DNA from: Syntrophomonadaceae bacterium
Lineage (GTDB): Bacteria; Bacillota; Syntrophomonadia; Syntrophomonadales; Syntrophothermaceae
DNA length: 53,054 bases
Assembly: GCA_012719535.1 (NCBI GenBank)
Contig: JAAYAC010000086.1
Location: 1 to 53,054 of the forward strand
Direction: 5' to 3'
In this document: piece after piece, positions 1-53,054 of the stretch
Layout: every line of letters begins with the position of its first letter
Numbering within the stretch: position 1 is the first letter of the stretch
Made by a program: the position numbers and the translations under genes
Notes under the pieces: generated by a model
Database searches by the model: none
What the model was told of the DNA's origin: nothing
Seen by the model: the letters and a program-made list of their open reading frames with translations, nothing else

Positions 1-72
1 ATTTTATCCTGGCACTAAATATCATTTCCACTACGAGTAAAAAAAATACACATCCGAAAAAAATTTTTTCCA

Positions 73-81
73 TGCTATAAT
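73..81 (+). promoter_or_regulatory. Candidate extended -10 promoter for rsmD
   Basis: TGC followed by TATAAT (76-81) forms an extended -10 element about 70 bases before the rsmD start. No good -35 box is seen 17 bases upstream. The first 149 bases otherwise hold no convincing gene; they are A/T-rich and probably intergenic. Confidence 0.35.
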
Positions 82-149
82 TCTTTTAAAACTATGCCAG
101 AAGAAGGAAAGACACCGTCGAATGAAGAAGAACAATGGAGGAATAACCG

Positions 150-740
150 GTGCGGGTGATTGCAGGTACAGCTAAGGGCCGGAAACTGAAAGCTCCACCG
201 GGCTCGCCAACGCGGCCTGTAACTGACCGTATCAAGGAAGCTTTGTTCAATGTTATCGGCCATGATATACCGGGAGCCAGTTTCCTCGACCTATTCGCGG
301 GGAGCGGCTCGGTAGGCATCGAAGCTCTTAGCCGGGGAGCAGCGCGCGTCATCTTTATAGACAACCACCCAGCTGCCGTAGCCGTCATCCGTGAAAACCT
401 GAAACACTGTGGTTTTCAGTCCGGCTTCGAGGTTTATCGAAACGACGTTTTCAAGGCTATACCCATTCTTAACAAGAGAAAACTGGTTTTTGACTACATT
501 TATGTAGACCCGCCCTTTACCCAGCACCAGCTGTTTCCTGCTGTTATACAGGTAATTGACGACGTCCCGGTGCTGGCTACGGGCGGGGTAATGATTATCC
601 GAGTACCCCGTGGGGAGCCGTTACCAGACCTGCGAAAACTGGAGAGTTTTCGTTCTGACAGTTATGGTGAGTCCACTTTGGTCTATTACCAGCACCGGAA
701 TAGGGGGATTGATCAGGATGGAACTGTACGAGATACTTGA
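150..740 (+). CDS. rsmD: 16S rRNA (guanine(966)-N2)-methyltransferase RsmD
   Basis: Predicted to methylate guanine 966 of 16S rRNA using S-adenosylmethionine, in the cytoplasm. The 196-residue product begins with the family's MRVIAGTAKGR start, has the SAM-binding motif FLDLFAGSGSVGIEA and the catalytic DPPF motif typical of N2-guanine methyltransferases, and is of normal length. The GTG start at 150 follows GGAGG at a suitable distance. It overlaps the next gene by 23 bases, so the two are probably co-transcribed. In many Firmicutes coaD follows rsmD; here it does not. Family assignment is secure. Confidence 0.93.
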   Translation: MRVIAGTAKGRKLKAPPGSPTRPVTDRIKEALFNVIGHDIPGASFLDLFAGSGSVGIEALSRGAARVIFIDNHPAAVAVIRENLKHCGFQSGFEVYRNDVFKAIPILNKRKLVFDYIYVDPPFTQHQLFPAVIQVIDDVPVLATGGVMIIRVPRGEPLPDLRKLESFRSDSYGESTLVYYQHRNRGIDQDGTVRDT

Positions 741-1179
741 TGAAATGGAGGAGGTAATCAAGAGTGCCACCAAGATTCCACTGTCCGGCAAGGTAGTGAT
801 TGACCCGGAGTATTTTCTGGAAAAGGTTGATCGGTTGCGTGCCGTTCTTCCCGAGGAGATAGAGGAGGCCAGATCCTTACTGGAGGACCAGCAGGCACTG
901 TTTACTCACGCCCAGCAGGCTGCCCAGGAAATTATTGACGAGAGCAAGCACCAAGCTGCCCGTATAGTGGACAATAACGAGATCATCCGGCAGGCTCGGA
1001 GTATATCGGAGGAAATTGTAGCCAAGGCCGAGAGCCTGGCCCGGGAGATCAGAAGTGAAGCCAACCAGTATGCCGAGGATATGCTGGGACATATGGAGCG
1101 GGTTCTAAGAGAGGGCCTGGCCAGTATTCAAAAGGGCAGGAGTGAACTTAAGGAGATAATGAAGCAAGAGAACTGCTAA
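718..1179 (+). CDS. Coiled-coil protein of the rsmD neighbourhood (ATPase/DivIVA-like, function unknown)
   Basis: A 153-residue, charged, mostly helical protein without signal peptide or membrane segment. It starts MELYEILDEMEEVIK and continues with long stretches rich in Glu, Gln, Ala and Arg that look like a coiled coil (roughly residues 45-150), resembling ATP synthase b-subunit or DivIVA-type helices. Similar proteins sit after rsmD in other Clostridia, often labelled 'ATPase', with no nucleotide-binding motif; none is visible here. The reading frame is open further upstream, but ATG 718 fits the protein pattern and sits after AGGGGGATTGATCAGG. No function can be assigned from sequence. 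Confidence 0.65.
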   Translation: MELYEILDEMEEVIKSATKIPLSGKVVIDPEYFLEKVDRLRAVLPEEIEEARSLLEDQQALFTHAQQAAQEIIDESKHQAARIVDNNEIIRQARSISEEIVAKAESLAREIRSEANQYAEDMLGHMERVLREGLASIQKGRSELKEIMKQENC

Positions 1180-1237
1180 CCAGAGTTGCCGCGTGGTGGA
1201 TGGCAACGCCAAACACACGTTTATAAGGTGGTCTTTT

Positions 1238-3316
1238 ATGAAGATTCGTGATTTGATGACGGTCAATCCCGCGGTTATTAGCCTGGAACAAACAGTCGCT
1301 GATGTTGCCCGGTTATTTTTGGAAAACGAGATCGACGGGGCACCGGTGCTTAACGAAAAGGGTGAGTTGGTGGGGCTAATAACCAAGACCCATCTGATGC
1401 AGGTCATCGCCCGCGGCCTGCCGGCCGATACCCCGGCACGAACATTGATGACTACCGAAGTGGAAACTGTGGACCCGGACGATAACGTTTGGGAGTTTCA
1501 AAAGCGCCGGCGGGGTCGTTTGCCGGTGACCATAGACGACAAACTGGTAGGCATGTTTACCCGTTCCGATTTGATGACCGCGTTTTTTGCCATGATGGAA
1601 AAAACCGGGAAGGAACTGGAAGCAACTATTGACTGTATGTATAACCCCGTGGTATCAATAGATACCAGCGGAAACATTCAAGTGTTTAACAAGGCCGCGG
1701 AGAAACTTCTGGGGCTAAGAGCGGACGAAGTCCGTGGACGCAACATCAAAGACCTGGTTTACAACACCAAATTGATTGAGGTTATGGAAACCGGGCAAAC
1801 CCAGTCAACACAAAAGATCGTCATCGGGGATAAGACGTTTCTATCCAACCGTACCCCAGTTGTTAAAGAAGGACGGATAGTAGGGGCAGTTGCCGTGTTG
1901 CAGGAAATTTCGGAGCTAGAAGAGGTATCTAAGGAACTGGCCTACACCAAACGCCTCAACCAAGAGCTGGACGCCATCATCGAGTCTTCTTTCGACGGGT
2001 TGTATGTGACGGACGGTGAAGGTAATACCTTGCGCGTGAACAAAGCTACCGAGCGCATAACCGGGGTACCTACCGGGGAAGTCATCGGCCGCAATATGAG
2101 GGAGCTGGTTGAGGAAGGGGTTTATTCACGTTCTGGTACCCTGCTGGCGCTGGAAAAACAAGAAAGGGTTACAACCACGCTGGAAACAAGAACCGGGCAG
2201 ACGGTGCTGGTGACCAGCAACCCCATCTACGACGATGAGGGCAATATTTTTCGCGTGGTTACCAACGTGCGTGACGTTACTGAGCTAAATGAACTCAAGC
2301 AGAAACTGGAGCAGATAAGCCAGCTTTACCAAACGGAGTTGCAGCAATTGCGACTCCAGAATTCCCAACGCCTGGTCGTAAACTCACCCAAGATGAAAGA
2401 ATTGCTCAACCTTGTTACCCGGCTGGCGGGGGTAGATTCCACAGTGCTGATTCAGGGTGAGTCCGGGGTAGGCAAGGAATTAATAGCGGAGATAATTCAC
2501 ACCCATAGCAGCCGGAAGGATGGCCCCCTCATCAAGATCAATTGCGGGGCCATTCCTGAGAATCTACTGGAATCGGAGCTTTTCGGCTATGAACCGGGAG
2601 CATTTACCGGAGCCAGCAAACAGGGTAAAGCAGGTCTTTTTGAGCTTGCCAACGGGGGTACCCTGTTTCTGGACGAAGTCGGGGAAATGCCCCTAAACTT
2701 GCAGGTCAAGCTGCTCCGGGTTCTGCAGGACAGGAAAATAACCCGGGTAGGGGGAATTAAGTCGCACAAGGTTAATGTTCGGGTGCTGGCAGGAACTAAC
2801 CGTAACCTGGTCGATATGATCGGCAAGAAACAGTTCCGTGAAGACTTGTATTATCGGTTGAACGTAGTACCGGTACATGTGCCTCCCTTACGTGAGCGTA
2901 AAGAAGATATTCTGCCGCTGGTCCAGCATTTCTTGCAGGGGTTTAATAAAAAGTATCGCATGACTAAACGCATGGCGGCGGACGCAATAGAACGCCTGAT
3001 AGAATACGACTGGCCGGGTAACGTCAGGGAGTTGGAGAACCTTATCGAGCGGTTGGTAGTTATCACGGTTGGTGATGTTATCACGTCGGACGACTTGCCT
3101 GCCTGGGCGCAAGGGAACTTGCAGGGAGCAAATCCGGAATCTGAGATCATCCCGTTACGCCGGGCGGTGGAGAACGCCGAACGCAAACTGCTGCAAAAGG
3201 CTTTCGCCCGCTATGATTCTACCTATCAGGTTGCCCGGGTATTGGGAGTAAACCAGTCTACCGTTTTCCGCAAAGCTGTTAAATACGGGCTCAAACAACG
3301 TGAACGTACCACCTGA
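1238..3316 (+). CDS. Sigma-54-dependent transcriptional activator with CBS pair and two PAS domains
   Basis: A 692-residue enhancer-binding protein that activates RNA polymerase carrying sigma-54. Order of domains: a tandem CBS pair (about 1-115, MKIRDLM start), PAS 1 (about 125-235), PAS 2 (about 245-365), AAA+ domain (about 385-625) and a C-terminal TyrR/Fis-type helix-turn-helix (about 650-690). The AAA+ part has Walker A GESGVGKE at 407-414, an intact sigma-54 contact loop GAFTGA at 454-459 and the Walker B stretch [16 protein letters not shown] pairs usually bind adenine nucleotides or derivatives; PAS domains bind small ligands or redox cofactors. ATG 1238 follows AAGGTGG; an upstream GTG at 1193 has no good ribosome site. 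It converges on the butyrate operon, whose promoter region carries a sigma-54 site and three palindromes; I infer that operon is its target. Confidence 0.9.
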
Positions 3317-3347
3317 TAACCTACAATACAGCTGGAAAGTTAAAAAT

Positions 3348-3369
3348 GGCGGTAGGTACTCCTACCGCC
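3348..3369. terminator. Bidirectional terminator between activator gene and acyl-CoA dehydrogenase gene
   Basis: Perfect stem of 9 base pairs (GGCGGTAGG / CCTACCGCC) with loop TACT. On the minus strand it is followed by ATTTTTAAC, fitting termination of the butyrate operon; on the plus strand the following sequence is only moderately T-rich. It lies exactly between the two convergent genes. Confidence 0.75.
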
Positions 3370-3417
3370 AACATCATATTGTTATTAGGAGGTAATAAAG
3401 TATGAGTTTAGGAAGGA

Positions 3418-4563
3418 TTATCTCAATCCCTTGAGCAGGTTATTAGCTACCACTATTCGCTGCACCTGGCTGGTTCCTTCATAGATCTGCAGTATCTTGG
3501 CATCACGCATATACTTCTCCACCGGGTATTCCTTGGTATACCCGTAACCTCCGTATACCTGAACCATGTCAGTAGTTACCCTCATCGCCATATCGCCGCA
3601 CCAACCTTTGGCTATCGAAGCCGCCTGGGAGAAAGGCTTTCCTGCCATCTTGAGCCAGCAGGCCTTGTGATAGAGCAACCGCCCGGCTTCAATGTCCATC
3701 AAGGCATCAGCCAGTAAAAATTGGATGGCCTGAAAAGAGGCGATCGGCTTACCAAATTGGACTCTCATTTTGGCATATTCTACTGCATGGTCAAAGGCTC
3801 CCTGGGCCGTTCCCACAGCCAGTGCCGCGATCATGGGCCTGGACAGGTCTAGCGTCTTCATGCAAGTCATCCAACCTGTCCCTTCGGCGCCCAGGCGGTT
3901 CTCTTCCGGTACGAACACGTTGTCGAATACTACCTCCGTGGTGTTGGAGGTTCTGATACCCATTTTGTTTTCTTTCTTACCAGTGGAGATGCCCTCACTA
4001 TTTCTATCTACCATGAATGCACATATTCCTTTGTATCCCATCTTCTTGTCGAGCGTGGCAAAAACCGTATACTGCCCGGCTACCCCACCGTTGGTGATGA
4101 AACACTTGGTCCCGTTCAGGATATAGCCACCGTCCACTTTTTTGCAGTTGGTGGACATACCCCCCACATCCGAGCCAGCTCCCGGTTCAGTCAGGCAAAA
4201 GGCCGCTACCTTGCCGTCAAGCAATCCTTTCCACCAGCGCTCGGCCTGTTCTTGGTTGGCTGCTACCACAACCGGCTCGGAGGCCAGCAGGCAACTTGCG
4301 ACAACCACCGTGGCCAGGCCCAGATCCCCGCGAGCCAGTTCTTCAACTGCCAGGGCTTGCCCCAGATAATCGATACCGGGCCCGCCAAATTCCTCCGGTA
4401 CACCGACCGTCATCAAGCCGGTTTCCTGCATCTTGGCCACCAGGTGCTCGGGATAGATATCCTTTTCGTCGTATTCGCCTACTACCGGCCACAGTTCATT
4501 TTCGGCAAACTTTCTGGCCATATCTTTAATCATTAGCTGCTCATCGGTATAGTTAAAATCCAC
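3418..4563 (-). CDS. Short-chain acyl-CoA dehydrogenase (probable butyryl-CoA dehydrogenase)
   Basis: FAD enzyme that oxidises butyryl-CoA to crotonyl-CoA, passing electrons to electron-transfer flavoprotein. The 381-residue length is typical. Visible are the FAD/substrate signature LTEPGAGSDVGGM, a C-terminal GGYGYTKEYPVEKYMRDAK block and the catalytic glutamate (Glu362) in QIYEGTSQ, the position found in short/medium-chain enzymes. The GTG start at 4563 follows AAAGGAGG. It is the last gene of a four-gene minus-strand operon; no etfAB genes lie nearby, so its electron acceptor is encoded elsewhere. Butyryl-CoA is inferred from the neighbours; slightly longer acyl chains are possible. Confidence 0.9.
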   Translation of the reverse strand: MDFNYTDEQLMIKDMARKFAENELWPVVGEYDEKDIYPEHLVAKMQETGLMTVGVPEEFGGPGIDYLGQALAVEELARGDLGLATVVVASCLLASEPVVVAANQEQAERWWKGLLDGKVAAFCLTEPGAGSDVGGMSTNCKKVDGGYILNGTKCFITNGGVAGQYTVFATLDKKMGYKGICAFMVDRNSEGISTGKKENKMGIRTSNTTEVVFDNVFVPEENRLGAEGTGWMTCMKTLDLSRPMIAALAVGTAQGAFDHAVEYAKMRVQFGKPIASFQAIQFLLADALMDIEAGRLLYHKACWLKMAGKPFSQAASIAKGWCGDMAMRVTTDMVQVYGGYGYTKEYPVEKYMRDAKILQIYEGTSQVQRIVVANNLLKGLR

Positions 4564-4704
4564 TTTTATCCTGCCTCCTTTTAAATCTTAACCCCAATTA
4601 CTTCGCTTGAAGAAAAACGACTGTTCAGTTCGGCTGTTAACCACCTCCCCGGGCCGGGGTTCAACCGCGGCGAGCAGGATTATCCCCTCTGCGGACACTC
4701 GCAA

Positions 4705-6048
4705 CTAGGCTCTGAGTTTATTGGTTGCCTTCCATATGTTCATTTTCCGGGCTTCTTCCACCAGTTCGTCCCGGAATTTAGGATGGGCAATATTGATAAG
4801 GGCTTCTGCCCGTTCCCAGTTGGATAAGCCCTTGAGCATGGCTTTGCCGTATTCCGTTATCACGTAGAAGGTTGCGCTCCGGGGGCAGGTGACTATGGTA
4901 CCCGGGGTCAGGGTGGGCCTGATGCGTGATTGCAGGTTACCGTCTTTATCCGTATAGGTGGAAGTCAGGCAGATAAATCCTTTGCCTCCCTGGGAACGGA
5001 ATGCCCCGTAAATGAAATCGAACTGGCCTCCCGTACCGGAGATATGGCGAGTACCGGAGGATTCAGAGGCCACCTGGCCGTAGAGGTCTACCTCAAGGGC
5101 ATTATTGATGGCTACCACTTTATCGTTTTGCGCCACGATAAAAGGATTATTGGTGTAGTCCACCGGGTATGATGCCAGCATGGGGTTTTTGTCCAGAAAT
5201 TCATAGAGCTTGGAGGTGCCCATTGCAAAAGTGTATACCATTTTACCGCGATCCACGGTCTTGCGGGCATTGGTAATACGTCCCGACTCGTACATGTCTA
5301 CGTAGGAATCGGCCAGCATCTCGGTGTGAACGCCCAGGTCTTTTAAATCTGATTCGGCAATCATTTTGCCCACTGCGTTGGGCATTCCCCCGATACCCAG
5401 CTGCAGGCAAGCACCGTCTTCGATTTCTTCCATTACCAGGCCGGCGATCACCTTATCCGTTTCTGTGATTACCGGGTTAGGTACCTGGGGCAGCGGCTTG
5501 CTTATTCCCTCGACAATGTAATCGACTTGCGAAATATGAATGGACTCGTGGCTACCCCCCAGGCACACCGGCATTTGTTCGTTTACCTCCACGATAACGG
5601 TCTTGGCTCGGTCGCACTGGGCCTTTTGAAAGGAGTTGGAGGGGCCGAAATTGAAGAAACCGTGTTTGTCCATCGGAGCTACTTGCATAATGGCCACGTC
5701 AGATTCCAGGTACCTTTGGTAGTACTGGGGAACCTCGCAGTAGAATATGGGGACATAGGTGCACAGGCCTTCGTCATGGAGCTTTCTTTCTGCACCGCTC
5801 ATATGCCAGCTGTTGTAGATGAAATGAGTTCCTTCCGGGTCTACTGTGCACACTTTAGGGCGAAAAAGGGTGGTTACCGCCCGGATCTTTACCCCGAAAA
5901 GCTCGTCCTTGCGACGGGCAAGAGCCTCGTCCATAACCGGGGGAGCGCAGGCAAAATGGCTATATTCCACCCAGTCTCCGGACTTGACAACCTTAGCTGC
6001 TTCTTCGGCGGGGACTAGTTTGCGTTGGTATTCCTCTGTAAATGACAC
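4705..6048 (-). CDS. Butyryl-CoA:acetate CoA-transferase (acetyl-CoA hydrolase/transferase family)
   Basis: Transfers CoA between acetyl-CoA and butyrate, activating butyrate without direct ATP use. The 447-residue protein carries the family blocks GIGGMPNAVG, ADSYVDMYESGRITNARK with VYTFAMGTSKLYEFLD, and SGTGGQFDFIYGA, which fit the butyryl-CoA:acetate group better than the 4-hydroxybutyrate group, though the two are close relatives. GTG start at 6048 behind GAGGAGG. It sits between thiolase and acyl-CoA dehydrogenase genes, so it supplies or releases the operon's CoA esters. An intercistronic hairpin precedes it. Exact acyl preference cannot be read from sequence. Confidence 0.85.
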   Translation of the reverse strand: MSFTEEYQRKLVPAEEAAKVVKSGDWVEYSHFACAPPVMDEALARRKDELFGVKIRAVTTLFRPKVCTVDPEGTHFIYNSWHMSGAERKLHDEGLCTYVPIFYCEVPQYYQRYLESDVAIMQVAPMDKHGFFNFGPSNSFQKAQCDRAKTVIVEVNEQMPVCLGGSHESIHISQVDYIVEGISKPLPQVPNPVITETDKVIAGLVMEEIEDGACLQLGIGGMPNAVGKMIAESDLKDLGVHTEMLADSYVDMYESGRITNARKTVDRGKMVYTFAMGTSKLYEFLDKNPMLASYPVDYTNNPFIVAQNDKVVAINNALEVDLYGQVASESSGTRHISGTGGQFDFIYGAFRSQGGKGFICLTSTYTDKDGNLQSRIRPTLTPGTIVTCPRSATFYVITEYGKAMLKGLSNWERAEALINIAHPKFRDELVEEARKMNIWKATNKLRA

Positions 6049-6128
6049 CCTAAATACCTCCTCCTGAGACCTACGAAATACTACATATGTGATATCGTTT
6101 AATATGTGGAATTAATTAATCCGAGGGT

Positions 6129-6165
6129 GGGAAATAGCGCGGAAGGTCTTTCTGCGCTATTTCCC
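6129..6165. other. Perfect 12-bp stem-loop between thiolase and CoA-transferase genes
   Basis: Arms GGGAAATAGCGC (6129-6140) and GCGCTATTTCCC (6154-6165) match perfectly around a 13-base loop. No T-run follows on either strand, so it is not a standard terminator. Within a minus-strand operon it could stabilise mRNA ends, mark a processing site or lower expression of the two distal genes. Confidence 0.7.
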
Positions 6166-6173
6166 TCCAATAC

Positions 6174-7376
6174 CTAAATGTCCCGGGAGATAATCGTAGC
6201 CATGGCCGGGCCGCCTCCGACACAAAGAGAAGCTCCCCCAACGGTGGCTCCCATTCTTTGTAGTTCGTACAGGCAGGCAATAATGATGCGCAGGCCCGTC
6301 ATGCCGATGGGATGTCCAATGGAAATACCGGAACCGTTGTGGTTGACTTTATCCATATCGATAACCCAGCCTTGTTCTTCTTTCAACATCCGTCCTACCC
6401 CCAGCCATTGGGCGGCAAAAGCTTCGTTGATTTCCCAGTACTCAATATCATCAAAGGTAAGACCGGCAAATTTGAGGGCCTTGGGCATCGCTCGGGCGGG
6501 ACCTAATCCCATGACTTCGGCAGGAACCCCGGCCGTAGCCGTGGAGAGAACCTTAGCTAGCGGCTTAATGCCAAGTTCATCGGCTTTTTCACGAGCCATG
6601 ACGATGGCGGCACACCCGCCGTCGTTGATTCCGGAAGCGTTACCTGCGGTTACCGTACCGCCTTTCTTGAAAGCCGGAGCCAGCTTGGCCAGCGATTCCA
6701 GGGTAGTTTCGGGTTTCCCGTGTTCATCCCTGTCGAACCAGGTGACCCCTTTCTTGGTTTTTATCTCAAAGGGAATTATTTCACCGTCGGCGAACTTATT
6801 GGCGGCTTGGGCGGCAGCGAGACGCTGCTGGCTCAGCAAGGCCAGTTCGTCCTGCTCCTGGCGCGAAATTCCATATTTCTCAGCAACGTTTTCAGCGGTT
6901 ATTCCCATGTGATACCCGCAAATAGTGCAGATAAGGCCGTCATACAACATGGCATCCTCCAGCTTGCCGGGTCCGAGCCGGTAGCCGGTACGTCCTTTGT
7001 GGACCAGGTACGGGGCCCCGCTCATGCTTTCCACCCCGCACACTAGAGCTATATCTGTATGCCCGCTCATTATGTTTTGACAGGCAATTTCGAAGGCTCT
7101 CATGGAAGAAGAGCAGAGCTGGTTGACGGTAACAGCCCCCGCCTTGGGGTCGATACCAAGGCCGTAACTTATCTGGCGGGCTATGTTCCCCCCTAATCCG
7201 GCCTGAATAACGCAACCGGCGACTACTTCGTCGATCATGTCCGGGGTAATGCCGGCTCGCTGGATGCATTCCTTACCAGTGGCAATGGCAAACTCCTTGG
7301 GATGAAAGCTGCTCAGGGAGCCCAGCATGGTGCCAACGGCTGTTCGGCAGGCGCTCACAATAACTGCTTCTCTCAT
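6174..7376 (-). CDS. Acetyl-CoA C-acetyltransferase (thiolase)
   Basis: Cleaves acetoacetyl-CoA with CoA to two acetyl-CoA, or condenses them in reverse. The 400-residue length is normal. The three catalytic elements are present: nucleophile Cys88 in NQLCSSSM, His355 in GISIGHPIGMTG and the C-terminal Cys385 in SLCVGGGPAM. The ATG start at 7376 follows AAGGAGG. It is the second gene of the minus-strand operon, 45 bases after hbd, consistent with the last carbon-chain step of butyrate oxidation. Confidence 0.95.
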   Translation of the reverse strand: MREAVIVSACRTAVGTMLGSLSSFHPKEFAIATGKECIQRAGITPDMIDEVVAGCVIQAGLGGNIARQISYGLGIDPKAGAVTVNQLCSSSMRAFEIACQNIMSGHTDIALVCGVESMSGAPYLVHKGRTGYRLGPGKLEDAMLYDGLICTICGYHMGITAENVAEKYGISRQEQDELALLSQQRLAAAQAANKFADGEIIPFEIKTKKGVTWFDRDEHGKPETTLESLAKLAPAFKKGGTVTAGNASGINDGGCAAIVMAREKADELGIKPLAKVLSTATAGVPAEVMGLGPARAMPKALKFAGLTFDDIEYWEINEAFAAQWLGVGRMLKEEQGWVIDMDKVNHNGSGISIGHPIGMTGLRIIIACLYELQRMGATVGGASLCVGGGPAMATIISRDI

Positions 7377-7421
7377 TGAATTACCTCCTTAATTCAATAC
7401 TGAACCTAAACACTTTGGAAC

Positions 7422-8270
7422 TCAGTACTTGAAAAACCCTTCCCCGGTCTTGCGGCCCAGCTTGCCGGCGCGAACCATCTTGATCAGAAGGGGACAAGGA
7501 CGGTACTTGTCGTCGCCGAATTCCCGGTGCAGTGTTTCCATAACAGCCAGGACGATATCGAGACCGATCATGTCCGCCAGGGCCAGGGGGCCCATCGGGT
7601 GGCCCGCACCGAGTTTCATGGAAGTGTCAATGTCGGAGGCGTTGGCAACCCCCTCCATGAGGGCATACATCCCTTCGTTTAACATGGGTACCAGCAAGCG
7701 ATTAACCACAAAGCCGGGAGCCTCATTAATTTCCACCGGGGTTTTACCCAGGTTGCTCGTGAGGTTCTTTATAATATCGAAGGTTTCCTGGCTGGTGGAG
7801 GCTCCTTTGATTATCTCAACCAGTTTCATGGCCGGAACCGGGTTGAAAAAGTGCATGCCAATAACCTTATCTGCCCTGCCGGTGGCAGCACCGATTTCCG
7901 TGATACTCAGGGCGGAGGTGTTGGAAGCCAGTATGCATTCCGGCTTGCAGGTCTCGTCCAACTCTTTGAAAATCGCCTTCTTTATGTCCATTACTTCTAT
8001 TGCAGCTTCTATTACTACATCGCAGTCTTTAGCTGCTGCCATGTCGACCGTCCCGCTGATGCGTCCCATAATGACATTCTTGTCGTCAGCGGATAACTTC
8101 CCTTTTTCGGCCATCTTGGCGAGGTTCTTCTCAATACCTTTGATCGCCTTGTCCACAAACTCTTGCTTGATGTCGCGGACAACCACGTCGAAACCGGCCT
8201 GGGCAGCAACCTGAACAATGCCTGCGCCCATGGTACCAGCTCCGAGTACCATGATTTTCTTGATGTCCAT
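7422..8270 (-). CDS. hbd: 3-hydroxybutyryl-CoA dehydrogenase
   Basis: NAD(P)-linked oxidation of 3-hydroxybutyryl-CoA to acetoacetyl-CoA. The 282-residue protein starts [17 protein letters not shown]; GxGxxG at residues 10-15 is the nucleotide-binding turn, followed by the acidic residue of VVRD. The central [14 protein letters not shown] block and the C-terminal [11 protein letters not shown] are typical. ATG 8270 follows AGGAGG. It is the first gene of the operon, about 190 bases after the predicted sigma-54 transcription start. No crotonase gene lies in this operon, so the hydration step must be encoded elsewhere. Confidence 0.95.
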
Positions 8271-8470
8271 TCTTTTCCTAACCTCCTGTCACAGTTTTCC
8301 AACAACGGATATTATAACCGGTACGTTCCACCTCCTTCCATACTGGCTGGAAAAACTTTAATGTAAGGTTGGTTCGGTAGGCTGGTATCCGGGAATGAAT
8401 TAGCTTAAACTGGAATTGGTACTCCGGTATTGTGGTTCGGACTAGCCTGCAAGTACGATACTTATCAGGA

Positions 8471-8487
8471 GTGCAATAACCATGCCA
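8471..8487 (-). promoter_or_regulatory. Sigma-54 (-24/-12) promoter of the butyrate operon
   Basis: On the minus strand the sequence reads TGGCATG-GTTA-TTGCA, matching the sigma-54 consensus TGGCACG-N4-TTGCW with one change. The invariant GG (8486-8485) and GC (8474-8473) have the required 10 bases between them. Predicted start of transcription is near 8461, giving a leader of about 190 bases before hbd. A gene for a GAFTGA-containing activator lies in the same locus. Confidence 0.8.
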
Positions 8488-8590
8488 GGCGGTGGACCTT
8501 GCTGGAATTGATGACGGCAGGAAGCCCGGCTTCTCTGGGGAGAAGGCCGGTTAGGTTGCACGCCGGTTTATGTGGGCAAGCTGTCCGGGT

Positions 8591-8608
8591 TAATGCAGCC
8601 AAGCATTA
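8591..8608. promoter_or_regulatory. Palindrome 1, TAATGC-N6-GCATTA (candidate upstream activator site)
   Basis: Perfect 6-base arms with a 6-base spacer (AGCCAA). Its centre is about 139 bases upstream of the predicted sigma-54 start, the usual distance for enhancer-binding protein sites. The 18-base layout equals that of TyrR boxes, and the nearby activator ends in a TyrR-like helix-turn-helix. Confidence 0.7.
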
Positions 8609-8613
8609 GATGG

Positions 8614-8631
8614 TAATGCACTAGAGCATTA
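8614..8631. promoter_or_regulatory. Palindrome 2, TAATGC-N6-GCATTA (candidate upstream activator site)
   Basis: Same arms as palindrome 1 with spacer ACTAGA. Centre-to-centre distance to palindrome 1 is 23 bases, so two dimers could sit side by side, about 162 bases upstream of the predicted start. Confidence 0.7.
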
Positions 8632-8697
8632 CAACGGAGGGGTGGGTGGTGGCGAGCCATGAGATGGCCGGCACCGGGATTATAAGAAGTGACAAAG

Positions 8698-8715
8698 TAA
8701 TGCACATATGCATTA
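8698..8715. promoter_or_regulatory. Palindrome 3, TAATGC-N6-GCATTA (candidate upstream activator site)
   Basis: Same arms with spacer ACATAT. It lies 84 bases (about eight helical turns) from palindrome 2 and overlaps the last codon of ylbJ by three bases. The three copies together make chance very unlikely. Confidence 0.68.
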
Positions 8716-9912
8716 ACAGCGCAACTTTGCCAGTACTACCGCAGTTAGTGCCAGTAGCATGACCCCGGAGAGGCTTACCAGCAAGGGAACAATGCACAGA
8801 CCAACTGTGGAAAAGGGAGCGGCATGAGGCACAATCGCAGCGTGGCCGTATAGGGAAATGGTGTCGGCCAGGTACCGGTGCAGGAAAAACCTGTACCCGA
8901 GTATGGTGTACAGCGCAGCAAGTAGCATCTGCACCGAACGAGATAAGACATAGAAGGAAAGTCGAACCGGAATCTCCGCGACAATACTCATTACCTGAGC
9001 AATAATCGATAAACCGCTCCAGGCCAGAACCACGCTGGTGGCCACCAACTGGTAATGGAGGGATGCCTCCGAGGCGGCTATGGTTCTGGCCCCAAGGGTC
9101 ATCTCCAAGAAACCGGTACTGAGGCCACACGCCAGGGAGTGGGACATGCCAGGAATGAGGCGGGCTTGCTGAATGGTATGGGCCATAAGGTCGATGACAC
9201 CCCAGGTGCGAAGCATTTGGGTGATTACTGAGAAGACTATGATAAAGCCTCCCACGGTCAGGATGTTGTTTACGCTGTTACGAATCGATTCCCCCAGCAT
9301 TCCGCCTATACCGCGGCAGTTCTGGCGGTTTACCTCCAACAGCCGGGCGACAGCCGCTTTCAGCGGATTAACATTACAGGTAGCGGAGACGGAGGCGTAC
9401 CGGAGGGGAGCAAGTCGCCCCGCCAGAAAGCCTACGGACAGGTTAGCCAGGTAATGAGCACAGGCCAACAGGTAACCCGCGGAGGGCAGGGCAAACATGC
9501 CTACGGCCACGGCTCCCAGTATGAAAAGGGGGCTGGCGTTGTTAGTGAATGATACCAGCCTTTCCGCTTCATTCTCGTCCAACAGCTTTTCTGAGTAGAG
9601 CTTGCGGGTTAGGATCGCCCCGATCGGGAATCCGGAAGTATACCCCATTACCACTACGAATGCGCTAACCCCTGGCAGGCGAAAGAGAGGGCGCATAACC
9701 GGTTCGAGAAGAATTCCCAGGAAATGCACCAAACCAAGCTGTACCAGCATTTCTGATACAACAAAAAAGGGCAGGAGGGCGGGCAGGACCACGCGAAACC
9801 AGAGGTCTAACCCATCCAGGGAAGCCTTGCTCGCCAGGCCCGGGTTGATAATCATAAAACCGGTTAAAAATAAGACAAACACCAGAAACAGGCAACCGGT
9901 GTTCTTTTTCAT
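8713..9912 (-). CDS. ylbJ: Sporulation integral membrane protein YlbJ
   Basis: A 399-residue polytopic membrane protein of the YlbJ family, needed for spore cortex formation in Bacillus; the biochemical role is unknown. At least eight hydrophobic segments are visible, with Gate-domain-like MGYTSGFPIGAIL and NNASPLFILGAVAVGMF blocks. The frame is open to 9954, but ATG 9912 (MKKNTGCLFLVF) follows CAGGAGTG and gives a normal membrane-protein start. It is transcribed away from the patatin-like gene, and its 3' end touches the third operator palindrome. Confidence 0.88.
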   Translation of the reverse strand: MKKNTGCLFLVFVLFLTGFMIINPGLASKASLDGLDLWFRVVLPALLPFFVVSEMLVQLGLVHFLGILLEPVMRPLFRLPGVSAFVVVMGYTSGFPIGAILTRKLYSEKLLDENEAERLVSFTNNASPLFILGAVAVGMFALPSAGYLLACAHYLANLSVGFLAGRLAPLRYASVSATCNVNPLKAAVARLLEVNRQNCRGIGGMLGESIRNSVNNILTVGGFIIVFSVITQMLRTWGVIDLMAHTIQQARLIPGMSHSLACGLSTGFLEMTLGARTIAASEASLHYQLVATSVVLAWSGLSIIAQVMSIVAEIPVRLSFYVLSRSVQMLLAALYTILGYRFFLHRYLADTISLYGHAAIVPHAAPFSTVGLCIVPLLVSLSGVMLLALTAVVLAKLRC

Positions 9913-9940
9913 TCGGTTACACTCCTGTACAGGAACGGAT

Positions 9941-9983
9941 ATTGCAGGCCGCAAAAGAGAGGGGGCTCTTTAAATTGCAGGCC
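9941..9983. promoter_or_regulatory. Repeat-flanked palindrome in the ylbJ/patatin divergent intergenic region
   Basis: Direct repeats ATTGCAGGCC at 9941-9950 and 9974-9983 (33 bases apart) flank the palindrome AAAGAG-N6-CTCTTT (9954-9971). The whole divergent spacer is only about 110 bases, so this could control one or both genes. No regulator can be named. Confidence 0.4.
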
Positions 9984-10021
9984 TACCCTAATATATATGA
10001 AACCGGAGGTGAAGTAAGAAT

Positions 10022-10852
10022 ATGGCCGGGAAGGAAACCCCCCGGAAAAGGCCGCGTATCGGGCTGGTGCTCGGGGCCGGGAGTGCCCGGGGACTGGCTC
10101 ACATAGGGGTTCTCCAGGTTTTTCTCGAACAAAAGATTCCTTTCGACTTCATTGTGGGAAGCAGTATGGGGGCCCTCGTCGGAGCCTTGTACGCGGCGGG
10201 TTCGGACCTTTACCTGCTGGAGAAGTTGACCCGGCACATGAATCCCAATTCCTTGCTGGACGTGCGGATTCCGCGCATGGGTTTCATCAGTGGGAGGAAA
10301 GTTCAGGAACTTATCCACCTGCTTACCAAAGGGAAACGGTTTGAAGAACTCAGTCTCCCCGTTGCTGTAGTGGCCACTGATGTCCGTTCCGGGAACAGGG
10401 TGGTCTTGAATACCGGCGTGGTCAGTGAGGCAGTCAGGGCAAGTATTTCCATACCGGGTGTGTTTATTCCGGTGGAACGGGACGGAATGCTGCTGGTGGA
10501 TGGCGCCGTCACGGATCGCCTTCCGATTGAAGTGGCCCGGGACATGGGGGCAGAGAGGGTTATAGCTGTAGACGTTACTTTTGCGGAGGAAAAACAGCCC
10601 CGGGTCAACAACGCCATTCATGTTATTTTGGCTTCGATTGAGATACTGGAAAGACAGATATTTACGGGGTTAGTCAAGCCACGGGCCGACATTCTTATTC
10701 AGCCCCGCCTGGGGAATATCGGGTCAGCCAACTTTGAAAGGGCGGCGGAATGCATTCTTGCGGGCCGGGAAGCTGCTCTGGCCAAGCTGCCGGAGATTCA
10801 AGCGGCCTTGGTCTGTGGTGCTCAGGATAAGAACACGGGCGAGGTGGTATAG
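10022..10852 (+). CDS. Patatin-like phospholipase/esterase (RssA/YlbK type)
   Basis: Predicted serine hydrolase acting on lipid esters; physiological substrate unknown. The 276-residue protein has the oxyanion-hole motif GAGSARG (18-24), the nucleophile elbow GSSMG with Ser48, and the dyad aspartate in VDGAVTDRLP, so the Ser-Asp dyad is intact. ATG 10022 follows GGAGGTGAAG. This gene usually stands beside ylbJ and tmcAL in Firmicutes, as here. Its last 31 bases overlap the 3' end of the convergent tmcAL gene. Confidence 0.85.
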   Translation: MAGKETPRKRPRIGLVLGAGSARGLAHIGVLQVFLEQKIPFDFIVGSSMGALVGALYAAGSDLYLLEKLTRHMNPNSLLDVRIPRMGFISGRKVQELIHLLTKGKRFEELSLPVAVVATDVRSGNRVVLNTGVVSEAVRASISIPGVFIPVERDGMLLVDGAVTDRLPIEVARDMGAERVIAVDVTFAEEKQPRVNNAIHVILASIEILERQIFTGLVKPRADILIQPRLGNIGSANFERAAECILAGREAALAKLPEIQAALVCGAQDKNTGEVV

Positions 10853-12084
10853 TCTTTTCCTCCCTTACGATGGGGTTCCGCCAAAAAGATTGAATAGAGG
10901 TCGGTGGCCATGAAGTCCAGGTCGAGCATCTGTCTTGCTACCGGGTACCGGTTGTGCGGGAGGAGTTGCTGGACCTGTTTCACTCTATTTACCAGAAAAA
11001 TTCCCTGATTTGTTTTTATTTTTTGCAGGATTTTTTGTCCAAATGGAGAAAAACCTAAAAGACGCAAGTAGACCGGACCCGTTTCATCGAAGACCTTAAC
11101 CTTCTCCTTGGTGAGATTTGTTAGTACATACAGCAGGATACGGTTGATTCGGGTCAGGTTATATCTTTTGGTTTTGATAGACTTCTTCAACTCGGCCAGG
11201 CTGTTTGATTCGTGAGCAGCCTTTTTAATGCGGTTTTCCAGCCCCTCGGTGACGTCATAGAGCCGGGCTATCTCGTCGGTCGCGGAACGCCGTAGCAGGG
11301 CGAGTATTACCGGACCCATTGTATTTTCAAAGACCGGGCCCCTGCCGCAGGCAAACTCTCTCCCCAGTATATTCAGGCTGGTGCTGGGAAGGCAGTGAGA
11401 TACCATATCTTCCCAATTGGGCTGGGCCAGGGTTTGTCTGATAGCGGTGGCGCTGGCGTACCGGGTCAGTTGCAGGCCGTGGTAACTGGACTGCCGGCGC
11501 GGAATGATGACAGGCTGGAGAGTACTTTTTGTTTCCTGCAAGACCCTCAGGTACTCCACGGCCAGAATGTTGTTGGGACCGGTCAGGGTATGAAAGACTG
11601 CCTCAGGGTCAATATCGGGGATTTGCCGGTGGAAATACTGGGACATGGCTTTAGCTCTGGCCAGGGGGAAGCTGTCGCCACGGGACAGAAAGGTTTTTAT
11701 GGCGGCCCGGAATTCAGCGGGTTCGTCCTGTAACACCGCAGCAATCCGCTGCAGGAGGCCCAGGTTCTCGGTTTCGGCGCCAAAACACACATGGGTGACT
11801 ACCCCGGTTCTCTCTAGTAATTGGATGGCGCTGCGGGCGAAATGGTACGCACTGCGTACAGCAAAACAAAAGGGAAGTTCAAAAACCAGGTCGGCTCCGC
11901 TTTTTAAGGCCATTTCAGCGCGAGCCCATTTGCTTACGACTGCCGGTCCCCCCCTCTGGACAAAGTTACCGCTCATGACACAGACGACGCCGTCGGCGGA
12001 GGTAAGCCGTTTAGCCTGGTGGAGATGGTAAAGGTGGCCGTTGTGAAACGGGTTGTATTCCGCAACTATCCCGACGACTGGCAA
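10822..12084 (-). CDS. tmcAL: tRNA(Met) cytidine acetate ligase TmcAL
   Basis: Acetylates the wobble cytidine of elongator tRNA(Met) with acetate and ATP (the Bacillus YlbM enzyme). The 420-residue protein begins MPVVGIVAEYNPFHNGH with the HIGH-like nucleotide-binding motif at residues 11-17, then CVMSGNFVQRGGPAV and a conserved TGPNNILAVEYL block. A TTG start at 12084 follows GGAGG with good spacing. Its substrate acetate is the product of the neighbouring AckA reaction, though adjacency is conserved and may carry no meaning. Confidence 0.92.
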   Translation of the reverse strand: MPVVGIVAEYNPFHNGHLYHLHQAKRLTSADGVVCVMSGNFVQRGGPAVVSKWARAEMALKSGADLVFELPFCFAVRSAYHFARSAIQLLERTGVVTHVCFGAETENLGLLQRIAAVLQDEPAEFRAAIKTFLSRGDSFPLARAKAMSQYFHRQIPDIDPEAVFHTLTGPNNILAVEYLRVLQETKSTLQPVIIPRRQSSYHGLQLTRYASATAIRQTLAQPNWEDMVSHCLPSTSLNILGREFACGRGPVFENTMGPVILALLRRSATDEIARLYDVTEGLENRIKKAAHESNSLAELKKSIKTKRYNLTRINRILLYVLTNLTKEKVKVFDETGPVYLRLLGFSPFGQKILQKIKTNQGIFLVNRVKQVQQLLPHNRYPVARQMLDLDFMATDLYSIFLAEPHRKGGKDYTTSPVFLS

Positions 12085-12399
12085 GGATTAACCTCCTTCC
12101 TAATTCACCGGCCCGTCCCGGTGCGAACCATAGCCGGGTGATTATACTAGTACCTTAGCATAAAAACAGGCTATTAGTTAACCGCCATGTGATAAAAATA
12201 ACAATGGTTTCACAACTGAAACCTGGCTTGCGACACAGCCCGGTTGTATATGGTGTTGGTAAGCACTCCCGCCACCAAATACAGTGCTTATGTTCAGGGC
12301 TACCGGGGTTTTTGTAACAGAATCAGCAATAAGTTTCCACAGGTTCCAGGCTGGTATTCCGGCTTATAAATATCAAAAACATAAAAGGAGGCATTTGTA
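12085..12399. promoter_or_regulatory. tmcAL/pta intergenic region: candidate tmcAL -10 and an inverted repeat
   Basis: No gene is seen in these 315 bases. On the minus strand TATAAT lies at 12146-12141, about 60 bases before tmcAL, with a weak -35. A perfect inverted repeat TAAGCACT-N15-AGTGCTTA spans 12260-12290, about 110 bases before pta; it could be an operator. No convincing pta promoter is visible. Confidence 0.4.
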
Positions 12400-13392
12400 A
12401 TGAATCTCTTGGAACAAATCAGGGAGAAGGCGAAGGCAAACATCAAGACGATCGTATTGCCAGAAGGCACGGAAGAGAGAACCCTTAAGGCTGTTCCTAC
12501 CCTGGTAGGGGAAAAGATAGCCAATCCGATCCTTCTGGGGAACCCAACTGCGATCAAGGATCTGGCTGCCAAGGTAGGTGCCGACATCAGTGGAGCTGAA
12601 ATCGTTAATCCAGTGGATGCTCCCTTTTTTGATGACTTTGTGCAGCAGTTTTATGAGATGCGGAAGGACAAGGGGATGACCCCGGACAAGGCGAAAACCC
12701 TTATGGCCGACCCTCTTTACTTTGGTTCCATGATGGTAAAGACGGGCAAAGCCGACGGGGAGGTGGCCGGCGCAGAAAACACCACCGGCGACGTCTTGAG
12801 ACCTGCTCTGCAAATCATCAAGACTGCTCCCGGCATCTCTGCAGTGTCTGGTGCATTTATTATGATCGTTCCCGACTGCGAGTTTGGTGACAACGGGATT
12901 TTCGTATTTGCCGACTGTGCGGTAACGCCCAATCCTACCGCCGAGCAGATGGCCGAGTTTGCAGCAGCTTCGGTGGGGACTGCTACCAACCTTTGCGGGA
13001 TCAAGGAACCCAAGATTGGCATGCTGTCTTTCTCCACCAAGGGGAGTGCCAGCCATGAACTGGTAGACAAGGTTGCTAAAGCTACCGAGATAGCCAGGGC
13101 GAAGTTCCCGGACCTGAAAGTGGACGGTGAGTTCCAGGCCGACGCCGCCCTAGTACCCAAGGTGGGAGCTTCCAAGGCTCCGGGCAGCCCGGTGGCAGGA
13201 CAATGTAACATACTTATTTTCCCGGACCTGCAGGCAGGTAACATAGGATACAAACTGGTGCAACGCCTGGCTAAGGCAGAAGCTATCGGTCCTATCCTTC
13301 AGGGAATTGGCAAGCCCGTTAATGACCTTTCCCGTGGTTGCAGTGTAGAAGACATCGTAAATGTGGTGGCGATGACCGCCGTTCGCGCTTAG
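12400..13392 (+). CDS. pta: Phosphate acetyltransferase
   Basis: Converts acetyl-CoA and phosphate to acetyl phosphate. The 330-residue short-form enzyme has KTIVLPEG at its start, the DPLYFGSMMVKTGKADGEVAGA block, and the C-terminal motifs VAGQCNILIFPDLQAGNIGYK and NDLSRGCSVEDIVN typical of Pta. ATG 12400 follows AAAAGGAGG. With ackA 130 bases downstream it forms the pathway that makes ATP from acetyl-CoA, the expected energy step when butyrate is oxidised to acetate. Confidence 0.95.
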   Translation: MNLLEQIREKAKANIKTIVLPEGTEERTLKAVPTLVGEKIANPILLGNPTAIKDLAAKVGADISGAEIVNPVDAPFFDDFVQQFYEMRKDKGMTPDKAKTLMADPLYFGSMMVKTGKADGEVAGAENTTGDVLRPALQIIKTAPGISAVSGAFIMIVPDCEFGDNGIFVFADCAVTPNPTAEQMAEFAAASVGTATNLCGIKEPKIGMLSFSTKGSASHELVDKVAKATEIARAKFPDLKVDGEFQADAALVPKVGASKAPGSPVAGQCNILIFPDLQAGNIGYKLVQRLAKAEAIGPILQGIGKPVNDLSRGCSVEDIVNVVAMTAVRA

Positions 13393-13522
13393 TGGGCTTT
13401 CCTCTCAGGATAATCAGATTAACCTGGGATAAGGGGAGGTGGATGCATACCTTTTTGGGGATGAGCTCTGCATCGCCTGGTAAGTCAAAGATTCTGTAAT
13501 TAATTGTTGAGGAGGTTTATCT

Positions 13523-14716
13523 ATGAAGGTATTGGTGGTAAACTGCGGCAGTTCGTCGATTAAGTATCAGCTCGTTGATATGACTGATGAATCTGTACTC
13601 GCCAAAGGGCTGGTGGATCGGGTAGGTATCCCCGGCACGGTACTCAAGCACGAGCCTCTGGGCAAGGACGAAGTCGTGATCAAGAAGGATCTGCCCGACC
13701 ATACTGAGGGCATGAAGCTGGTCCTGGATGTGCTGGTCAATCCCGAATACGGTGTGATCAAGAGCATGGATGAAATCGGGGCAGTAGGTCACCGGGTGGT
13801 TCACGGTGGTGAAGCGTTCGCTGCCTCGGTGGTTATTGACGACCAGGTAAAACAAGTTATTAGGGAATGCTTCGACATTGCTCCCTTACACAACCCGCCG
13901 AACCTGATGGGTATTGATGCGTGCCAGGAACTGATGCCGAATGTCAAGCATGTGGCGGTATTCGATACTGCTTTCCACCAGACCATGCCGCCCAAGAACT
14001 ACATGTATGCCCTACCCTACGAGATATATGAGCAGTATAAGGTGAGAAGATACGGTTTCCACGGGACTTCACATTTCTATGTGTCCCACCGTGCCGCCGA
14101 GCTACTGGGTAAACCCTATGAAGAGTGTAAGATAATCACCCTGCACCTCGGTAACGGCGCCAGCATGGCGGCCATTGCCGACGGCAAGGTTATCGATACC
14201 TCCATGGGCTTCACCCCGCTGGAAGGCCTGGTCATGGGAACCCGTAGCGGTGATATCGACCCGGCCATCGTCTTCTTCATCATGGAGAAGCTTAACCTTA
14301 CCACCAGTGAAGTCAATAATTACCTGAACAAGAAGTCGGGTATGCTGGGGCTCTCCGGCGTATCCAACGACCTGAGAGATATCCTGGAAGCGGCTGCTGC
14401 TGGCAACCAAAGAGCCCAGCTGGCTCTGGATGTTTATTACACCAGGGTTAAGGGCTACATCGGCAACTACATGGCCCAGTTGAATGGCTGCGACTGCCTG
14501 GTCTTCACTGCTGGTGTGGGTGAGAATGCCATAGATATCCGCCAGGCTATTTGCGAGGGCCTGGACTACCTGGGAATTAAGCTGGATGTTGAGAAGAACA
14601 AGGTCAGGGGCAGGGAAGTAGACGTAGCTGCGAGTGATTCAAAGGTCAGGATCTTTGTTATTCCCACGAATGAAGAACTGGTTATCGCCCGGGATACCTA
14701 TAACCTGGCCAAGTAA
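13523..14716 (+). CDS. ackA: Acetate kinase
   Basis: Transfers phosphate from acetyl phosphate to ADP, giving acetate and ATP. The 397-residue length is standard. Motifs: N-terminal VLVVNCGSSSIKY, HRVVHGG, FDTAFHQTMP, RRYGFHGTSH, HLGNGAS and FTAGVGENA. ATG 13523 follows GAGGAGG. A strong terminator follows the gene, so pta-ackA ends here. All active-site blocks are intact. Confidence 0.97.
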   Translation: MKVLVVNCGSSSIKYQLVDMTDESVLAKGLVDRVGIPGTVLKHEPLGKDEVVIKKDLPDHTEGMKLVLDVLVNPEYGVIKSMDEIGAVGHRVVHGGEAFAASVVIDDQVKQVIRECFDIAPLHNPPNLMGIDACQELMPNVKHVAVFDTAFHQTMPPKNYMYALPYEIYEQYKVRRYGFHGTSHFYVSHRAAELLGKPYEECKIITLHLGNGASMAAIADGKVIDTSMGFTPLEGLVMGTRSGDIDPAIVFFIMEKLNLTTSEVNNYLNKKSGMLGLSGVSNDLRDILEAAAAGNQRAQLALDVYYTRVKGYIGNYMAQLNGCDCLVFTAGVGENAIDIRQAICEGLDYLGIKLDVEKNKVRGREVDVAASDSKVRIFVIPTNEELVIARDTYNLAK

Positions 14717-14742
14717 GATTCGCCGAAAAGGGTTCCACAGTC

Positions 14743-14770
14743 AGAGCCGGGCGCCAGCCCGGCTCTTTTA
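14743..14770 (+). terminator. Intrinsic terminator after ackA
   Basis: Ten-base-pair GC-rich stem (AGAGCCGGGC / GCCCGGCTCT) with loop GCCA, followed by TTTTA, starting 27 bases after the ackA stop. Confidence 0.9.
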
Positions 14771-14774
14771 CCAT

Positions 14775-14836
14775 GGGGTCAGGCTTGAAATTGTGAAATT
14801 TGCGAGCCGCCCCCTGGCAGGACCCTGCCAGGGGGC
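14775..14836 (+). repeat. REP-like hairpin and a second strong stem-loop
   Basis: GGGGTCAG (14775-14782) leads into an imperfect hairpin (GGCTTGAAATT ... AAATTTGCGAGCC, to 14808), a layout I associate with REP-type repeats near Y1 transposases. Directly after it lies a perfect 12-bp stem, GCCCCCTGGCAG / CTGCCAGGGGGC (14809-14836, loop GACC). A third small hairpin (GTACCG-AAACA-CGGTAC) follows near 14846. No T-run follows the second stem. The stretch 14771-15024 has no gene; a copy search would show whether it is a repeat. Confidence 0.4.
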
Positions 14837-14963
14837 GTAAGGCCCGTACCGAAACACGGTACTATTGGAGGTGGAGTAAGCGAGACGCCCTTGGTGTCTT
14901 TTGCGGGCGGTTGGCGGGCCCGGACGGGCAATATTCGGGTTTGGGTGGTGGCCGTGGGTATTC

Positions 14964-14992
14964 TTGACAACGGAATAAGGGGATAATATAAT
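14964..14992 (+). promoter_or_regulatory. Consensus sigma-A promoter of the DUF177-rpmF operon
   Basis: TTGACA (14964-14969), exactly 17 bases, then TATAAT (14987-14992): a perfect housekeeping promoter 33 bases before the DUF177 start. Confidence 0.88.
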
Positions 14993-15024
14993 TAAGTCTG
15001 GTTATTTTTCGGGGTGTGTAAATT

Positions 15025-15528
15025 ATGAAGCTTGACTTGAGGTGGCTCAAGAACCATCCGAACGAAACCCAGGAGTTTTACCTGGAAGAGGAAGTAGATG
15101 ATCTCACCCTAGCCGGTGAACGGATCATTTTTAAAGACAAGATTACAGTTCACCTGGTTCTCACCAATACGGGCAGGTTGATAGTGGGCTCGGGAGATAT
15201 TCAGACAGTACTTGGCCTGCAGTGCGGCCGGTGCTTGCAGGCGTATAGTTTACCTCTCGCTACTGACTTTAACGTCCAGCTTTGTGAAGAGAACCTCGCC
15301 CAAGGCTTGCAGGAAGACGAGGATTTTATCCTTTTCAAGGGGAATGAGGTCGACCTGGACCCGGTTATCGTGGAAAACATACTGGTTAACCTGCCGCTCC
15401 GGCGGCTGTGCAGTGAGGACTGTCCGGGATTCTGTCCCCGGTGCGGGGTAGACCTGAGGCAGGAGAAATGCCGCTGTGAGAATGAAGAGACAGATCCCAG
15501 GTGGGAAGTGCTCAAGAAACTGCTATAG
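15025..15528 (+). CDS. DUF177 protein (YceD family, 23S rRNA accumulation)
   Basis: The 167-residue YceD/DUF177 family member; in E. coli YceD is linked to 23S rRNA accumulation, and the gene almost always precedes rpmF, as here. Visible cysteine pairs are CGRC in the middle and CSEDC / CPRC / CRC at the C-terminus (about residues 132-153), suggesting bound zinc. ATG 15025 has a weak GGGGTG ribosome site. Assignment rests on the cysteine pattern and on position. Confidence 0.85.
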   Translation: MKLDLRWLKNHPNETQEFYLEEEVDDLTLAGERIIFKDKITVHLVLTNTGRLIVGSGDIQTVLGLQCGRCLQAYSLPLATDFNVQLCEENLAQGLQEDEDFILFKGNEVDLDPVIVENILVNLPLRRLCSEDCPGFCPRCGVDLRQEKCRCENEETDPRWEVLKKLL

Positions 15529-15545
15529 GGGAAGGAGGTAGGAGC

Positions 15546-15719
15546 ATGGGAGTTCCCAAGCGCAGGCAATCGAAGTCACGGAAGAATATGCGGCGCTCCG
15601 AATGGAGAAGAATTGAACAGCCGGGATTGGTGGAATGCCCTCAGTGTCACGAACTGAAGATGCCCCACCGGGTTTGCATGAAGTGCGGTTTTTACAAGGG
15701 GCAGGCGGTTTTAAAATAA
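15546..15719 (+). CDS. rpmF: 50S ribosomal protein L32, zinc-binding form
   Basis: A 57-residue ribosomal protein starting MGVPKRRQSKSRKNMRRSEW. It keeps both cysteine pairs (CPQC and CMKC) of the zinc-ribbon form. An open frame extends upstream to 15501, but ATG 15546 lies right after GGAAGGAGGTAGGAGC and gives the standard start. Co-transcribed with DUF177. Confidence 0.96.
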   Translation: MGVPKRRQSKSRKNMRRSEWRRIEQPGLVECPQCHELKMPHRVCMKCGFYKGQAVLK

Positions 15720-15736
15720 GTCCCGTGGTGAGAAAG

Positions 15737-15787
15737 AAAAGTAAGGTAAGAGTCAGGTATGACGATTAGCTTACTTTTTGCTTTTTT
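15737..15787 (+). terminator. Terminator-like stem-loop between rpmF and plsX
   Basis: Nine-base perfect arms AAAAGTAAG (15737-15745) and CTTACTTTT (15770-15778), then a T-rich tail to 15787. It would end most rpmF transcripts; plsX then depends on read-through or a promoter I do not see, so this may be an attenuator. Some Firmicutes have fapR at this place; it is absent here. Confidence 0.65.
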
Positions 15788-15809
15788 AGAGGTATGAGGA
15801 GGTGTTTCC

Positions 15810-16763
15810 GTGAGGATTGCGGTTGACGCCATGGGTGGGGATTATGCCCCCGGGGAGGTTGTCAGGGGAGCGGTGGGGGCCGTTAACCAGACCGGAGTAG
15901 AGATATTACTGGTAGGCGACGAGAACAGGGTGGGAAATGAGCTATCGAGGTATACATATCCGGCAGACAGGGTCAGAATTGTGCACTGCACTGAGGTGGT
16001 TGAAATGAACGAACACCCGGCCCTGGCCCTCCGGAAGAAGAAAGACTCCTCAATCGTCGTGGCAACCAGCCTGGTAAGAGCGGGAAAAGCAGACGCGCTG
16101 GTTTCTTGCGGTAACACCGGGGCACAGATGGCTGCGGCGACATTCATACTGGGGAGATTTGATGGAGTGGAGAGATCGGCCATCGCCGCCATTATTCCCA
16201 TCGGAGAGCGCTGCACCGTACTGCTGGACATAGGCGCCAATGTGGATTGTAAACCTCGGCAGCTTGTACAGTTTGCGGTAATGGGCCGGGCATACGCCGC
16301 AATTGTGACCGGCAACCCGAGTCCCTCGGTAGGCTTGCTGTCCAATGGGGAGGAAGAGGCCAAAGGCAATCAGGCGGTTCTGGAAGCCCACGCCTTGCTT
16401 AAGGAGATGCGGGGACTGAACTTCGTAGGAAATGTCGAGGGGCGTGATATATTTAACGGCCGAAGTGAAGTCGTGGTTTGTGATGGCTTTGTCGGCAATA
16501 TTGTTCTGAAGGCCGTGGAAGGTTTCATGTCCCTGGTGATGGGACAGTTGCAAGGAGTTTTAGCTGACGGAGGCCAGGGGGCCTTGAAAAGCTTCGATTA
16601 TCACCAGGTGGGAGGAGCTCCCCTGTTGGGAGTTGAAGGAGTCAGCATTGTCTGTCACGGGAGTTCCCGGGGGGAAGCCGTCACCAATGGAATTAAAATG
16701 GCCATCAGGTGTGTGGAAAACGACATGGTTGCCCGGCTAAAGGCGGAATTGGCCGGCTGCTAG
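15810..16763 (+). CDS. plsX: Phosphate acyltransferase PlsX
   Basis: Makes acyl phosphate from acyl-ACP for membrane phospholipid synthesis. The 317-residue protein starts MRIAVDAMGGDYAP with SCGNTGA, LLDIGAN and VCDGFVGNIVLK motifs characteristic of PlsX. GTG 15810 follows GAGGAGG. The fatty-acid genes often found between plsX and rnc (fabH, fabD, fabG, acpP, fabF) are absent; rnc follows at once. Confidence 0.95.
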   Translation: MRIAVDAMGGDYAPGEVVRGAVGAVNQTGVEILLVGDENRVGNELSRYTYPADRVRIVHCTEVVEMNEHPALALRKKKDSSIVVATSLVRAGKADALVSCGNTGAQMAAATFILGRFDGVERSAIAAIIPIGERCTVLLDIGANVDCKPRQLVQFAVMGRAYAAIVTGNPSPSVGLLSNGEEEAKGNQAVLEAHALLKEMRGLNFVGNVEGRDIFNGRSEVVVCDGFVGNIVLKAVEGFMSLVMGQLQGVLADGGQGALKSFDYHQVGGAPLLGVEGVSIVCHGSSRGEAVTNGIKMAIRCVENDMVARLKAELAGC

Positions 16764-16797
16764 CAGGGCGGTGGATACCGGGCAGCCAGGTGAAAGG

Positions 16798-17505
16798 ATG
16801 ACCGGGGGAAAAAGGATGCTTGAGCGTTTCAAAGAATTAAACCAGATTGAAGGCGTGGATACTGGTCTTTTGACAAAAGCTTTGACCCACCCGTCCTTTT
16901 CCCAGGAAAATAACGGCGCCGAAAACAACCAGCGCCTGGAGTTTCTGGGGGATGCGATCTTGAACCTGGTGGTTGCCGAGTACCTGTACAAGAATTACCC
17001 CAACAAGCCGGAAGGAGATCTAACCCGGATACGGGCCAAGGTGGTTTGTGAGAAGGCTTTGGTGGAAGTGGCTACCGCAATGAAAGTGGGCGAATACATC
17101 TTCCTGGGTAGAGGTGAAGAGTTGTCAGGTGGGCGAAAACGGAATTCCATTCTGGCAGATACGGTGGAAGCGGTCGTGGGAGCTATTTACCTTGACCAAG
17201 GACTGGGGTTTACCCGGAATTTCATTTTAAGGCACCTGACGCCGCGGATTCAGGAGGTGGCTGAAGGCAACTTCTATGATTACAAGTCCCGGTTACAAGA
17301 ACTGGTGCAGAGCCGGAGCAGGGACAATGTAACCTACGCCATTCTGGAAGAGAGCGGTCCAGCCCATGATAAGACCTTCGTTGCCGGGGTGTTCTTCCAG
17401 CACAAGCTCCTGGCCCGGGGTGTGGGCAAGAGCAAAAAGGAAGCCGAGCAGAATGCCGCGGAAAAGGTGTTGAAAAAAAACATGTTCAAGGATAAGCCGG
17501 TATGA
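16798..17505 (+). CDS. rnc: Ribonuclease III
   Basis: Cleaves double-stranded RNA in rRNA and mRNA processing. The 235-residue product has the RNase III signature NQRLEFLGDAIL, ALTHPSF at the first helix, and a C-terminal double-stranded-RNA-binding domain (DYKSRLQELVQ ... KKEAEQNAAEKVL). Start is uncertain: ATG 16798 follows CAGGTGAA; ATG 16816 follows GGGGGAAAAAGG and would give MLERFKELN. Its stop overlaps the next start (ATGA). Confidence 0.93.
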   Translation: MTGGKRMLERFKELNQIEGVDTGLLTKALTHPSFSQENNGAENNQRLEFLGDAILNLVVAEYLYKNYPNKPEGDLTRIRAKVVCEKALVEVATAMKVGEYIFLGRGEELSGGRKRNSILADTVEAVVGAIYLDQGLGFTRNFILRHLTPRIQEVAEGNFYDYKSRLQELVQSRSRDNVTYAILEESGPAHDKTFVAGVFFQHKLLARGVGKSKKEAEQNAAEKVLKKNMFKDKPV

Positions 17506-18650
17506 ATTGCACGATAATACCCATCTTCATTCCCCACTACGGTTGCCCCCATGCCTGCGTGTTCTGCAACCAGCGAAGCATCACCGGGCAGGAACAGGTT
17601 CCCGACGATGCCGGTATAAAGGAGACGATTGAAAAATACCTGCAAACAATAGCAGTCCCCCGGGGTGGCCATGTGGAAGTTGCTTTCTACGGGGGGAGCT
17701 TTACGGCTTTGGGAATGGATGTTCAGGAACGTTACCTGCGGGTCGTGCAACCGTATATAGAAAGCGGGGAGGTAGCTTCGGTTCGGGTTTCCACCCGGCC
17801 GGATGCCATTAACTCTGACATTCTGGAACTTTTGCGCAGCTACCGGGTGGGCAGTATTGAACTCGGCGTCCAGTCTCTGGACGACGAGGTTTTGCAGCTT
17901 GCGGGGCGGGGCTACACGGTAGACCAGGTTTGGGAGGCAGTTGCCCTGGTAAAGGCCGAAGGATTTGCCCTGGGTATCCAGCTCATGCTCGGCCTGCCTG
18001 GTGATACCCGGGAAAAGGATGTGCAAACTGCCCGGGCGGTGACAGGGATGAAACCCGACATGGCCAGGCTGTACCCGGCTCTGGTTATCAGGGATACCCG
18101 CCTGGCAGTAATGTACCGGAAGGGGACTTACCGGCCCTTGAGCTTGGAAGAGGCAGTGGTAACAGCGGCAGATATGTTTGTCATACTGGAAGGGGCCGGG
18201 ACTAAAGTAATTCGCATGGGCCTGCAGCCCACCCTTGACCTCACCGGCGGGGAGGCCCTGGTAGCTGGTCCTTTTCATCCCAGTTTCGGGGAATTGGTGG
18301 AAGCGGAAGTCTTTCTGCGCCAGGCCCTGGCGGCCATCCACGCCTACGGTGACCGGTTGCCTGATAGCCTCTGCCTCTTTGTCAACCAGAGAGATGCTTC
18401 CAAGATGATCGGACACCGGGGTCGGAACCGAAAGCGATTAAAGGAATACTGGAAAACAGGAGAGCTATCAATAGTAGGGATAGAGTCCCCGGAGAGAGAC
18501 TGGGTGGGGCTTGGTGCAAGCAGGCAGGACCTTCCCCGCTGGGTTCTGCATCGGGAAGAGTTTTACTCCATGCAGGAACTGGTGGGCTCTTTAAAGCCGG
18601 CGGGGGAACCGGCCGGCGGAAAAGTTGTAACCAGGGTAGGTAAGGGATGA
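17502..18650 (+). CDS. Radical SAM protein (Elp3-like, rnc-smc neighbourhood)
   Basis: A 382-residue radical S-adenosylmethionine enzyme with cluster cysteines Cys15, Cys19 and Cys22 (CPHACVFC), a GGSFTAL motif and SIELGVQS, GLPGDT and RLYPALVI blocks of the Elp3/MiaB-like SAM fold. No acetyltransferase domain follows, so it is not full Elp3. It is commonly found between rnc and smc in Clostridia, but the reaction is not established. Four-base overlap with rnc indicates translational coupling. Confidence 0.8.
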   Translation: MNCTIIPIFIPHYGCPHACVFCNQRSITGQEQVPDDAGIKETIEKYLQTIAVPRGGHVEVAFYGGSFTALGMDVQERYLRVVQPYIESGEVASVRVSTRPDAINSDILELLRSYRVGSIELGVQSLDDEVLQLAGRGYTVDQVWEAVALVKAEGFALGIQLMLGLPGDTREKDVQTARAVTGMKPDMARLYPALVIRDTRLAVMYRKGTYRPLSLEEAVVTAADMFVILEGAGTKVIRMGLQPTLDLTGGEALVAGPFHPSFGELVEAEVFLRQALAAIHAYGDRLPDSLCLFVNQRDASKMIGHRGRNRKRLKEYWKTGELSIVGIESPERDWVGLGASRQDLPRWVLHREEFYSMQELVGSLKPAGEPAGGKVVTRVGKG

Positions 18651-18653
18651 ATA

Positions 18654-18681
18654 ACTGCTTCGCCAGCAGTTTTTGTTTTTT
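18654..18681 (+). terminator. Intrinsic terminator between radical SAM gene and birA
   Basis: Six-base stem ACTGCT / AGCAGT with loop TCGCC and the tail TTTTGTTTTTT, starting four bases after the radical SAM stop. It separates birA from the upstream operon, although the birA start is only 13 bases further on, so birA needs read-through or an internal promoter. Confidence 0.8.
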
Positions 18682-18693
18682 GGGGGGGTGGGT

Positions 18694-19635
18694 GTGAAGT
18701 ACCGAATTCTGGCCAAACTGCAGGAACACGCCGGGCAATATGTTTCCGGAGCAGACCTGGCGAGGGAACTTGGCATTACCCGTACCGCAGTGTGGAAACA
18801 TATCGATGGTTTAAAAAAGGAAGGCTACCGCATCGAGGGAGTATCTAACCGCGGATACCGGCTGCTCGGGAACCCCGAAGGGCCGCCTGACTCCGGCTTT
18901 GGCCGGCAGCTGCTGTGCCTGGGGGAGGTTGACTCAACTAACGCCGTAGCCAGGCGTTTGCTGAAGGAGGATGGATTGCCGCACGGAACTGTGCTGGTAG
19001 CTGAGAGCCAGACACAGGGAAGGGGCCGGCGAGGCCGCCAGTGGCAATCCCCGGTGGGGGGATTATGGTTTTCTCTAATTCTCCGTCCGGAACTGACCGC
19101 CACGGAAGTTGCCAAGCTGTCCCTGGTGTTTGCTGTAGCTCTGGCTGACGGGATGGAACGGTATTTGCCCGGGCAGGTAAGGGTAAAATGGCCCAATGAT
19201 GTACTGGTGAACCGCCGCAAGGTGGCCGGGGTCCTGCTGGAAATGGAAGGAGAATTTGATAAAATAGAGTATGTAATCGCTGGAATCGGTATTAATGTAA
19301 ACGTTCTTCCCGAGGTTATGCCTGGCGAGTTGAGGGCTACTACAACCTCCTTGATGAACGAGATGGGTGTTCGGCTTTCCCTGGACAAGGTGCTGCGCGA
19401 TATGTTGCTCTGCATGGAACAGGCCTATGATAGTTTTCTGCGTTCCGGATGGCTTCCTTTTCGCCGCCGGTTCACCCGCAAGTGTATCCATTACGGGCAG
19501 TGCGTTACCATACGGCAAGGGGACAAGGTACTATCGGGAACGGACATGGGAGTGGATGAATGGGGCTGCCTCAGGCTGAAAACGGCTGAAGGTGACCTCT
19601 ACCGTATTTCGGCTGGCGATGTTGTTTTCGACTAG
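18694..19635 (+). CDS. birA: Bifunctional biotin-[acetyl-CoA-carboxylase] ligase / biotin operon repressor BirA
   Basis: Activates biotin to biotinyl-AMP, attaches it to carboxylases, and acts as repressor. The 313-residue protein has an N-terminal winged helix-turn-helix (about 1-60: SGADLARELGITRTAVWKHIDGLK), so it is the DNA-binding type; the ligase domain carries EVDSTN, QGRGRRGRQW, KWPND and GIGINV motifs. GTG 18694 follows GGGGGGGTGG. A BirA-type operator lies before bioB at 33065-33094, the probable target. Confidence 0.93.
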   Translation: MKYRILAKLQEHAGQYVSGADLARELGITRTAVWKHIDGLKKEGYRIEGVSNRGYRLLGNPEGPPDSGFGRQLLCLGEVDSTNAVARRLLKEDGLPHGTVLVAESQTQGRGRRGRQWQSPVGGLWFSLILRPELTATEVAKLSLVFAVALADGMERYLPGQVRVKWPNDVLVNRRKVAGVLLEMEGEFDKIEYVIAGIGINVNVLPEVMPGELRATTTSLMNEMGVRLSLDKVLRDMLLCMEQAYDSFLRSGWLPFRRRFTRKCIHYGQCVTIRQGDKVLSGTDMGVDEWGCLRLKTAEGDLYRISAGDVVFD

Positions 19636-19648
19636 CGGGGGATGACAG

Positions 19649-22600
19649 GTGTACCTGAAACGCCTTGACATAAAAGGGTTCAAATCGTTCGCCGAACAGA
19701 CCGAAATACTGTTTCAACCGGGCCTAAACGTGGTCGTGGGTCCGAACGGGTGCGGCAAGAGCAATATTGTCGATAGCATTCGCTGGGTTCTGGGGGAGTC
19801 TAATGTGCGGCGCCTGAGAGGGCAAAAGAATGAGGATGTCATTTTTACCGGGACCGACAACAAGCGCCCTCTGAGTTTGGCCCAAGTGGACATAGTCATC
19901 AATAACGAGGACGGGAGCCTGCCGGTTGAGTACACTGAAGTCACGGTATCCCGCAAGGTTTTTCGCTCAGGCGAGAGCGAGTTCTATCTCAATAAGGTTC
20001 CGGTTCGCTTAAGAGATATTCACAACCTTTTTGCGGGGACCGGGTTGGGGAAGAGAGGCTACTCCATCATCGGGCAGGGAGAGTTGGACCAGGTACTCAA
20101 TGCCCGGCCCTTTGAACGACGCCTGATACTTGAAGAGGCATCAGGAATTATCAAGTACCGGCATAAAATGGAGGATGCCCAGGAGCGTTTAAGCTTGACT
20201 GAACAGGACCTGGTAAGAGTGAGCGATCTCCTCCAGGTATTGACTGAACGCCTGGACGAACTTGGCCGCAAAGCGGAGAAAGCAGCCCGCTACCGGGAAA
20301 TGCGGGGGGAAATTGATAATCTCGAGAAGATGGTCCTGGCCTCGACTATTGCTACCCTTGCCCGGGAGGTGTCGTCCCGGCGGCGCGAAACGGGTATTTG
20401 CCGGGAAGAGATGGCCGAACTGGAGGCTGAAATTACCTCCCGGGAACAGGAACTGGTGCGGCGTACCACCGAGGTCGAGGATCGTAAGGCGGAAGTAGCC
20501 GCTTACAAAGAGGAAAAGTACAGGGTAGGCTCCGAGATTAACCGGCTGGCGGGAGAATACAAGCTTGCCGAGGAGCGCATCAAGAATGCCCGGGAGAGGT
20601 TGGAAACGGTGGCCCGGGACCGGGCCAAGTACCAGCAAATGTTGGACAAGCTGGTGGAGGATCTCCGGGCCGGAGAACAAAGCCTGTTCGGGGAGGAGGA
20701 ACAGTGGAGGGCCAAGGCGGAAGAACTCCGGAGTCTCGAAGATAAGATAGTCGGGATGGACGAGTCGCTGCAGCACGAGCAGGAGCTGTATGAGGAAACT
20801 AAGACAGAGTTGATCGACAAACTGCAAGAAGAAGCATCCCTCAAGAACGAACTGGCCGACGAAGAAGAACGCATCAGAAGGTTAAGCGAGAGAAGGGAAC
20901 GTTGCCGGCGGGAAGTGGAGGACAGGAGGGTTGCGGTTTCCCGGTGTGACGAGTCGCTGACCCGGTTGCAGCGCGAGTTGGCCCTACTCACGGATGAATT
21001 GTCCGGCCTGCAGAGGGAGAAAGCTGGCCTGGAAAAGAAGCGTGAGGACATCACCTCGAAACTACACGAGGAAGAAACCTTGCTGCGAGGACTGGAAGCG
21101 GAGATAATTAAGCTCGAGCACCAACTTGCCTCTTTCCGGGAGATGGATGAAGAGTATACCGTATATTCCGAGGGTGTTCGTTCGATTCTAAAAGCCGCAC
21201 GCGGTTCAAGTCACCTGACCGGTATATTGGGTGTGGTTGGGGACCTGTTGGAGGTTCCTCCCGGCCTGGAGACCGCTATTGAAACTGCTCTGGGACGCGG
21301 TATAGAGAACCTGGTAGTGAAAGGGGAAGACGATGCCCGTAAGGCCATACAATTCCTGAAGAAAAGAGCCCTGGGAAGGGCAACTTTTCTGCCCCTGGAT
21401 CTCCTCCGGGTTTCCGAGTTGGAGCCGGGTGTCCGGGAAAGGGTGGCAAGGTTTCCCGGGGTAGTGGGTTGGGCCTGGGAACTGGTGACTTACCAGCCCC
21501 AATTTGCCAAAGCAGTCAAGTACCTACTGGGCAGGGTAGTCGTGGTAGAAAGCCTGAAAGCGGGCGTGAACGTCTTCCGGGAGAAAATACTGCCGGTCCG
21601 GCTGGTTACCCTTGAAGGGGAGGTAATCAATTTCAGCGGAGCTATGACAGGGGGGAAAAGCCGGGCACGCGGCCCGGAGCTTCTGAAAAGGAAAAATTGG
21701 ATAAAGGAACAGAGCGTTCTCTTAAAGCAGAAGCAAGGAGAGTATGCCCGGTGCGGAGCGAATATTGACCGGCTCAAGGCAGCGTTAAAAGAAGTGGAGG
21801 ATGCTCTGGCAGACGATACTGTGCAGGAGAATGACCTGCTCCTGCGGCAGAAAATGCAGGCTTTAGAAGTAGCCAATTTAGAACGCACTATGGCGAAGCT
21901 AAACGAGGAGATCCGTAGCCTGGAAGAGGAGGATAGTCAATGCTATCGGGAAATCCTGGGGTTGGAAGAAGCAGTTGCCTCCCTGCGGGCCCGCTTCCAG
22001 ATAGTGGCTGGGGAGGCGCAACGAATTTCAGCCCGCATGGAGAGACTGCGTGAGGAACGCGAGGAATCGTTGCGGCAGTATGAGGTGCTCAAAGAGCGCA
22101 GAGCGTCTTTGGCAGAGTACGTACTGGCCAAGGAAAAAGAACTGCAGAAGCTGAGGGATAATTACCGGCAGTTTTACCAGGTGCGGGAGTCTTACCTGGG
22201 GGCCCTCCGGGGGTGCGAAGAGCAGGAAATTCGTCTCCAAGCGGACATCGAACGGGAAACCGCTCGTAGACTTGAGCTGGCTTCCACCATCGAGGGACGC
22301 GAGCAGGAACTGGCGCGCTTGGAGGACGTGCTGGCCGGTTTACAACGGCTTGTCGCGGAACGGGAAGATGAAATGAATAAGCTCCGCACTTGGCTGGCAC
22401 CCAAGAAGGATTTGTTCCGTCACCGGGAAGACCGTTTGCGGAGCATGGAGATTGCAACAGCCAGGGTGGAGACCGAGCTAAAGAACCACACGACAGCCTG
22501 GGCAGAGCGGTTCGGCCCCGCCGGCATACCGGATGATACCATGGTGCTGGGAGAAAAAGAGAAGAAGGAAATCAGGGCTCGTATTAGTACCCTGCACCGG

Positions 22601-23227
22601 CAAGTCGAAGAGTTGGGAGCGGTTGATCCGGGCGCCGAAAATGAATACCGTGAAGTCAAGAACCGGTATGACTTTTTGCAGGAGCAACACCGGGACATTA
22701 TTAAGGCGCGGGATTCCCTGTACCGGCTCCTGGACGACACCAGAGTAGTCCTGTCCCAGCAGTTCGCCGTTTTTCTGCAAATGGCCAGCGATAGTTTTAA
22801 CCAGACTTTTACCGAAATATTCGGCGGTGGTGAGGCCTGCCTGGTTATGGATGGGGATGCAGCCCGGCTGGAATCCGGAGTCGAGTTCATGGTTAAACTG
22901 CCGGGGAAGAGGAAACAGCCCCTCGACCTACTATCGGGGGGGGAACGGGCACTGACCTGTATCGCCTTCATCTTCGCGCTGCTGCGCCTGAAACCAGCGC
23001 CTTTCTGCCTGCTGGATGAAATCGACTCATCTCTGGATGACATCAACCTGGGCAGATTTGTCTCTTTCCTACGCCGGCTGGCCCAAAGCATCCAGTTTAT
23101 AGTGGTCACACACCGCCAGGGCACGATAGAATCAGGGGAGAACATCTACGGGGTAACTATGCCCGAAGAAGGGGTTTCCCGGGTACTTTCGGTAACGCTT
23201 CGGGAAGCGGAGGAACTGGCGGGCTAA
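19649..23227 (+). CDS. smc: Chromosome segregation protein SMC
   Basis: ATPase of the SMC-ScpAB complex that compacts and segregates the chromosome. At 1192 residues it is full length: Walker A GPNGCGKSN (31-39), coiled coil to about 500, hinge (about 510-670, with the GRGIENLVVKG and GGKSRARG blocks), second coiled coil, then signature LLSGGERAL and Walker B FCLLDEID. GTG start at 19649. ftsY follows by 23 bases; scpA and scpB are not in the window. Confidence 0.97.
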   Translation: MYLKRLDIKGFKSFAEQTEILFQPGLNVVVGPNGCGKSNIVDSIRWVLGESNVRRLRGQKNEDVIFTGTDNKRPLSLAQVDIVINNEDGSLPVEYTEVTVSRKVFRSGESEFYLNKVPVRLRDIHNLFAGTGLGKRGYSIIGQGELDQVLNARPFERRLILEEASGIIKYRHKMEDAQERLSLTEQDLVRVSDLLQVLTERLDELGRKAEKAARYREMRGEIDNLEKMVLASTIATLAREVSSRRRETGICREEMAELEAEITSREQELVRRTTEVEDRKAEVAAYKEEKYRVGSEINRLAGEYKLAEERIKNARERLETVARDRAKYQQMLDKLVEDLRAGEQSLFGEEEQWRAKAEELRSLEDKIVGMDESLQHEQELYEETKTELIDKLQEEASLKNELADEEERIRRLSERRERCRREVEDRRVAVSRCDESLTRLQRELALLTDELSGLQREKAGLEKKREDITSKLHEEETLLRGLEAEIIKLEHQLASFREMDEEYTVYSEGVRSILKAARGSSHLTGILGVVGDLLEVPPGLETAIETALGRGIENLVVKGEDDARKAIQFLKKRALGRATFLPLDLLRVSELEPGVRERVARFPGVVGWAWELVTYQPQFAKAVKYLLGRVVVVESLKAGVNVFREKILPVRLVTLEGEVINFSGAMTGGKSRARGPELLKRKNWIKEQSVLLKQKQGEYARCGANIDRLKAALKEVEDALADDTVQENDLLLRQKMQALEVANLERTMAKLNEEIRSLEEEDSQCYREILGLEEAVASLRARFQIVAGEAQRISARMERLREEREESLRQYEVLKERRASLAEYVLAKEKELQKLRDNYRQFYQVRESYLGALRGCEEQEIRLQADIERETARRLELASTIEGREQELARLEDVLAGLQRLVAEREDEMNKLRTWLAPKKDLFRHREDRLRSMEIATARVETELKNHTTAWAERFGPAGIPDDTMVLGEKEKKEIRARISTLHRQVEELGAVDPGAENEYREVKNRYDFLQEQHRDIIKARDSLYRLLDDTRVVLSQQFAVFLQMASDSFNQTFTEIFGGGEACLVMDGDAARLESGVEFMVKLPGKRKQPLDLLSGGERALTCIAFIFALLRLKPAPFCLLDEIDSSLDDINLGRFVSFLRRLAQSIQFIVVTHRQGTIESGENIYGVTMPEEGVSRVLSVTLREAEELAG

Positions 23228-23250
23228 CAACTTGCAGAGGTGGGATTGAC

Positions 23251-24330
23251 GTGGGATTTCTCGACAAATTTGCGAGAAACAGGGGTAAAAAGGAGCCGGA
23301 GATACCCCAGCAACACACACCCGCACCTGGGGAAGGTATAACCGGGGAACCGGGATCGGGTGAAAGCGATGCGGCCAAGAAAACTGGGGATGAAGTTTCC
23401 CCGGAGCCACAAAAACAAGGTATTTTTGCCCGTCTTAAACAGGGTTTGTCCAAGACACGCCTAAACATTACCGGGAAAATTGAGCAGTTGGTAAAGAACA
23501 CCCGGAAGCTCGATGAGGAGTTTTACGAGGAACTTGAAGAAATACTGATTCAGGCGGATGTAGGTGTCAATACCACTTTGGAACTGGTGGAAAACCTGAA
23601 ACAATCCGTGAGGCAGAAAAAGATAACCCAGGTTGAAGAAGTCAAGGGTCTTATCAAGGACGAGATAGTCAACCTAATGAAAGGAAAGGACGCCTCCCTG
23701 AACATCGCGCCGGTTAAACCGACTATCATTATGGTGGTGGGAGTCAATGGGGTGGGCAAGACCACGACCATAGGTAAGCTGGCTTACCACTGCAAGGCAG
23801 AGGGGCAAAAGGTTATAATCGCTGCAGCGGATACTTTCCGGGCTGCCGCCATTGAGCAGCTGCAAATCTGGGCCGAGCGGGCCGGCGTGGAGTTAATCAA
23901 ACACCAGGAGGGGGCGGACCCCGGAGCCGTGGTGTTTGATGCGGTGAATGCAGCCCGAGCTCGGGGAGCTGACGTCCTGATTATTGACACAGCCGGACGG
24001 CTGCATACCAAGGTCAACTTGATGGAAGAGATCGCCAAGGTGAGGCGGGTTATTCAACGCGCGTATCCGGATGCACCCCATGAAGTGCTGCTGGTTTTGG
24101 ACGCTACCACCGGTCAGAATGCCATCAGCCAGGCCAACCTGTTTAAGAAGGCTACCGGAGTGACCGGGATAGCTCTGACCAAACTGGACGGCACTGCCAA
24201 AGGCGGAATTGTCATTGCCATTGCCAGGGAGCTGGACATCCCGGTGAAATTGGTGGGCATAGGGGAAAAACTGGAAGACCTGAGGGACTTTTCGGCCCGC
24301 GAATTTGTTGATGCACTGTTTGCCGAATAA
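23251..24330 (+). CDS. ftsY: Signal recognition particle receptor FtsY
   Basis: Membrane-docking GTPase that receives ribosome-SRP complexes. The 359-residue protein has a short charged, Pro/Glu-rich N-terminus (1-65), the N domain, and the NG GTPase core: [22 protein letters not shown] and [13 protein letters not shown] start at 23251 after GAGGTGGGA. Its position after smc is typical of Clostridia. Confidence 0.96.
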
Positions 24331-24347
24331 CCAGAGAGGAGAGTGCC

Positions 24348-25154
24348 ATGCCTAAGTTAGCTATTATTGGAGGTACCGGGGTTTACCAACCTGGTATTCT
24401 GGACGATGTCAGGGAAGAGGTTGTCACCACTAAGTATGGCCGGGCGAAGGTGGCGGTAGGGTTTTATGAAGGATTGGAAGTTGCTTTTATGGCACGTCAC
24501 GGTGCCGGGCATTCCCTTCCTCCTCACCTGGTCAACTACCGGGCCAACATTGCGGCTCTGAGAGAACTGGGAGTGGAAAGAGTTGTCGCCACTGCAGCGG
24601 TGGGGTCTCTGAATCTTGATATGAAACCGGGTGATTTCGTGCTGGTTGACCAGTTTCTGGACTTTACTAAAGGCCGCCCGGCCACCTTTTACGACGGCGG
24701 GGAGGCGGGAGTAGTCCACTGTGATATGACTGTTCCCTATTGCCCGGCGTTGCGCGAAGTTCTGGCCCGGGTTGCGGACAGCAGGGGCTGGAAAGTACAC
24801 CAGGGGGGAGTGTACGTTTGTGCTGAGGGGCCGCGCTTTGAGACTGCTGCAGAAATACGGATGTTCAAACAACTGGGCGGTGATGTAGTAGGGATGACAA
24901 GCGTTCCCGAGTGTGTGTTGGCCCGGGAAGCCGGCATGTGCTACGCTACCGTAGCTATGGTAACCAATTACGCCGCGGGTATATCGCCAGCTAAACTTAC
25001 TCATACCGAAGTCCTGGAAATCATGGCCACCAATGTCCAGAACATGCGAACAATACTGATGGGTACGCTAGGGTTGCTGGCGGGTCCCCGGGAATGTGGC
25101 TGTGCCGATATCCTGCAAGAAATCGAGAAGTTGCGCCGGCAGGGAAAGGAGTAG
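24348..25154 (+). CDS. Methylthioadenosine/methylthioinosine phosphorylase, probably 6-oxopurine specific
   Basis: Phosphorolysis of a 5'-methylthio-nucleoside to purine base and 5-methylthioribose 1-phosphate. The 268-residue protein of the MTAP/PNP family has GGTGVY, ARHGAGH, NYRANI and MTSVPEC motifs. The purine-pocket segment reads VTNYAAG with Asn207, where adenine-specific enzymes have Asp (TDYD); the Asn with Ala-Ala-Gly resembles the bacterial methylthioinosine phosphorylase. With a methylthioadenosine deaminase gene (mtaD) in the same operon I infer methylthioinosine as substrate. It could still accept methylthioadenosine. First gene of a four-gene operon, 17 bases after ftsY. Confidence 0.85.
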
Positions 25155-25158
25155 GACA

Positions 25159-26199
25159 GTGATACGGACACTGTACTGGGAGGACGGGAAACTGTATCTC
25201 CTGGACCAATCGCTGCTTCCCGCCACTGTAAAGTATATACTGTGCACTACGCCCGAGGAGGTGGCGCTAGCTATTCGTAACATGGTAGTGCGGGGGGCTC
25301 CCCTTATCGGGGTGGCGGCTGCCTACGGAGTGGTCCTGGCCGCCTGGAACTACCGGGGACCGGGGGAAAGACTCCCGCAGTATCTGGAGGACGTGTTCAG
25401 GCTTCTCCAAGATACCCGGCCAACCGCGGTCAATCTTTTCTGGGCGCTGGAGAGGATGGAGAGGGTGTGTCGGCAGAACACGGACAAGCCGCCTGCAACT
25501 CTGGCCAGGGCTTTGCTGGGTGAGGCGGAGAGAATGTTTGCTGCGGATCTTGCGGCTAACCGCGCCATTGGCGATTACGGGGAAAAACTGTTTTCCCGGA
25601 GTGTCCGGATATTGACCATCTGTAATGCAGGAACCCTTGCCACCTGCGGCTATGGCACCGCCCTGGGCATCGTTCGTTCCTGTTTTGCCAAAGGCAAGCT
25701 GAACATGGTTTACGCTTGCGAGACCAGGCCGGTTTTACAGGGCGCCCGTCTCACCGTTTGGGAACTTCAACAGGACGGTATCCCGGTTACACTCATTACC
25801 GATGGTATGGCTGGGTATTTGATGCAGGCGGGGCAGGTTGACGGCGTAGTCGTGGGAGCGGACCGCATTGCAGCCAATGGCGATACGGCCAATAAGATAG
25901 GCACGTATTCCCTGGCGGTTCTGGCCCATTACCACCAGGTGCCCTTTTATGTGGCGGCACCGCTGACCACGATTGATTTCTCGCTCCCCTCAGGACACGA
26001 CATACCTATAGAAAACAGGGCGGCAGACGAGGTGCACAAGGTGATGGGTCACTATATCACGCTGCCAGAGGTGCAAACGCTTAATCCGGCCTTCGACGTA
26101 ACCCCTTGCCAATTGATTACGGCCATTATTACCGACCGGGGAGTAGCCAGGCCACCTTATACGCGTTCACTGGTCTCACTGCCGGCAGGAGGTGAGTAG
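25159..26199 (+). CDS. mtnA: S-methyl-5-thioribose-1-phosphate isomerase
   Basis: Isomerises 5-methylthioribose 1-phosphate to methylthioribulose 1-phosphate. The 346-residue length is standard; motifs are VRGAPLIGVAAAYG, TICNAGTLAT with the catalytic Cys155, ETRP and GADRIAANGD with the catalytic Asp235. The frame is open back to 25096, inside the upstream gene, but GTG 25159 follows AAAGGAGT and begins five bases after the phosphorylase stop, so it is the better start. Confidence 0.93.
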   Translation: MIRTLYWEDGKLYLLDQSLLPATVKYILCTTPEEVALAIRNMVVRGAPLIGVAAAYGVVLAAWNYRGPGERLPQYLEDVFRLLQDTRPTAVNLFWALERMERVCRQNTDKPPATLARALLGEAERMFAADLAANRAIGDYGEKLFSRSVRILTICNAGTLATCGYGTALGIVRSCFAKGKLNMVYACETRPVLQGARLTVWELQQDGIPVTLITDGMAGYLMQAGQVDGVVVGADRIAANGDTANKIGTYSLAVLAHYHQVPFYVAAPLTTIDFSLPSGHDIPIENRAADEVHKVMGHYITLPEVQTLNPAFDVTPCQLITAIITDRGVARPPYTRSLVSLPAGGE

Positions 26200-26200
26200 T

Positions 26201-26809
26201 ATGAATTTCCGCCATGAAAGGGAAGAAGTGCTCAACACTGCCCGGGAGATGTTTGCCCAGGGGCTGGTAGTAGGGACCTGGGGGAACGTCAGTGTACGCC
26301 TTCCGGATGCCGAGGGAATAGTTATAACCCCCAGTGGCATGGACTATGCGCGGTTAACCCCCGAGGACATGGTTATTGTGGACATGGCCGGGAACAAGCT
26401 GTGGGGAGAGTGGAAGCCATCGGTGGAGGTGCCGATGCACCTTGCCATCTACCAGGGACGTCCGGATGTGGGAGCCATAGTGCATGTGCACAGCGTCGCG
26501 GCTTCCAGTTTTGCCGTGGCTGGTATAAGCATTCCCGCGGTTTTGGAGGAAACGGTCCACCTTATCGGAGGGCCGGTACAAGTAGCTGCCTACGCGCCAT
26601 ACGGTACCCACCGCCTGGCCCAACAGGCCGTAGCCGCCCTGGGACAAAACAATGCGGTCCTGCTGGCCAATCACGGCCTGGTAGGAGTAGGCGCTACCGC
26701 TGCCAGCGCTCTCCGGGCTTGCCAGGTAGCCGAAAAAACCGCCCGGGTGGTTATCTACGCACGTATACTGGAGTCAGGCTTAAAGGGCAGAAGTCTGGTA
26801 AGCGAATAA
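26201..26809 (+). CDS. Class II aldolase, probable methylthioribulose-1-phosphate / 5-deoxyribulose-1-phosphate aldolase
   Basis: A zinc aldolase of the AraD/FucA family. The 202-residue protein keeps the catalytic Glu76 and metal ligands His95 and His97 (HVHS) and His158 (NHGL). The Thr-Pro-Ser-Gly (TPSG) phosphate-binding motif is present. In the dihydroxyacetone-phosphate shunt such an aldolase splits methylthioribulose 1-phosphate to dihydroxyacetone phosphate and (methylthio)acetaldehyde without oxygen. Placement between mtnA and mtaD supports that role over fuculose or ribulose phosphate. MtnB dehydratase is a related fold; the later MtnB-pathway genes (mtnW/X/C, mtnD) are absent here. 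ATG 26201 follows AGGAGG, one base after the mtnA stop. Confidence 0.82.
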   Translation: MNFRHEREEVLNTAREMFAQGLVVGTWGNVSVRLPDAEGIVITPSGMDYARLTPEDMVIVDMAGNKLWGEWKPSVEVPMHLAIYQGRPDVGAIVHVHSVAASSFAVAGISIPAVLEETVHLIGGPVQVAAYAPYGTHRLAQQAVAALGQNNAVLLANHGLVGVGATAASALRACQVAEKTARVVIYARILESGLKGRSLVSE

Positions 26810-26823
26810 GTGAGGTGCTTTAA

Positions 26824-28143
26824 ATGCAGGTTGCCCAAGGGGTCCAGCGGGACCGTGTGCTCATTGAAAACGTAATAGTAGTACCCGTGACCGGGCCAGG
26901 TGAATACATTTCCCACGGTCACATAGTAGTGGAAGGGCAGTACATCATGCGTGTGGCAGCAGGCAACCCCGTTACCCGGGAAGGTTTTGACAGGATTATC
27001 GACGGCCGGGGTAAACTAGCTTTGCCGGGTTTTATTAACACCCATACTCACGCAGCGATGACCCTGCTACGTAGCTACGCCGATGATCTGCCCCTGATGG
27101 AATGGTTGGAGACACGTATCTGGCCGTTGGAAGCCCGCCTGACGGGAGAAGATATCTACTGGGGAAGCATGCTTTGCATTGCTGAAATGATTAAGTCGGG
27201 CACTACAACTTTTGCTGATATGTACTTCCATATGGACCAGGTAGCTAGAGCTGTGGAGGAGAGTGGCATCCGGGCTAGCCTCTCCCGGGGTATGATCGGG
27301 GTGGGACCTGAAAACGAGCTGGCCTTGACCGAGAGCAGGGAATTGGTGGAAAAATGGCACGGTAAGGCCCAGGGGAGAATCCGGTTCCTGCTTGGCCCCC
27401 ACGCTCCCTACACCTGCCCGCCCGGTTACCTGCAAAAAGTAATGACCCTAGCTGATGAACTGGGGGTAGGTATTCATATCCACCTGGCCGAAACGCGGAG
27501 CGAGTTTGAAGACATTCTTCGGCAGTACGGCAAGACCCCGGTGGCTCTCATGCAGGAAGTGGGGTTGTTCAGCCGTCCGGTGCTGGCCGCGCATTGTGTG
27601 CACCTCACCGACGAGGACATCCAGATTCTCGCCGCCAATCGGGTAGCAGTGGCGCACAACCCGCAAAGCAACATGAAGCTGGCCAGCGGGATAGCCCGGG
27701 TACCGGAATTGCTACAGGCAGGGGTGACGGTGGGCCTGGAGACGGACGGTGCTTCGAGCAATAACAACCAGGACATGATCGACGAGATGCGGAGTTGCGC
27801 CTTCTTGCACAAGGTTAGTACCATGAATCCCCAGATTATGCCTGCCTACCAGGTGATAGAAATGGCTACTGCCAAAGGGGCGCAAGCCCTGGGACTGGAA
27901 AGTGAGGTGGGGGTGCTCAGACCGGGCATGAAAGCCGATATTATCCTGGTTAACCTGGAAAAACCACACCTCTATCCCCACCATGACGTAATTGCCCACC
28001 TGGTTTATGCTGCCCAGGCGGCCGACGTGGACACAGTCATGGTGGACGGGCAAGTCCTCATGGAAGACCGCCGTCTGACCACTATCGATGAAAGCCGGGT
28101 ACTGGCAGAGGCCGCCCGGATCACTACCCGGTTGCTCAGCTAA
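26824..28143 (+). CDS. mtaD: 5-methylthioadenosine/S-adenosylhomocysteine deaminase
   Basis: Hydrolytic deamination of methylthioadenosine (and S-adenosylhomocysteine or 5'-deoxyadenosine) to the inosine forms. The 439-residue amidohydrolase has metal ligands His74 and His76 in NTHTHAAM, then LGPHAPYTC, HIHLAET, AAHCVHL and the ETDGASSNNNQDM block with the metal aspartate. ATG 26824 follows GAGGTG. As last gene of the operon it provides the substrate for the Asn-type phosphorylase at the operon's start. Confidence 0.92.
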   Translation: MQVAQGVQRDRVLIENVIVVPVTGPGEYISHGHIVVEGQYIMRVAAGNPVTREGFDRIIDGRGKLALPGFINTHTHAAMTLLRSYADDLPLMEWLETRIWPLEARLTGEDIYWGSMLCIAEMIKSGTTTFADMYFHMDQVARAVEESGIRASLSRGMIGVGPENELALTESRELVEKWHGKAQGRIRFLLGPHAPYTCPPGYLQKVMTLADELGVGIHIHLAETRSEFEDILRQYGKTPVALMQEVGLFSRPVLAAHCVHLTDEDIQILAANRVAVAHNPQSNMKLASGIARVPELLQAGVTVGLETDGASSNNNQDMIDEMRSCAFLHKVSTMNPQIMPAYQVIEMATAKGAQALGLESEVGVLRPGMKADIILVNLEKPHLYPHHDVIAHLVYAAQAADVDTVMVDGQVLMEDRRLTTIDESRVLAEAARITTRLLS

Positions 28144-28175
28144 CGGCGAAAATGGCTGCCCGGCCCCGGGGCCCT

Positions 28176-29012
28176 TTAGAGAAGTGCCAGTATGCGCTCC
28201 CTGGTTTCCCGCCTTTTGATTTCAACCCCGGTGAAATCCATCGCCGGTATATAGAATTCTTCCAGGCGATCGTGGACTTCCTTCGCGTTGCGGATACAAC
28301 TTATAGCACCCGCCAGGCAGGCGGAAAACCTGGTACGGGCATCTTCGATCTCGTGGCTAAAGCGAGCCAGCCGGCTTGAGTCCACCAGGTCGTCCAGGCA
28401 GATGCAGGACTTGCTCGGGTGAACGGTCAGGGGCTCCGCGGTATTTACAATCCAACCGGAGGTATCAACCACTGCCACGGCTATGTCCGGTAAGATTACG
28501 GCCTCAAGGTGCTCGGGGATGAACGGATTGTGGTAATTCTGAACCTGCATACCCAGGAATTCTGCTAAGCTACTGACGGCCGAAAGTATCTTATCGACCC
28601 CCGTACCGGGGTTGCCCTTGACCTGGTGCAGGGTATAGCCTTTATCCACCAGGGATGCCAGGTGGGTGGTAATTCCACCGGGGGTAATGGCTGAAGCAAA
28701 AAGGTGGCGGGGGTTATTGCGGCACCTGGGGGGATTGTCGGGTGTGCGGTGAAAGATTCTTTCTACCAGACTCCGGGTCACCCGGTTTCTTTCCAGGGGC
28801 TCCACCACTTCTTCATAACAGGAGGACCACCTGTCAAAGACCACCCGGGCCTCTTGCAAAAGGCTGTAGGCCAGGGCGAAGTAGCGGCTGTTCAGGTTCG
28901 TGGCCGTGGTAATCTCTTCTCTGGATTGTACGAGCTTACCCTCATCCCAGTATTCTCCCAGATTTATAATCTCGTCCACCGCCCCCGGGTAGCGCGGGTC
29001 TACCACATGAAG
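28176..29012 (-). pseudogene. 5'-truncated P-loop protein gene (PRK06851-like)
   Basis: The remaining ~280 residues resemble the C-terminal three quarters of a two-domain, ~370-residue ATPase-like family (PRK06851 type). The recognisable sequence starts at HVVDPRYPGAVDEIINLGEYWDE, which in complete members lies near residue 90-95 after a first Walker A. That N-terminal part, with the intact P-loop, is missing. The second domain has a degenerate P-loop, KGNPGTGVDK, where GKS/T is expected. The frame stays open to 29051 only because it runs into recombinase 3' sequence in another frame. The junction coincides with a 7-base repeat at 29013. Probably non-functional. Family recalled from memory, not searched. 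Confidence 0.7.
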
Positions 29013-30537
29013 GGTTGTAACTAGTGTCGATCGTTTGTGACAGTCTGGCAAACACCTCTATTATGTCCGGTGTTGCTACTACCTGGGATACAACCATCCT
29101 CACTATTCGCTGGCGCTCTGCAAAGGTGAGGCTGTTTAATTTGTTGCCCAGATAAGTCCCCATATCCTCCAAGTACGAGAGTTGCTCCAGAGTAATATCG
29201 CCCCGGGCCAGTTCCCTTTCTATTTCCTGTCCCCGGGATTTCAGAATACCTATCCGTTCTTGTATGTCTGAAAGGTTTCTTTCCACGTCATCGATGCCTA
29301 TCAAGCCTTTTTGGAAGAGGTAGGTCAGGCGTTGCTTTTCTTGCTGTGCTGCCCGGATAGCTTTTTCAACTTGATGCAATTCCTTTGTTAACTCTGTTTT
29401 TTGATTGCTGTTGTTTGCTTCCTCAAGGAATAGGGCGGGGGTTAATACCCATTCACATATTTTCGCCCAGACCTGTTCCTCTATTTCTTTGGTTGGGATA
29501 TAGGGTAATGTGCAACCGTTCTTGTGTCTTGTCCGGCCAGCACAGCGATAGTAGTAAAGATGCTTATCACCAGTCTTGCTTTTTGCCTGGACGCCAGAGC
29601 ATGGAGACCCGCAGAGACCACAAACAACCAGGCCGGATAACAGGTATTCACCTAAGGTATTCCCCGGCCGCAGGCGACGAGCATTGGATAGCCTGGCCTG
29701 AACCTCTAGCCAGAGCTTGTCAGGGATGATCTGCGGGATATGGATAGGTATCCACTCTTCCTCCGGGCGGATGGTGGTGCTTACCTTTTCCTTCTCAGAG
29801 CGGTACCGATTGTATTTCCTTCCTTCTGTATTGTACCGATTGAAATAGATGGTGCCAGTATAGGCAGGATTCTGAAGGATACGCTTCACCGTAGCTTTCT
29901 GCCAGACGCTATTTCGGGGGGAGGGTATTCCCATAGAGTTCAAGCGGCGTGTAACTTCGTAATAACTGATCCGCTCCTCAGCCATCCAGCGGTACATCAT
30001 CGTGATTACCCGGGCTGCCTCTTGGTTAACGATCAAAGTGGAACTCTCTTTGTCATAATCGTAGCCGTATATTCTAGGGTTGTGTGTCAACTTACCCTGT
30101 TTTGCTTTCTGAATTTTGCCCCGTCGGGATCTTTCCTTTATCTTTTCTTTTTCATATTCAGAGATAGCTCCCCGCATGGCATAGAACAGACGCCCCTCAG
30201 GAGTGTTTTGAAAATCCATGTTTACAAATATGAGCTTGGCACCGGTTTTCTCGATATCATCAGTTATGATTAACTGGTGGGCCAGGTTTCGGGCCAGACG
30301 GTCAGGATCCATGCAGATAAAGAAAGAGGCCTTGGTTTCTTTTAGCCGGGCCAGGGCATCATCCAGTCCGGGGCGGTTCAGGATGCTTCCAGACACACCT
30401 TCATCGCCAAAGTCCTCAACTATGATTGCCCCAAGGTCTTCGGCTTTCTTTCTGCAGGCTTCTCGCTGGGCCTCAATGGAATATCCATGCTTGGCCTGGT
30501 CTTCTGTTGAGACTCTGACATAGGTGATTGCACGCAT
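28942..30537 (-). CDS. Large serine recombinase
   Basis: Site-specific DNA recombinase of the large serine type. The 531-residue protein has an N-terminal catalytic domain with nucleophile Ser10 in YVRVSTEDQ and DRLAR, a recombinase domain (about 165-275, YMWMAEERISY-type segment and NPAYTG), a zinc ribbon (CGLCGSPC ... CAGRTRHKNGC, about 308-350) and a coiled coil (about 385-480). ATG 30537 follows AAGGGGG. The last codons run over the junction with the truncated P-loop gene, so the final ~20 residues may come from host DNA. No other phage or transposon gene accompanies it. Confidence 0.92.
   Translation of the reverse strand: MRAITYVRVSTEDQAKHGYSIEAQREACRKKAEDLGAIIVEDFGDEGVSGSILNRPGLDDALARLKETKASFFICMDPDRLARNLAHQLIITDDIEKTGAKLIFVNMDFQNTPEGRLFYAMRGAISEYEKEKIKERSRRGKIQKAKQGKLTHNPRIYGYDYDKESSTLIVNQEAARVITMMYRWMAEERISYYEVTRRLNSMGIPSPRNSVWQKATVKRILQNPAYTGTIYFNRYNTEGRKYNRYRSEKEKVSTTIRPEEEWIPIHIPQIIPDKLWLEVQARLSNARRLRPGNTLGEYLLSGLVVCGLCGSPCSGVQAKSKTGDKHLYYYRCAGRTRHKNGCTLPYIPTKEIEEQVWAKICEWVLTPALFLEEANNSNQKTELTKELHQVEKAIRAAQQEKQRLTYLFQKGLIGIDDVERNLSDIQERIGILKSRGQEIERELARGDITLEQLSYLEDMGTYLGNKLNSLTFAERQRIVRMVVSQVVATPDIIEVFARLSQTIDTSYNPSCGRPALPGGGGRDYKSGRILG
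29013..29019 (+). other. Candidate left recombination core GGTTGTA
   Basis: GGTTGTA followed by ACTA stands exactly where recombinase sequence meets the truncated gene. A matching GGTTGTA followed by CTA occurs at 30668-30674. Short, so only a candidate. Confidence 0.35.
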
Positions 30538-30640
30538 TTGCCAGGACCCCCTTCAAGAGAGAGCAGGTACCGTATCACTTGGCGGATACAGTCGTTGTTC
30601 TCTGCAATAAAGTGTACGACAACTTGTCTGCCCAAAATAA

Positions 30641-30666
30641 TCCCCTCTCAAACTTATGAGAGGGGA
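30641..30666. terminator. Stem-loop upstream of the recombinase gene
   Basis: Arms TCCCCTCTCA / TGAGAGGGGA with loop AACTTA. On the minus strand it is followed by TTATTTTGGG, so it could stop transcripts entering the recombinase gene from the right. It may also mark the right end of the inserted segment. Confidence 0.55.
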
Positions 30667-30667
30667 T

Positions 30668-30674
30668 GGTTGTA
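30668..30674 (+). other. Candidate right recombination core GGTTGTA
   Basis: Second copy of the 7-base sequence at the left junction. The pair delimits about 1.66 kb holding only the recombinase gene and a stem-loop. Confidence 0.35.
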
Positions 30675-30697
30675 CTATGCACAATCCTCGGCATAGA

Positions 30698-30730
30698 ATG
30701 ACAATTTTTGGAAGTCAGATCTAGTATAAT
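30698..30730 (+). promoter_or_regulatory. Candidate spoIIGA promoter with long spacer
   Basis: ATGACA (30698-30703) and TATAAT (30725-30730) are 21 bases apart. The B. subtilis spoIIG promoter also has an over-long spacer and is activated by Spo0A. A partial Spo0A-like sequence (TTGTCAT on the minus strand) overlaps the -35. It lies about 100 bases before spoIIGA and only about 25 bases from the recombinase segment. Confidence 0.4.
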
Positions 30731-30828
30731 TTACCTAACGCCCTGACAGGTCTTTATTGGGTGTGAAACTCATAGGTATTTACTGGTGAGGTATTGGCCG
30801 CAGGGACTGGAATCGGGAGTGATTCCGT

Positions 30829-31707
30829 ATGATAGGCAACTGCGTATACGCCGACGTAACTTTTCTGGTTAATCTGGTTATGGATTTTGTCATCCTGTGG
30901 GCAACGGCCAAACTGGCGGGGTTTAGGATTGTCTACCGGAGAATAGCGGTAGCATCGCTGCTGGGCGCCGTGTATGCGGTTGGTTATCTTTTTCCCCAAT
31001 TGGCCAACTGGTACGCGTTGCCGATCAAGGTGATATTCTCTTGTATTCTGGTTATCTTCGCCTTTTGGCCGGCGGGGTGGGATGACTTCAAGAAACTGTT
31101 CATGTACTTTTACGGCGTTAGTTTTGTTGTTGCCGGGGCCGTAATGAGTTCGGCCTACCTTTTCAAACCCGGTACTATCTTCAGGTTTTCCTATGCATGG
31201 CTCCTGGGCGGGATCTTCTGTGCTTTTTGCCTGGGTAAGTGGGGCGAAAGAATCCTGGCCGAGAAACTGGTCCCGGGGATGATGGGCTTCCCGGTCCGGG
31301 TAGTTTTTGACGGGGTCAGTTGTGAAGGGGAAGGTTTTGTGGACACCGGGAATACTCTACAGGATCCACTCACCCGCCGCCCGGTGGTGGTGGCGGAGTA
31401 CAGTCTTATCCGCGACTGTTTGCCCGAGGATGTCAGGGAGGTGCTGGATGCTGCGGGTGAAGACGGTGATTGTATCCAGGCTATGACCACTACCAGTTGG
31501 GCTCACCGCTTGCGGGTGATTCCCTTCACCTCCATTGGTAGGCCACATGGGTTGATGCTCGGATTGAGATGTGACGAGGTGGTGATAGACACCGGTTATG
31601 AATCGGTTAATCGTAAAAACATTGTCATCGGCGTCTACCAAGAGCGGTTGAGCCCGGAAGGCAAATTTCAAATGTTGCTTCCAGCCGAGATTCTGCTTAA
31701 AGGATAG
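30829..31707 (+). CDS. spoIIGA: Sporulation sigma-E factor processing peptidase SpoIIGA
   Basis: Membrane aspartic protease that removes the pro-sequence of sigma-E in the mother cell. The 292-residue protein has about five hydrophobic segments in the first 135 residues and a C-terminal retropepsin-like domain with catalytic Asp172 in GFVDTGNTLQDP. ATG 30829 follows GGGAG. Twelve bases separate it from sigE, the conserved arrangement. Confidence 0.95.
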   Translation: MIGNCVYADVTFLVNLVMDFVILWATAKLAGFRIVYRRIAVASLLGAVYAVGYLFPQLANWYALPIKVIFSCILVIFAFWPAGWDDFKKLFMYFYGVSFVVAGAVMSSAYLFKPGTIFRFSYAWLLGGIFCAFCLGKWGERILAEKLVPGMMGFPVRVVFDGVSCEGEGFVDTGNTLQDPLTRRPVVVAEYSLIRDCLPEDVREVLDAAGEDGDCIQAMTTTSWAHRLRVIPFTSIGRPHGLMLGLRCDEVVIDTGYESVNRKNIVIGVYQERLSPEGKFQMLLPAEILLKG

Positions 31708-31719
31708 GGGGATGTGGAG

Positions 31720-32448
31720 ATGAAACAGTTCCTTGCTGGAATGATAAGCCGGTGGAGATTATGGCTAGTCAAAGTACTTCATGCCAGGCGAATTCCCAAT
31801 AGTGTCTTCTATGTGGGCAGCACCGAAGTCCTACCACCTCCCTTGAGTGCGGAAGAGGAGAGCTTGCTGATTCAGCGGCTCGAACAGGGTGATGTTTGTG
31901 TCAAGAGTACATTGATAGAACATAACCTGCGGCTGGTGGTATACATTGCCAAGAAGTTCGAAAACACCGGTATTAACATCGAAGATCTGGTCTCCATAGG
32001 AACCATAGGGCTGATTAAAGCGGTCAATACTTTTGAGCCCAAGAAAAACATCAAGCTGGCTACATATGCTTCGCGCTGTATTGAAAATGAAATTCTGATG
32101 TACCTGCGTCGCAATATCAAAACCCGGGTGGAGGTTTCCCTGGATGAGCCCCTGAATGTGGATTGGGATGGTAATGAGCTCTTACTTTCCGATGTATTGG
32201 GGACCGAAGCGGACATGATTTACAAGAAGATCGAAGACGAAGTGGAAAAGAAATTGCTGTCCCAGGCTATGCTCAGGCTTACTCCGCGGGAAAAGAAGAT
32301 AATACTACTGCGTTTTGGCCTGGAGGACGGCTGTGAAAAGACGCAGAAAGAAGTGGCCGACATACTGGGTATTTCCCAGTCGTACATTTCCCGCCTGGAA
32401 AAACGTATCTTACGGCGGCTCCGCCGGGAGATGCGAAAGATCGAGTAA
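31720..32448 (+). CDS. sigE: RNA polymerase sporulation sigma factor sigma-E (pro-form)
   Basis: Early mother-cell sigma factor. The 242-residue pro-protein begins with a basic, amphipathic pro-sequence (about 1-30) and the cleavage-region motif [16 protein letters not shown], matching the B. subtilis site. Region 2 ([42 protein letters not shown]) and region 4 helix-turn-helix ([13 protein letters not shown]) are intact. A GTG at 31714 is in frame, but ATG 31720 has better spacing from GGGG. sigG does not follow directly as usual. Confidence 0.97.
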
Positions 32449-32485
32449 GGCAGACCATACCTGAAACCGCAGACCCCTATGGCCC

Positions 32486-32544
32486 GGCACTCAGCTTCGG
32501 CTAGCGTGCTGGAGGCGATTTGGAATTAGCCAAGACTGAGTGCC
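32486..32544 (+). other. Stem-loop and direct repeats in the sigE-bioB gap
   Basis: GGCACTCAG (32486-32494) pairs perfectly with CTGAGTGCC (32536-32544), and inner GGCTA (32499-32503) pairs with TAGCC (32527-32531). No T-run follows, so it is not a normal terminator. A direct repeat TAGTTAAGTCA lies at 32628-32638 and 32640-32650. Could be a mobile-element relic or a small RNA. Confidence 0.4.
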
Positions 32545-32655
32545 AGGTCGCCAGCTCAACACACTCATCGTTTGGATTAGTATAGTTTTTAACGTGATTC
32601 ATAAAGACAAATGCCGGTGTTTATCATTAGTTAAGTCACTAGTTAAGTCAGTGTC

Positions 32656-32765
32656 ATCAGGAGCGACCGAATAAGGTCGTGTTGTACAGCGGGTGGGACT
32701 CCCGCCGAGCAAGGTCTAGCCAACCACTCATAGCTGGTCTTGGAGCATAACAGGCAATAGGTATG
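32656..32765 (+). mobile_element. Possible relic of a group II intron 5' domain
   Basis: Three adjacent stem-loops (GCGACC/GGTCGT, GCGGG/CCCGC, ACCA/TGGT) with linking sequence GCAAGGTCTAGCCAACCA resemble domain I of bacterial group II introns as I remember it. No reverse transcriptase or domain V is present. The rest of 32449-33064, about 620 bases, has no gene I can support. Confidence 0.3.
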
Positions 32766-33064
32766 TTTAAGCGTAGGCAGGCAAATGATTTACAAAAGTT
32801 TCGCCAGAATGCCTCCGGTTTCTCCTCAAAATCCTGCAAAATTCCTACAGTAACTTTACACTATCTAGGGGAAATATCCTGTTCCGGTAGATGTTAAAAG
32901 AAAACGGATGAGCCCGGTCATCTTGCCTCACCCGCACTCTCTCTTATCGCCAGTTCATCCCTAGTTGCCATTTTCAGCTTCTTCTGCCACCTCTTGCACG
33001 CATAAGGAAGGCTTCCCATTTAGACACAAACACAATCTTAATACTGGTTAAAACACCAAGGAAA

Positions 33065-33094
33065 TGTTAACCTGTTATGGTAAACAGGTTGACA
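33065..33094 (+). promoter_or_regulatory. BirA operator of the biotin operon
   Basis: TGTTAACC-N14-GGTTGACA, an almost perfect inverted repeat (outer 12-base arms match at 11 of 12 positions). It closely resembles Firmicutes BirA operators of the TTGTTAACC...GGTTAACAA type. It contains TTGACA (33089-33094), a possible -35; a TATATA stretch near 33118-33126 may be the -10 with another -35. About 145 bases before bioB. Confidence 0.85.
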
Positions 33095-33240
33095 ATTTGG
33101 TTCCGGATATACAAAAATATATATATAAGCCAGCCGAGAACCGTTACCATGATCCGGGAGGAGGGATAAAAAAGGCATTTTTGCGTTTAGTTACAGCTAG
33201 ACCGGTACTTTAGTTTTATAAGCATGAGGTGAAAAAAATA

Positions 33241-34245
33241 ATGAAGAACCACAAGCTGATTGACATAGCTACTAAAATTATGGCAGATCGCAAATACATT
33301 TTGTCCAGCGATGAAATCTCCACAGTCATTAACACTCCGTGGGAGGACCTTCATGTGCTGTTCGCCTGTGCCGCGAGCATAACGCTCAAGTATTGCGGCA
33401 AGTGGGTAAATATATGTTCGGTGATCAATGCCCGATCCGGCACCTGTAGTGAAGATTGCGCTTTCTGTGCCCAGTCGCGTTACCACCATGCCAATATTCA
33501 AATTTATCCTCTCCTCAGTGCAGAAAAAATGGCCCAAACTGCCATAGACTTGCATAAAGGCGGTGCCCGCTTTTTCTCTTTTGTTACCAGCGGTTATATG
33601 CCGAGTGAACAAGATATCAAGGTCATCCAAGCAGCTGCCACCATAATCAAGCACAAGACGGATCTTGCCCTGTGTGCTTCACTGGGAAATTTAACTGAAC
33701 ATTTGGCTGCCCAGCTACGTGAGGTGGGGATTCAAACGTACCACCACAACCTGGAAACGGCTCGTAGTTTTTTCCCCAAAATCTGTACTACTCATTCATA
33801 CGACGAAGACGTTAATACTGTTCTTATCGCCAAGAAACACGGTTTTACAGTCTGCTGTGGCGGCATTTTCGGGCTTGGCGAATCATGGGAACAGCGAGTA
33901 GAGCTGGCTCTCACCCTTAGAGACCTCGATGTCGACAGGGTTCCATTGAACCTGCTTAATCCCATTCCCGGTACTCGCTTGGGGACACGGCCCTTGCTCG
34001 AGCCGTTGGAAGCTTTGAAAATAGTAGCCTTATACCGTTTTCTGCTTCCCGACAAGATCCTTATTATGTGCGGCGGCCGGGAAGTGGTTTTACGAGACCT
34101 GCAATCGTGGGCTCTGATGGCTGGAGCTAACGGAATAATGATAGGCAATTATCTTACTACTAGGGGCCGTAACCTCCAGGATGACATATCGATGTTGCGT
34201 GATCTGGGCTTGAATGCAGAAACAAAGGAGGGACAACTACTGTGA
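33241..34245 (+). CDS. bioB: Biotin synthase
   Basis: Radical SAM enzyme that inserts sulfur into dethiobiotin. The 334-residue protein carries the cluster motif CSEDCAFC (Cys69, Cys73, Cys76) after NARSG, YHHNLET, and the C-terminal GGRE and NGIMIGNYLTT motifs. A GTG at 33229 is in frame, but it is part of the GAGGTG ribosome site, so ATG 33241 is chosen. First gene of bioB-bioY-ecfA-ecfT; no bioA, bioD or bioF genes are in the window, so dethiobiotin is either made elsewhere or imported. Confidence 0.95.
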   Translation: MKNHKLIDIATKIMADRKYILSSDEISTVINTPWEDLHVLFACAASITLKYCGKWVNICSVINARSGTCSEDCAFCAQSRYHHANIQIYPLLSAEKMAQTAIDLHKGGARFFSFVTSGYMPSEQDIKVIQAAATIIKHKTDLALCASLGNLTEHLAAQLREVGIQTYHHNLETARSFFPKICTTHSYDEDVNTVLIAKKHGFTVCCGGIFGLGESWEQRVELALTLRDLDVDRVPLNLLNPIPGTRLGTRPLLEPLEALKIVALYRFLLPDKILIMCGGREVVLRDLQSWALMAGANGIMIGNYLTTRGRNLQDDISMLRDLGLNAETKEGQLL

Positions 34246-34778
34246 AATCTGCAAAAATTTCTCTACGGGGCATGGTGTACGCTTCCATGTTCGCAGCCCT
34301 CACTGCGGTGGGTGCTTATATTACTATTCCCCTTCAACTAGTACCCATCACGCTGCAAACGTTGTTTACTAACTTGGCAGGTGCTCTACTAGGTGGTTAC
34401 CTGGGTGCGCTGAGTCAGCTTGTCTACGTACTGCTCGGAATAATGGGGCTACCTGTTTTTGCCGGCGGCAAGGCAGGCCTGGGTGTGTTACTGGGACCCA
34501 CGGGAGGATACCTCGTTGGATTTATTGCTGGAACGTACTTCATGGGCAAAATGATTGAGAGAAGAGAACAGGCTGGTTTTGGATGGATAGTGCTGGCTCT
34601 GGGGGTTGGCCACGTGGTGATCTATGGGCTGGGAGCTTTACAGTTGTCCGTAGTGGCTCATCTTTCGGCAGCCAAAGCTCTGGCCGTTGGCGTTCTTCCC
34701 TTTCTGCCCGGGGACATACTGAAGATTTTGGTTGCTGCTTTTCTTACTCTTAAACTCAGAGAACTCATCAAGCTCTAG
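34242..34778 (+). CDS. bioY: Biotin ECF transporter substrate-binding component BioY
   Basis: Membrane S-component that binds biotin. The 178-residue protein has about six hydrophobic helices and the BioY blocks ALTAVGAYITIPL, PITLQTLF and GGYLGALSQLVYVLLGIMGLPVFAGGKAG-type glycine-rich helices, followed by GPTGGYLVGF. The GTG start overlaps the bioB stop by four bases. Together with the next two genes it makes a complete dedicated importer. Confidence 0.95.
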   Translation: MKSAKISLRGMVYASMFAALTAVGAYITIPLQLVPITLQTLFTNLAGALLGGYLGALSQLVYVLLGIMGLPVFAGGKAGLGVLLGPTGGYLVGFIAGTYFMGKMIERREQAGFGWIVLALGVGHVVIYGLGALQLSVVAHLSAAKALAVGVLPFLPGDILKILVAAFLTLKLRELIKL

Positions 34779-34793
34779 GAGGTACAAGCAACC

Positions 34794-35669
34794 ATGATAA
34801 GAACCGAAGCCCTGGTTTACAGGTACGGACGAGAACAGTCTCCCGTGCTTAATGCAATAAATCTGTGCATAGAGGAAGGCGAATATGTGGCGATTATTGG
34901 ACCAAACGGTTGTGGCAAGACTACCCTTATCCGCCACTTCAACGCCTTGCTTTTGCCCACTGCGGGCGAGGTATGGATTGACGGGCTTAACACCCGGGAT
35001 TTCCGCTCTGTGGGAGAAATTCGGCGCCGGGTAGGTATGATTTTCCAGAACCCGGATAACCAGATTGTAGGAATGACGGTAGAAGAGGACACCGCCTTTG
35101 GCCCGGGCAATCTAGGGCTCCCTTCAACTGAAATCCGGCAGCGTGTGGACGAAGCTCTTGCTACCGTGGGCCTTAAGGAATATGCCACCCGGCCTCCCCA
35201 CCATCTTTCCGGAGGCCAGAAACAACTCCTGGCCCTTGCCGGTGTATTGGCCATGCACCCCAAGTATATAGTCCTTGACGAGCCAACTTCCTCTCTGGAC
35301 CCAATTACCCGGGAACACGTACTGCTCATGCTGAAGCAGTTACATCGGAAAGGTATAACCATTATCCAGGTCACGCACAACATGGAAGAAGCAGCAATTG
35401 CTGATCGTCTTATAGTTATGAACCAGGGCACGGTGGTTGCTGATGGACCGCCTTCCAGGGTGCTAAGTAACATTAACCAGCTCAAGCTGTTAGGTCTAGC
35501 TCCTCCCCGGATTACCGAACTAATGTACTATCTTCAACGCATGGGCGAGGATGTCCGCACCGACATCTTTACGGTAACTGACGCAGTTACAGAGATTACA
35601 ACCTTGACTAATCGTTTGCGGCAGCAAGCCGTTGTACGCCCTGGAGGGGAGGTTTGTCGTTATGTATAA
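34794..35669 (+). CDS. bioM: ECF transporter ATPase (BioM/EcfA)
   Basis: ATP-binding subunit driving biotin uptake. The 291-residue ABC protein has Walker A GPNGCGKTT (near 36-44), Q-loop NPDNQIVG with the double-Gln signature of ECF ATPases, signature LSGGQKQ and Walker B YIVLDEPTSSLDP. A single ATPase gene, rather than an ecfA1-ecfA2 pair, fits a transporter dedicated to biotin. ATG 34794 follows AGGAGG. Confidence 0.9.
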   Translation: MIRTEALVYRYGREQSPVLNAINLCIEEGEYVAIIGPNGCGKTTLIRHFNALLLPTAGEVWIDGLNTRDFRSVGEIRRRVGMIFQNPDNQIVGMTVEEDTAFGPGNLGLPSTEIRQRVDEALATVGLKEYATRPPHHLSGGQKQLLALAGVLAMHPKYIVLDEPTSSLDPITREHVLLMLKQLHRKGITIIQVTHNMEEAAIADRLIVMNQGTVVADGPPSRVLSNINQLKLLGLAPPRITELMYYLQRMGEDVRTDIFTVTDAVTEITTLTNRLRQQAVVRPGGEVCRYV

Positions 35670-36441
35670 GCTGGGACAGTATTTACCTGGGGTGTCCCCC
35701 GTCCATAAGAGAGATGCACGTGTCAAGATTATAGCAGTAGTAGCTGTGAGTGTCATAACCCTGCATACCAAGGCGGTTGGCCTGGCGCTGGTTGCTGTCG
35801 CCATGGCCAGTGTGATTTGGATCGCAAGGATACCTTTGGTATACGTACTCAGAGCGTTGAAACCAGTAATGCCTTTATCCGCTCTTCTTCTTTTACTGCA
35901 CTTGCTTTTTACCCGGGGCACCCCGCTGCTCCCCTTTCCGGTCGGACTGGTAAGCGTAACACGCGAGGGGCTTTACCTAGGCCTCCTTCTTGTGGGGAAG
36001 TTCTTGCTGTTGGTTATCGCTGCGTCGGTTCTCACGATGACCACCTCACCCTCTGAACTTACCATGGGTATAGAAAGGCTGCTGCGGCCATTCCGTTTCA
36101 TGGGAGTGTCTTCTCATGAATTGGCCATGATGCTTTCCCTTACTTTGAGGTTTGTACCAATTTTGCTGGAAGAAGCAACCACCATCAAAGAAGCCCAACT
36201 GGCACGGGGAGCCGTATTCAATAGCGGAGGCTTGCGCAGAAGAATCCAGACCATATCCTGCCTGGTTATGCCTCTTTCCACCAGTGTTTTCCGACGTTGC
36301 GAAGAACTCATCAACGCTATGGAAGCCCGCGGCTATCAACCGGGTCCCAGAACTTACTTACAAGAACTGACTCTTAGCTGGGGTGATTACCTGGTTCTGA
36401 TAACGGTATTGCTCGTAACAGCGGTTATAATTTGGCTTTAA
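35662..36441 (+). CDS. bioN: ECF transporter transmembrane component (BioN/EcfT)
   Basis: Coupling membrane subunit of the biotin importer. The 259-residue protein has several hydrophobic segments and the two Ala-Arg-Gly motifs (QLARGAV and MEARGYQ) that contact the ATPases. An in-frame ATG at 35632 exists, but ATG 35662 lies nine bases after GGGGAGG, giving an eight-base overlap with bioM. Last gene of the operon; no clear terminator follows directly. Confidence 0.9.
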   Translation: MYKLGQYLPGVSPVHKRDARVKIIAVVAVSVITLHTKAVGLALVAVAMASVIWIARIPLVYVLRALKPVMPLSALLLLLHLLFTRGTPLLPFPVGLVSVTREGLYLGLLLVGKFLLLVIAASVLTMTTSPSELTMGIERLLRPFRFMGVSSHELAMMLSLTLRFVPILLEEATTIKEAQLARGAVFNSGGLRRRIQTISCLVMPLSTSVFRRCEELINAMEARGYQPGPRTYLQELTLSWGDYLVLITVLLVTAVIIWL

Positions 36442-37071
36442 CCGCAGGAATTTCCGAGTCTCAGGTGTAGGGGTTCACGAGTCCCAGGTTATTCCCTTGA
36501 CTGCTTTTTGACTATTTCGATACCTGTTATCTTTCAAGATCCATGGCCAAAAATCCCGAGCCCGCTTGCAGATTAATTGTCCGGAAAAATAAGTCCTTGT
36601 CCTTCCCAATCTGCTAAAATGTTGGCAGTTTATTTGGGGAGGTTCGCGGTACTTTGCTTATTATTTGAAACTTACCGGTTAAGCTATCAACGTGTGCCAA
36701 GGACCGGTACTCGGTTGTGTTTCCAGTTATCGAGAGGTGTCCCCTGGTTATGGAGCTGGGGTTAGGCTGGTAAGCCATGGATTTTATCCCCGGAATGCCC
36801 TGGTTGGACACCGCTGCTACCAAGTGTACATATGCCGCTATCTTTGCGCTTCCTGTTTACAGCCCGTATCTCTTCTTCTCTGGATTTTGCTGCCCAGATT
36901 CCAGCATGCCCGCGACACCATCCTTACGAGCCTGCGAAGATTTTTGCTCAAAATGCCTGCCTCTGTCGCCAACTGGTTTCTTTTTGCCGCTACCGCTTTT
37001 TCCGAAACATTCCGGCTATCGTCACGCTCTTATTACAATCCGAAACTTAGCCTGTAAACCGGCCAAAACGG
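36442..37071. other. Gene-free stretch before sigG
   Basis: About 630 bases with only short, low-quality open frames on both strands. No transposase, tRNA or recognisable riboswitch is seen. It ends in a strong plus-strand terminator, which suggests a transcript crosses it, either the biotin operon tail or an unknown RNA. Confidence 0.5.
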
Positions 37072-37105
37072 GCCGCGATCAGCCAGATTGCGGCTTGTTT
37101 TTTTG
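37072..37105 (+). terminator. Intrinsic terminator upstream of sigG
   Basis: Stem GCCGCGATC / GATTGCGGC (one G-T pair) with loop AGCCA, then TTGTTTTTTTG. It would separate the biotin operon region from sigG. Confidence 0.88.
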
Positions 37106-37231
37106 TGCCAATTTACTCCAATAGTGGAGGCTATGTTAGAGGTTGGTAATTATGCCAGTACCGATTTCGAATAATTTCGGACGGGAAAGTAAATAATCCT
37201 AATAAAGCAATTCAGGGGAAGAGGTGCGCCA

Positions 37232-38002
37232 TTGCTGAACAAGGTTGAAATCTGTGGAGTAAATACTTCAAATCTCCCCGTGTTGAAAAATGAACAGATG
37301 AAGGAATTGTTCTTGCGCATCAAGCGAAATGACCGGCAGGCCCGGGAGGAACTTATCCGTGGTAACCTCAGATTAGTTCTGAGTGTAATACAAAGATTCA
37401 GCAACCGGGGAGAATACGTCGACGACCTGTTTCAGGTGGGCTGCATCGGCCTGATAAAAGCTATTGACAATTTTGACCTGGACCAAAACGTCAGGTTTTC
37501 GACCTATGCGGTGCCTATGATAATAGGAGAAATAAGGAGATACCTTAGAGACAACAACCCGGTCCGTGTCTCCCGTTCTCTGCGGGACATTGCCTACAAG
37601 GCGCTCCAGGTCCGTGAACAGCTTCTGGGGGAGAACTCCCGGGAGCCTACCATTACCGAGATCGCAGAGCGGCTGAATGTGCCACAGGAAGATGTGGTGT
37701 TCGCGCTTGATGCCATTCAGGAACCGGTCTCCCTGTTTGAACCGATTTATAACGATGGGGGAGATCCCATCCTGGTGATGGATCAGATAAGTGACGAAAG
37801 AACCACTGACGACCTGTGGTTGGAAGAGATATCCATAAGAGAGGCGCTCAAAAAGCTGTCCGACAGGGAAAAACTGATTTTAACCCTGCGCTTCTTCGAA
37901 GGGAAAACCCAGATGGAGGTGGCCGACGAAATCGGTATTTCCCAGGCCCAGGTGTCAAGATTGGAAAAAGCTGCTCTCAAACACATGAAGAAGCATATCT
38001 GA
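37232..38002 (+). CDS. sigG: RNA polymerase sporulation sigma factor sigma-G
   Basis: Late forespore sigma factor. The 256-residue protein begins MLNKVEICGVNTSNLPVLKN, almost the Bacillus start, and has region 2 (FQVGCIGLIKAIDNFDL, FSTYAVPMIIGEIRRYLRDNN) and region 4 (GISQAQVSRLEKAALK) intact. The TTG start at 37232 follows GGGGAAGAGG. Normally next to sigE; here separated from it by about 4.8 kb including the biotin operon. Confidence 0.97.
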   Translation: MLNKVEICGVNTSNLPVLKNEQMKELFLRIKRNDRQAREELIRGNLRLVLSVIQRFSNRGEYVDDLFQVGCIGLIKAIDNFDLDQNVRFSTYAVPMIIGEIRRYLRDNNPVRVSRSLRDIAYKALQVREQLLGENSREPTITEIAERLNVPQEDVVFALDAIQEPVSLFEPIYNDGGDPILVMDQISDERTTDDLWLEEISIREALKKLSDREKLILTLRFFEGKTQMEVADEIGISQAQVSRLEKAALKHMKKHI

Positions 38003-38049
38003 ATGTATGAAAGGAGGGGTTCAACACGCGCAGGAGTGTTCTCATACTT

Positions 38050-38619
38050 TTGATGGTGACACTGCTCATGGCCATGGCTCTTCCCCTGGCGGCCCGGTTA
38101 TACCAGAATGAGGAGGCCTTTTCTCCTTACAACCTCATCAGAGTTCACATTATTGCCAATAGCGATAGCCCGTGGGACCAACAGTTAAAGCTTAAAGTCA
38201 GGGACCGCATTGTGGGTTATCTAACGCCGCAACTGGCCGGTGTGGAGGACAGCCGGGAGTGCCAGGCCATTATTAAGGCAAATTTGGATAGCCTACAGAA
38301 GGAAGCTCAGGATGAACTGCGCAGGCACAACTACCACTACGGTGTCAAGGTAGCCTTTGGAACCTTCCAGTTTCCCACCAGGTCTTACGGGGATTTGACT
38401 TTGCCCCAGGGTCAGTACCGGGCTCTTAAAGTGGTGCTGGGAGAAGGCGAGGGCAAGAATTGGTGGTGTGTTGTATTTCCACCGCTCTGCTTCCAGGAAG
38501 GTCGCGACAGTGCCCTGGTTTACCAGGGTGATAAGCCTCCTCTTTTCCTCAAGGAAAGGGTTCTGTCTGGTTTTGAACGACACGCCTGGAACACCGGAAG
38601 TAAAAGTCGAGACCAGTAG
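38050..38619 (+). CDS. spoIIR: Stage II sporulation protein SpoIIR
   Basis: Secreted forespore signal that triggers SpoIIGA to process pro-sigma-E. The 189-residue frame has a hydrophobic N-terminus, the LIRVHIIANSDSPWDQ block and GKNWWCVVFPPLCF, hallmark SpoIIR motifs. The start is unclear: TTG 38050 or ATG 38053 lack positive charges before the hydrophobic core, whereas in-frame translation from an ACG at 38026, eight bases after AAGGAGG, would add TRRSVLIL and make a proper signal peptide. No ATG, GTG or TTG is in frame between. Close behind sigG, probably one transcript. Confidence 0.88.
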   Translation: MMVTLLMAMALPLAARLYQNEEAFSPYNLIRVHIIANSDSPWDQQLKLKVRDRIVGYLTPQLAGVEDSRECQAIIKANLDSLQKEAQDELRRHNYHYGVKVAFGTFQFPTRSYGDLTLPQGQYRALKVVLGEGEGKNWWCVVFPPLCFQEGRDSALVYQGDKPPLFLKERVLSGFERHAWNTGSKSRDQ

Positions 38620-38741
38620 TCGACAGGAACAGCCACGCTCATCAGCGCTGGCTTTTTTTCTGTCTATTTTTGTTTTCACATGATATTGCTGTTTTTCATA
38701 TATTAAGAGTAACCAGCACCAGATACCAGGAGGGGAGAGTC

Positions 38742-39002
38742 GTGGTCAAGATCTCTGAATTGAGAACCCGGGAGGTCGTCAATATTCTGGATGGAAGCAA
38801 ACTGGGTAATATCATTGATATAGACCTGGATGTGGAAAGAGGGAAGATAGTGGCTTTGGTCCTACCCGGACCAAACCGGTTGTTCAGTTTCTTTTCCCGC
38901 CGGGAGGACGTGGTGGTACCGTGGCACAAGATAAACAAGATCGGCCGTGATGTAATACTGGTGGAGGTCCCTGCGCTCGAACCTGGCAACACCCGCGACT
39001 GA
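38742..39002 (+). CDS. YlmC/YmxH family sporulation protein (PRC-barrel)
   Basis: An 86-residue single PRC-barrel protein (MVKISELRTREVVNILDGSKLGNIIDIDLD), a family tied to sporulating Firmicutes with unknown biochemical role. GTG 38742 follows AGGAGGGGAGAG; the open frame further upstream has no ribosome site. It ends with a terminator that overlaps its stop codon. Confidence 0.85.
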   Translation: MVKISELRTREVVNILDGSKLGNIIDIDLDVERGKIVALVLPGPNRLFSFFSRREDVVVPWHKINKIGRDVILVEVPALEPGNTRD

Positions 39003-39027
39003 ATTAACGCCTTACGGGTGTTTTTTC
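38988..39027 (+). terminator. Intrinsic terminator overlapping the ymxH-type stop
   Basis: AACACCCG (38988-38995) pairs with CGGGTGTT (39015-39022) and runs into TTTTTT. The loop of about 19 bases contains the stop codon. Confidence 0.7.
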
Positions 39028-39053
39028 TCTCTGTACGATAAGGACAACTTCCG

Positions 39054-39080
39054 CGTGACTGGGGACGGTTCTCTGTCACG
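39054..39080 (+). repeat. Hairpin repeat with GGGGACGGTTCT core, copy 1
   Basis: Arms CGTGAC / GTCACG enclose TGGGGACGGTTCTCT. The core GGGGACGGTTCT recurs at 42008, there enclosed by different but again complementary arms. I associate this core with REP-like repeats of several Firmicutes. The surrounding gap 39028-39449 (about 420 bases) has no gene; it also holds an AATTCT-rich run (39169-39200). Confidence 0.6.
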
Positions 39081-39449
39081 TTATTTTTATGGTAGCAGGC
39101 AGAAACACCCTGCCCTGCGCGCGTGCACCAGCAGGAGTGTGAAAGTGCGCGTGCGTTGTCCGTAACAACCGAGAATTCTTCCATTCAATTCTTAATTCCT
39201 ATCACGATGCAGGTCCCAATTATGAATAGTCGGTGTTACCAGTGTTTATCAATGTGCATCGATGGTTCCTAATGACTCTTACAGTTTCACTTTTTCTGCC
39301 GGTCCCGGGACGGATGGCCCGGGCATGGTGGGACTCGAAATATTAAAGTTTCTGCCTGCGAGTTAACTAGACCCTGTAATCCCTTGAGCGAGAAGAATAA
39401 TTGAGTGTATCAACCGTATCGTCATTTGCCAGCCGGGAACCAAAAGCTA

Positions 39450-39465
39450 ATAATAGATATAGGGT
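39450..39465 (+). promoter_or_regulatory. NrdR box 1
   Basis: ATAATAGATATAGGGT; its core TAGATATAG matches the NrdR consensus core WATATATWG at 8 of 9 positions, while the outer arms are poor. It lies exactly 31 bases before box 2. Confidence 0.6.
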
Positions 39466-39480
39466 TTAGGTTTGGTGTGC

Positions 39481-39496
39481 ACACAATATATAGGGG
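39481..39496 (+). promoter_or_regulatory. NrdR box 2
   Basis: ACACAATATATAGGGG matches the consensus ACACWATATATWGTGT at all but two positions. It lies 31 bases (three helical turns) after box 1, the usual tandem spacing, and overlaps the nrdR ribosome site AGGGGG. Confidence 0.82.
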
Positions 39497-39505
39497 GAAC
39501 CCACC

Positions 39506-39979
39506 ATGAAGTGCCCGTACTGCTATGAGACAGAAAGCCGGGTGATCGAATCCCGTCCCAGCGAGGACGGTGAGGCGATTAGGAGGAGAAGGGAGTGTGC
39601 TGCCTGCAGGAGGCGGTTCACCACCTACGAGCGCATTGAGGAAAGGCCCCTATTTGTTATCAAAAAAGAGGGAGGGCGGGAGCAGTTCAACCGGAACAAG
39701 TTGATAACCGGGATTATGAAGGCGTGTGAAAAAAGACCGGTTACCATGGAGGAAATTGAAGCCATGGTAGGAAAGATCGAAAGGGAACTAAGGGATGGTT
39801 TTGACCGCGAAGTTAGCAGCCGGGTGGTTGGTGAAAAGGTTATGGGCGAGCTTTGTTCCCTGGATGAAGTGGCCTATGTAAGATTTGCCTCCGTTTACCG
39901 CCAATTTACCGACATTGACAGCTTTATCATGACCATCAACCAGCTCAAGGGGGAAACATCAAAAGAGGAGGAAGCGTGA
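39506..39979 (+). CDS. nrdR: Transcriptional repressor NrdR
   Basis: Nucleotide-sensing repressor of ribonucleotide reductase genes. The 157-residue protein has the N-terminal zinc ribbon (CPYC ... CAAC within [18 protein letters not shown]) and an ATP-cone domain (about 48-140, [17 protein letters not shown]). ATG 39506 follows AGGGGGAACCCACC. Two NrdR boxes directly upstream indicate that it represses its own operon with nrdD, which starts two bases after its stop. Confidence 0.97.
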
Positions 39980-39980
39980 A

Positions 39981-41996
39981 GTGTTTACCACCATCAAGAA
40001 GAGGGACGGAAGGGAGGTACCCTTTGATCCTTCTAAAATAACCGAGGCCATCTTTAAAGCGGCCCAGGCAGTCGGGGGGGAAGACCGCCAGAAATCCCTC
40101 GAATTGACCCTGGAGGTCATGAGAGTTCTGGGTGAAAAATATGAGGGTGACATATTTACGGTAGAGGACGTCCAGGATGTAGTGGAAAAAGTGCTGATCG
40201 AGCACGGTCACGCCCGTACTGCCAAGGCCTATATACTCTACCGGGACCAGCGCACCCGCTACCGGGAAGGCAAGTCCGACCTCATGGACGTGGTCGAAGA
40301 AATACTCAAGGAAACCAGCCGGGAAAACGCCAACGTGGGAAACAGCCCTTCGGCCAAGATGTTACAAATCGCCAGTGCGGCCAGCAAACAGTATTACCTG
40401 AACCGGGTTTTACCGCCTGATTTTGCTCAGGCCCACCGGGAAGGAGACATACACATACATGACCTCGACTTCTATAAGAAAACTTTAAACTGCCTGCAAT
40501 TGCCTTTGGGAGATATACTGGCCAACGGTTTCAACAACGGGCATGGCTATATCAGGCCTCCCAAGCGTCCCGCATCGGCCACGGCCCTGGCCGCCATTAT
40601 CCTGCAAAGCTCGCAGAACGACATGTACGGGGGGCAATCCTTCCCCTTCTTTGACCGGGACATGGCTCCTTTTGTAGAAAACGCCAGTGAGGACGAGACG
40701 TACCAGGCAATGGAGGCTTTGGTCTATAACCTTAACAGCATGCACTCCCGGGCGGGGTCCCAGGTGCCTTTCAGCTCTATAAACCTGGGCTGTGATACCA
40801 GTGAAGCAGGCAGGAAGGTTACCCGAAACCTGCTTCTGGCCTACGAGGCCGGGTTGGGTAGGGGCGAAAACCCCATTTTCCCTAACGTCATCTTCAGGGT
40901 CCGCGAAGGGGTTAACTTGCGGCCCCAGGATCCAAATCATGATCTGCTTCTATTGGCCTTACGGGTGGCAGCTACCCGGATGAACCCCACCTTCAGCTTT
41001 ATGGATACCTCCTTCAATAATGAATACGGCAACGAGGTTGCGTATATGGGCTGCCGCACCCGGGTTATTGCCAACCGGCACGGGCCCTCCATCACTGAAA
41101 GACGAGGTAACATCGCCTTCACTACCCTGAATCTGCCCCGCCTGGCCATTAAATCCCGGGGTAACATTGGCGAATTCTACCGGCTCCTGGAAGACATGAT
41201 GTCACTGGCCTGCGAACAACTGTACCATCGTTATAAGGTATTGACGGAGTTGCAGGTGAAGGATATGCCATTCGTAATGGGGCAACACCTTTACCTGGGT
41301 TCAGAGGGACTTCAAGCATGTGATAGCATTGAGCCTGCCTTGAAACACGGTACCCTGACGGTGGGCTTTATTGGCCTGGCTGAAACATTGACCTTTCTTA
41401 CCGGCAAACACCATGGCCAGTCCGAGGATGCCCAGGCGATGGGTATATCTATCATCCAGTATATGAGGCGCATGATCGACCGGGCCTGCGAGGAATACGA
41501 TTTGAATTACACCCTTCTGGCCACCCCGGCGGAGGGGCTTTCCGGGCGGTTTGTGGAGATGGATCGGGAGAGGTATGGAGAAATACCCGGGGTGACTGAC
41601 AAGGAGTATTATACCAACTCTTTCCATATACCGGTGGATTACGATATCAGCATATTTGATAAGATAACCAGAGAAGGTCCATACCATAAGTACACCAATG
41701 CAGGACACATAAGCTATATTGAATTCCCGTCTCCTCCGGTCCACAACCTTGAGGCCCTGGAGGCGGTCATAAACCATATGCGGGCCTGTGACATGGGCTA
41801 TGTCGGTATCAACTTCCCCATTGACTTCTGTGAGAGTTGTTATCACCGGGGAGTTATTGAGACTGCTACCTGTCCCAATTGCGGTGGCAAAGAAATAAAG
41901 CGGGTACGTCGCATCACCGGCTACCTTTCCACCGTCGACCGCTTCAACGACGCCAAAGTAGCCGAGCTGCGAGACCGGAAAAGCCACAGGTTCTAA
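39981..41996 (+). CDS. nrdD: Anaerobic (class III) ribonucleoside-triphosphate reductase
   Basis: Glycyl-radical enzyme that makes deoxyribonucleotides without oxygen. The 671-residue protein has an N-terminal ATP cone (about 1-95), the catalytic barrel (HIHDLDFY, NLNSMHSRAGSQVPFSS, NLGCDTSEAGR), a C-terminal zinc site (CESC ... CPNC) and the glycyl-radical loop RRITGYLS with Gly647. GTG 39981 follows AAAGAGGAGG. Its activase NrdG is encoded just downstream. The enzyme is inactivated by oxygen, supporting an anaerobic life. Confidence 0.96.
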   Translation: MFTTIKKRDGREVPFDPSKITEAIFKAAQAVGGEDRQKSLELTLEVMRVLGEKYEGDIFTVEDVQDVVEKVLIEHGHARTAKAYILYRDQRTRYREGKSDLMDVVEEILKETSRENANVGNSPSAKMLQIASAASKQYYLNRVLPPDFAQAHREGDIHIHDLDFYKKTLNCLQLPLGDILANGFNNGHGYIRPPKRPASATALAAIILQSSQNDMYGGQSFPFFDRDMAPFVENASEDETYQAMEALVYNLNSMHSRAGSQVPFSSINLGCDTSEAGRKVTRNLLLAYEAGLGRGENPIFPNVIFRVREGVNLRPQDPNHDLLLLALRVAATRMNPTFSFMDTSFNNEYGNEVAYMGCRTRVIANRHGPSITERRGNIAFTTLNLPRLAIKSRGNIGEFYRLLEDMMSLACEQLYHRYKVLTELQVKDMPFVMGQHLYLGSEGLQACDSIEPALKHGTLTVGFIGLAETLTFLTGKHHGQSEDAQAMGISIIQYMRRMIDRACEEYDLNYTLLATPAEGLSGRFVEMDRERYGEIPGVTDKEYYTNSFHIPVDYDISIFDKITREGPYHKYTNAGHISYIEFPSPPVHNLEALEAVINHMRACDMGYVGINFPIDFCESCYHRGVIETATCPNCGGKEIKRVRRITGYLSTVDRFNDAKVAELRDRKSHRF

Positions 41997-42001
41997 GGGG
42001 G

Positions 42002-42022
42002 GCAAGCGGGGACGGTTCTTGC
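42002..42022 (+). repeat. Hairpin repeat with GGGGACGGTTCT core, copy 2
   Basis: Core GGGGACGGTTCTT (42008-42020) overlaps with arms GCAAG (42002-42006) and CTTGC (42018-42022). It sits six bases after the nrdD stop, between nrdD and nrdG. Confidence 0.6.
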
Positions 42023-42151
42023 TGGCTGTGAGGGCTGGCAGTTTCAAAGTCTATGCAATTGGCAGCCGCAGGTGACGTAACCACCAGTTCCGATGTAGTG
42101 ATGGTCGGGCGTGATGGTGGTGAAGCGGCTGTACCGGAAAGGAGAACTACG

Positions 42152-42643
42152 GTGATCAAGTACGCTGACATAATCCGGGATTCGGTAGTTGACGGAACCG
42201 GCATCAGGGTAGTTGCTTTCCTGCAGGGGTGTCCCCGCGCGTGCGAGGGTTGCCACAATCCTGCCCTGCAACCGTTGGAAGGTGGCCGGGAAGCCCGCGA
42301 AGAAGATTTTGCGGAGAGGCTGCTGCAGGAATTAACTCCCCTGCACAAGGGAATAACCTTCAGTGGTGGAGAACCTCTGATTCAACCCGAAGCCTTACTA
42401 AAGGTTATTACCATACTCAAGGAGAGAAAACCGCATCTTGACATATGGGTCTATACCGGTTTTACTTTTGAACAGGTTAAAGACTTGTCCGTAATGAAGC
42501 TGATTGATGTTCTGGTTGATGGCCCTTTTGTTTTGTCTGCGCGAGATCTTACCTTGCCCTTCCGTGGTTCAGCCAACCAGAGGATCATTGATGTCCCGCG
42601 CTCTCTTGAAAAAGGCGAAATCGTGGAACTGCACATCGGATAG
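42152..42643 (+). CDS. nrdG: Anaerobic ribonucleoside-triphosphate reductase activating protein
   Basis: Radical SAM activase that installs the glycyl radical on NrdD. The 163-residue protein has cluster cysteines Cys27, Cys31 and Cys34 (CPRACEGC), preceded by DGTGIRVVAFLQG, and the FSGGEPL glycine motif. The open frame extends to 42053, but GTG 42152 follows AAAGGAGA and yields the standard start MIKYADIIRDSVVDG. The 155-base gap after nrdD carries a hairpin repeat. Confidence 0.95.
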   Translation: MIKYADIIRDSVVDGTGIRVVAFLQGCPRACEGCHNPALQPLEGGREAREEDFAERLLQELTPLHKGITFSGGEPLIQPEALLKVITILKERKPHLDIWVYTGFTFEQVKDLSVMKLIDVLVDGPFVLSARDLTLPFRGSANQRIIDVPRSLEKGEIVELHIG

Positions 42644-42951
42644 GATGCAAGGGTGGCGGCTGTACAGGGGCCGGGGTTCCTGCAGGGAAAGCCGGGAGCG
42701 ATGCCGAAGTTATTACAGGGCGGCAGACCTTATGAACCACTGAGCATGAAAAACACGGGTGCATTTTCAGGAACAGCTGGGAATTCCTTGCTCTTGATTT
42801 TTATTCTTAATTCTTCATTCTGAATTCTCAATTCCTGAAAGGTATATATCACCTCAACGGTTGTGAACACCTGCGGCTTCAAAATAGATGGTCAGTGGTC
42901 ATCCTAATACATCAGTGTGAATCTGTGGCCAGGTTTTTCATAGTCAGATGA
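42644..42951. other. Intergenic region with tandem degenerate AATTC repeats
   Basis: No gene is seen. At about 42798-42837 a run of ATTCTTA, ATTCTTC, ATTCTGA, ATTCTCA and ATTCCT units repeats every seven to eight bases. A shorter, similar run lies at 39169-39200 on the other side of the nrd genes. Confidence 0.5.
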
Positions 42952-43254
42952 CTAAGGCTCACCGGGAAGTGCTTCCAGAAGCTGCCTGGCTTCTTCCAGC
43001 CGGTGGTGGAGGACCAGAACCTTGACCTCGGCGAGCGGGCCCAGAGTCAATCCCTGGACAGGTCCGATGGCCTCACGTTGTAACCGTACCGGGATGCCGA
43101 AGGACTCCAGCATGCTCTTTAACAGCAGGTCCTCAGGCGGATACACTGTTTTTAAAACCGTCCATTTGCCCTCTCTGGCCCGGTTGGGATACCCGCAGTT
43201 GGGACAGTGGGGGCTTTCTGCGGAAACGGGGTGCTTACATACGGGGCAGTGCAT
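42952..43254 (-). CDS. Zinc-ribbon DUF2007-like protein
   Basis: A 100-residue protein with an N-terminal zinc ribbon (CPVC and CPNC in MHCPVCKHPVSAESPHCPNCGYP) and a C-terminal DUF2007-like domain (VYPPEDLLLKSMLESFGIPVRL ... VLVLHHRLEEARQLLEAL), a PII-like signal-transducer fold of unknown function. Start at 43254 is ATG. It stands alone on the minus strand, divergent from pgeF. Confidence 0.75.
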   Translation of the reverse strand: MHCPVCKHPVSAESPHCPNCGYPNRAREGKWTVLKTVYPPEDLLLKSMLESFGIPVRLQREAIGPVQGLTLGPLAEVKVLVLHHRLEEARQLLEALPGEP

Positions 43255-43306
43255 AGCTTACCCTCCTCTATAACTAGAGTTTAATGCATAAAGGCGGGAA
43301 GAGCAA

Positions 43307-44119
43307 ATGACGGCATGGACGTGGTGCCAGCGCAAGGGAATTTCGTTCATAACCCTTCCCGGTTGGGAGGAACAGGGGGTTAAGGTGGCCGTTTCCGGCC
43401 GGATGGGAGGCTGCAGTACCGGGGAGTTTTCTTCCCTTAACCTGGCCCTTCACGTAGGGGACAAGACGGCCGCAGTCTTCGAGAACCGGCGACGGTGGGC
43501 GGAAGCTCTGGAGGTTGAACTGGCCAGGATGGTTTGTGCGTGCCAGGTTCACAGCGCGAATGTTAGAGTGGTGGACGAGAACGATCGGGGGAGGGGAGTA
43601 TTTGATTATCCGTCAGGGTTGCCTGATACGGATGCTATGGTAACGAGCCGGCCGGAGATATTCCTGGTTACCTTCTATGCCGACTGCATCCCGGTTTTGC
43701 TCTTTGACGCAAAGAAAAGGGTAATAGGTATGGCTCACAGTGGGTGGAAGGGAACTGTGGCCAGGATTGCAGAACGCACTGTACGCTGCATGATGTCCTG
43801 TTTCGGCTGTGAACCGGCTGATATCCTGGCTTTCATAGGTCCGGGGATTGGCCGGTGCTGCTACGAGATTGGCGGTGACCTGGCCCGAGCTGCCCGGCGG
43901 AAGTTTCCCGGCCAGGTTCTTGTTGACCATGACGAAAGGTTTTACTGGGATCTTCCCGGCACCAACCGGTTTATCCTGGAACAGGCAGGTTTGCTTGCCC
44001 CGCATATCACTACCTGCGAACTCTGCACGGCCTGTAACCAGGATCTGCTCTTTTCCTACCGGGGTTCGCGGGGGAAAACCGGGCGCATGGCAGTTGTGTT
44101 AGGAATGGTACAGGGGTGA
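43307..44119 (+). CDS. pgeF: PgeF family protein (YlmD/YfiH, LACC1-like)
   Basis: Multi-copper-oxidase-like family member whose tested relatives act on purine nucleosides and, in E. coli, edit peptidoglycan precursors. The 270-residue protein has QVHSANV, TFYADCIPVLL and AHSGWKGT, the zinc-site His-Cys-His set, and a C-terminal CTACN. Usually next to yggS/sepF in Firmicutes; here a two-component pair and an HlyD-like gene stand between. Substrate cannot be settled from sequence. Confidence 0.85.
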   Translation: MTAWTWCQRKGISFITLPGWEEQGVKVAVSGRMGGCSTGEFSSLNLALHVGDKTAAVFENRRRWAEALEVELARMVCACQVHSANVRVVDENDRGRGVFDYPSGLPDTDAMVTSRPEIFLVTFYADCIPVLLFDAKKRVIGMAHSGWKGTVARIAERTVRCMMSCFGCEPADILAFIGPGIGRCCYEIGGDLARAARRKFPGQVLVDHDERFYWDLPGTNRFILEQAGLLAPHITTCELCTACNQDLLFSYRGSRGKTGRMAVVLGMVQG

Positions 44120-44124
44120 TAGCT

Positions 44125-44835
44125 TTGAACAATGCACATATCCTGGTGGTGGACGACGAAATTCATATTGTCGAACTGGTAAAATTCAATCTGGAAAAGG
44201 AGGGCTTCCAGGTATCGGTGGCCTATGACGGCTTGAGTGCGCTTAAAATGGTTAAGGAAGCCCGCCCCGACCTGGTAATTCTCGACATAATGTTGCCCAA
44301 CCTGGATGGATTGGAGGTCTGCCGGAGGCTGAAGCAGGATGGCGAGTTCAGCAATATTCCTATAATAATGTTGACTGCCAAAGGTGAAGAGATAGACACT
44401 GTTCTAGGGCTGGAGATGGGCGCAGATGACTACATCAAAAAGCCTTTCAGTCCCCGGGAAATGGTGGCCAGGGTCAAGGCCAGGTTGAGGGCCAGGTGGA
44501 TTCTCGAAGGAGAGAAAGCTTTAGGGCGGAAAACTCTGGTGTTTAAAGACTTGATCGTGATCCCGGACAAGCACGAGGCCTTTATCGGGGACCGCAAATT
44601 GGATCTGACTCCCAAGGAATTCGAACTGCTGAGATTGCTGGCCGCGAGCCAGGGAAAGGTATTTACCCGCGAGTTGCTCCTGGAAAAAGTCTGGGGATAT
44701 GAGTTTACCGGAGACACCCGGACGGTGGATGTGCATATCAGGCACCTTCGCCAGAAGATGGGTGAAAACTCCAGTTCCCCCCAGTATATTGAAACGGTCC
44801 GGGGGGTAGGGTACAAGTTCCGGGAAAAGAGTTGA
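44125..44835 (+). CDS. OmpR/PhoB-family response regulator
   Basis: DNA-binding regulator with an N-terminal receiver (DDE at 10-12, phosphorylation site Asp54 in VILDIML, MLTAKGE, GADDYIKKPF) and a C-terminal winged helix ending in VRGVGYKF. About 236 residues, close to PhoP/PhoB. TTG 44125 has AGGGGTG at good distance; GTG 44116 is in frame and would overlap pgeF. Paired with the kinase 146 bases downstream. Target genes unknown. Confidence 0.9.
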   Translation: MNNAHILVVDDEIHIVELVKFNLEKEGFQVSVAYDGLSALKMVKEARPDLVILDIMLPNLDGLEVCRRLKQDGEFSNIPIIMLTAKGEEIDTVLGLEMGADDYIKKPFSPREMVARVKARLRARWILEGEKALGRKTLVFKDLIVIPDKHEAFIGDRKLDLTPKEFELLRLLAASQGKVFTRELLLEKVWGYEFTGDTRTVDVHIRHLRQKMGENSSSPQYIETVRGVGYKFREKS

Positions 44836-44981
44836 CGATGACGGCTTAATAAAATTTATCCAGGGAATATACTGGGCGAGCACAAGAACGCAAGTTCTAG
44901 AAAAAGACTTGATAGTGGTGGCGGGTAACGCTGGCACCGGGTAACGTAAAAGCTAAGTCCTAATGCCGAGGTGGAGTGAAG

Positions 44982-46031
44982 GTGTGGAACGACGGGGGTA
45001 TAGATAAGAATAAGATGGAGGCCATCCTGGCCAGCATGGTGGACGGGGTAATGGCTGTTGACATGGAACGGAAAATAATCCTGGCTAACAAGGCGGCGGA
45101 AAATATCTTCCACACGACTCCTGGGGGCCTGGTGGGCAGGGTTTTCGCCGACCTCGTGGAATCGCGGGAAATAAACTATATGTTGCAGGAGGTGTTGGAT
45201 ACCGGTAGGGAAATATTTACCGAAACGCGTTTGTCGTGCTACAGCTTATCGGTGTTCAGGCTACACATCGTGGCCGTATTCGGGACAAAGCAGGATATCC
45301 AGGGAGCTGTGCTGGCTTTTCATGATATAACCGATGCCCGTAAGTTTGACCAGATGAGATCCGAGTTTGTGGCTAATGTGTCCCACGAACTGCGGACCCC
45401 TCTTACTGCCATCAAGGGCTTTGTTGAAACCTTGCTGGATGGTGCGCTGGAAGACAAACTGCTTTGCCGGCGTTTCCTCACCATCATTGACGGTGAGACT
45501 AACCGGCTTACTCGGCTTATCGATGATCTCTTGAGTCTTTCCGCTATAGAGTCCAAAGAAAGAAGGCTGACGCTGAAGCCCATCCATATGCCGAATGCTA
45601 TCCTCCAGGTTGTCAATATTCTGGGTCCGCAGGCAGCGGAAAAATCTTTGCGAATGGAAATGATCACCCAGCCCGGTTTACCGCCGGTAAATGCGGACGA
45701 AGACCTGGTCGGCCAGGTGCTAATAAACCTCATTGATAATGCCATCAAGTACACCCCGGATGGAGGCAGGGTAATAGTTAGGGTTAAAAGACAAGGAGAC
45801 CGGATCATCACGTCGGTAACCGATACGGGGCCGGGGATACCCGAAGAAAGTCTGCCAAGGCTTTTCGAACGCTTTTACCGTGTAGATAAGGCGCGTTCGC
45901 GGGAATTAGGGGGGACCGGTCTTGGGTTGGCTATTGTCAAGCATATTGTTGAATCGCACGGGGGAGAGGTTTTTGTGGAGAGTACGCTGGGTAAGGGGTC
46001 TACCTTCGGTTTCAGTTTGTGGGTGGCCTAG
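44982..46031 (+). CDS. PAS-containing sensor histidine kinase (PhoR-like, soluble)
   Basis: A 349-residue kinase with a PAS domain (about 12-125, ILASMVDGVMAVDMERKIILANKAA), dimerisation domain with phospho-acceptor His135 in ANVSHELRTPL, and ATPase domain (NLIDNAIKYTP, DTGPGIPEESLPRLFERFYRVD, GGTGLGLAIVKHI). No transmembrane helix or extracellular sensor is visible, unlike typical PhoR. GTG 44982 follows GAGGTGGAG; GTG 44976 is also in frame. CGGGTAACG is repeated 16 bases apart just upstream (44922, 44938). Confidence 0.9.
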   Translation: MWNDGGIDKNKMEAILASMVDGVMAVDMERKIILANKAAENIFHTTPGGLVGRVFADLVESREINYMLQEVLDTGREIFTETRLSCYSLSVFRLHIVAVFGTKQDIQGAVLAFHDITDARKFDQMRSEFVANVSHELRTPLTAIKGFVETLLDGALEDKLLCRRFLTIIDGETNRLTRLIDDLLSLSAIESKERRLTLKPIHMPNAILQVVNILGPQAAEKSLRMEMITQPGLPPVNADEDLVGQVLINLIDNAIKYTPDGGRVIVRVKRQGDRIITSVTDTGPGIPEESLPRLFERFYRVDKARSRELGGTGLGLAIVKHIVESHGGEVFVESTLGKGSTFGFSLWVA

Positions 46032-46139
46032 ATCGCCAGGTGCAACTCCATCGCCGACAGGCCAGGTGTACGTCAAGGTATGGTTGTAAAGCCCGGCCCC
46101 TCCTGATTGACCGGGGCGCCGGGTGGTTGGGGTGGTAAG

Positions 46140-47096
46140 GTGAACAGCCGGAGAGAACGTTTGGTAAAGGAAGCCAAAAAGAAAGGCGTGGCCCGGCTGA
46201 TGGTAGTTCTGGCCCTGGGTAGTGTGGGGCTCCTTGGCTGGTGGTTCGCTTGGCGGGGCCTGACCAGCAAGGTCACCAACCTGATGGTGGAGGTGCAAGG
46301 TGTCCGCCAGGGATACCTGGAGGACCAGGTCAAGGCTAGAGCTGTGGTCCTACGGGAGGAGACCCTGGTACCGGCTCCCGGCGCAGGTCGGTTTGAAAAC
46401 CTCACCCGGGAGGGGGAAAGGGTCCGCAAAGGGGCCGTGCTTGGCTACTTTTACCCGGAGCAGGGAGAAGAGTACCAGGTTATGAGGGCTCCCGTTTCCG
46501 GGGTCGTATCCTACCGGCCGGATGGACTGGAGGATGCACTCGCCGCATTCCAGCTGGATGAGCCGGATATGGAAGTGTTTTCTCTTCAGCCGGCCAGGAA
46601 AACGGGGATAAGCATGTCCTATCACCAGGGACAGCCCCTGTTCAAGGTGATAGACAACCTTAGCCCAACTGTCCTGCTGGCGACGTTTCCGGTACATACA
46701 GCAGGAAAACCGGTACATAAAGGGCAGACCCTGGTTGTTCGCTGGCAGGGTAAAAACTTGGGTACTGCTACGGTAACGGGCTTGGGCCGGGCACGTGACC
46801 GGGTCATCCTCCGGCTTGTTCTGGATAGTTTCTGTGATGACCTGATTTATCACCGGGTAATTGATGTCGACCTGGTTGCCCGACAGTACCACGGGGTGCT
46901 GATCCCCAGGGGGGCAATTACGGAGAAGAATGGGTGTACGGGGGTCTACTACCTGCGCAATGAAACGGTTCATTTCAAAGAGGTAAAGGTTGTTGCAACC
47001 AGGGGTGACCGGGCAGTCGTGGAAGGGATTAAGCCCGGTGATTACGTAGTGACTACTCCGGCTCTGGTAGATGAGGGGATGGTGACGGGAAAATGA
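46140..47096 (+). CDS. HlyD-like membrane-anchored protein
   Basis: A 318-residue protein with one N-terminal membrane helix (about 17-37, LMVVLALGSVGLLGWWF) and an external part with biotinyl-lipoyl-like / HlyD-type repeats (VLREETLVPAPGAGRFENLTREGERVRKGAVLGYFYP; VIPRGAI-like block). Such proteins occur before yggS-sepF in Clostridia; no ABC transporter partner is nearby, so efflux is doubtful. GTG 46140 follows GGGGTGG. The stop overlaps yggS (ATGA). Confidence 0.75.
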   Translation: MNSRRERLVKEAKKKGVARLMVVLALGSVGLLGWWFAWRGLTSKVTNLMVEVQGVRQGYLEDQVKARAVVLREETLVPAPGAGRFENLTREGERVRKGAVLGYFYPEQGEEYQVMRAPVSGVVSYRPDGLEDALAAFQLDEPDMEVFSLQPARKTGISMSYHQGQPLFKVIDNLSPTVLLATFPVHTAGKPVHKGQTLVVRWQGKNLGTATVTGLGRARDRVILRLVLDSFCDDLIYHRVIDVDLVARQYHGVLIPRGAITEKNGCTGVYYLRNETVHFKEVKVVATRGDRAVVEGIKPGDYVVTTPALVDEGMVTGK

Positions 47097-47803
47097 GCAA
47101 CGATTTACACAACGATATACGTGATCTAGCCTACGCCGTCCGGGAAGTGCGCGAGCGGATCCGGCAAGCAGCACGACGGGCGGGCCGGGATGAGAAAGAG
47201 ATAACCCTGGTGGCCGTCAGCAAATCGGTCGGCCAGGATAAGGTAGCTCAGGCCATCGCGTGCGGGGTTCGGCATTTCGGGGAAAATCGGGTTCAGGAAT
47301 TTGTGCCCAAACAGGCCGTTTTCCCCCAGGTTAACTGGCATTTTATTGGCCACCTGCAGACCAACAAAGTCAAGGATATTATCGGTAAGGCTTATCTGAT
47401 CCACTCGCTGGACAGATGGAGGTTGGCGGAGTATATTGATGATAGGGCTAGGGGCCTGGAGGTCAGAGTCCCGGTGTTACTTCAGGTCAACGTATCCGGC
47501 GAAAAGTCAAAGTACGGGCTGGCTCCGGCCGAGGTGATGTCTTTTCTGGAAGCTGCCCAGGACCTGGGCCACCTTAGCATTCAGGGTTTAATGACTATGG
47601 CGCCCGAAGTGGATGACCCGGAAGAAACCAGAACAGTATTCAAGGATCTGCACCGAATTTTCGAAAGTATAAAACAGAAAAATTTTAGCAACACCAAGAT
47701 GCAGTACCTTTCTATGGGAATGACCCAGGATTTTGAAGTGGCCATTGAAGAAGGGGCTAACCTGGTCAGGGTAGGAAGGGCCATTTTTGGTTCGAGAAGA
47801 TAG
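47093..47803 (+). CDS. yggS: Pyridoxal-phosphate homeostasis protein (YggS/PLPBP)
   Basis: Binds pyridoxal 5'-phosphate and balances vitamin B6 and amino-acid pools; no enzyme activity known. The 236-residue single-domain barrel has the cofactor lysine Lys44 in LVAVSKSVG, FGENRVQE, WHFIGHLQTNK and the C-terminal LSMGMTQDFEVAIEEGANLVRVG. Four-base overlap with the upstream gene and sepF directly after are the conserved order. Confidence 0.95.
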   Translation: MSNDLHNDIRDLAYAVREVRERIRQAARRAGRDEKEITLVAVSKSVGQDKVAQAIACGVRHFGENRVQEFVPKQAVFPQVNWHFIGHLQTNKVKDIIGKAYLIHSLDRWRLAEYIDDRARGLEVRVPVLLQVNVSGEKSKYGLAPAEVMSFLEAAQDLGHLSIQGLMTMAPEVDDPEETRTVFKDLHRIFESIKQKNFSNTKMQYLSMGMTQDFEVAIEEGANLVRVGRAIFGSRR

Positions 47804-47816
47804 GAGGTTGTTACAG

Positions 47817-48257
47817 TTGGGTTTGGTTGACAAGTTCTGGCGCTTTTTCGGGGTTGAGACCGAGGTCGAGGAAGAATATCTTGAGATGCCCCTGGAACCG
47901 GAGGAGAGAAAAGCGGAGCGCAGGAACAACCTGGTTAGTATTCACACCGCCAAGACAATAAAGGTGGTGGTGAGCGAGCCTTCCAGTTTCGAAGAAGCCC
48001 AGGCCGTAGCCGACAACCTGAAAAACCGGCGGCAGGTGGTAATCAACCTGGAACACACGCCTCCCGAGGCACGTCAACGGATTATAGACTTCATAAGCGG
48101 CACCACCTATGCTCTGGACGGCCACACCCAGAAGCTCGGGGACCATATCTTTCTGTTCGCTCCCAGTAATGTGGAAATATCCAAGGATCCCCGTCCACTG
48201 GTCCGCAGTTCGTACATATTTACCCGTCCTGGTCCCTTCGGAGGACACGAAGTATGA
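47817..48257 (+). CDS. sepF: Cell division protein SepF
   Basis: FtsZ-associated membrane-binding protein that shapes the division septum. The 146-residue protein has an N-terminal amphipathic helix (MGLVDKFWRFFG), an acidic linker and the SepF core (KVVVSEPSSFEEAQAVADNLKNRR, VINLEHTPPEARQRIIDFISG). TTG 47817 lies nine bases after AGGAGG and restores the membrane helix as N-terminus. Overlaps proC by four bases. Confidence 0.95.
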   Translation: MGLVDKFWRFFGVETEVEEEYLEMPLEPEERKAERRNNLVSIHTAKTIKVVVSEPSSFEEAQAVADNLKNRRQVVINLEHTPPEARQRIIDFISGTTYALDGHTQKLGDHIFLFAPSNVEISKDPRPLVRSSYIFTRPGPFGGHEV

Positions 48258-49072
48258 ACCCCCGCCAGACCCTGGGAGTGATCGGTTGCGGGAAAATGGC
48301 CTTTGCTCTGCTGGCGGGGCTGGTGAAGAGCGACCACGGCTACAAGCAAGTAATAGCCTTTGATGTGGACGATTCCCGGACCACCCTTATGGCTCGGGAA
48401 TTGTCCGTTCAACCTGTTCAGTCCAATCGCGAGGTGGTCAAACAGGCGGATGTGGTGCTCCTGGCGGTCAAACCAAACCAGGTGGCCTCCGTACTGGATG
48501 AGATCCGGGACGATTTTGCTGAGAGCAAGTTAGTTGTCTCGATAGCCGCAGGTATCACGACCCAGTTTATTGAAGCCCGACTGAAAAAGAACTTGCCAGT
48601 CCTGCGGGTCATGCCCAATACCCCCTGTCTGGTGGGGGAGGGGGCTATAGCCGTGTCCCCGGGACGTTTCGCCACCAGCGAGCACCTTGAAGTGGGAAGC
48701 AGGATGTTTGCTGCCGTTGGCAAGGCGGTGGTTGTGCCCGAATCCTACCTGGATGCGGTAACGGCAGTATCGGGTAGCGGTCCCGCGTATGTCTACCTGG
48801 TAGCGGAAGCTGTGACCGATGCCGGGGTGGAAATTGGATTGCCCCGGGACCTGGCGCGCAGCCTGGTTATCCAAACGATAAGAGGCAGTATAGCCATGTT
48901 GGAAGCCACGGGAGAGCACCCGGCGGTGTTGAGGGAGCAGGTCACCTCGCCAGGTGGAACGACGATAGCCGGCCTGCGGCAACTGGAGGAAAACGGGTTG
49001 CGCGGGGCTTTTTTCAAGGCTATCCGCCGGGCTTACGAGCGTTCGCTCGAGATGGGGAAGGCGGGAAGCTGA
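48254..49072 (+). CDS. proC: Pyrroline-5-carboxylate reductase
   Basis: Last step of proline synthesis. The 272-residue protein has the nucleotide-binding start LGVIGCGKMAFALLAG, AVKPNQ, RVMPNTPCLVGEGA, VSGSGPAYVYL and the signature VTSPGGTTIAGLRQLEENGLR. Fully intact; ATG overlaps the sepF stop. Its presence in the sepF-yggT cluster is common in Firmicutes. Confidence 0.96.
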   Translation: MNPRQTLGVIGCGKMAFALLAGLVKSDHGYKQVIAFDVDDSRTTLMARELSVQPVQSNREVVKQADVVLLAVKPNQVASVLDEIRDDFAESKLVVSIAAGITTQFIEARLKKNLPVLRVMPNTPCLVGEGAIAVSPGRFATSEHLEVGSRMFAAVGKAVVVPESYLDAVTAVSGSGPAYVYLVAEAVTDAGVEIGLPRDLARSLVIQTIRGSIAMLEATGEHPAVLREQVTSPGGTTIAGLRQLEENGLRGAFFKAIRRAYERSLEMGKAGS

Positions 49073-49106
49073 TTTAGTGTAATGAACAAGAGGGGAGTCC
49101 GGTTTA

Positions 49107-49379
49107 GTGAGCGTATTCGGCGTGGCCCAGGTAGTAGATGTTGTGTTCCAGGTGCTGATTTACCTGGTTATTTTCCGCTGTATCCTTTCCTTTGTAAGGC
49201 ATGACCCTTACCATCCATTACTTAAGTTTGTCTATGATGTCACCGAACCGGTTATGGCGCCTTTCCGGCGACTACTGCCCGGTGTGGGCGGCGTGGACTT
49301 TTCACCGGTGGTTGTCATCCTGGTTATTGAACTGGTCAGAAAACTAGTGGTCGATATTATTAGAGGATTTGCGGGCTGA
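49107..49379 (+). CDS. YggT family membrane protein
   Basis: A 90-residue protein with two hydrophobic helices, the DPYHPLLKFVYDVTEPVMAPFRRLLP loop typical of YggT, and VDFSPVVVILVIELVR. Role unknown; linked to cell envelope and division by position. GTG 49107 follows GAGGGGAG. The S4-domain protein YlmH, often next, is absent. Confidence 0.88.
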   Translation: MSVFGVAQVVDVVFQVLIYLVIFRCILSFVRHDPYHPLLKFVYDVTEPVMAPFRRLLPGVGGVDFSPVVVILVIELVRKLVVDIIRGFAG

Positions 49380-49415
49380 TACAGCCCGTCATTTGTGATT
49401 TAAGGGGTTTAGAAA

Positions 49416-51362
49416 ATGGAGGTTAAAGAGCTGGAACTTCTGGCTCCGGCTGGAAAATGGGAAACACTTGAAGTGGCCGTGGAAAACGGAGCGGATGCGG
49501 TGTACCTGGGCGGCAAGAGGTTCAACATGCGCCTTCTCCGGCCTGATTTTAATTTCTTGGATGATGAAATACGGGACGCGGTAAGCTTCTGCCATGAGCA
49601 TGAAGTCCGGGTCTACGTAACCGTCAACAACCTGTATTTTGAGCCGGAGTTGGATGAGCTATCCGATTACCTGGCGTTTCTCGCGGAAGCCGGGGTCGAT
49701 GCGTTTATTGTACAGGATCTGGCCGTGGTTCAGCTTGTCAGGGAACTTGCTATCAATGTCCCCCTGCATGCCAGCGTCCAAATGGGAGTGGCCAACCTGG
49801 AAGCAGCCAGGCTGCTGGAGAAGCACGGGTTCTCCAGGGTAATACTATCCAAGAATGTCTCCCTGCAAGAGGTTGGCGAGATTCACGCGGGGACATCGCT
49901 GGGGCTAGAGTATTTTGTCCACGGGGATCTCTGCATTTCGCATGCCGGCCAGTGCTACATGAGCAGCTTCATCTTTGGCGAGAGTAGTAACCGTGGCCGG
50001 TGCCGCAAGCCTTGCCGGTGGCGGTACGAGATACGTCCTGCTGGCGAAAAATACCTGGGGAAACACTATTTCCTGGCCCACAAAGATCTCTGCCTGGCAG
50101 CCTACCTGGCCGAGCTGGTTGCTGCCGGGGTGACATCTTTCAAGGTGGAGGGAAGGATGAGGGAGCCGGAATACGTGGGTTTCTTGATAAGGCAGTACCG
50201 GCAGGCTCTGGATGAGGTACTGGCGGGAAACATGGAACGCAACTTTAGTGTTGAGCAGGAGCTTTCTCGCCGGCGGGTGAGGGACTACACCACTGGCAGT
50301 ATTTTTGGAGTGCCGGGGGAGGAATCGATTGGCTATTCGGGGGAAAGGGAGCCTCATTTCCCCACCAGGCCCATAAGGCTCAAGCCGCTTACCCCTGAAG
50401 ATTACCGGGACATGCCGGAAACCGGCCAAGTTAACCCGCCCCGGCTCAGTGTAAAAGTCGGGGGAATTTATGCTTTCCGCAGTGTGTTGGATAAAGGGAT
50501 TGACGCACTCATAATCGGGGGAGAAAGTTTCCGGGGGCAGGAAGAAAGCTGGACCCCGGGTGCGCTGGCTGAAGCGGTGGAGCTGGGCCGGGAAAACCAT
50601 GTAGCGGTAGTCATGGAAACCCCCCGGGTAATAGCGCAGAGGGACCTGTCCCGGGTGGGGGAATTACTGGCCAGGCCGGAAATGCGCGATTTGCACGCGG
50701 TAATGGTGAATGATCTCGGCTGCCTGCAGATGGCCAGAGAACTGGGACTCCCGGTCTGGGCGGGTTACGGCCTGAATACCAGCAACAGCCGGGCGGTAAG
50801 CCAGCTGGGGTATATGGGAGTAAGCCGGGTTACGGCGTCACTGGAGCTGAAGTTTGCTGAGCTCCAGAGTATGGCGGAGCGGGTTTCTCTAGGGCTGGAG
50901 GTGGTAGTGCACGGGCCTTTATGTGGTATTATCACCGATTACTGCCCCGTGCGCAGCACCTGCGGTTGGCCGGATGATACGCCTTGCCTGGCGGCCTGCG
51001 CAAACACTGAGTATTCTCTGCTGGACGAATACGGGCAAGAATACGCGCTGCGCACTGATGACCGGTGCCGGACCCATATCTATTACCCGCACGACCTCTG
51101 CCTGTTTACTTACCTGCCGGTTCTGGCGGAGACAGGTGTTACCAGTGTGAGGGTGGAAGGGCAGCATTACCGCCCAGAGGTGCTTGCCCGGGTGGTCGAC
51201 CTGTACCAGAGTGCTTTACAGCAGTTGCGCAAGGGCCGCTGGGATGTTAAGAGGGACTACTTGGAGCTGCTGAAGATCTTCCCCGGCGGATTGACCCGTT
51301 ACCCTTTGCTGCGCGGAGAAAAGCTCGATCAAGGGATTATGATACGGGGGGAGTGCCAATGA
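49416..51362 (+). CDS. U32 family peptidase-like protein (RlhA/YdcP-type RNA hydroxylation)
   Basis: A 648-residue two-part protein. The N-terminal U32 domain has LLAPAGKWETLEVAVENGADAVYLGG and the cysteine block GDLCISHAGQCYMSSF / NRGRCRKPC; the C-terminal half repeats a degenerate version (VHGPLCGIITDYCPVRSTCG, CLAAC). E. coli YdcP (RlhA), of like size, is needed to hydroxylate 23S rRNA; shorter TrhP relatives act on tRNA. Protease activity is doubtful. Its stop overlaps the divIVA start. Confidence 0.85.
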   Translation: MEVKELELLAPAGKWETLEVAVENGADAVYLGGKRFNMRLLRPDFNFLDDEIRDAVSFCHEHEVRVYVTVNNLYFEPELDELSDYLAFLAEAGVDAFIVQDLAVVQLVRELAINVPLHASVQMGVANLEAARLLEKHGFSRVILSKNVSLQEVGEIHAGTSLGLEYFVHGDLCISHAGQCYMSSFIFGESSNRGRCRKPCRWRYEIRPAGEKYLGKHYFLAHKDLCLAAYLAELVAAGVTSFKVEGRMREPEYVGFLIRQYRQALDEVLAGNMERNFSVEQELSRRRVRDYTTGSIFGVPGEESIGYSGEREPHFPTRPIRLKPLTPEDYRDMPETGQVNPPRLSVKVGGIYAFRSVLDKGIDALIIGGESFRGQEESWTPGALAEAVELGRENHVAVVMETPRVIAQRDLSRVGELLARPEMRDLHAVMVNDLGCLQMARELGLPVWAGYGLNTSNSRAVSQLGYMGVSRVTASLELKFAELQSMAERVSLGLEVVVHGPLCGIITDYCPVRSTCGWPDDTPCLAACANTEYSLLDEYGQEYALRTDDRCRTHIYYPHDLCLFTYLPVLAETGVTSVRVEGQHYRPEVLARVVDLYQSALQQLRKGRWDVKRDYLELLKIFPGGLTRYPLLRGEKLDQGIMIRGECQ

Positions 51363-51892
51363 TGCTAACACCGGTAGAGGTGCGCAACCAGAAGTTTGAG
51401 AAGGGCTTCCGGGGGTACCGCGAACAGGAGGTAAACGGCTTCCTCTTCAAAGTGGCGGAAGAATACGAAGAACTTTACCGGGAAAATGTTGAGCTCAAGG
51501 AAAGATTACAGCGCCTGGAATTCGAGCTGGCCAAATACAGAAAAATGGAGGAGACCTTAAACCAAAGCCTGCTCCTGGCCCAGCAAACGGCGGAGGAGGT
51601 CAAGGCTAAAGCCGGCCAAGAGGCGGACTTGATGTTGCAGGAAGCCAAGAAAAGCATAGCTGAGATGTTTTCTATATACGAGGATATCCTTAAACGATTG
51701 CACGTGTTTAAGACCGAGATGAAGTCTTACCTGATGGCGCAGGTCGAACTAATCGATAACAATGAAAAGAGGATTAACGACATCACCAACTTCTTTTACA
51801 GCCGGGACATGAAGGAGATTCTTGATAACCTGTCCCGGGTGGCCGGTAAAGACCGGGTCGCGAATGCCGGGGCGGGAAGCCGGGAAGGATAA
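51359..51892 (+). CDS. divIVA: DivIVA-family protein
   Basis: A 177-residue coiled-coil protein that marks cell poles and septa. The N-terminal DivIVA domain (MMLTPVEVRNQKFEKGFRGYREQEVNGFLFKVAEEYEELYREN) is followed by coiled coil to about 150. The key membrane-binding Phe/Arg loop (KGFRGY) is present. ATG 51359 sits six bases after GGGGGGAG and overlaps the U32 stop. The sepF-yggT-divIVA order is conserved. Confidence 0.93.
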   Translation: MMLTPVEVRNQKFEKGFRGYREQEVNGFLFKVAEEYEELYRENVELKERLQRLEFELAKYRKMEETLNQSLLLAQQTAEEVKAKAGQEADLMLQEAKKSIAEMFSIYEDILKRLHVFKTEMKSYLMAQVELIDNNEKRINDITNFFYSRDMKEILDNLSRVAGKDRVANAGAGSREG

Positions 51893-51968
51893 CGCCGGTG
51901 GTCTGGGCCCGGGTTTGGTAATTACGGTTGAAACGTGCAGCAGGCATTTACTCAAGGAGGCCGGTAAG

Positions 51969-52268
51969 TTGAACATCCTCGAGACCGACAGGGGGATCCG
52001 GTTGGAAGTCAGGGTGGTACCACGCTCATCCAGGGATGAAATTGCCGGGGAGATGCAAGGTGCGCTCAAGGTTAAACTTGCCGCTCCCCCGGTTGAAGGT
52101 GAGGCCAACAAGGCCTTAATTTCGTTTCTGGCCGACCTGGCGGGAGTCCCCCGCAAGAATGTTGCCGTTGTTCGGGGAGAGACTTCCAGGAATAAGCTGG
52201 TTGAAATCGCAGGGTTAACCAGGTCGGATTTCTTAAAAAGAATCGCTGCGGGGACGGCAGATGGGTAG
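51969..52268 (+). CDS. DUF167 (YggU family) protein
   Basis: A 99-residue protein of the DUF167/YggU family, function unknown. The motif VRVVPRSSRDEIAG and PPVEGEANKALISFLADL are clear. The open frame runs back to 51822, but TTG 51969 follows AAGGAGG and yields the normal length. It overlaps nth by eight bases. Confidence 0.88.
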   Translation: MNILETDRGIRLEVRVVPRSSRDEIAGEMQGALKVKLAAPPVEGEANKALISFLADLAGVPRKNVAVVRGETSRNKLVEIAGLTRSDFLKRIAAGTADG

Positions 52269-52899
52269 CCAGCGGCGCAAAACAGTCAGGGTCTTGAAAA
52301 AACTGTCCGAACGGTACCCGCACGCCGGAACCAGGCTCAAGTTCTCCAGCCCTTTTGAGTTGCTGGTCGCCGTCATACTCTCGGCCCAGTCAACTGACGA
52401 GCAGGTGAACCGGGTTACACGGGAACTTTTCCAGCACTACCGTACCCCGGAAGATTTTGCCCGTTTCGAGCCACAGGAGCTGGAACCACTGATTCGGGGT
52501 TGCGGGCTCTACCGCAGCAAAGCCCGGAATCTTGTCCAGACCGCCCGGATCTTGGTGAACGATTACCAGGGACAGGTGCCGCCGGAGATGGAAACCCTGC
52601 TGCGGTTGCCGGGAGTGGGCCGCAAGACGGCCAATGTTGTCCTCAGTGTCGGCTTTGGCCAGCCCGGCCTGGGAGTTGATACCCATGTTTTCAGGGTATC
52701 TAACCGGTTGGGGTGGCATGAATGCCGCCGCCCGGGGGACGCGGAAAAGGTTCTAAAAAGCCTTATACCCCCGGTCTGGTGGGCACAGGCTCACCACCTG
52801 TTAATCGCCCACGGGCGGGAGGTTTGCCGGGCCTTGAGACCCAGGTGCGAGGAATGCGTAGTGGCCGGGGATTGCAGGTTTGTCCAGGAAAGGCAGTAA
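52261..52899 (+). CDS. nth: Endonuclease III
   Basis: DNA glycosylase/AP lyase that removes oxidised pyrimidines. The 212-residue protein has the helix-hairpin-helix LPGVGRKTA with catalytic Lys122, the catalytic Asp140 in VDTHVFRVSNRL, and the four cysteines of the [4Fe-4S] cluster (Cys189, Cys196, Cys199, Cys205; spacing 6-2-5). All key residues intact. Confidence 0.96.
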   Translation: MGSQRRKTVRVLKKLSERYPHAGTRLKFSSPFELLVAVILSAQSTDEQVNRVTRELFQHYRTPEDFARFEPQELEPLIRGCGLYRSKARNLVQTARILVNDYQGQVPPEMETLLRLPGVGRKTANVVLSVGFGQPGLGVDTHVFRVSNRLGWHECRRPGDAEKVLKSLIPPVWWAQAHHLLIAHGREVCRALRPRCEECVVAGDCRFVQERQ

Positions 52900-52933
52900 A
52901 CCCCAACTTGACCGGAGAGGAGTCAAAGCTTTA

Positions 52934-53054
52934 GTGCAGGGTTGGTTTGGCAAGAATCAGACTAACTACTTAATTATTGTCTGGATTCTGATATTGTTAA
53001 ACTTGCTGGTTGTGGTCTGGTGGGCGGCAGGTATATCACTCCTGACAGTTACCC
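52934..53054 (+). CDS. Start of a membrane protein, cut by the window end
   Basis: From GTG 52934, behind GGAGAGGAG, an open frame runs to the end of the window: about 40 residues beginning MQGWFGKNQTNYLIIVWILI with a clear transmembrane helix (about 12-30) and a Trp-Trp pair after it. It begins 34 bases after nth. The family cannot be named from the visible part. Confidence 0.5.
   Translation, partial: MQGWFGKNQTNYLIIVWILILLNLLVVVWWAAGISLLTVT

Follow-up and report, generated by a model that had tools for sequence, protein, structure and literature searches.

Control of butyrate-type operons by sigma-54 is already known from Clostridiales, for which comparative genomics predicted that enhancer-binding proteins (EBPs) of the PAS type act on such operons through multiple upstream activating sequences (UASs), and binding of sigma-54 was verified in vitro (Nie et al., 2019, PMC6615313). 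According to its main text this study comprises 15 groups with TGT-N10-12-ACA motifs and the regulators CrbR, AdhR, BldR, PrdR and others, and the same text, motif figure and supplement aside, mentions neither TAATGC nor syntrophs. Work on Desulfovibrio found that similarity of the motifs does not always follow similarity of the DNA-binding domains (PMC4641369). The TyrR box is TGTAAA-N6-TTTACA, in which the G of arm position 2 is essential and belongs to a G-N14-C pair (PMC4374768), and in crystals of Fis with DNA Arg85 contacts base pair +/-7 and Thr75 is at +/-8 (PMC4784862). A literature search on sigma-54 control in Syntrophomonas gave nothing relevant.

The locus described here, part of a stretch of 53,054 nucleotides that was analysed as a whole (the window), would tie a sigma-54 activator to a beta-oxidation operon in apparent syntrophic degraders of fatty acids, a group in which few studies have dealt with gene regulation. 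The more novel part is a residue-level rule that relates the DNA-binding domain of the activator to its sites.

Sites, promoter and target operon

The three copies of TAATGC-N6-GCATTA reported in the preliminary description have perfect arms and differing spacers (Table 1), and no further match at up to two mismatches exists in the whole window. Base composition predicts about 0.11 exact copies per genome, whereas the 2.49-Mb genome holds four, one of them outside the window; copies with one mismatch number zero, and those with two mismatches amount to 59 versus 41 for the reversed control pattern. The fourth exact copy (C143:1055) is consistent with chance, and it was rejected as a UAS as it lies inside a glucose-1-phosphate thymidylyltransferase-like (rfbA-like) coding frame.

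Table 1. Positions of the putative regulatory sites and of the genes around them in the window.
Feature	Position	Strand	Remark
Enhancer-binding protein, predicted UAS-binding activator	1238..3316	+	Pfam; relatives
HTH_50 DNA-binding domain	3155..3292	+	Tyr663 and Gln673 are the proposed specificity residues
Acyl-CoA dehydrogenase (acd)	3418..4563	-	
Butyryl-CoA:acetate CoA-transferase-like	4705..6048	-	TIGR03948, just below cutoff
Acetyl-CoA acyltransferase (thiolase, thl)	6174..7376	-	
3-Hydroxybutyryl-CoA dehydrogenase (hbd)	7422..8270	-	First gene of the operon
Sigma-54 promoter	8473..8487	-	TGGCATGGTTATTGC; near-consensus; -24 GG, -12 GC
Putative UAS 1 (promoter-proximal)	8591..8608	.	TAATGC-AGCCAA-GCATTA, exact match
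Putative UAS 2	8614..8631	.	TAATGC-ACTAGA-GCATTA, exact match; 23 bp from UAS 1
Putative UAS 3 (distal)	8698..8715	.	TAATGC-ACATAT-GCATTA, exact match; includes ylbJ stop codon
ylbJ, upstream neighbour outside the system	8713..9954	-	Not beside the sites in relatives

The promoter element (8487-8473) faces the hbd-thl-CoA-transferase-acd operon, a gene set that fits butyrate-type beta-oxidation, in which the operon presumably functions. The centres of UAS 1, 2 and 3 are located 112, 135 and 219 bp upstream of the first base of the -24 element, which agrees with the earlier statement that the distances are normal for enhancer-binding proteins (about 80-250 bp), and relatives are similar. If the start of transcription is placed 12 nt after the -12 GC, the centres come to lie 138.5, 161.5 and 245.5 bp upstream of it, practically the 139, 162 and 246 bases estimated before. 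The locus thus combines repeated sites at a suitable distance, a -24/-12 promoter downstream of them, an AAA+ activator with the GAFTGA motif encoded nearby and a sigma-54 gene in the same genome, as expected of a sigma-54 enhancer.

As already described, the distal palindrome overlaps the end of ylbJ, with the stop codon (8713-8715) inside it. This position would also suit RNA hairpins at the 3' end of the ylbJ transcript, acting as a terminator or stability element, and the minus-strand RNA of 8575-8735 indeed folds better than its shuffles (z -4.08). However, any set of palindromes would do so, and the value results from the palindromes and the GC-rich stem between them. No terminator is predicted at 8575-8735, the AT-rich arms do not change between genera, in contrast to the variable spacers, and in relatives it is the sigma-54 promoter and not ylbJ that adjoins the sites, so that a role as hairpins is extremely unlikely.

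Conservation in related genomes

We searched for the motif in 61 genomes drawn from the family or order to which the window belongs, its own genome included; a search at class level added almost no taxa (63 genomes in the class). The 61 genomes contain 36 exact copies of TAATGC-N6-GCATTA compared with 3 for the reversed pattern, and 29 of the 36, from 21 genomes, have a sigma-54 promoter no more than 400 bp downstream. In 20 of these 21 genomes a gene for thiolase, HBD or CoA-transferase is present near the sites, the remaining one being cut by a contig end, and on contigs of sufficient length the orthologous activator is usually encoded at the far side of the operon. Spacers and flanks of the sites vary among the relatives while arms and promoter stay constant, the promoter element being near-identical (TGGCATGTTTATTGC). 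The motif, looked for before orthologous operons beside orthologous activators, is therefore present in relatives where the preliminary description would have it. Since it recurs before the sigma-54 promoters of such operons, we assign the three palindromes, on the grounds of sequence comparison, almost certainly to the neighbouring activator.

The arrangement of the sites is conserved in part. Relatives have 24 adjacent pairs with centres 22-23 bp apart (23 bp in the window), and this tandem proximal pair is positioned about 76-123 bp upstream of the promoter, often accompanied by a third, distal site 76-243 bp farther upstream (84 bp in the window). The 84 bp between palindromes 2 and 3 had been read as eight helical turns: the spacing is real, but its phasing is not conserved. 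Because the distal spacing floats in relatives, the eight turns are incidental, and helical phasing was rejected as a rule, as the range of 76-243 bp has no helical periodicity and only the 22-23 bp pair is kept.

Arm sequence and the HTH domain of the activator

The candidate activator has the architecture CBS-CBS-PAS-PAS-AAA+(GAFTGA)-HTH_50 according to Pfam, with 42.5 bits for HTH_50 (PF18024) against a gathering score of 27. The best solved relative of this domain is a TyrR homologue (PDB 1g2h, E 0.04), in line with the TyrR-like DNA-binding end that had been proposed for the protein. Assignment as a TyrR equivalog was nevertheless rejected, as NF008085 scores 320.7 bits, less than the cutoff of 576, and the protein carries CBS domains and not the ACT domain known for TyrR; PrdR was rejected as well (NF041552, 529.8 bits, cutoff 795). 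A scan of genome contigs returned relatives that are mainly AAA+-only and few with the HTH type of the activator.

Downstream of a paralogous CBS-EBP of the same genome, and in front of a paralogous CoA-transferase gene, there are three TGATGC-N6-GCATCA palindromes (L006, G000:C55:1951-2058), of which two have a spacing of 20 bp. C55 represents a sister system that uses another code word, and since this paralogue has 6-6-6 boxes of its own, with the arm TGATGC, the arm tracks the activator. TGATGC-N6-GCATCA is also found every 273 bp in two other places (G009:C3:182759-183322 and G050:C151:2062-2352), which look like repetitive and perhaps coding arrays without relation to UASs. Palindromic boxes are generic and a small gene that resembles a regulator (139 aa, by eye similar to MarR) is located near the C55 cluster, hence the palindromes could in principle be operators of another DNA-binding protein sharing the sigma-54 promoter region, such as a repressor that responds to fatty acids. 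Against this, the arm letters covary with the HTH residues of the adjacent activator even within one genome (TAATGC at C69, TGATGC at C55), the sites are at UAS distances upstream of sigma-54 promoters, and exact sites are otherwise absent from the genome except for the one in coding DNA. A different regulator is very unlikely, and we continue with the neighbouring EBP as the probable binding partner.

About 160 loci were fetched, most of them with related activators, and about 100 related activators were compared. Upstream of their sigma-54 promoters all 4096 six-base arms at gap 6 were searched de novo, with no motif assumed and with 15 shuffles per activator set as control. For activators with Tyr in the second helix and Gln at the start of the recognition helix the top arm was TAATGC (22/33; shuffles at most 5), for Arg/Gln it was TGATGC (10/25; shuffles at most 3), for Arg/Ala TGTTGC (28/37; shuffles at most 3) and for Arg with Gln-Pro-Thr TGATAC (5/9; shuffles at most 3). 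Gap 6 was the best among gaps 5-7. No arm rose above the shuffles for Tyr+QPT activators, Arg+DPST activators had no consistent arm, and with the promoter pattern applied about half of all EBPs lacked a core site. The two Tyr+Ala loci are divided, as L194 has a perfect TATTGC palindrome together with TTTTGC-like sites and L323 has neither. There are hints of TGGAAC/TGGTAC and TGGTGC arms for His-type activators and of a TTTTGC arm for activators without Tyr/Arg.

Some further observations concern other activator types. TTTTGC-N6-GCAAAA, possibly the code word (T,T), occurs upstream of sigma-54 promoters at L328, L336 and L338, whose activators have no Tyr/Arg and are of the xPST, xPAT or xAST type. 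Two paralogous activators of the DVST and DAST types are encoded in tandem at L149, L156 and L157, and DVST-type activators (3/3 loci) go together with TGTTTC as well as TGTTGC, suggesting another code word. In Desulfobacterales (L075, L086 and L101) the genes of NtrC-like activators are directly preceded by a sigma-54 promoter, and upstream of it the palindrome TGCACA-N6-TGTGCA is repeated at a spacing of 22 bp, an arrangement that probably serves autoregulation.

The pattern among the related activators can be written as Tyr to A or Arg to G at arm position 2, and Gln to A or Ala to T at position 3. When the HTH columns were scanned blindly against the arm positions at 56 single-activator loci, the top-ranking column was Tyr/Arg for position 2 (z 15.2) and Gln/Ala for position 3 (z 16.8); other HTH columns correlate with the arm letters too, more weakly. 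We fixed the rule in writing first and then collected 40 further loci, where it applied for R to G in 6/7, Y to A in 2/3, Q to A in 4/4 and A to T in 4/5 cases. We regard this as a partial confirmation, and the later loci are not fully independent because some genomes are common to the earlier ones. Taken together, Y goes with A in 22/25, R with G in 38/42, Q with A in 35/38 and A with T in 26/28 cases. The correlation between residue and letter is strong (62 loci for Tyr/Arg, 65 for Gln/Ala), with Fisher p values of about 1e-14 and about 1e-13 on the two-letter tables if kinship is ignored.

On a tree of the AAA+ domain there are 5 independent Tyr/Arg switches, 2 of them on supported branches, and 3 independent Gln/Ala switches, 1 of them on a supported branch; none of the switches on supported branches runs against the rule. 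A phylogenetically controlled test of the code was not significant, with too few independent pairs. The few residue switches and the weaker correlation of other HTH columns would also be compatible with real UASs whose apparent code is shared ancestry, i.e. a few clades fixed one HTH and one motif while other HTH positions decide. On the other hand, the two top columns are exactly the positions expected from the geometry of Fis, and the pattern persists beyond the order, in divergent families. Furthermore, TyrR has Arg at the first code position together with the essential G of its box (PMC4374768). Ancestry as the whole explanation seems rather unlikely to us, and the covariation suggests that two HTH residues of the activator decide which box is recognised.

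This choice of residues makes structural sense. The HTH of the activator aligns without gaps with the TyrR homologue 1g2h and with Fis, which places Tyr663 (codon 3224-3226) at the position of Fis Thr75 and Gln673 (codon 3254-3256) at that of Fis Arg85. In the even-centred palindrome here the residue of the Gln673 type goes with +/-6.5 and that of the Tyr663 type with +/-7.5, and the order of the residues along the DNA, arm positions 3 then 2, is the same as in Fis. TyrR (Arg, His) has G at arm position 2 as the rule predicts; it has T and not G at position 3, and His is thus outside the rule.

A model of activation and its relation to known systems

We propose that the palindromes are the UASs of the convergently encoded CBS-PAS-AAA+-HTH_50 activator. 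Its dimers would bind each box via the TyrR/Fis-type HTH, with one HTH per TAATGC arm, Tyr663 (Fis position 75) selecting A at arm position 2 and Gln673 (Fis position 85) selecting A at arm position 3, presumably by direct contacts. The tandem pair 23 bp apart and the distal box may nucleate the AAA+ ring, looping of the DNA would bring the bound activator to sigma-54 RNA polymerase at the promoter, and ATP hydrolysis would open it. The operon would then be switched on by a signal read through the CBS and PAS domains, possibly adenine nucleotides or acyl-CoA/redox signals. This explanation as a whole, from the three UASs through looping and operon activation to a choice of arms made mainly by two HTH residues, is predicted from sequence and appears highly probable to us.

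A wider reading is somewhat favoured. EBPs of the TyrR/HTH_50 type across Bacillota may use a modular UAS code (Fis position 75: Arg to G, Tyr to A at arm position 2; Fis position 85: Gln to A, Ala to T at position 3; position 86: Ser/Pro with G/A in the core), by which the enhancer becomes predictable from the protein, and large paralogous sets in presumed syntrophic butyrate degraders would avoid cross-talk via different code words. On a question that the literature has left unanswered (Kazakov et al.), the two-residue rule makes a concrete proposal ready for mutagenesis, and if it holds, one could predict UASs together with target operons for many orphan activators.

Compared with TyrR of Enterobacteriaceae, the system shares the HTH_50 family, cooperating neighbouring boxes, Arg with G at arm position 2 and the 6-6-6 palindrome, the layout of two 6-bp inverted arms and a 6-bp gap having been rightly equated with that of TyrR boxes (PMC4374768). 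The arms themselves differ, being TAATGC with A at position 2 in the window and not TGTAAA/TTTACA with the essential G-N14-C, and the core is TGC/GCA whereas that of the TyrR box is AAA/TTT. TyrR has aromatic amino acids as its ligands and works mainly at sigma-70 promoters, in contrast to the CBS-PAS sensors and the sigma-54 promoter here. Fis has a homologous HTH in which Arg85 and Thr75 match the two proposed specificity residues, but it is no activator of sigma-54 promoters, it reads mainly DNA shape and its 15-bp core is degenerate. PrdR, the proline reductase activator, is the best NCBIfam equivalog of the activator (530 bits); the match spans residues 241-683 only, stays below the 795-bit cutoff, and the target operon is different. 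The sigma-54 regulons of Clostridiales, as far as the main text of the study goes (PMC6615313), are compared by coarse motif and domain similarity and have no residue-level rule, but they likewise consist of one-component PAS-type EBPs that adjoin fermentation or butyrate operons with multiple UASs 100-250 bp upstream, and TGTTGC-N6-GCAACA of the Arg/Ala paralogues fits their TGT-N12-ACA motif.
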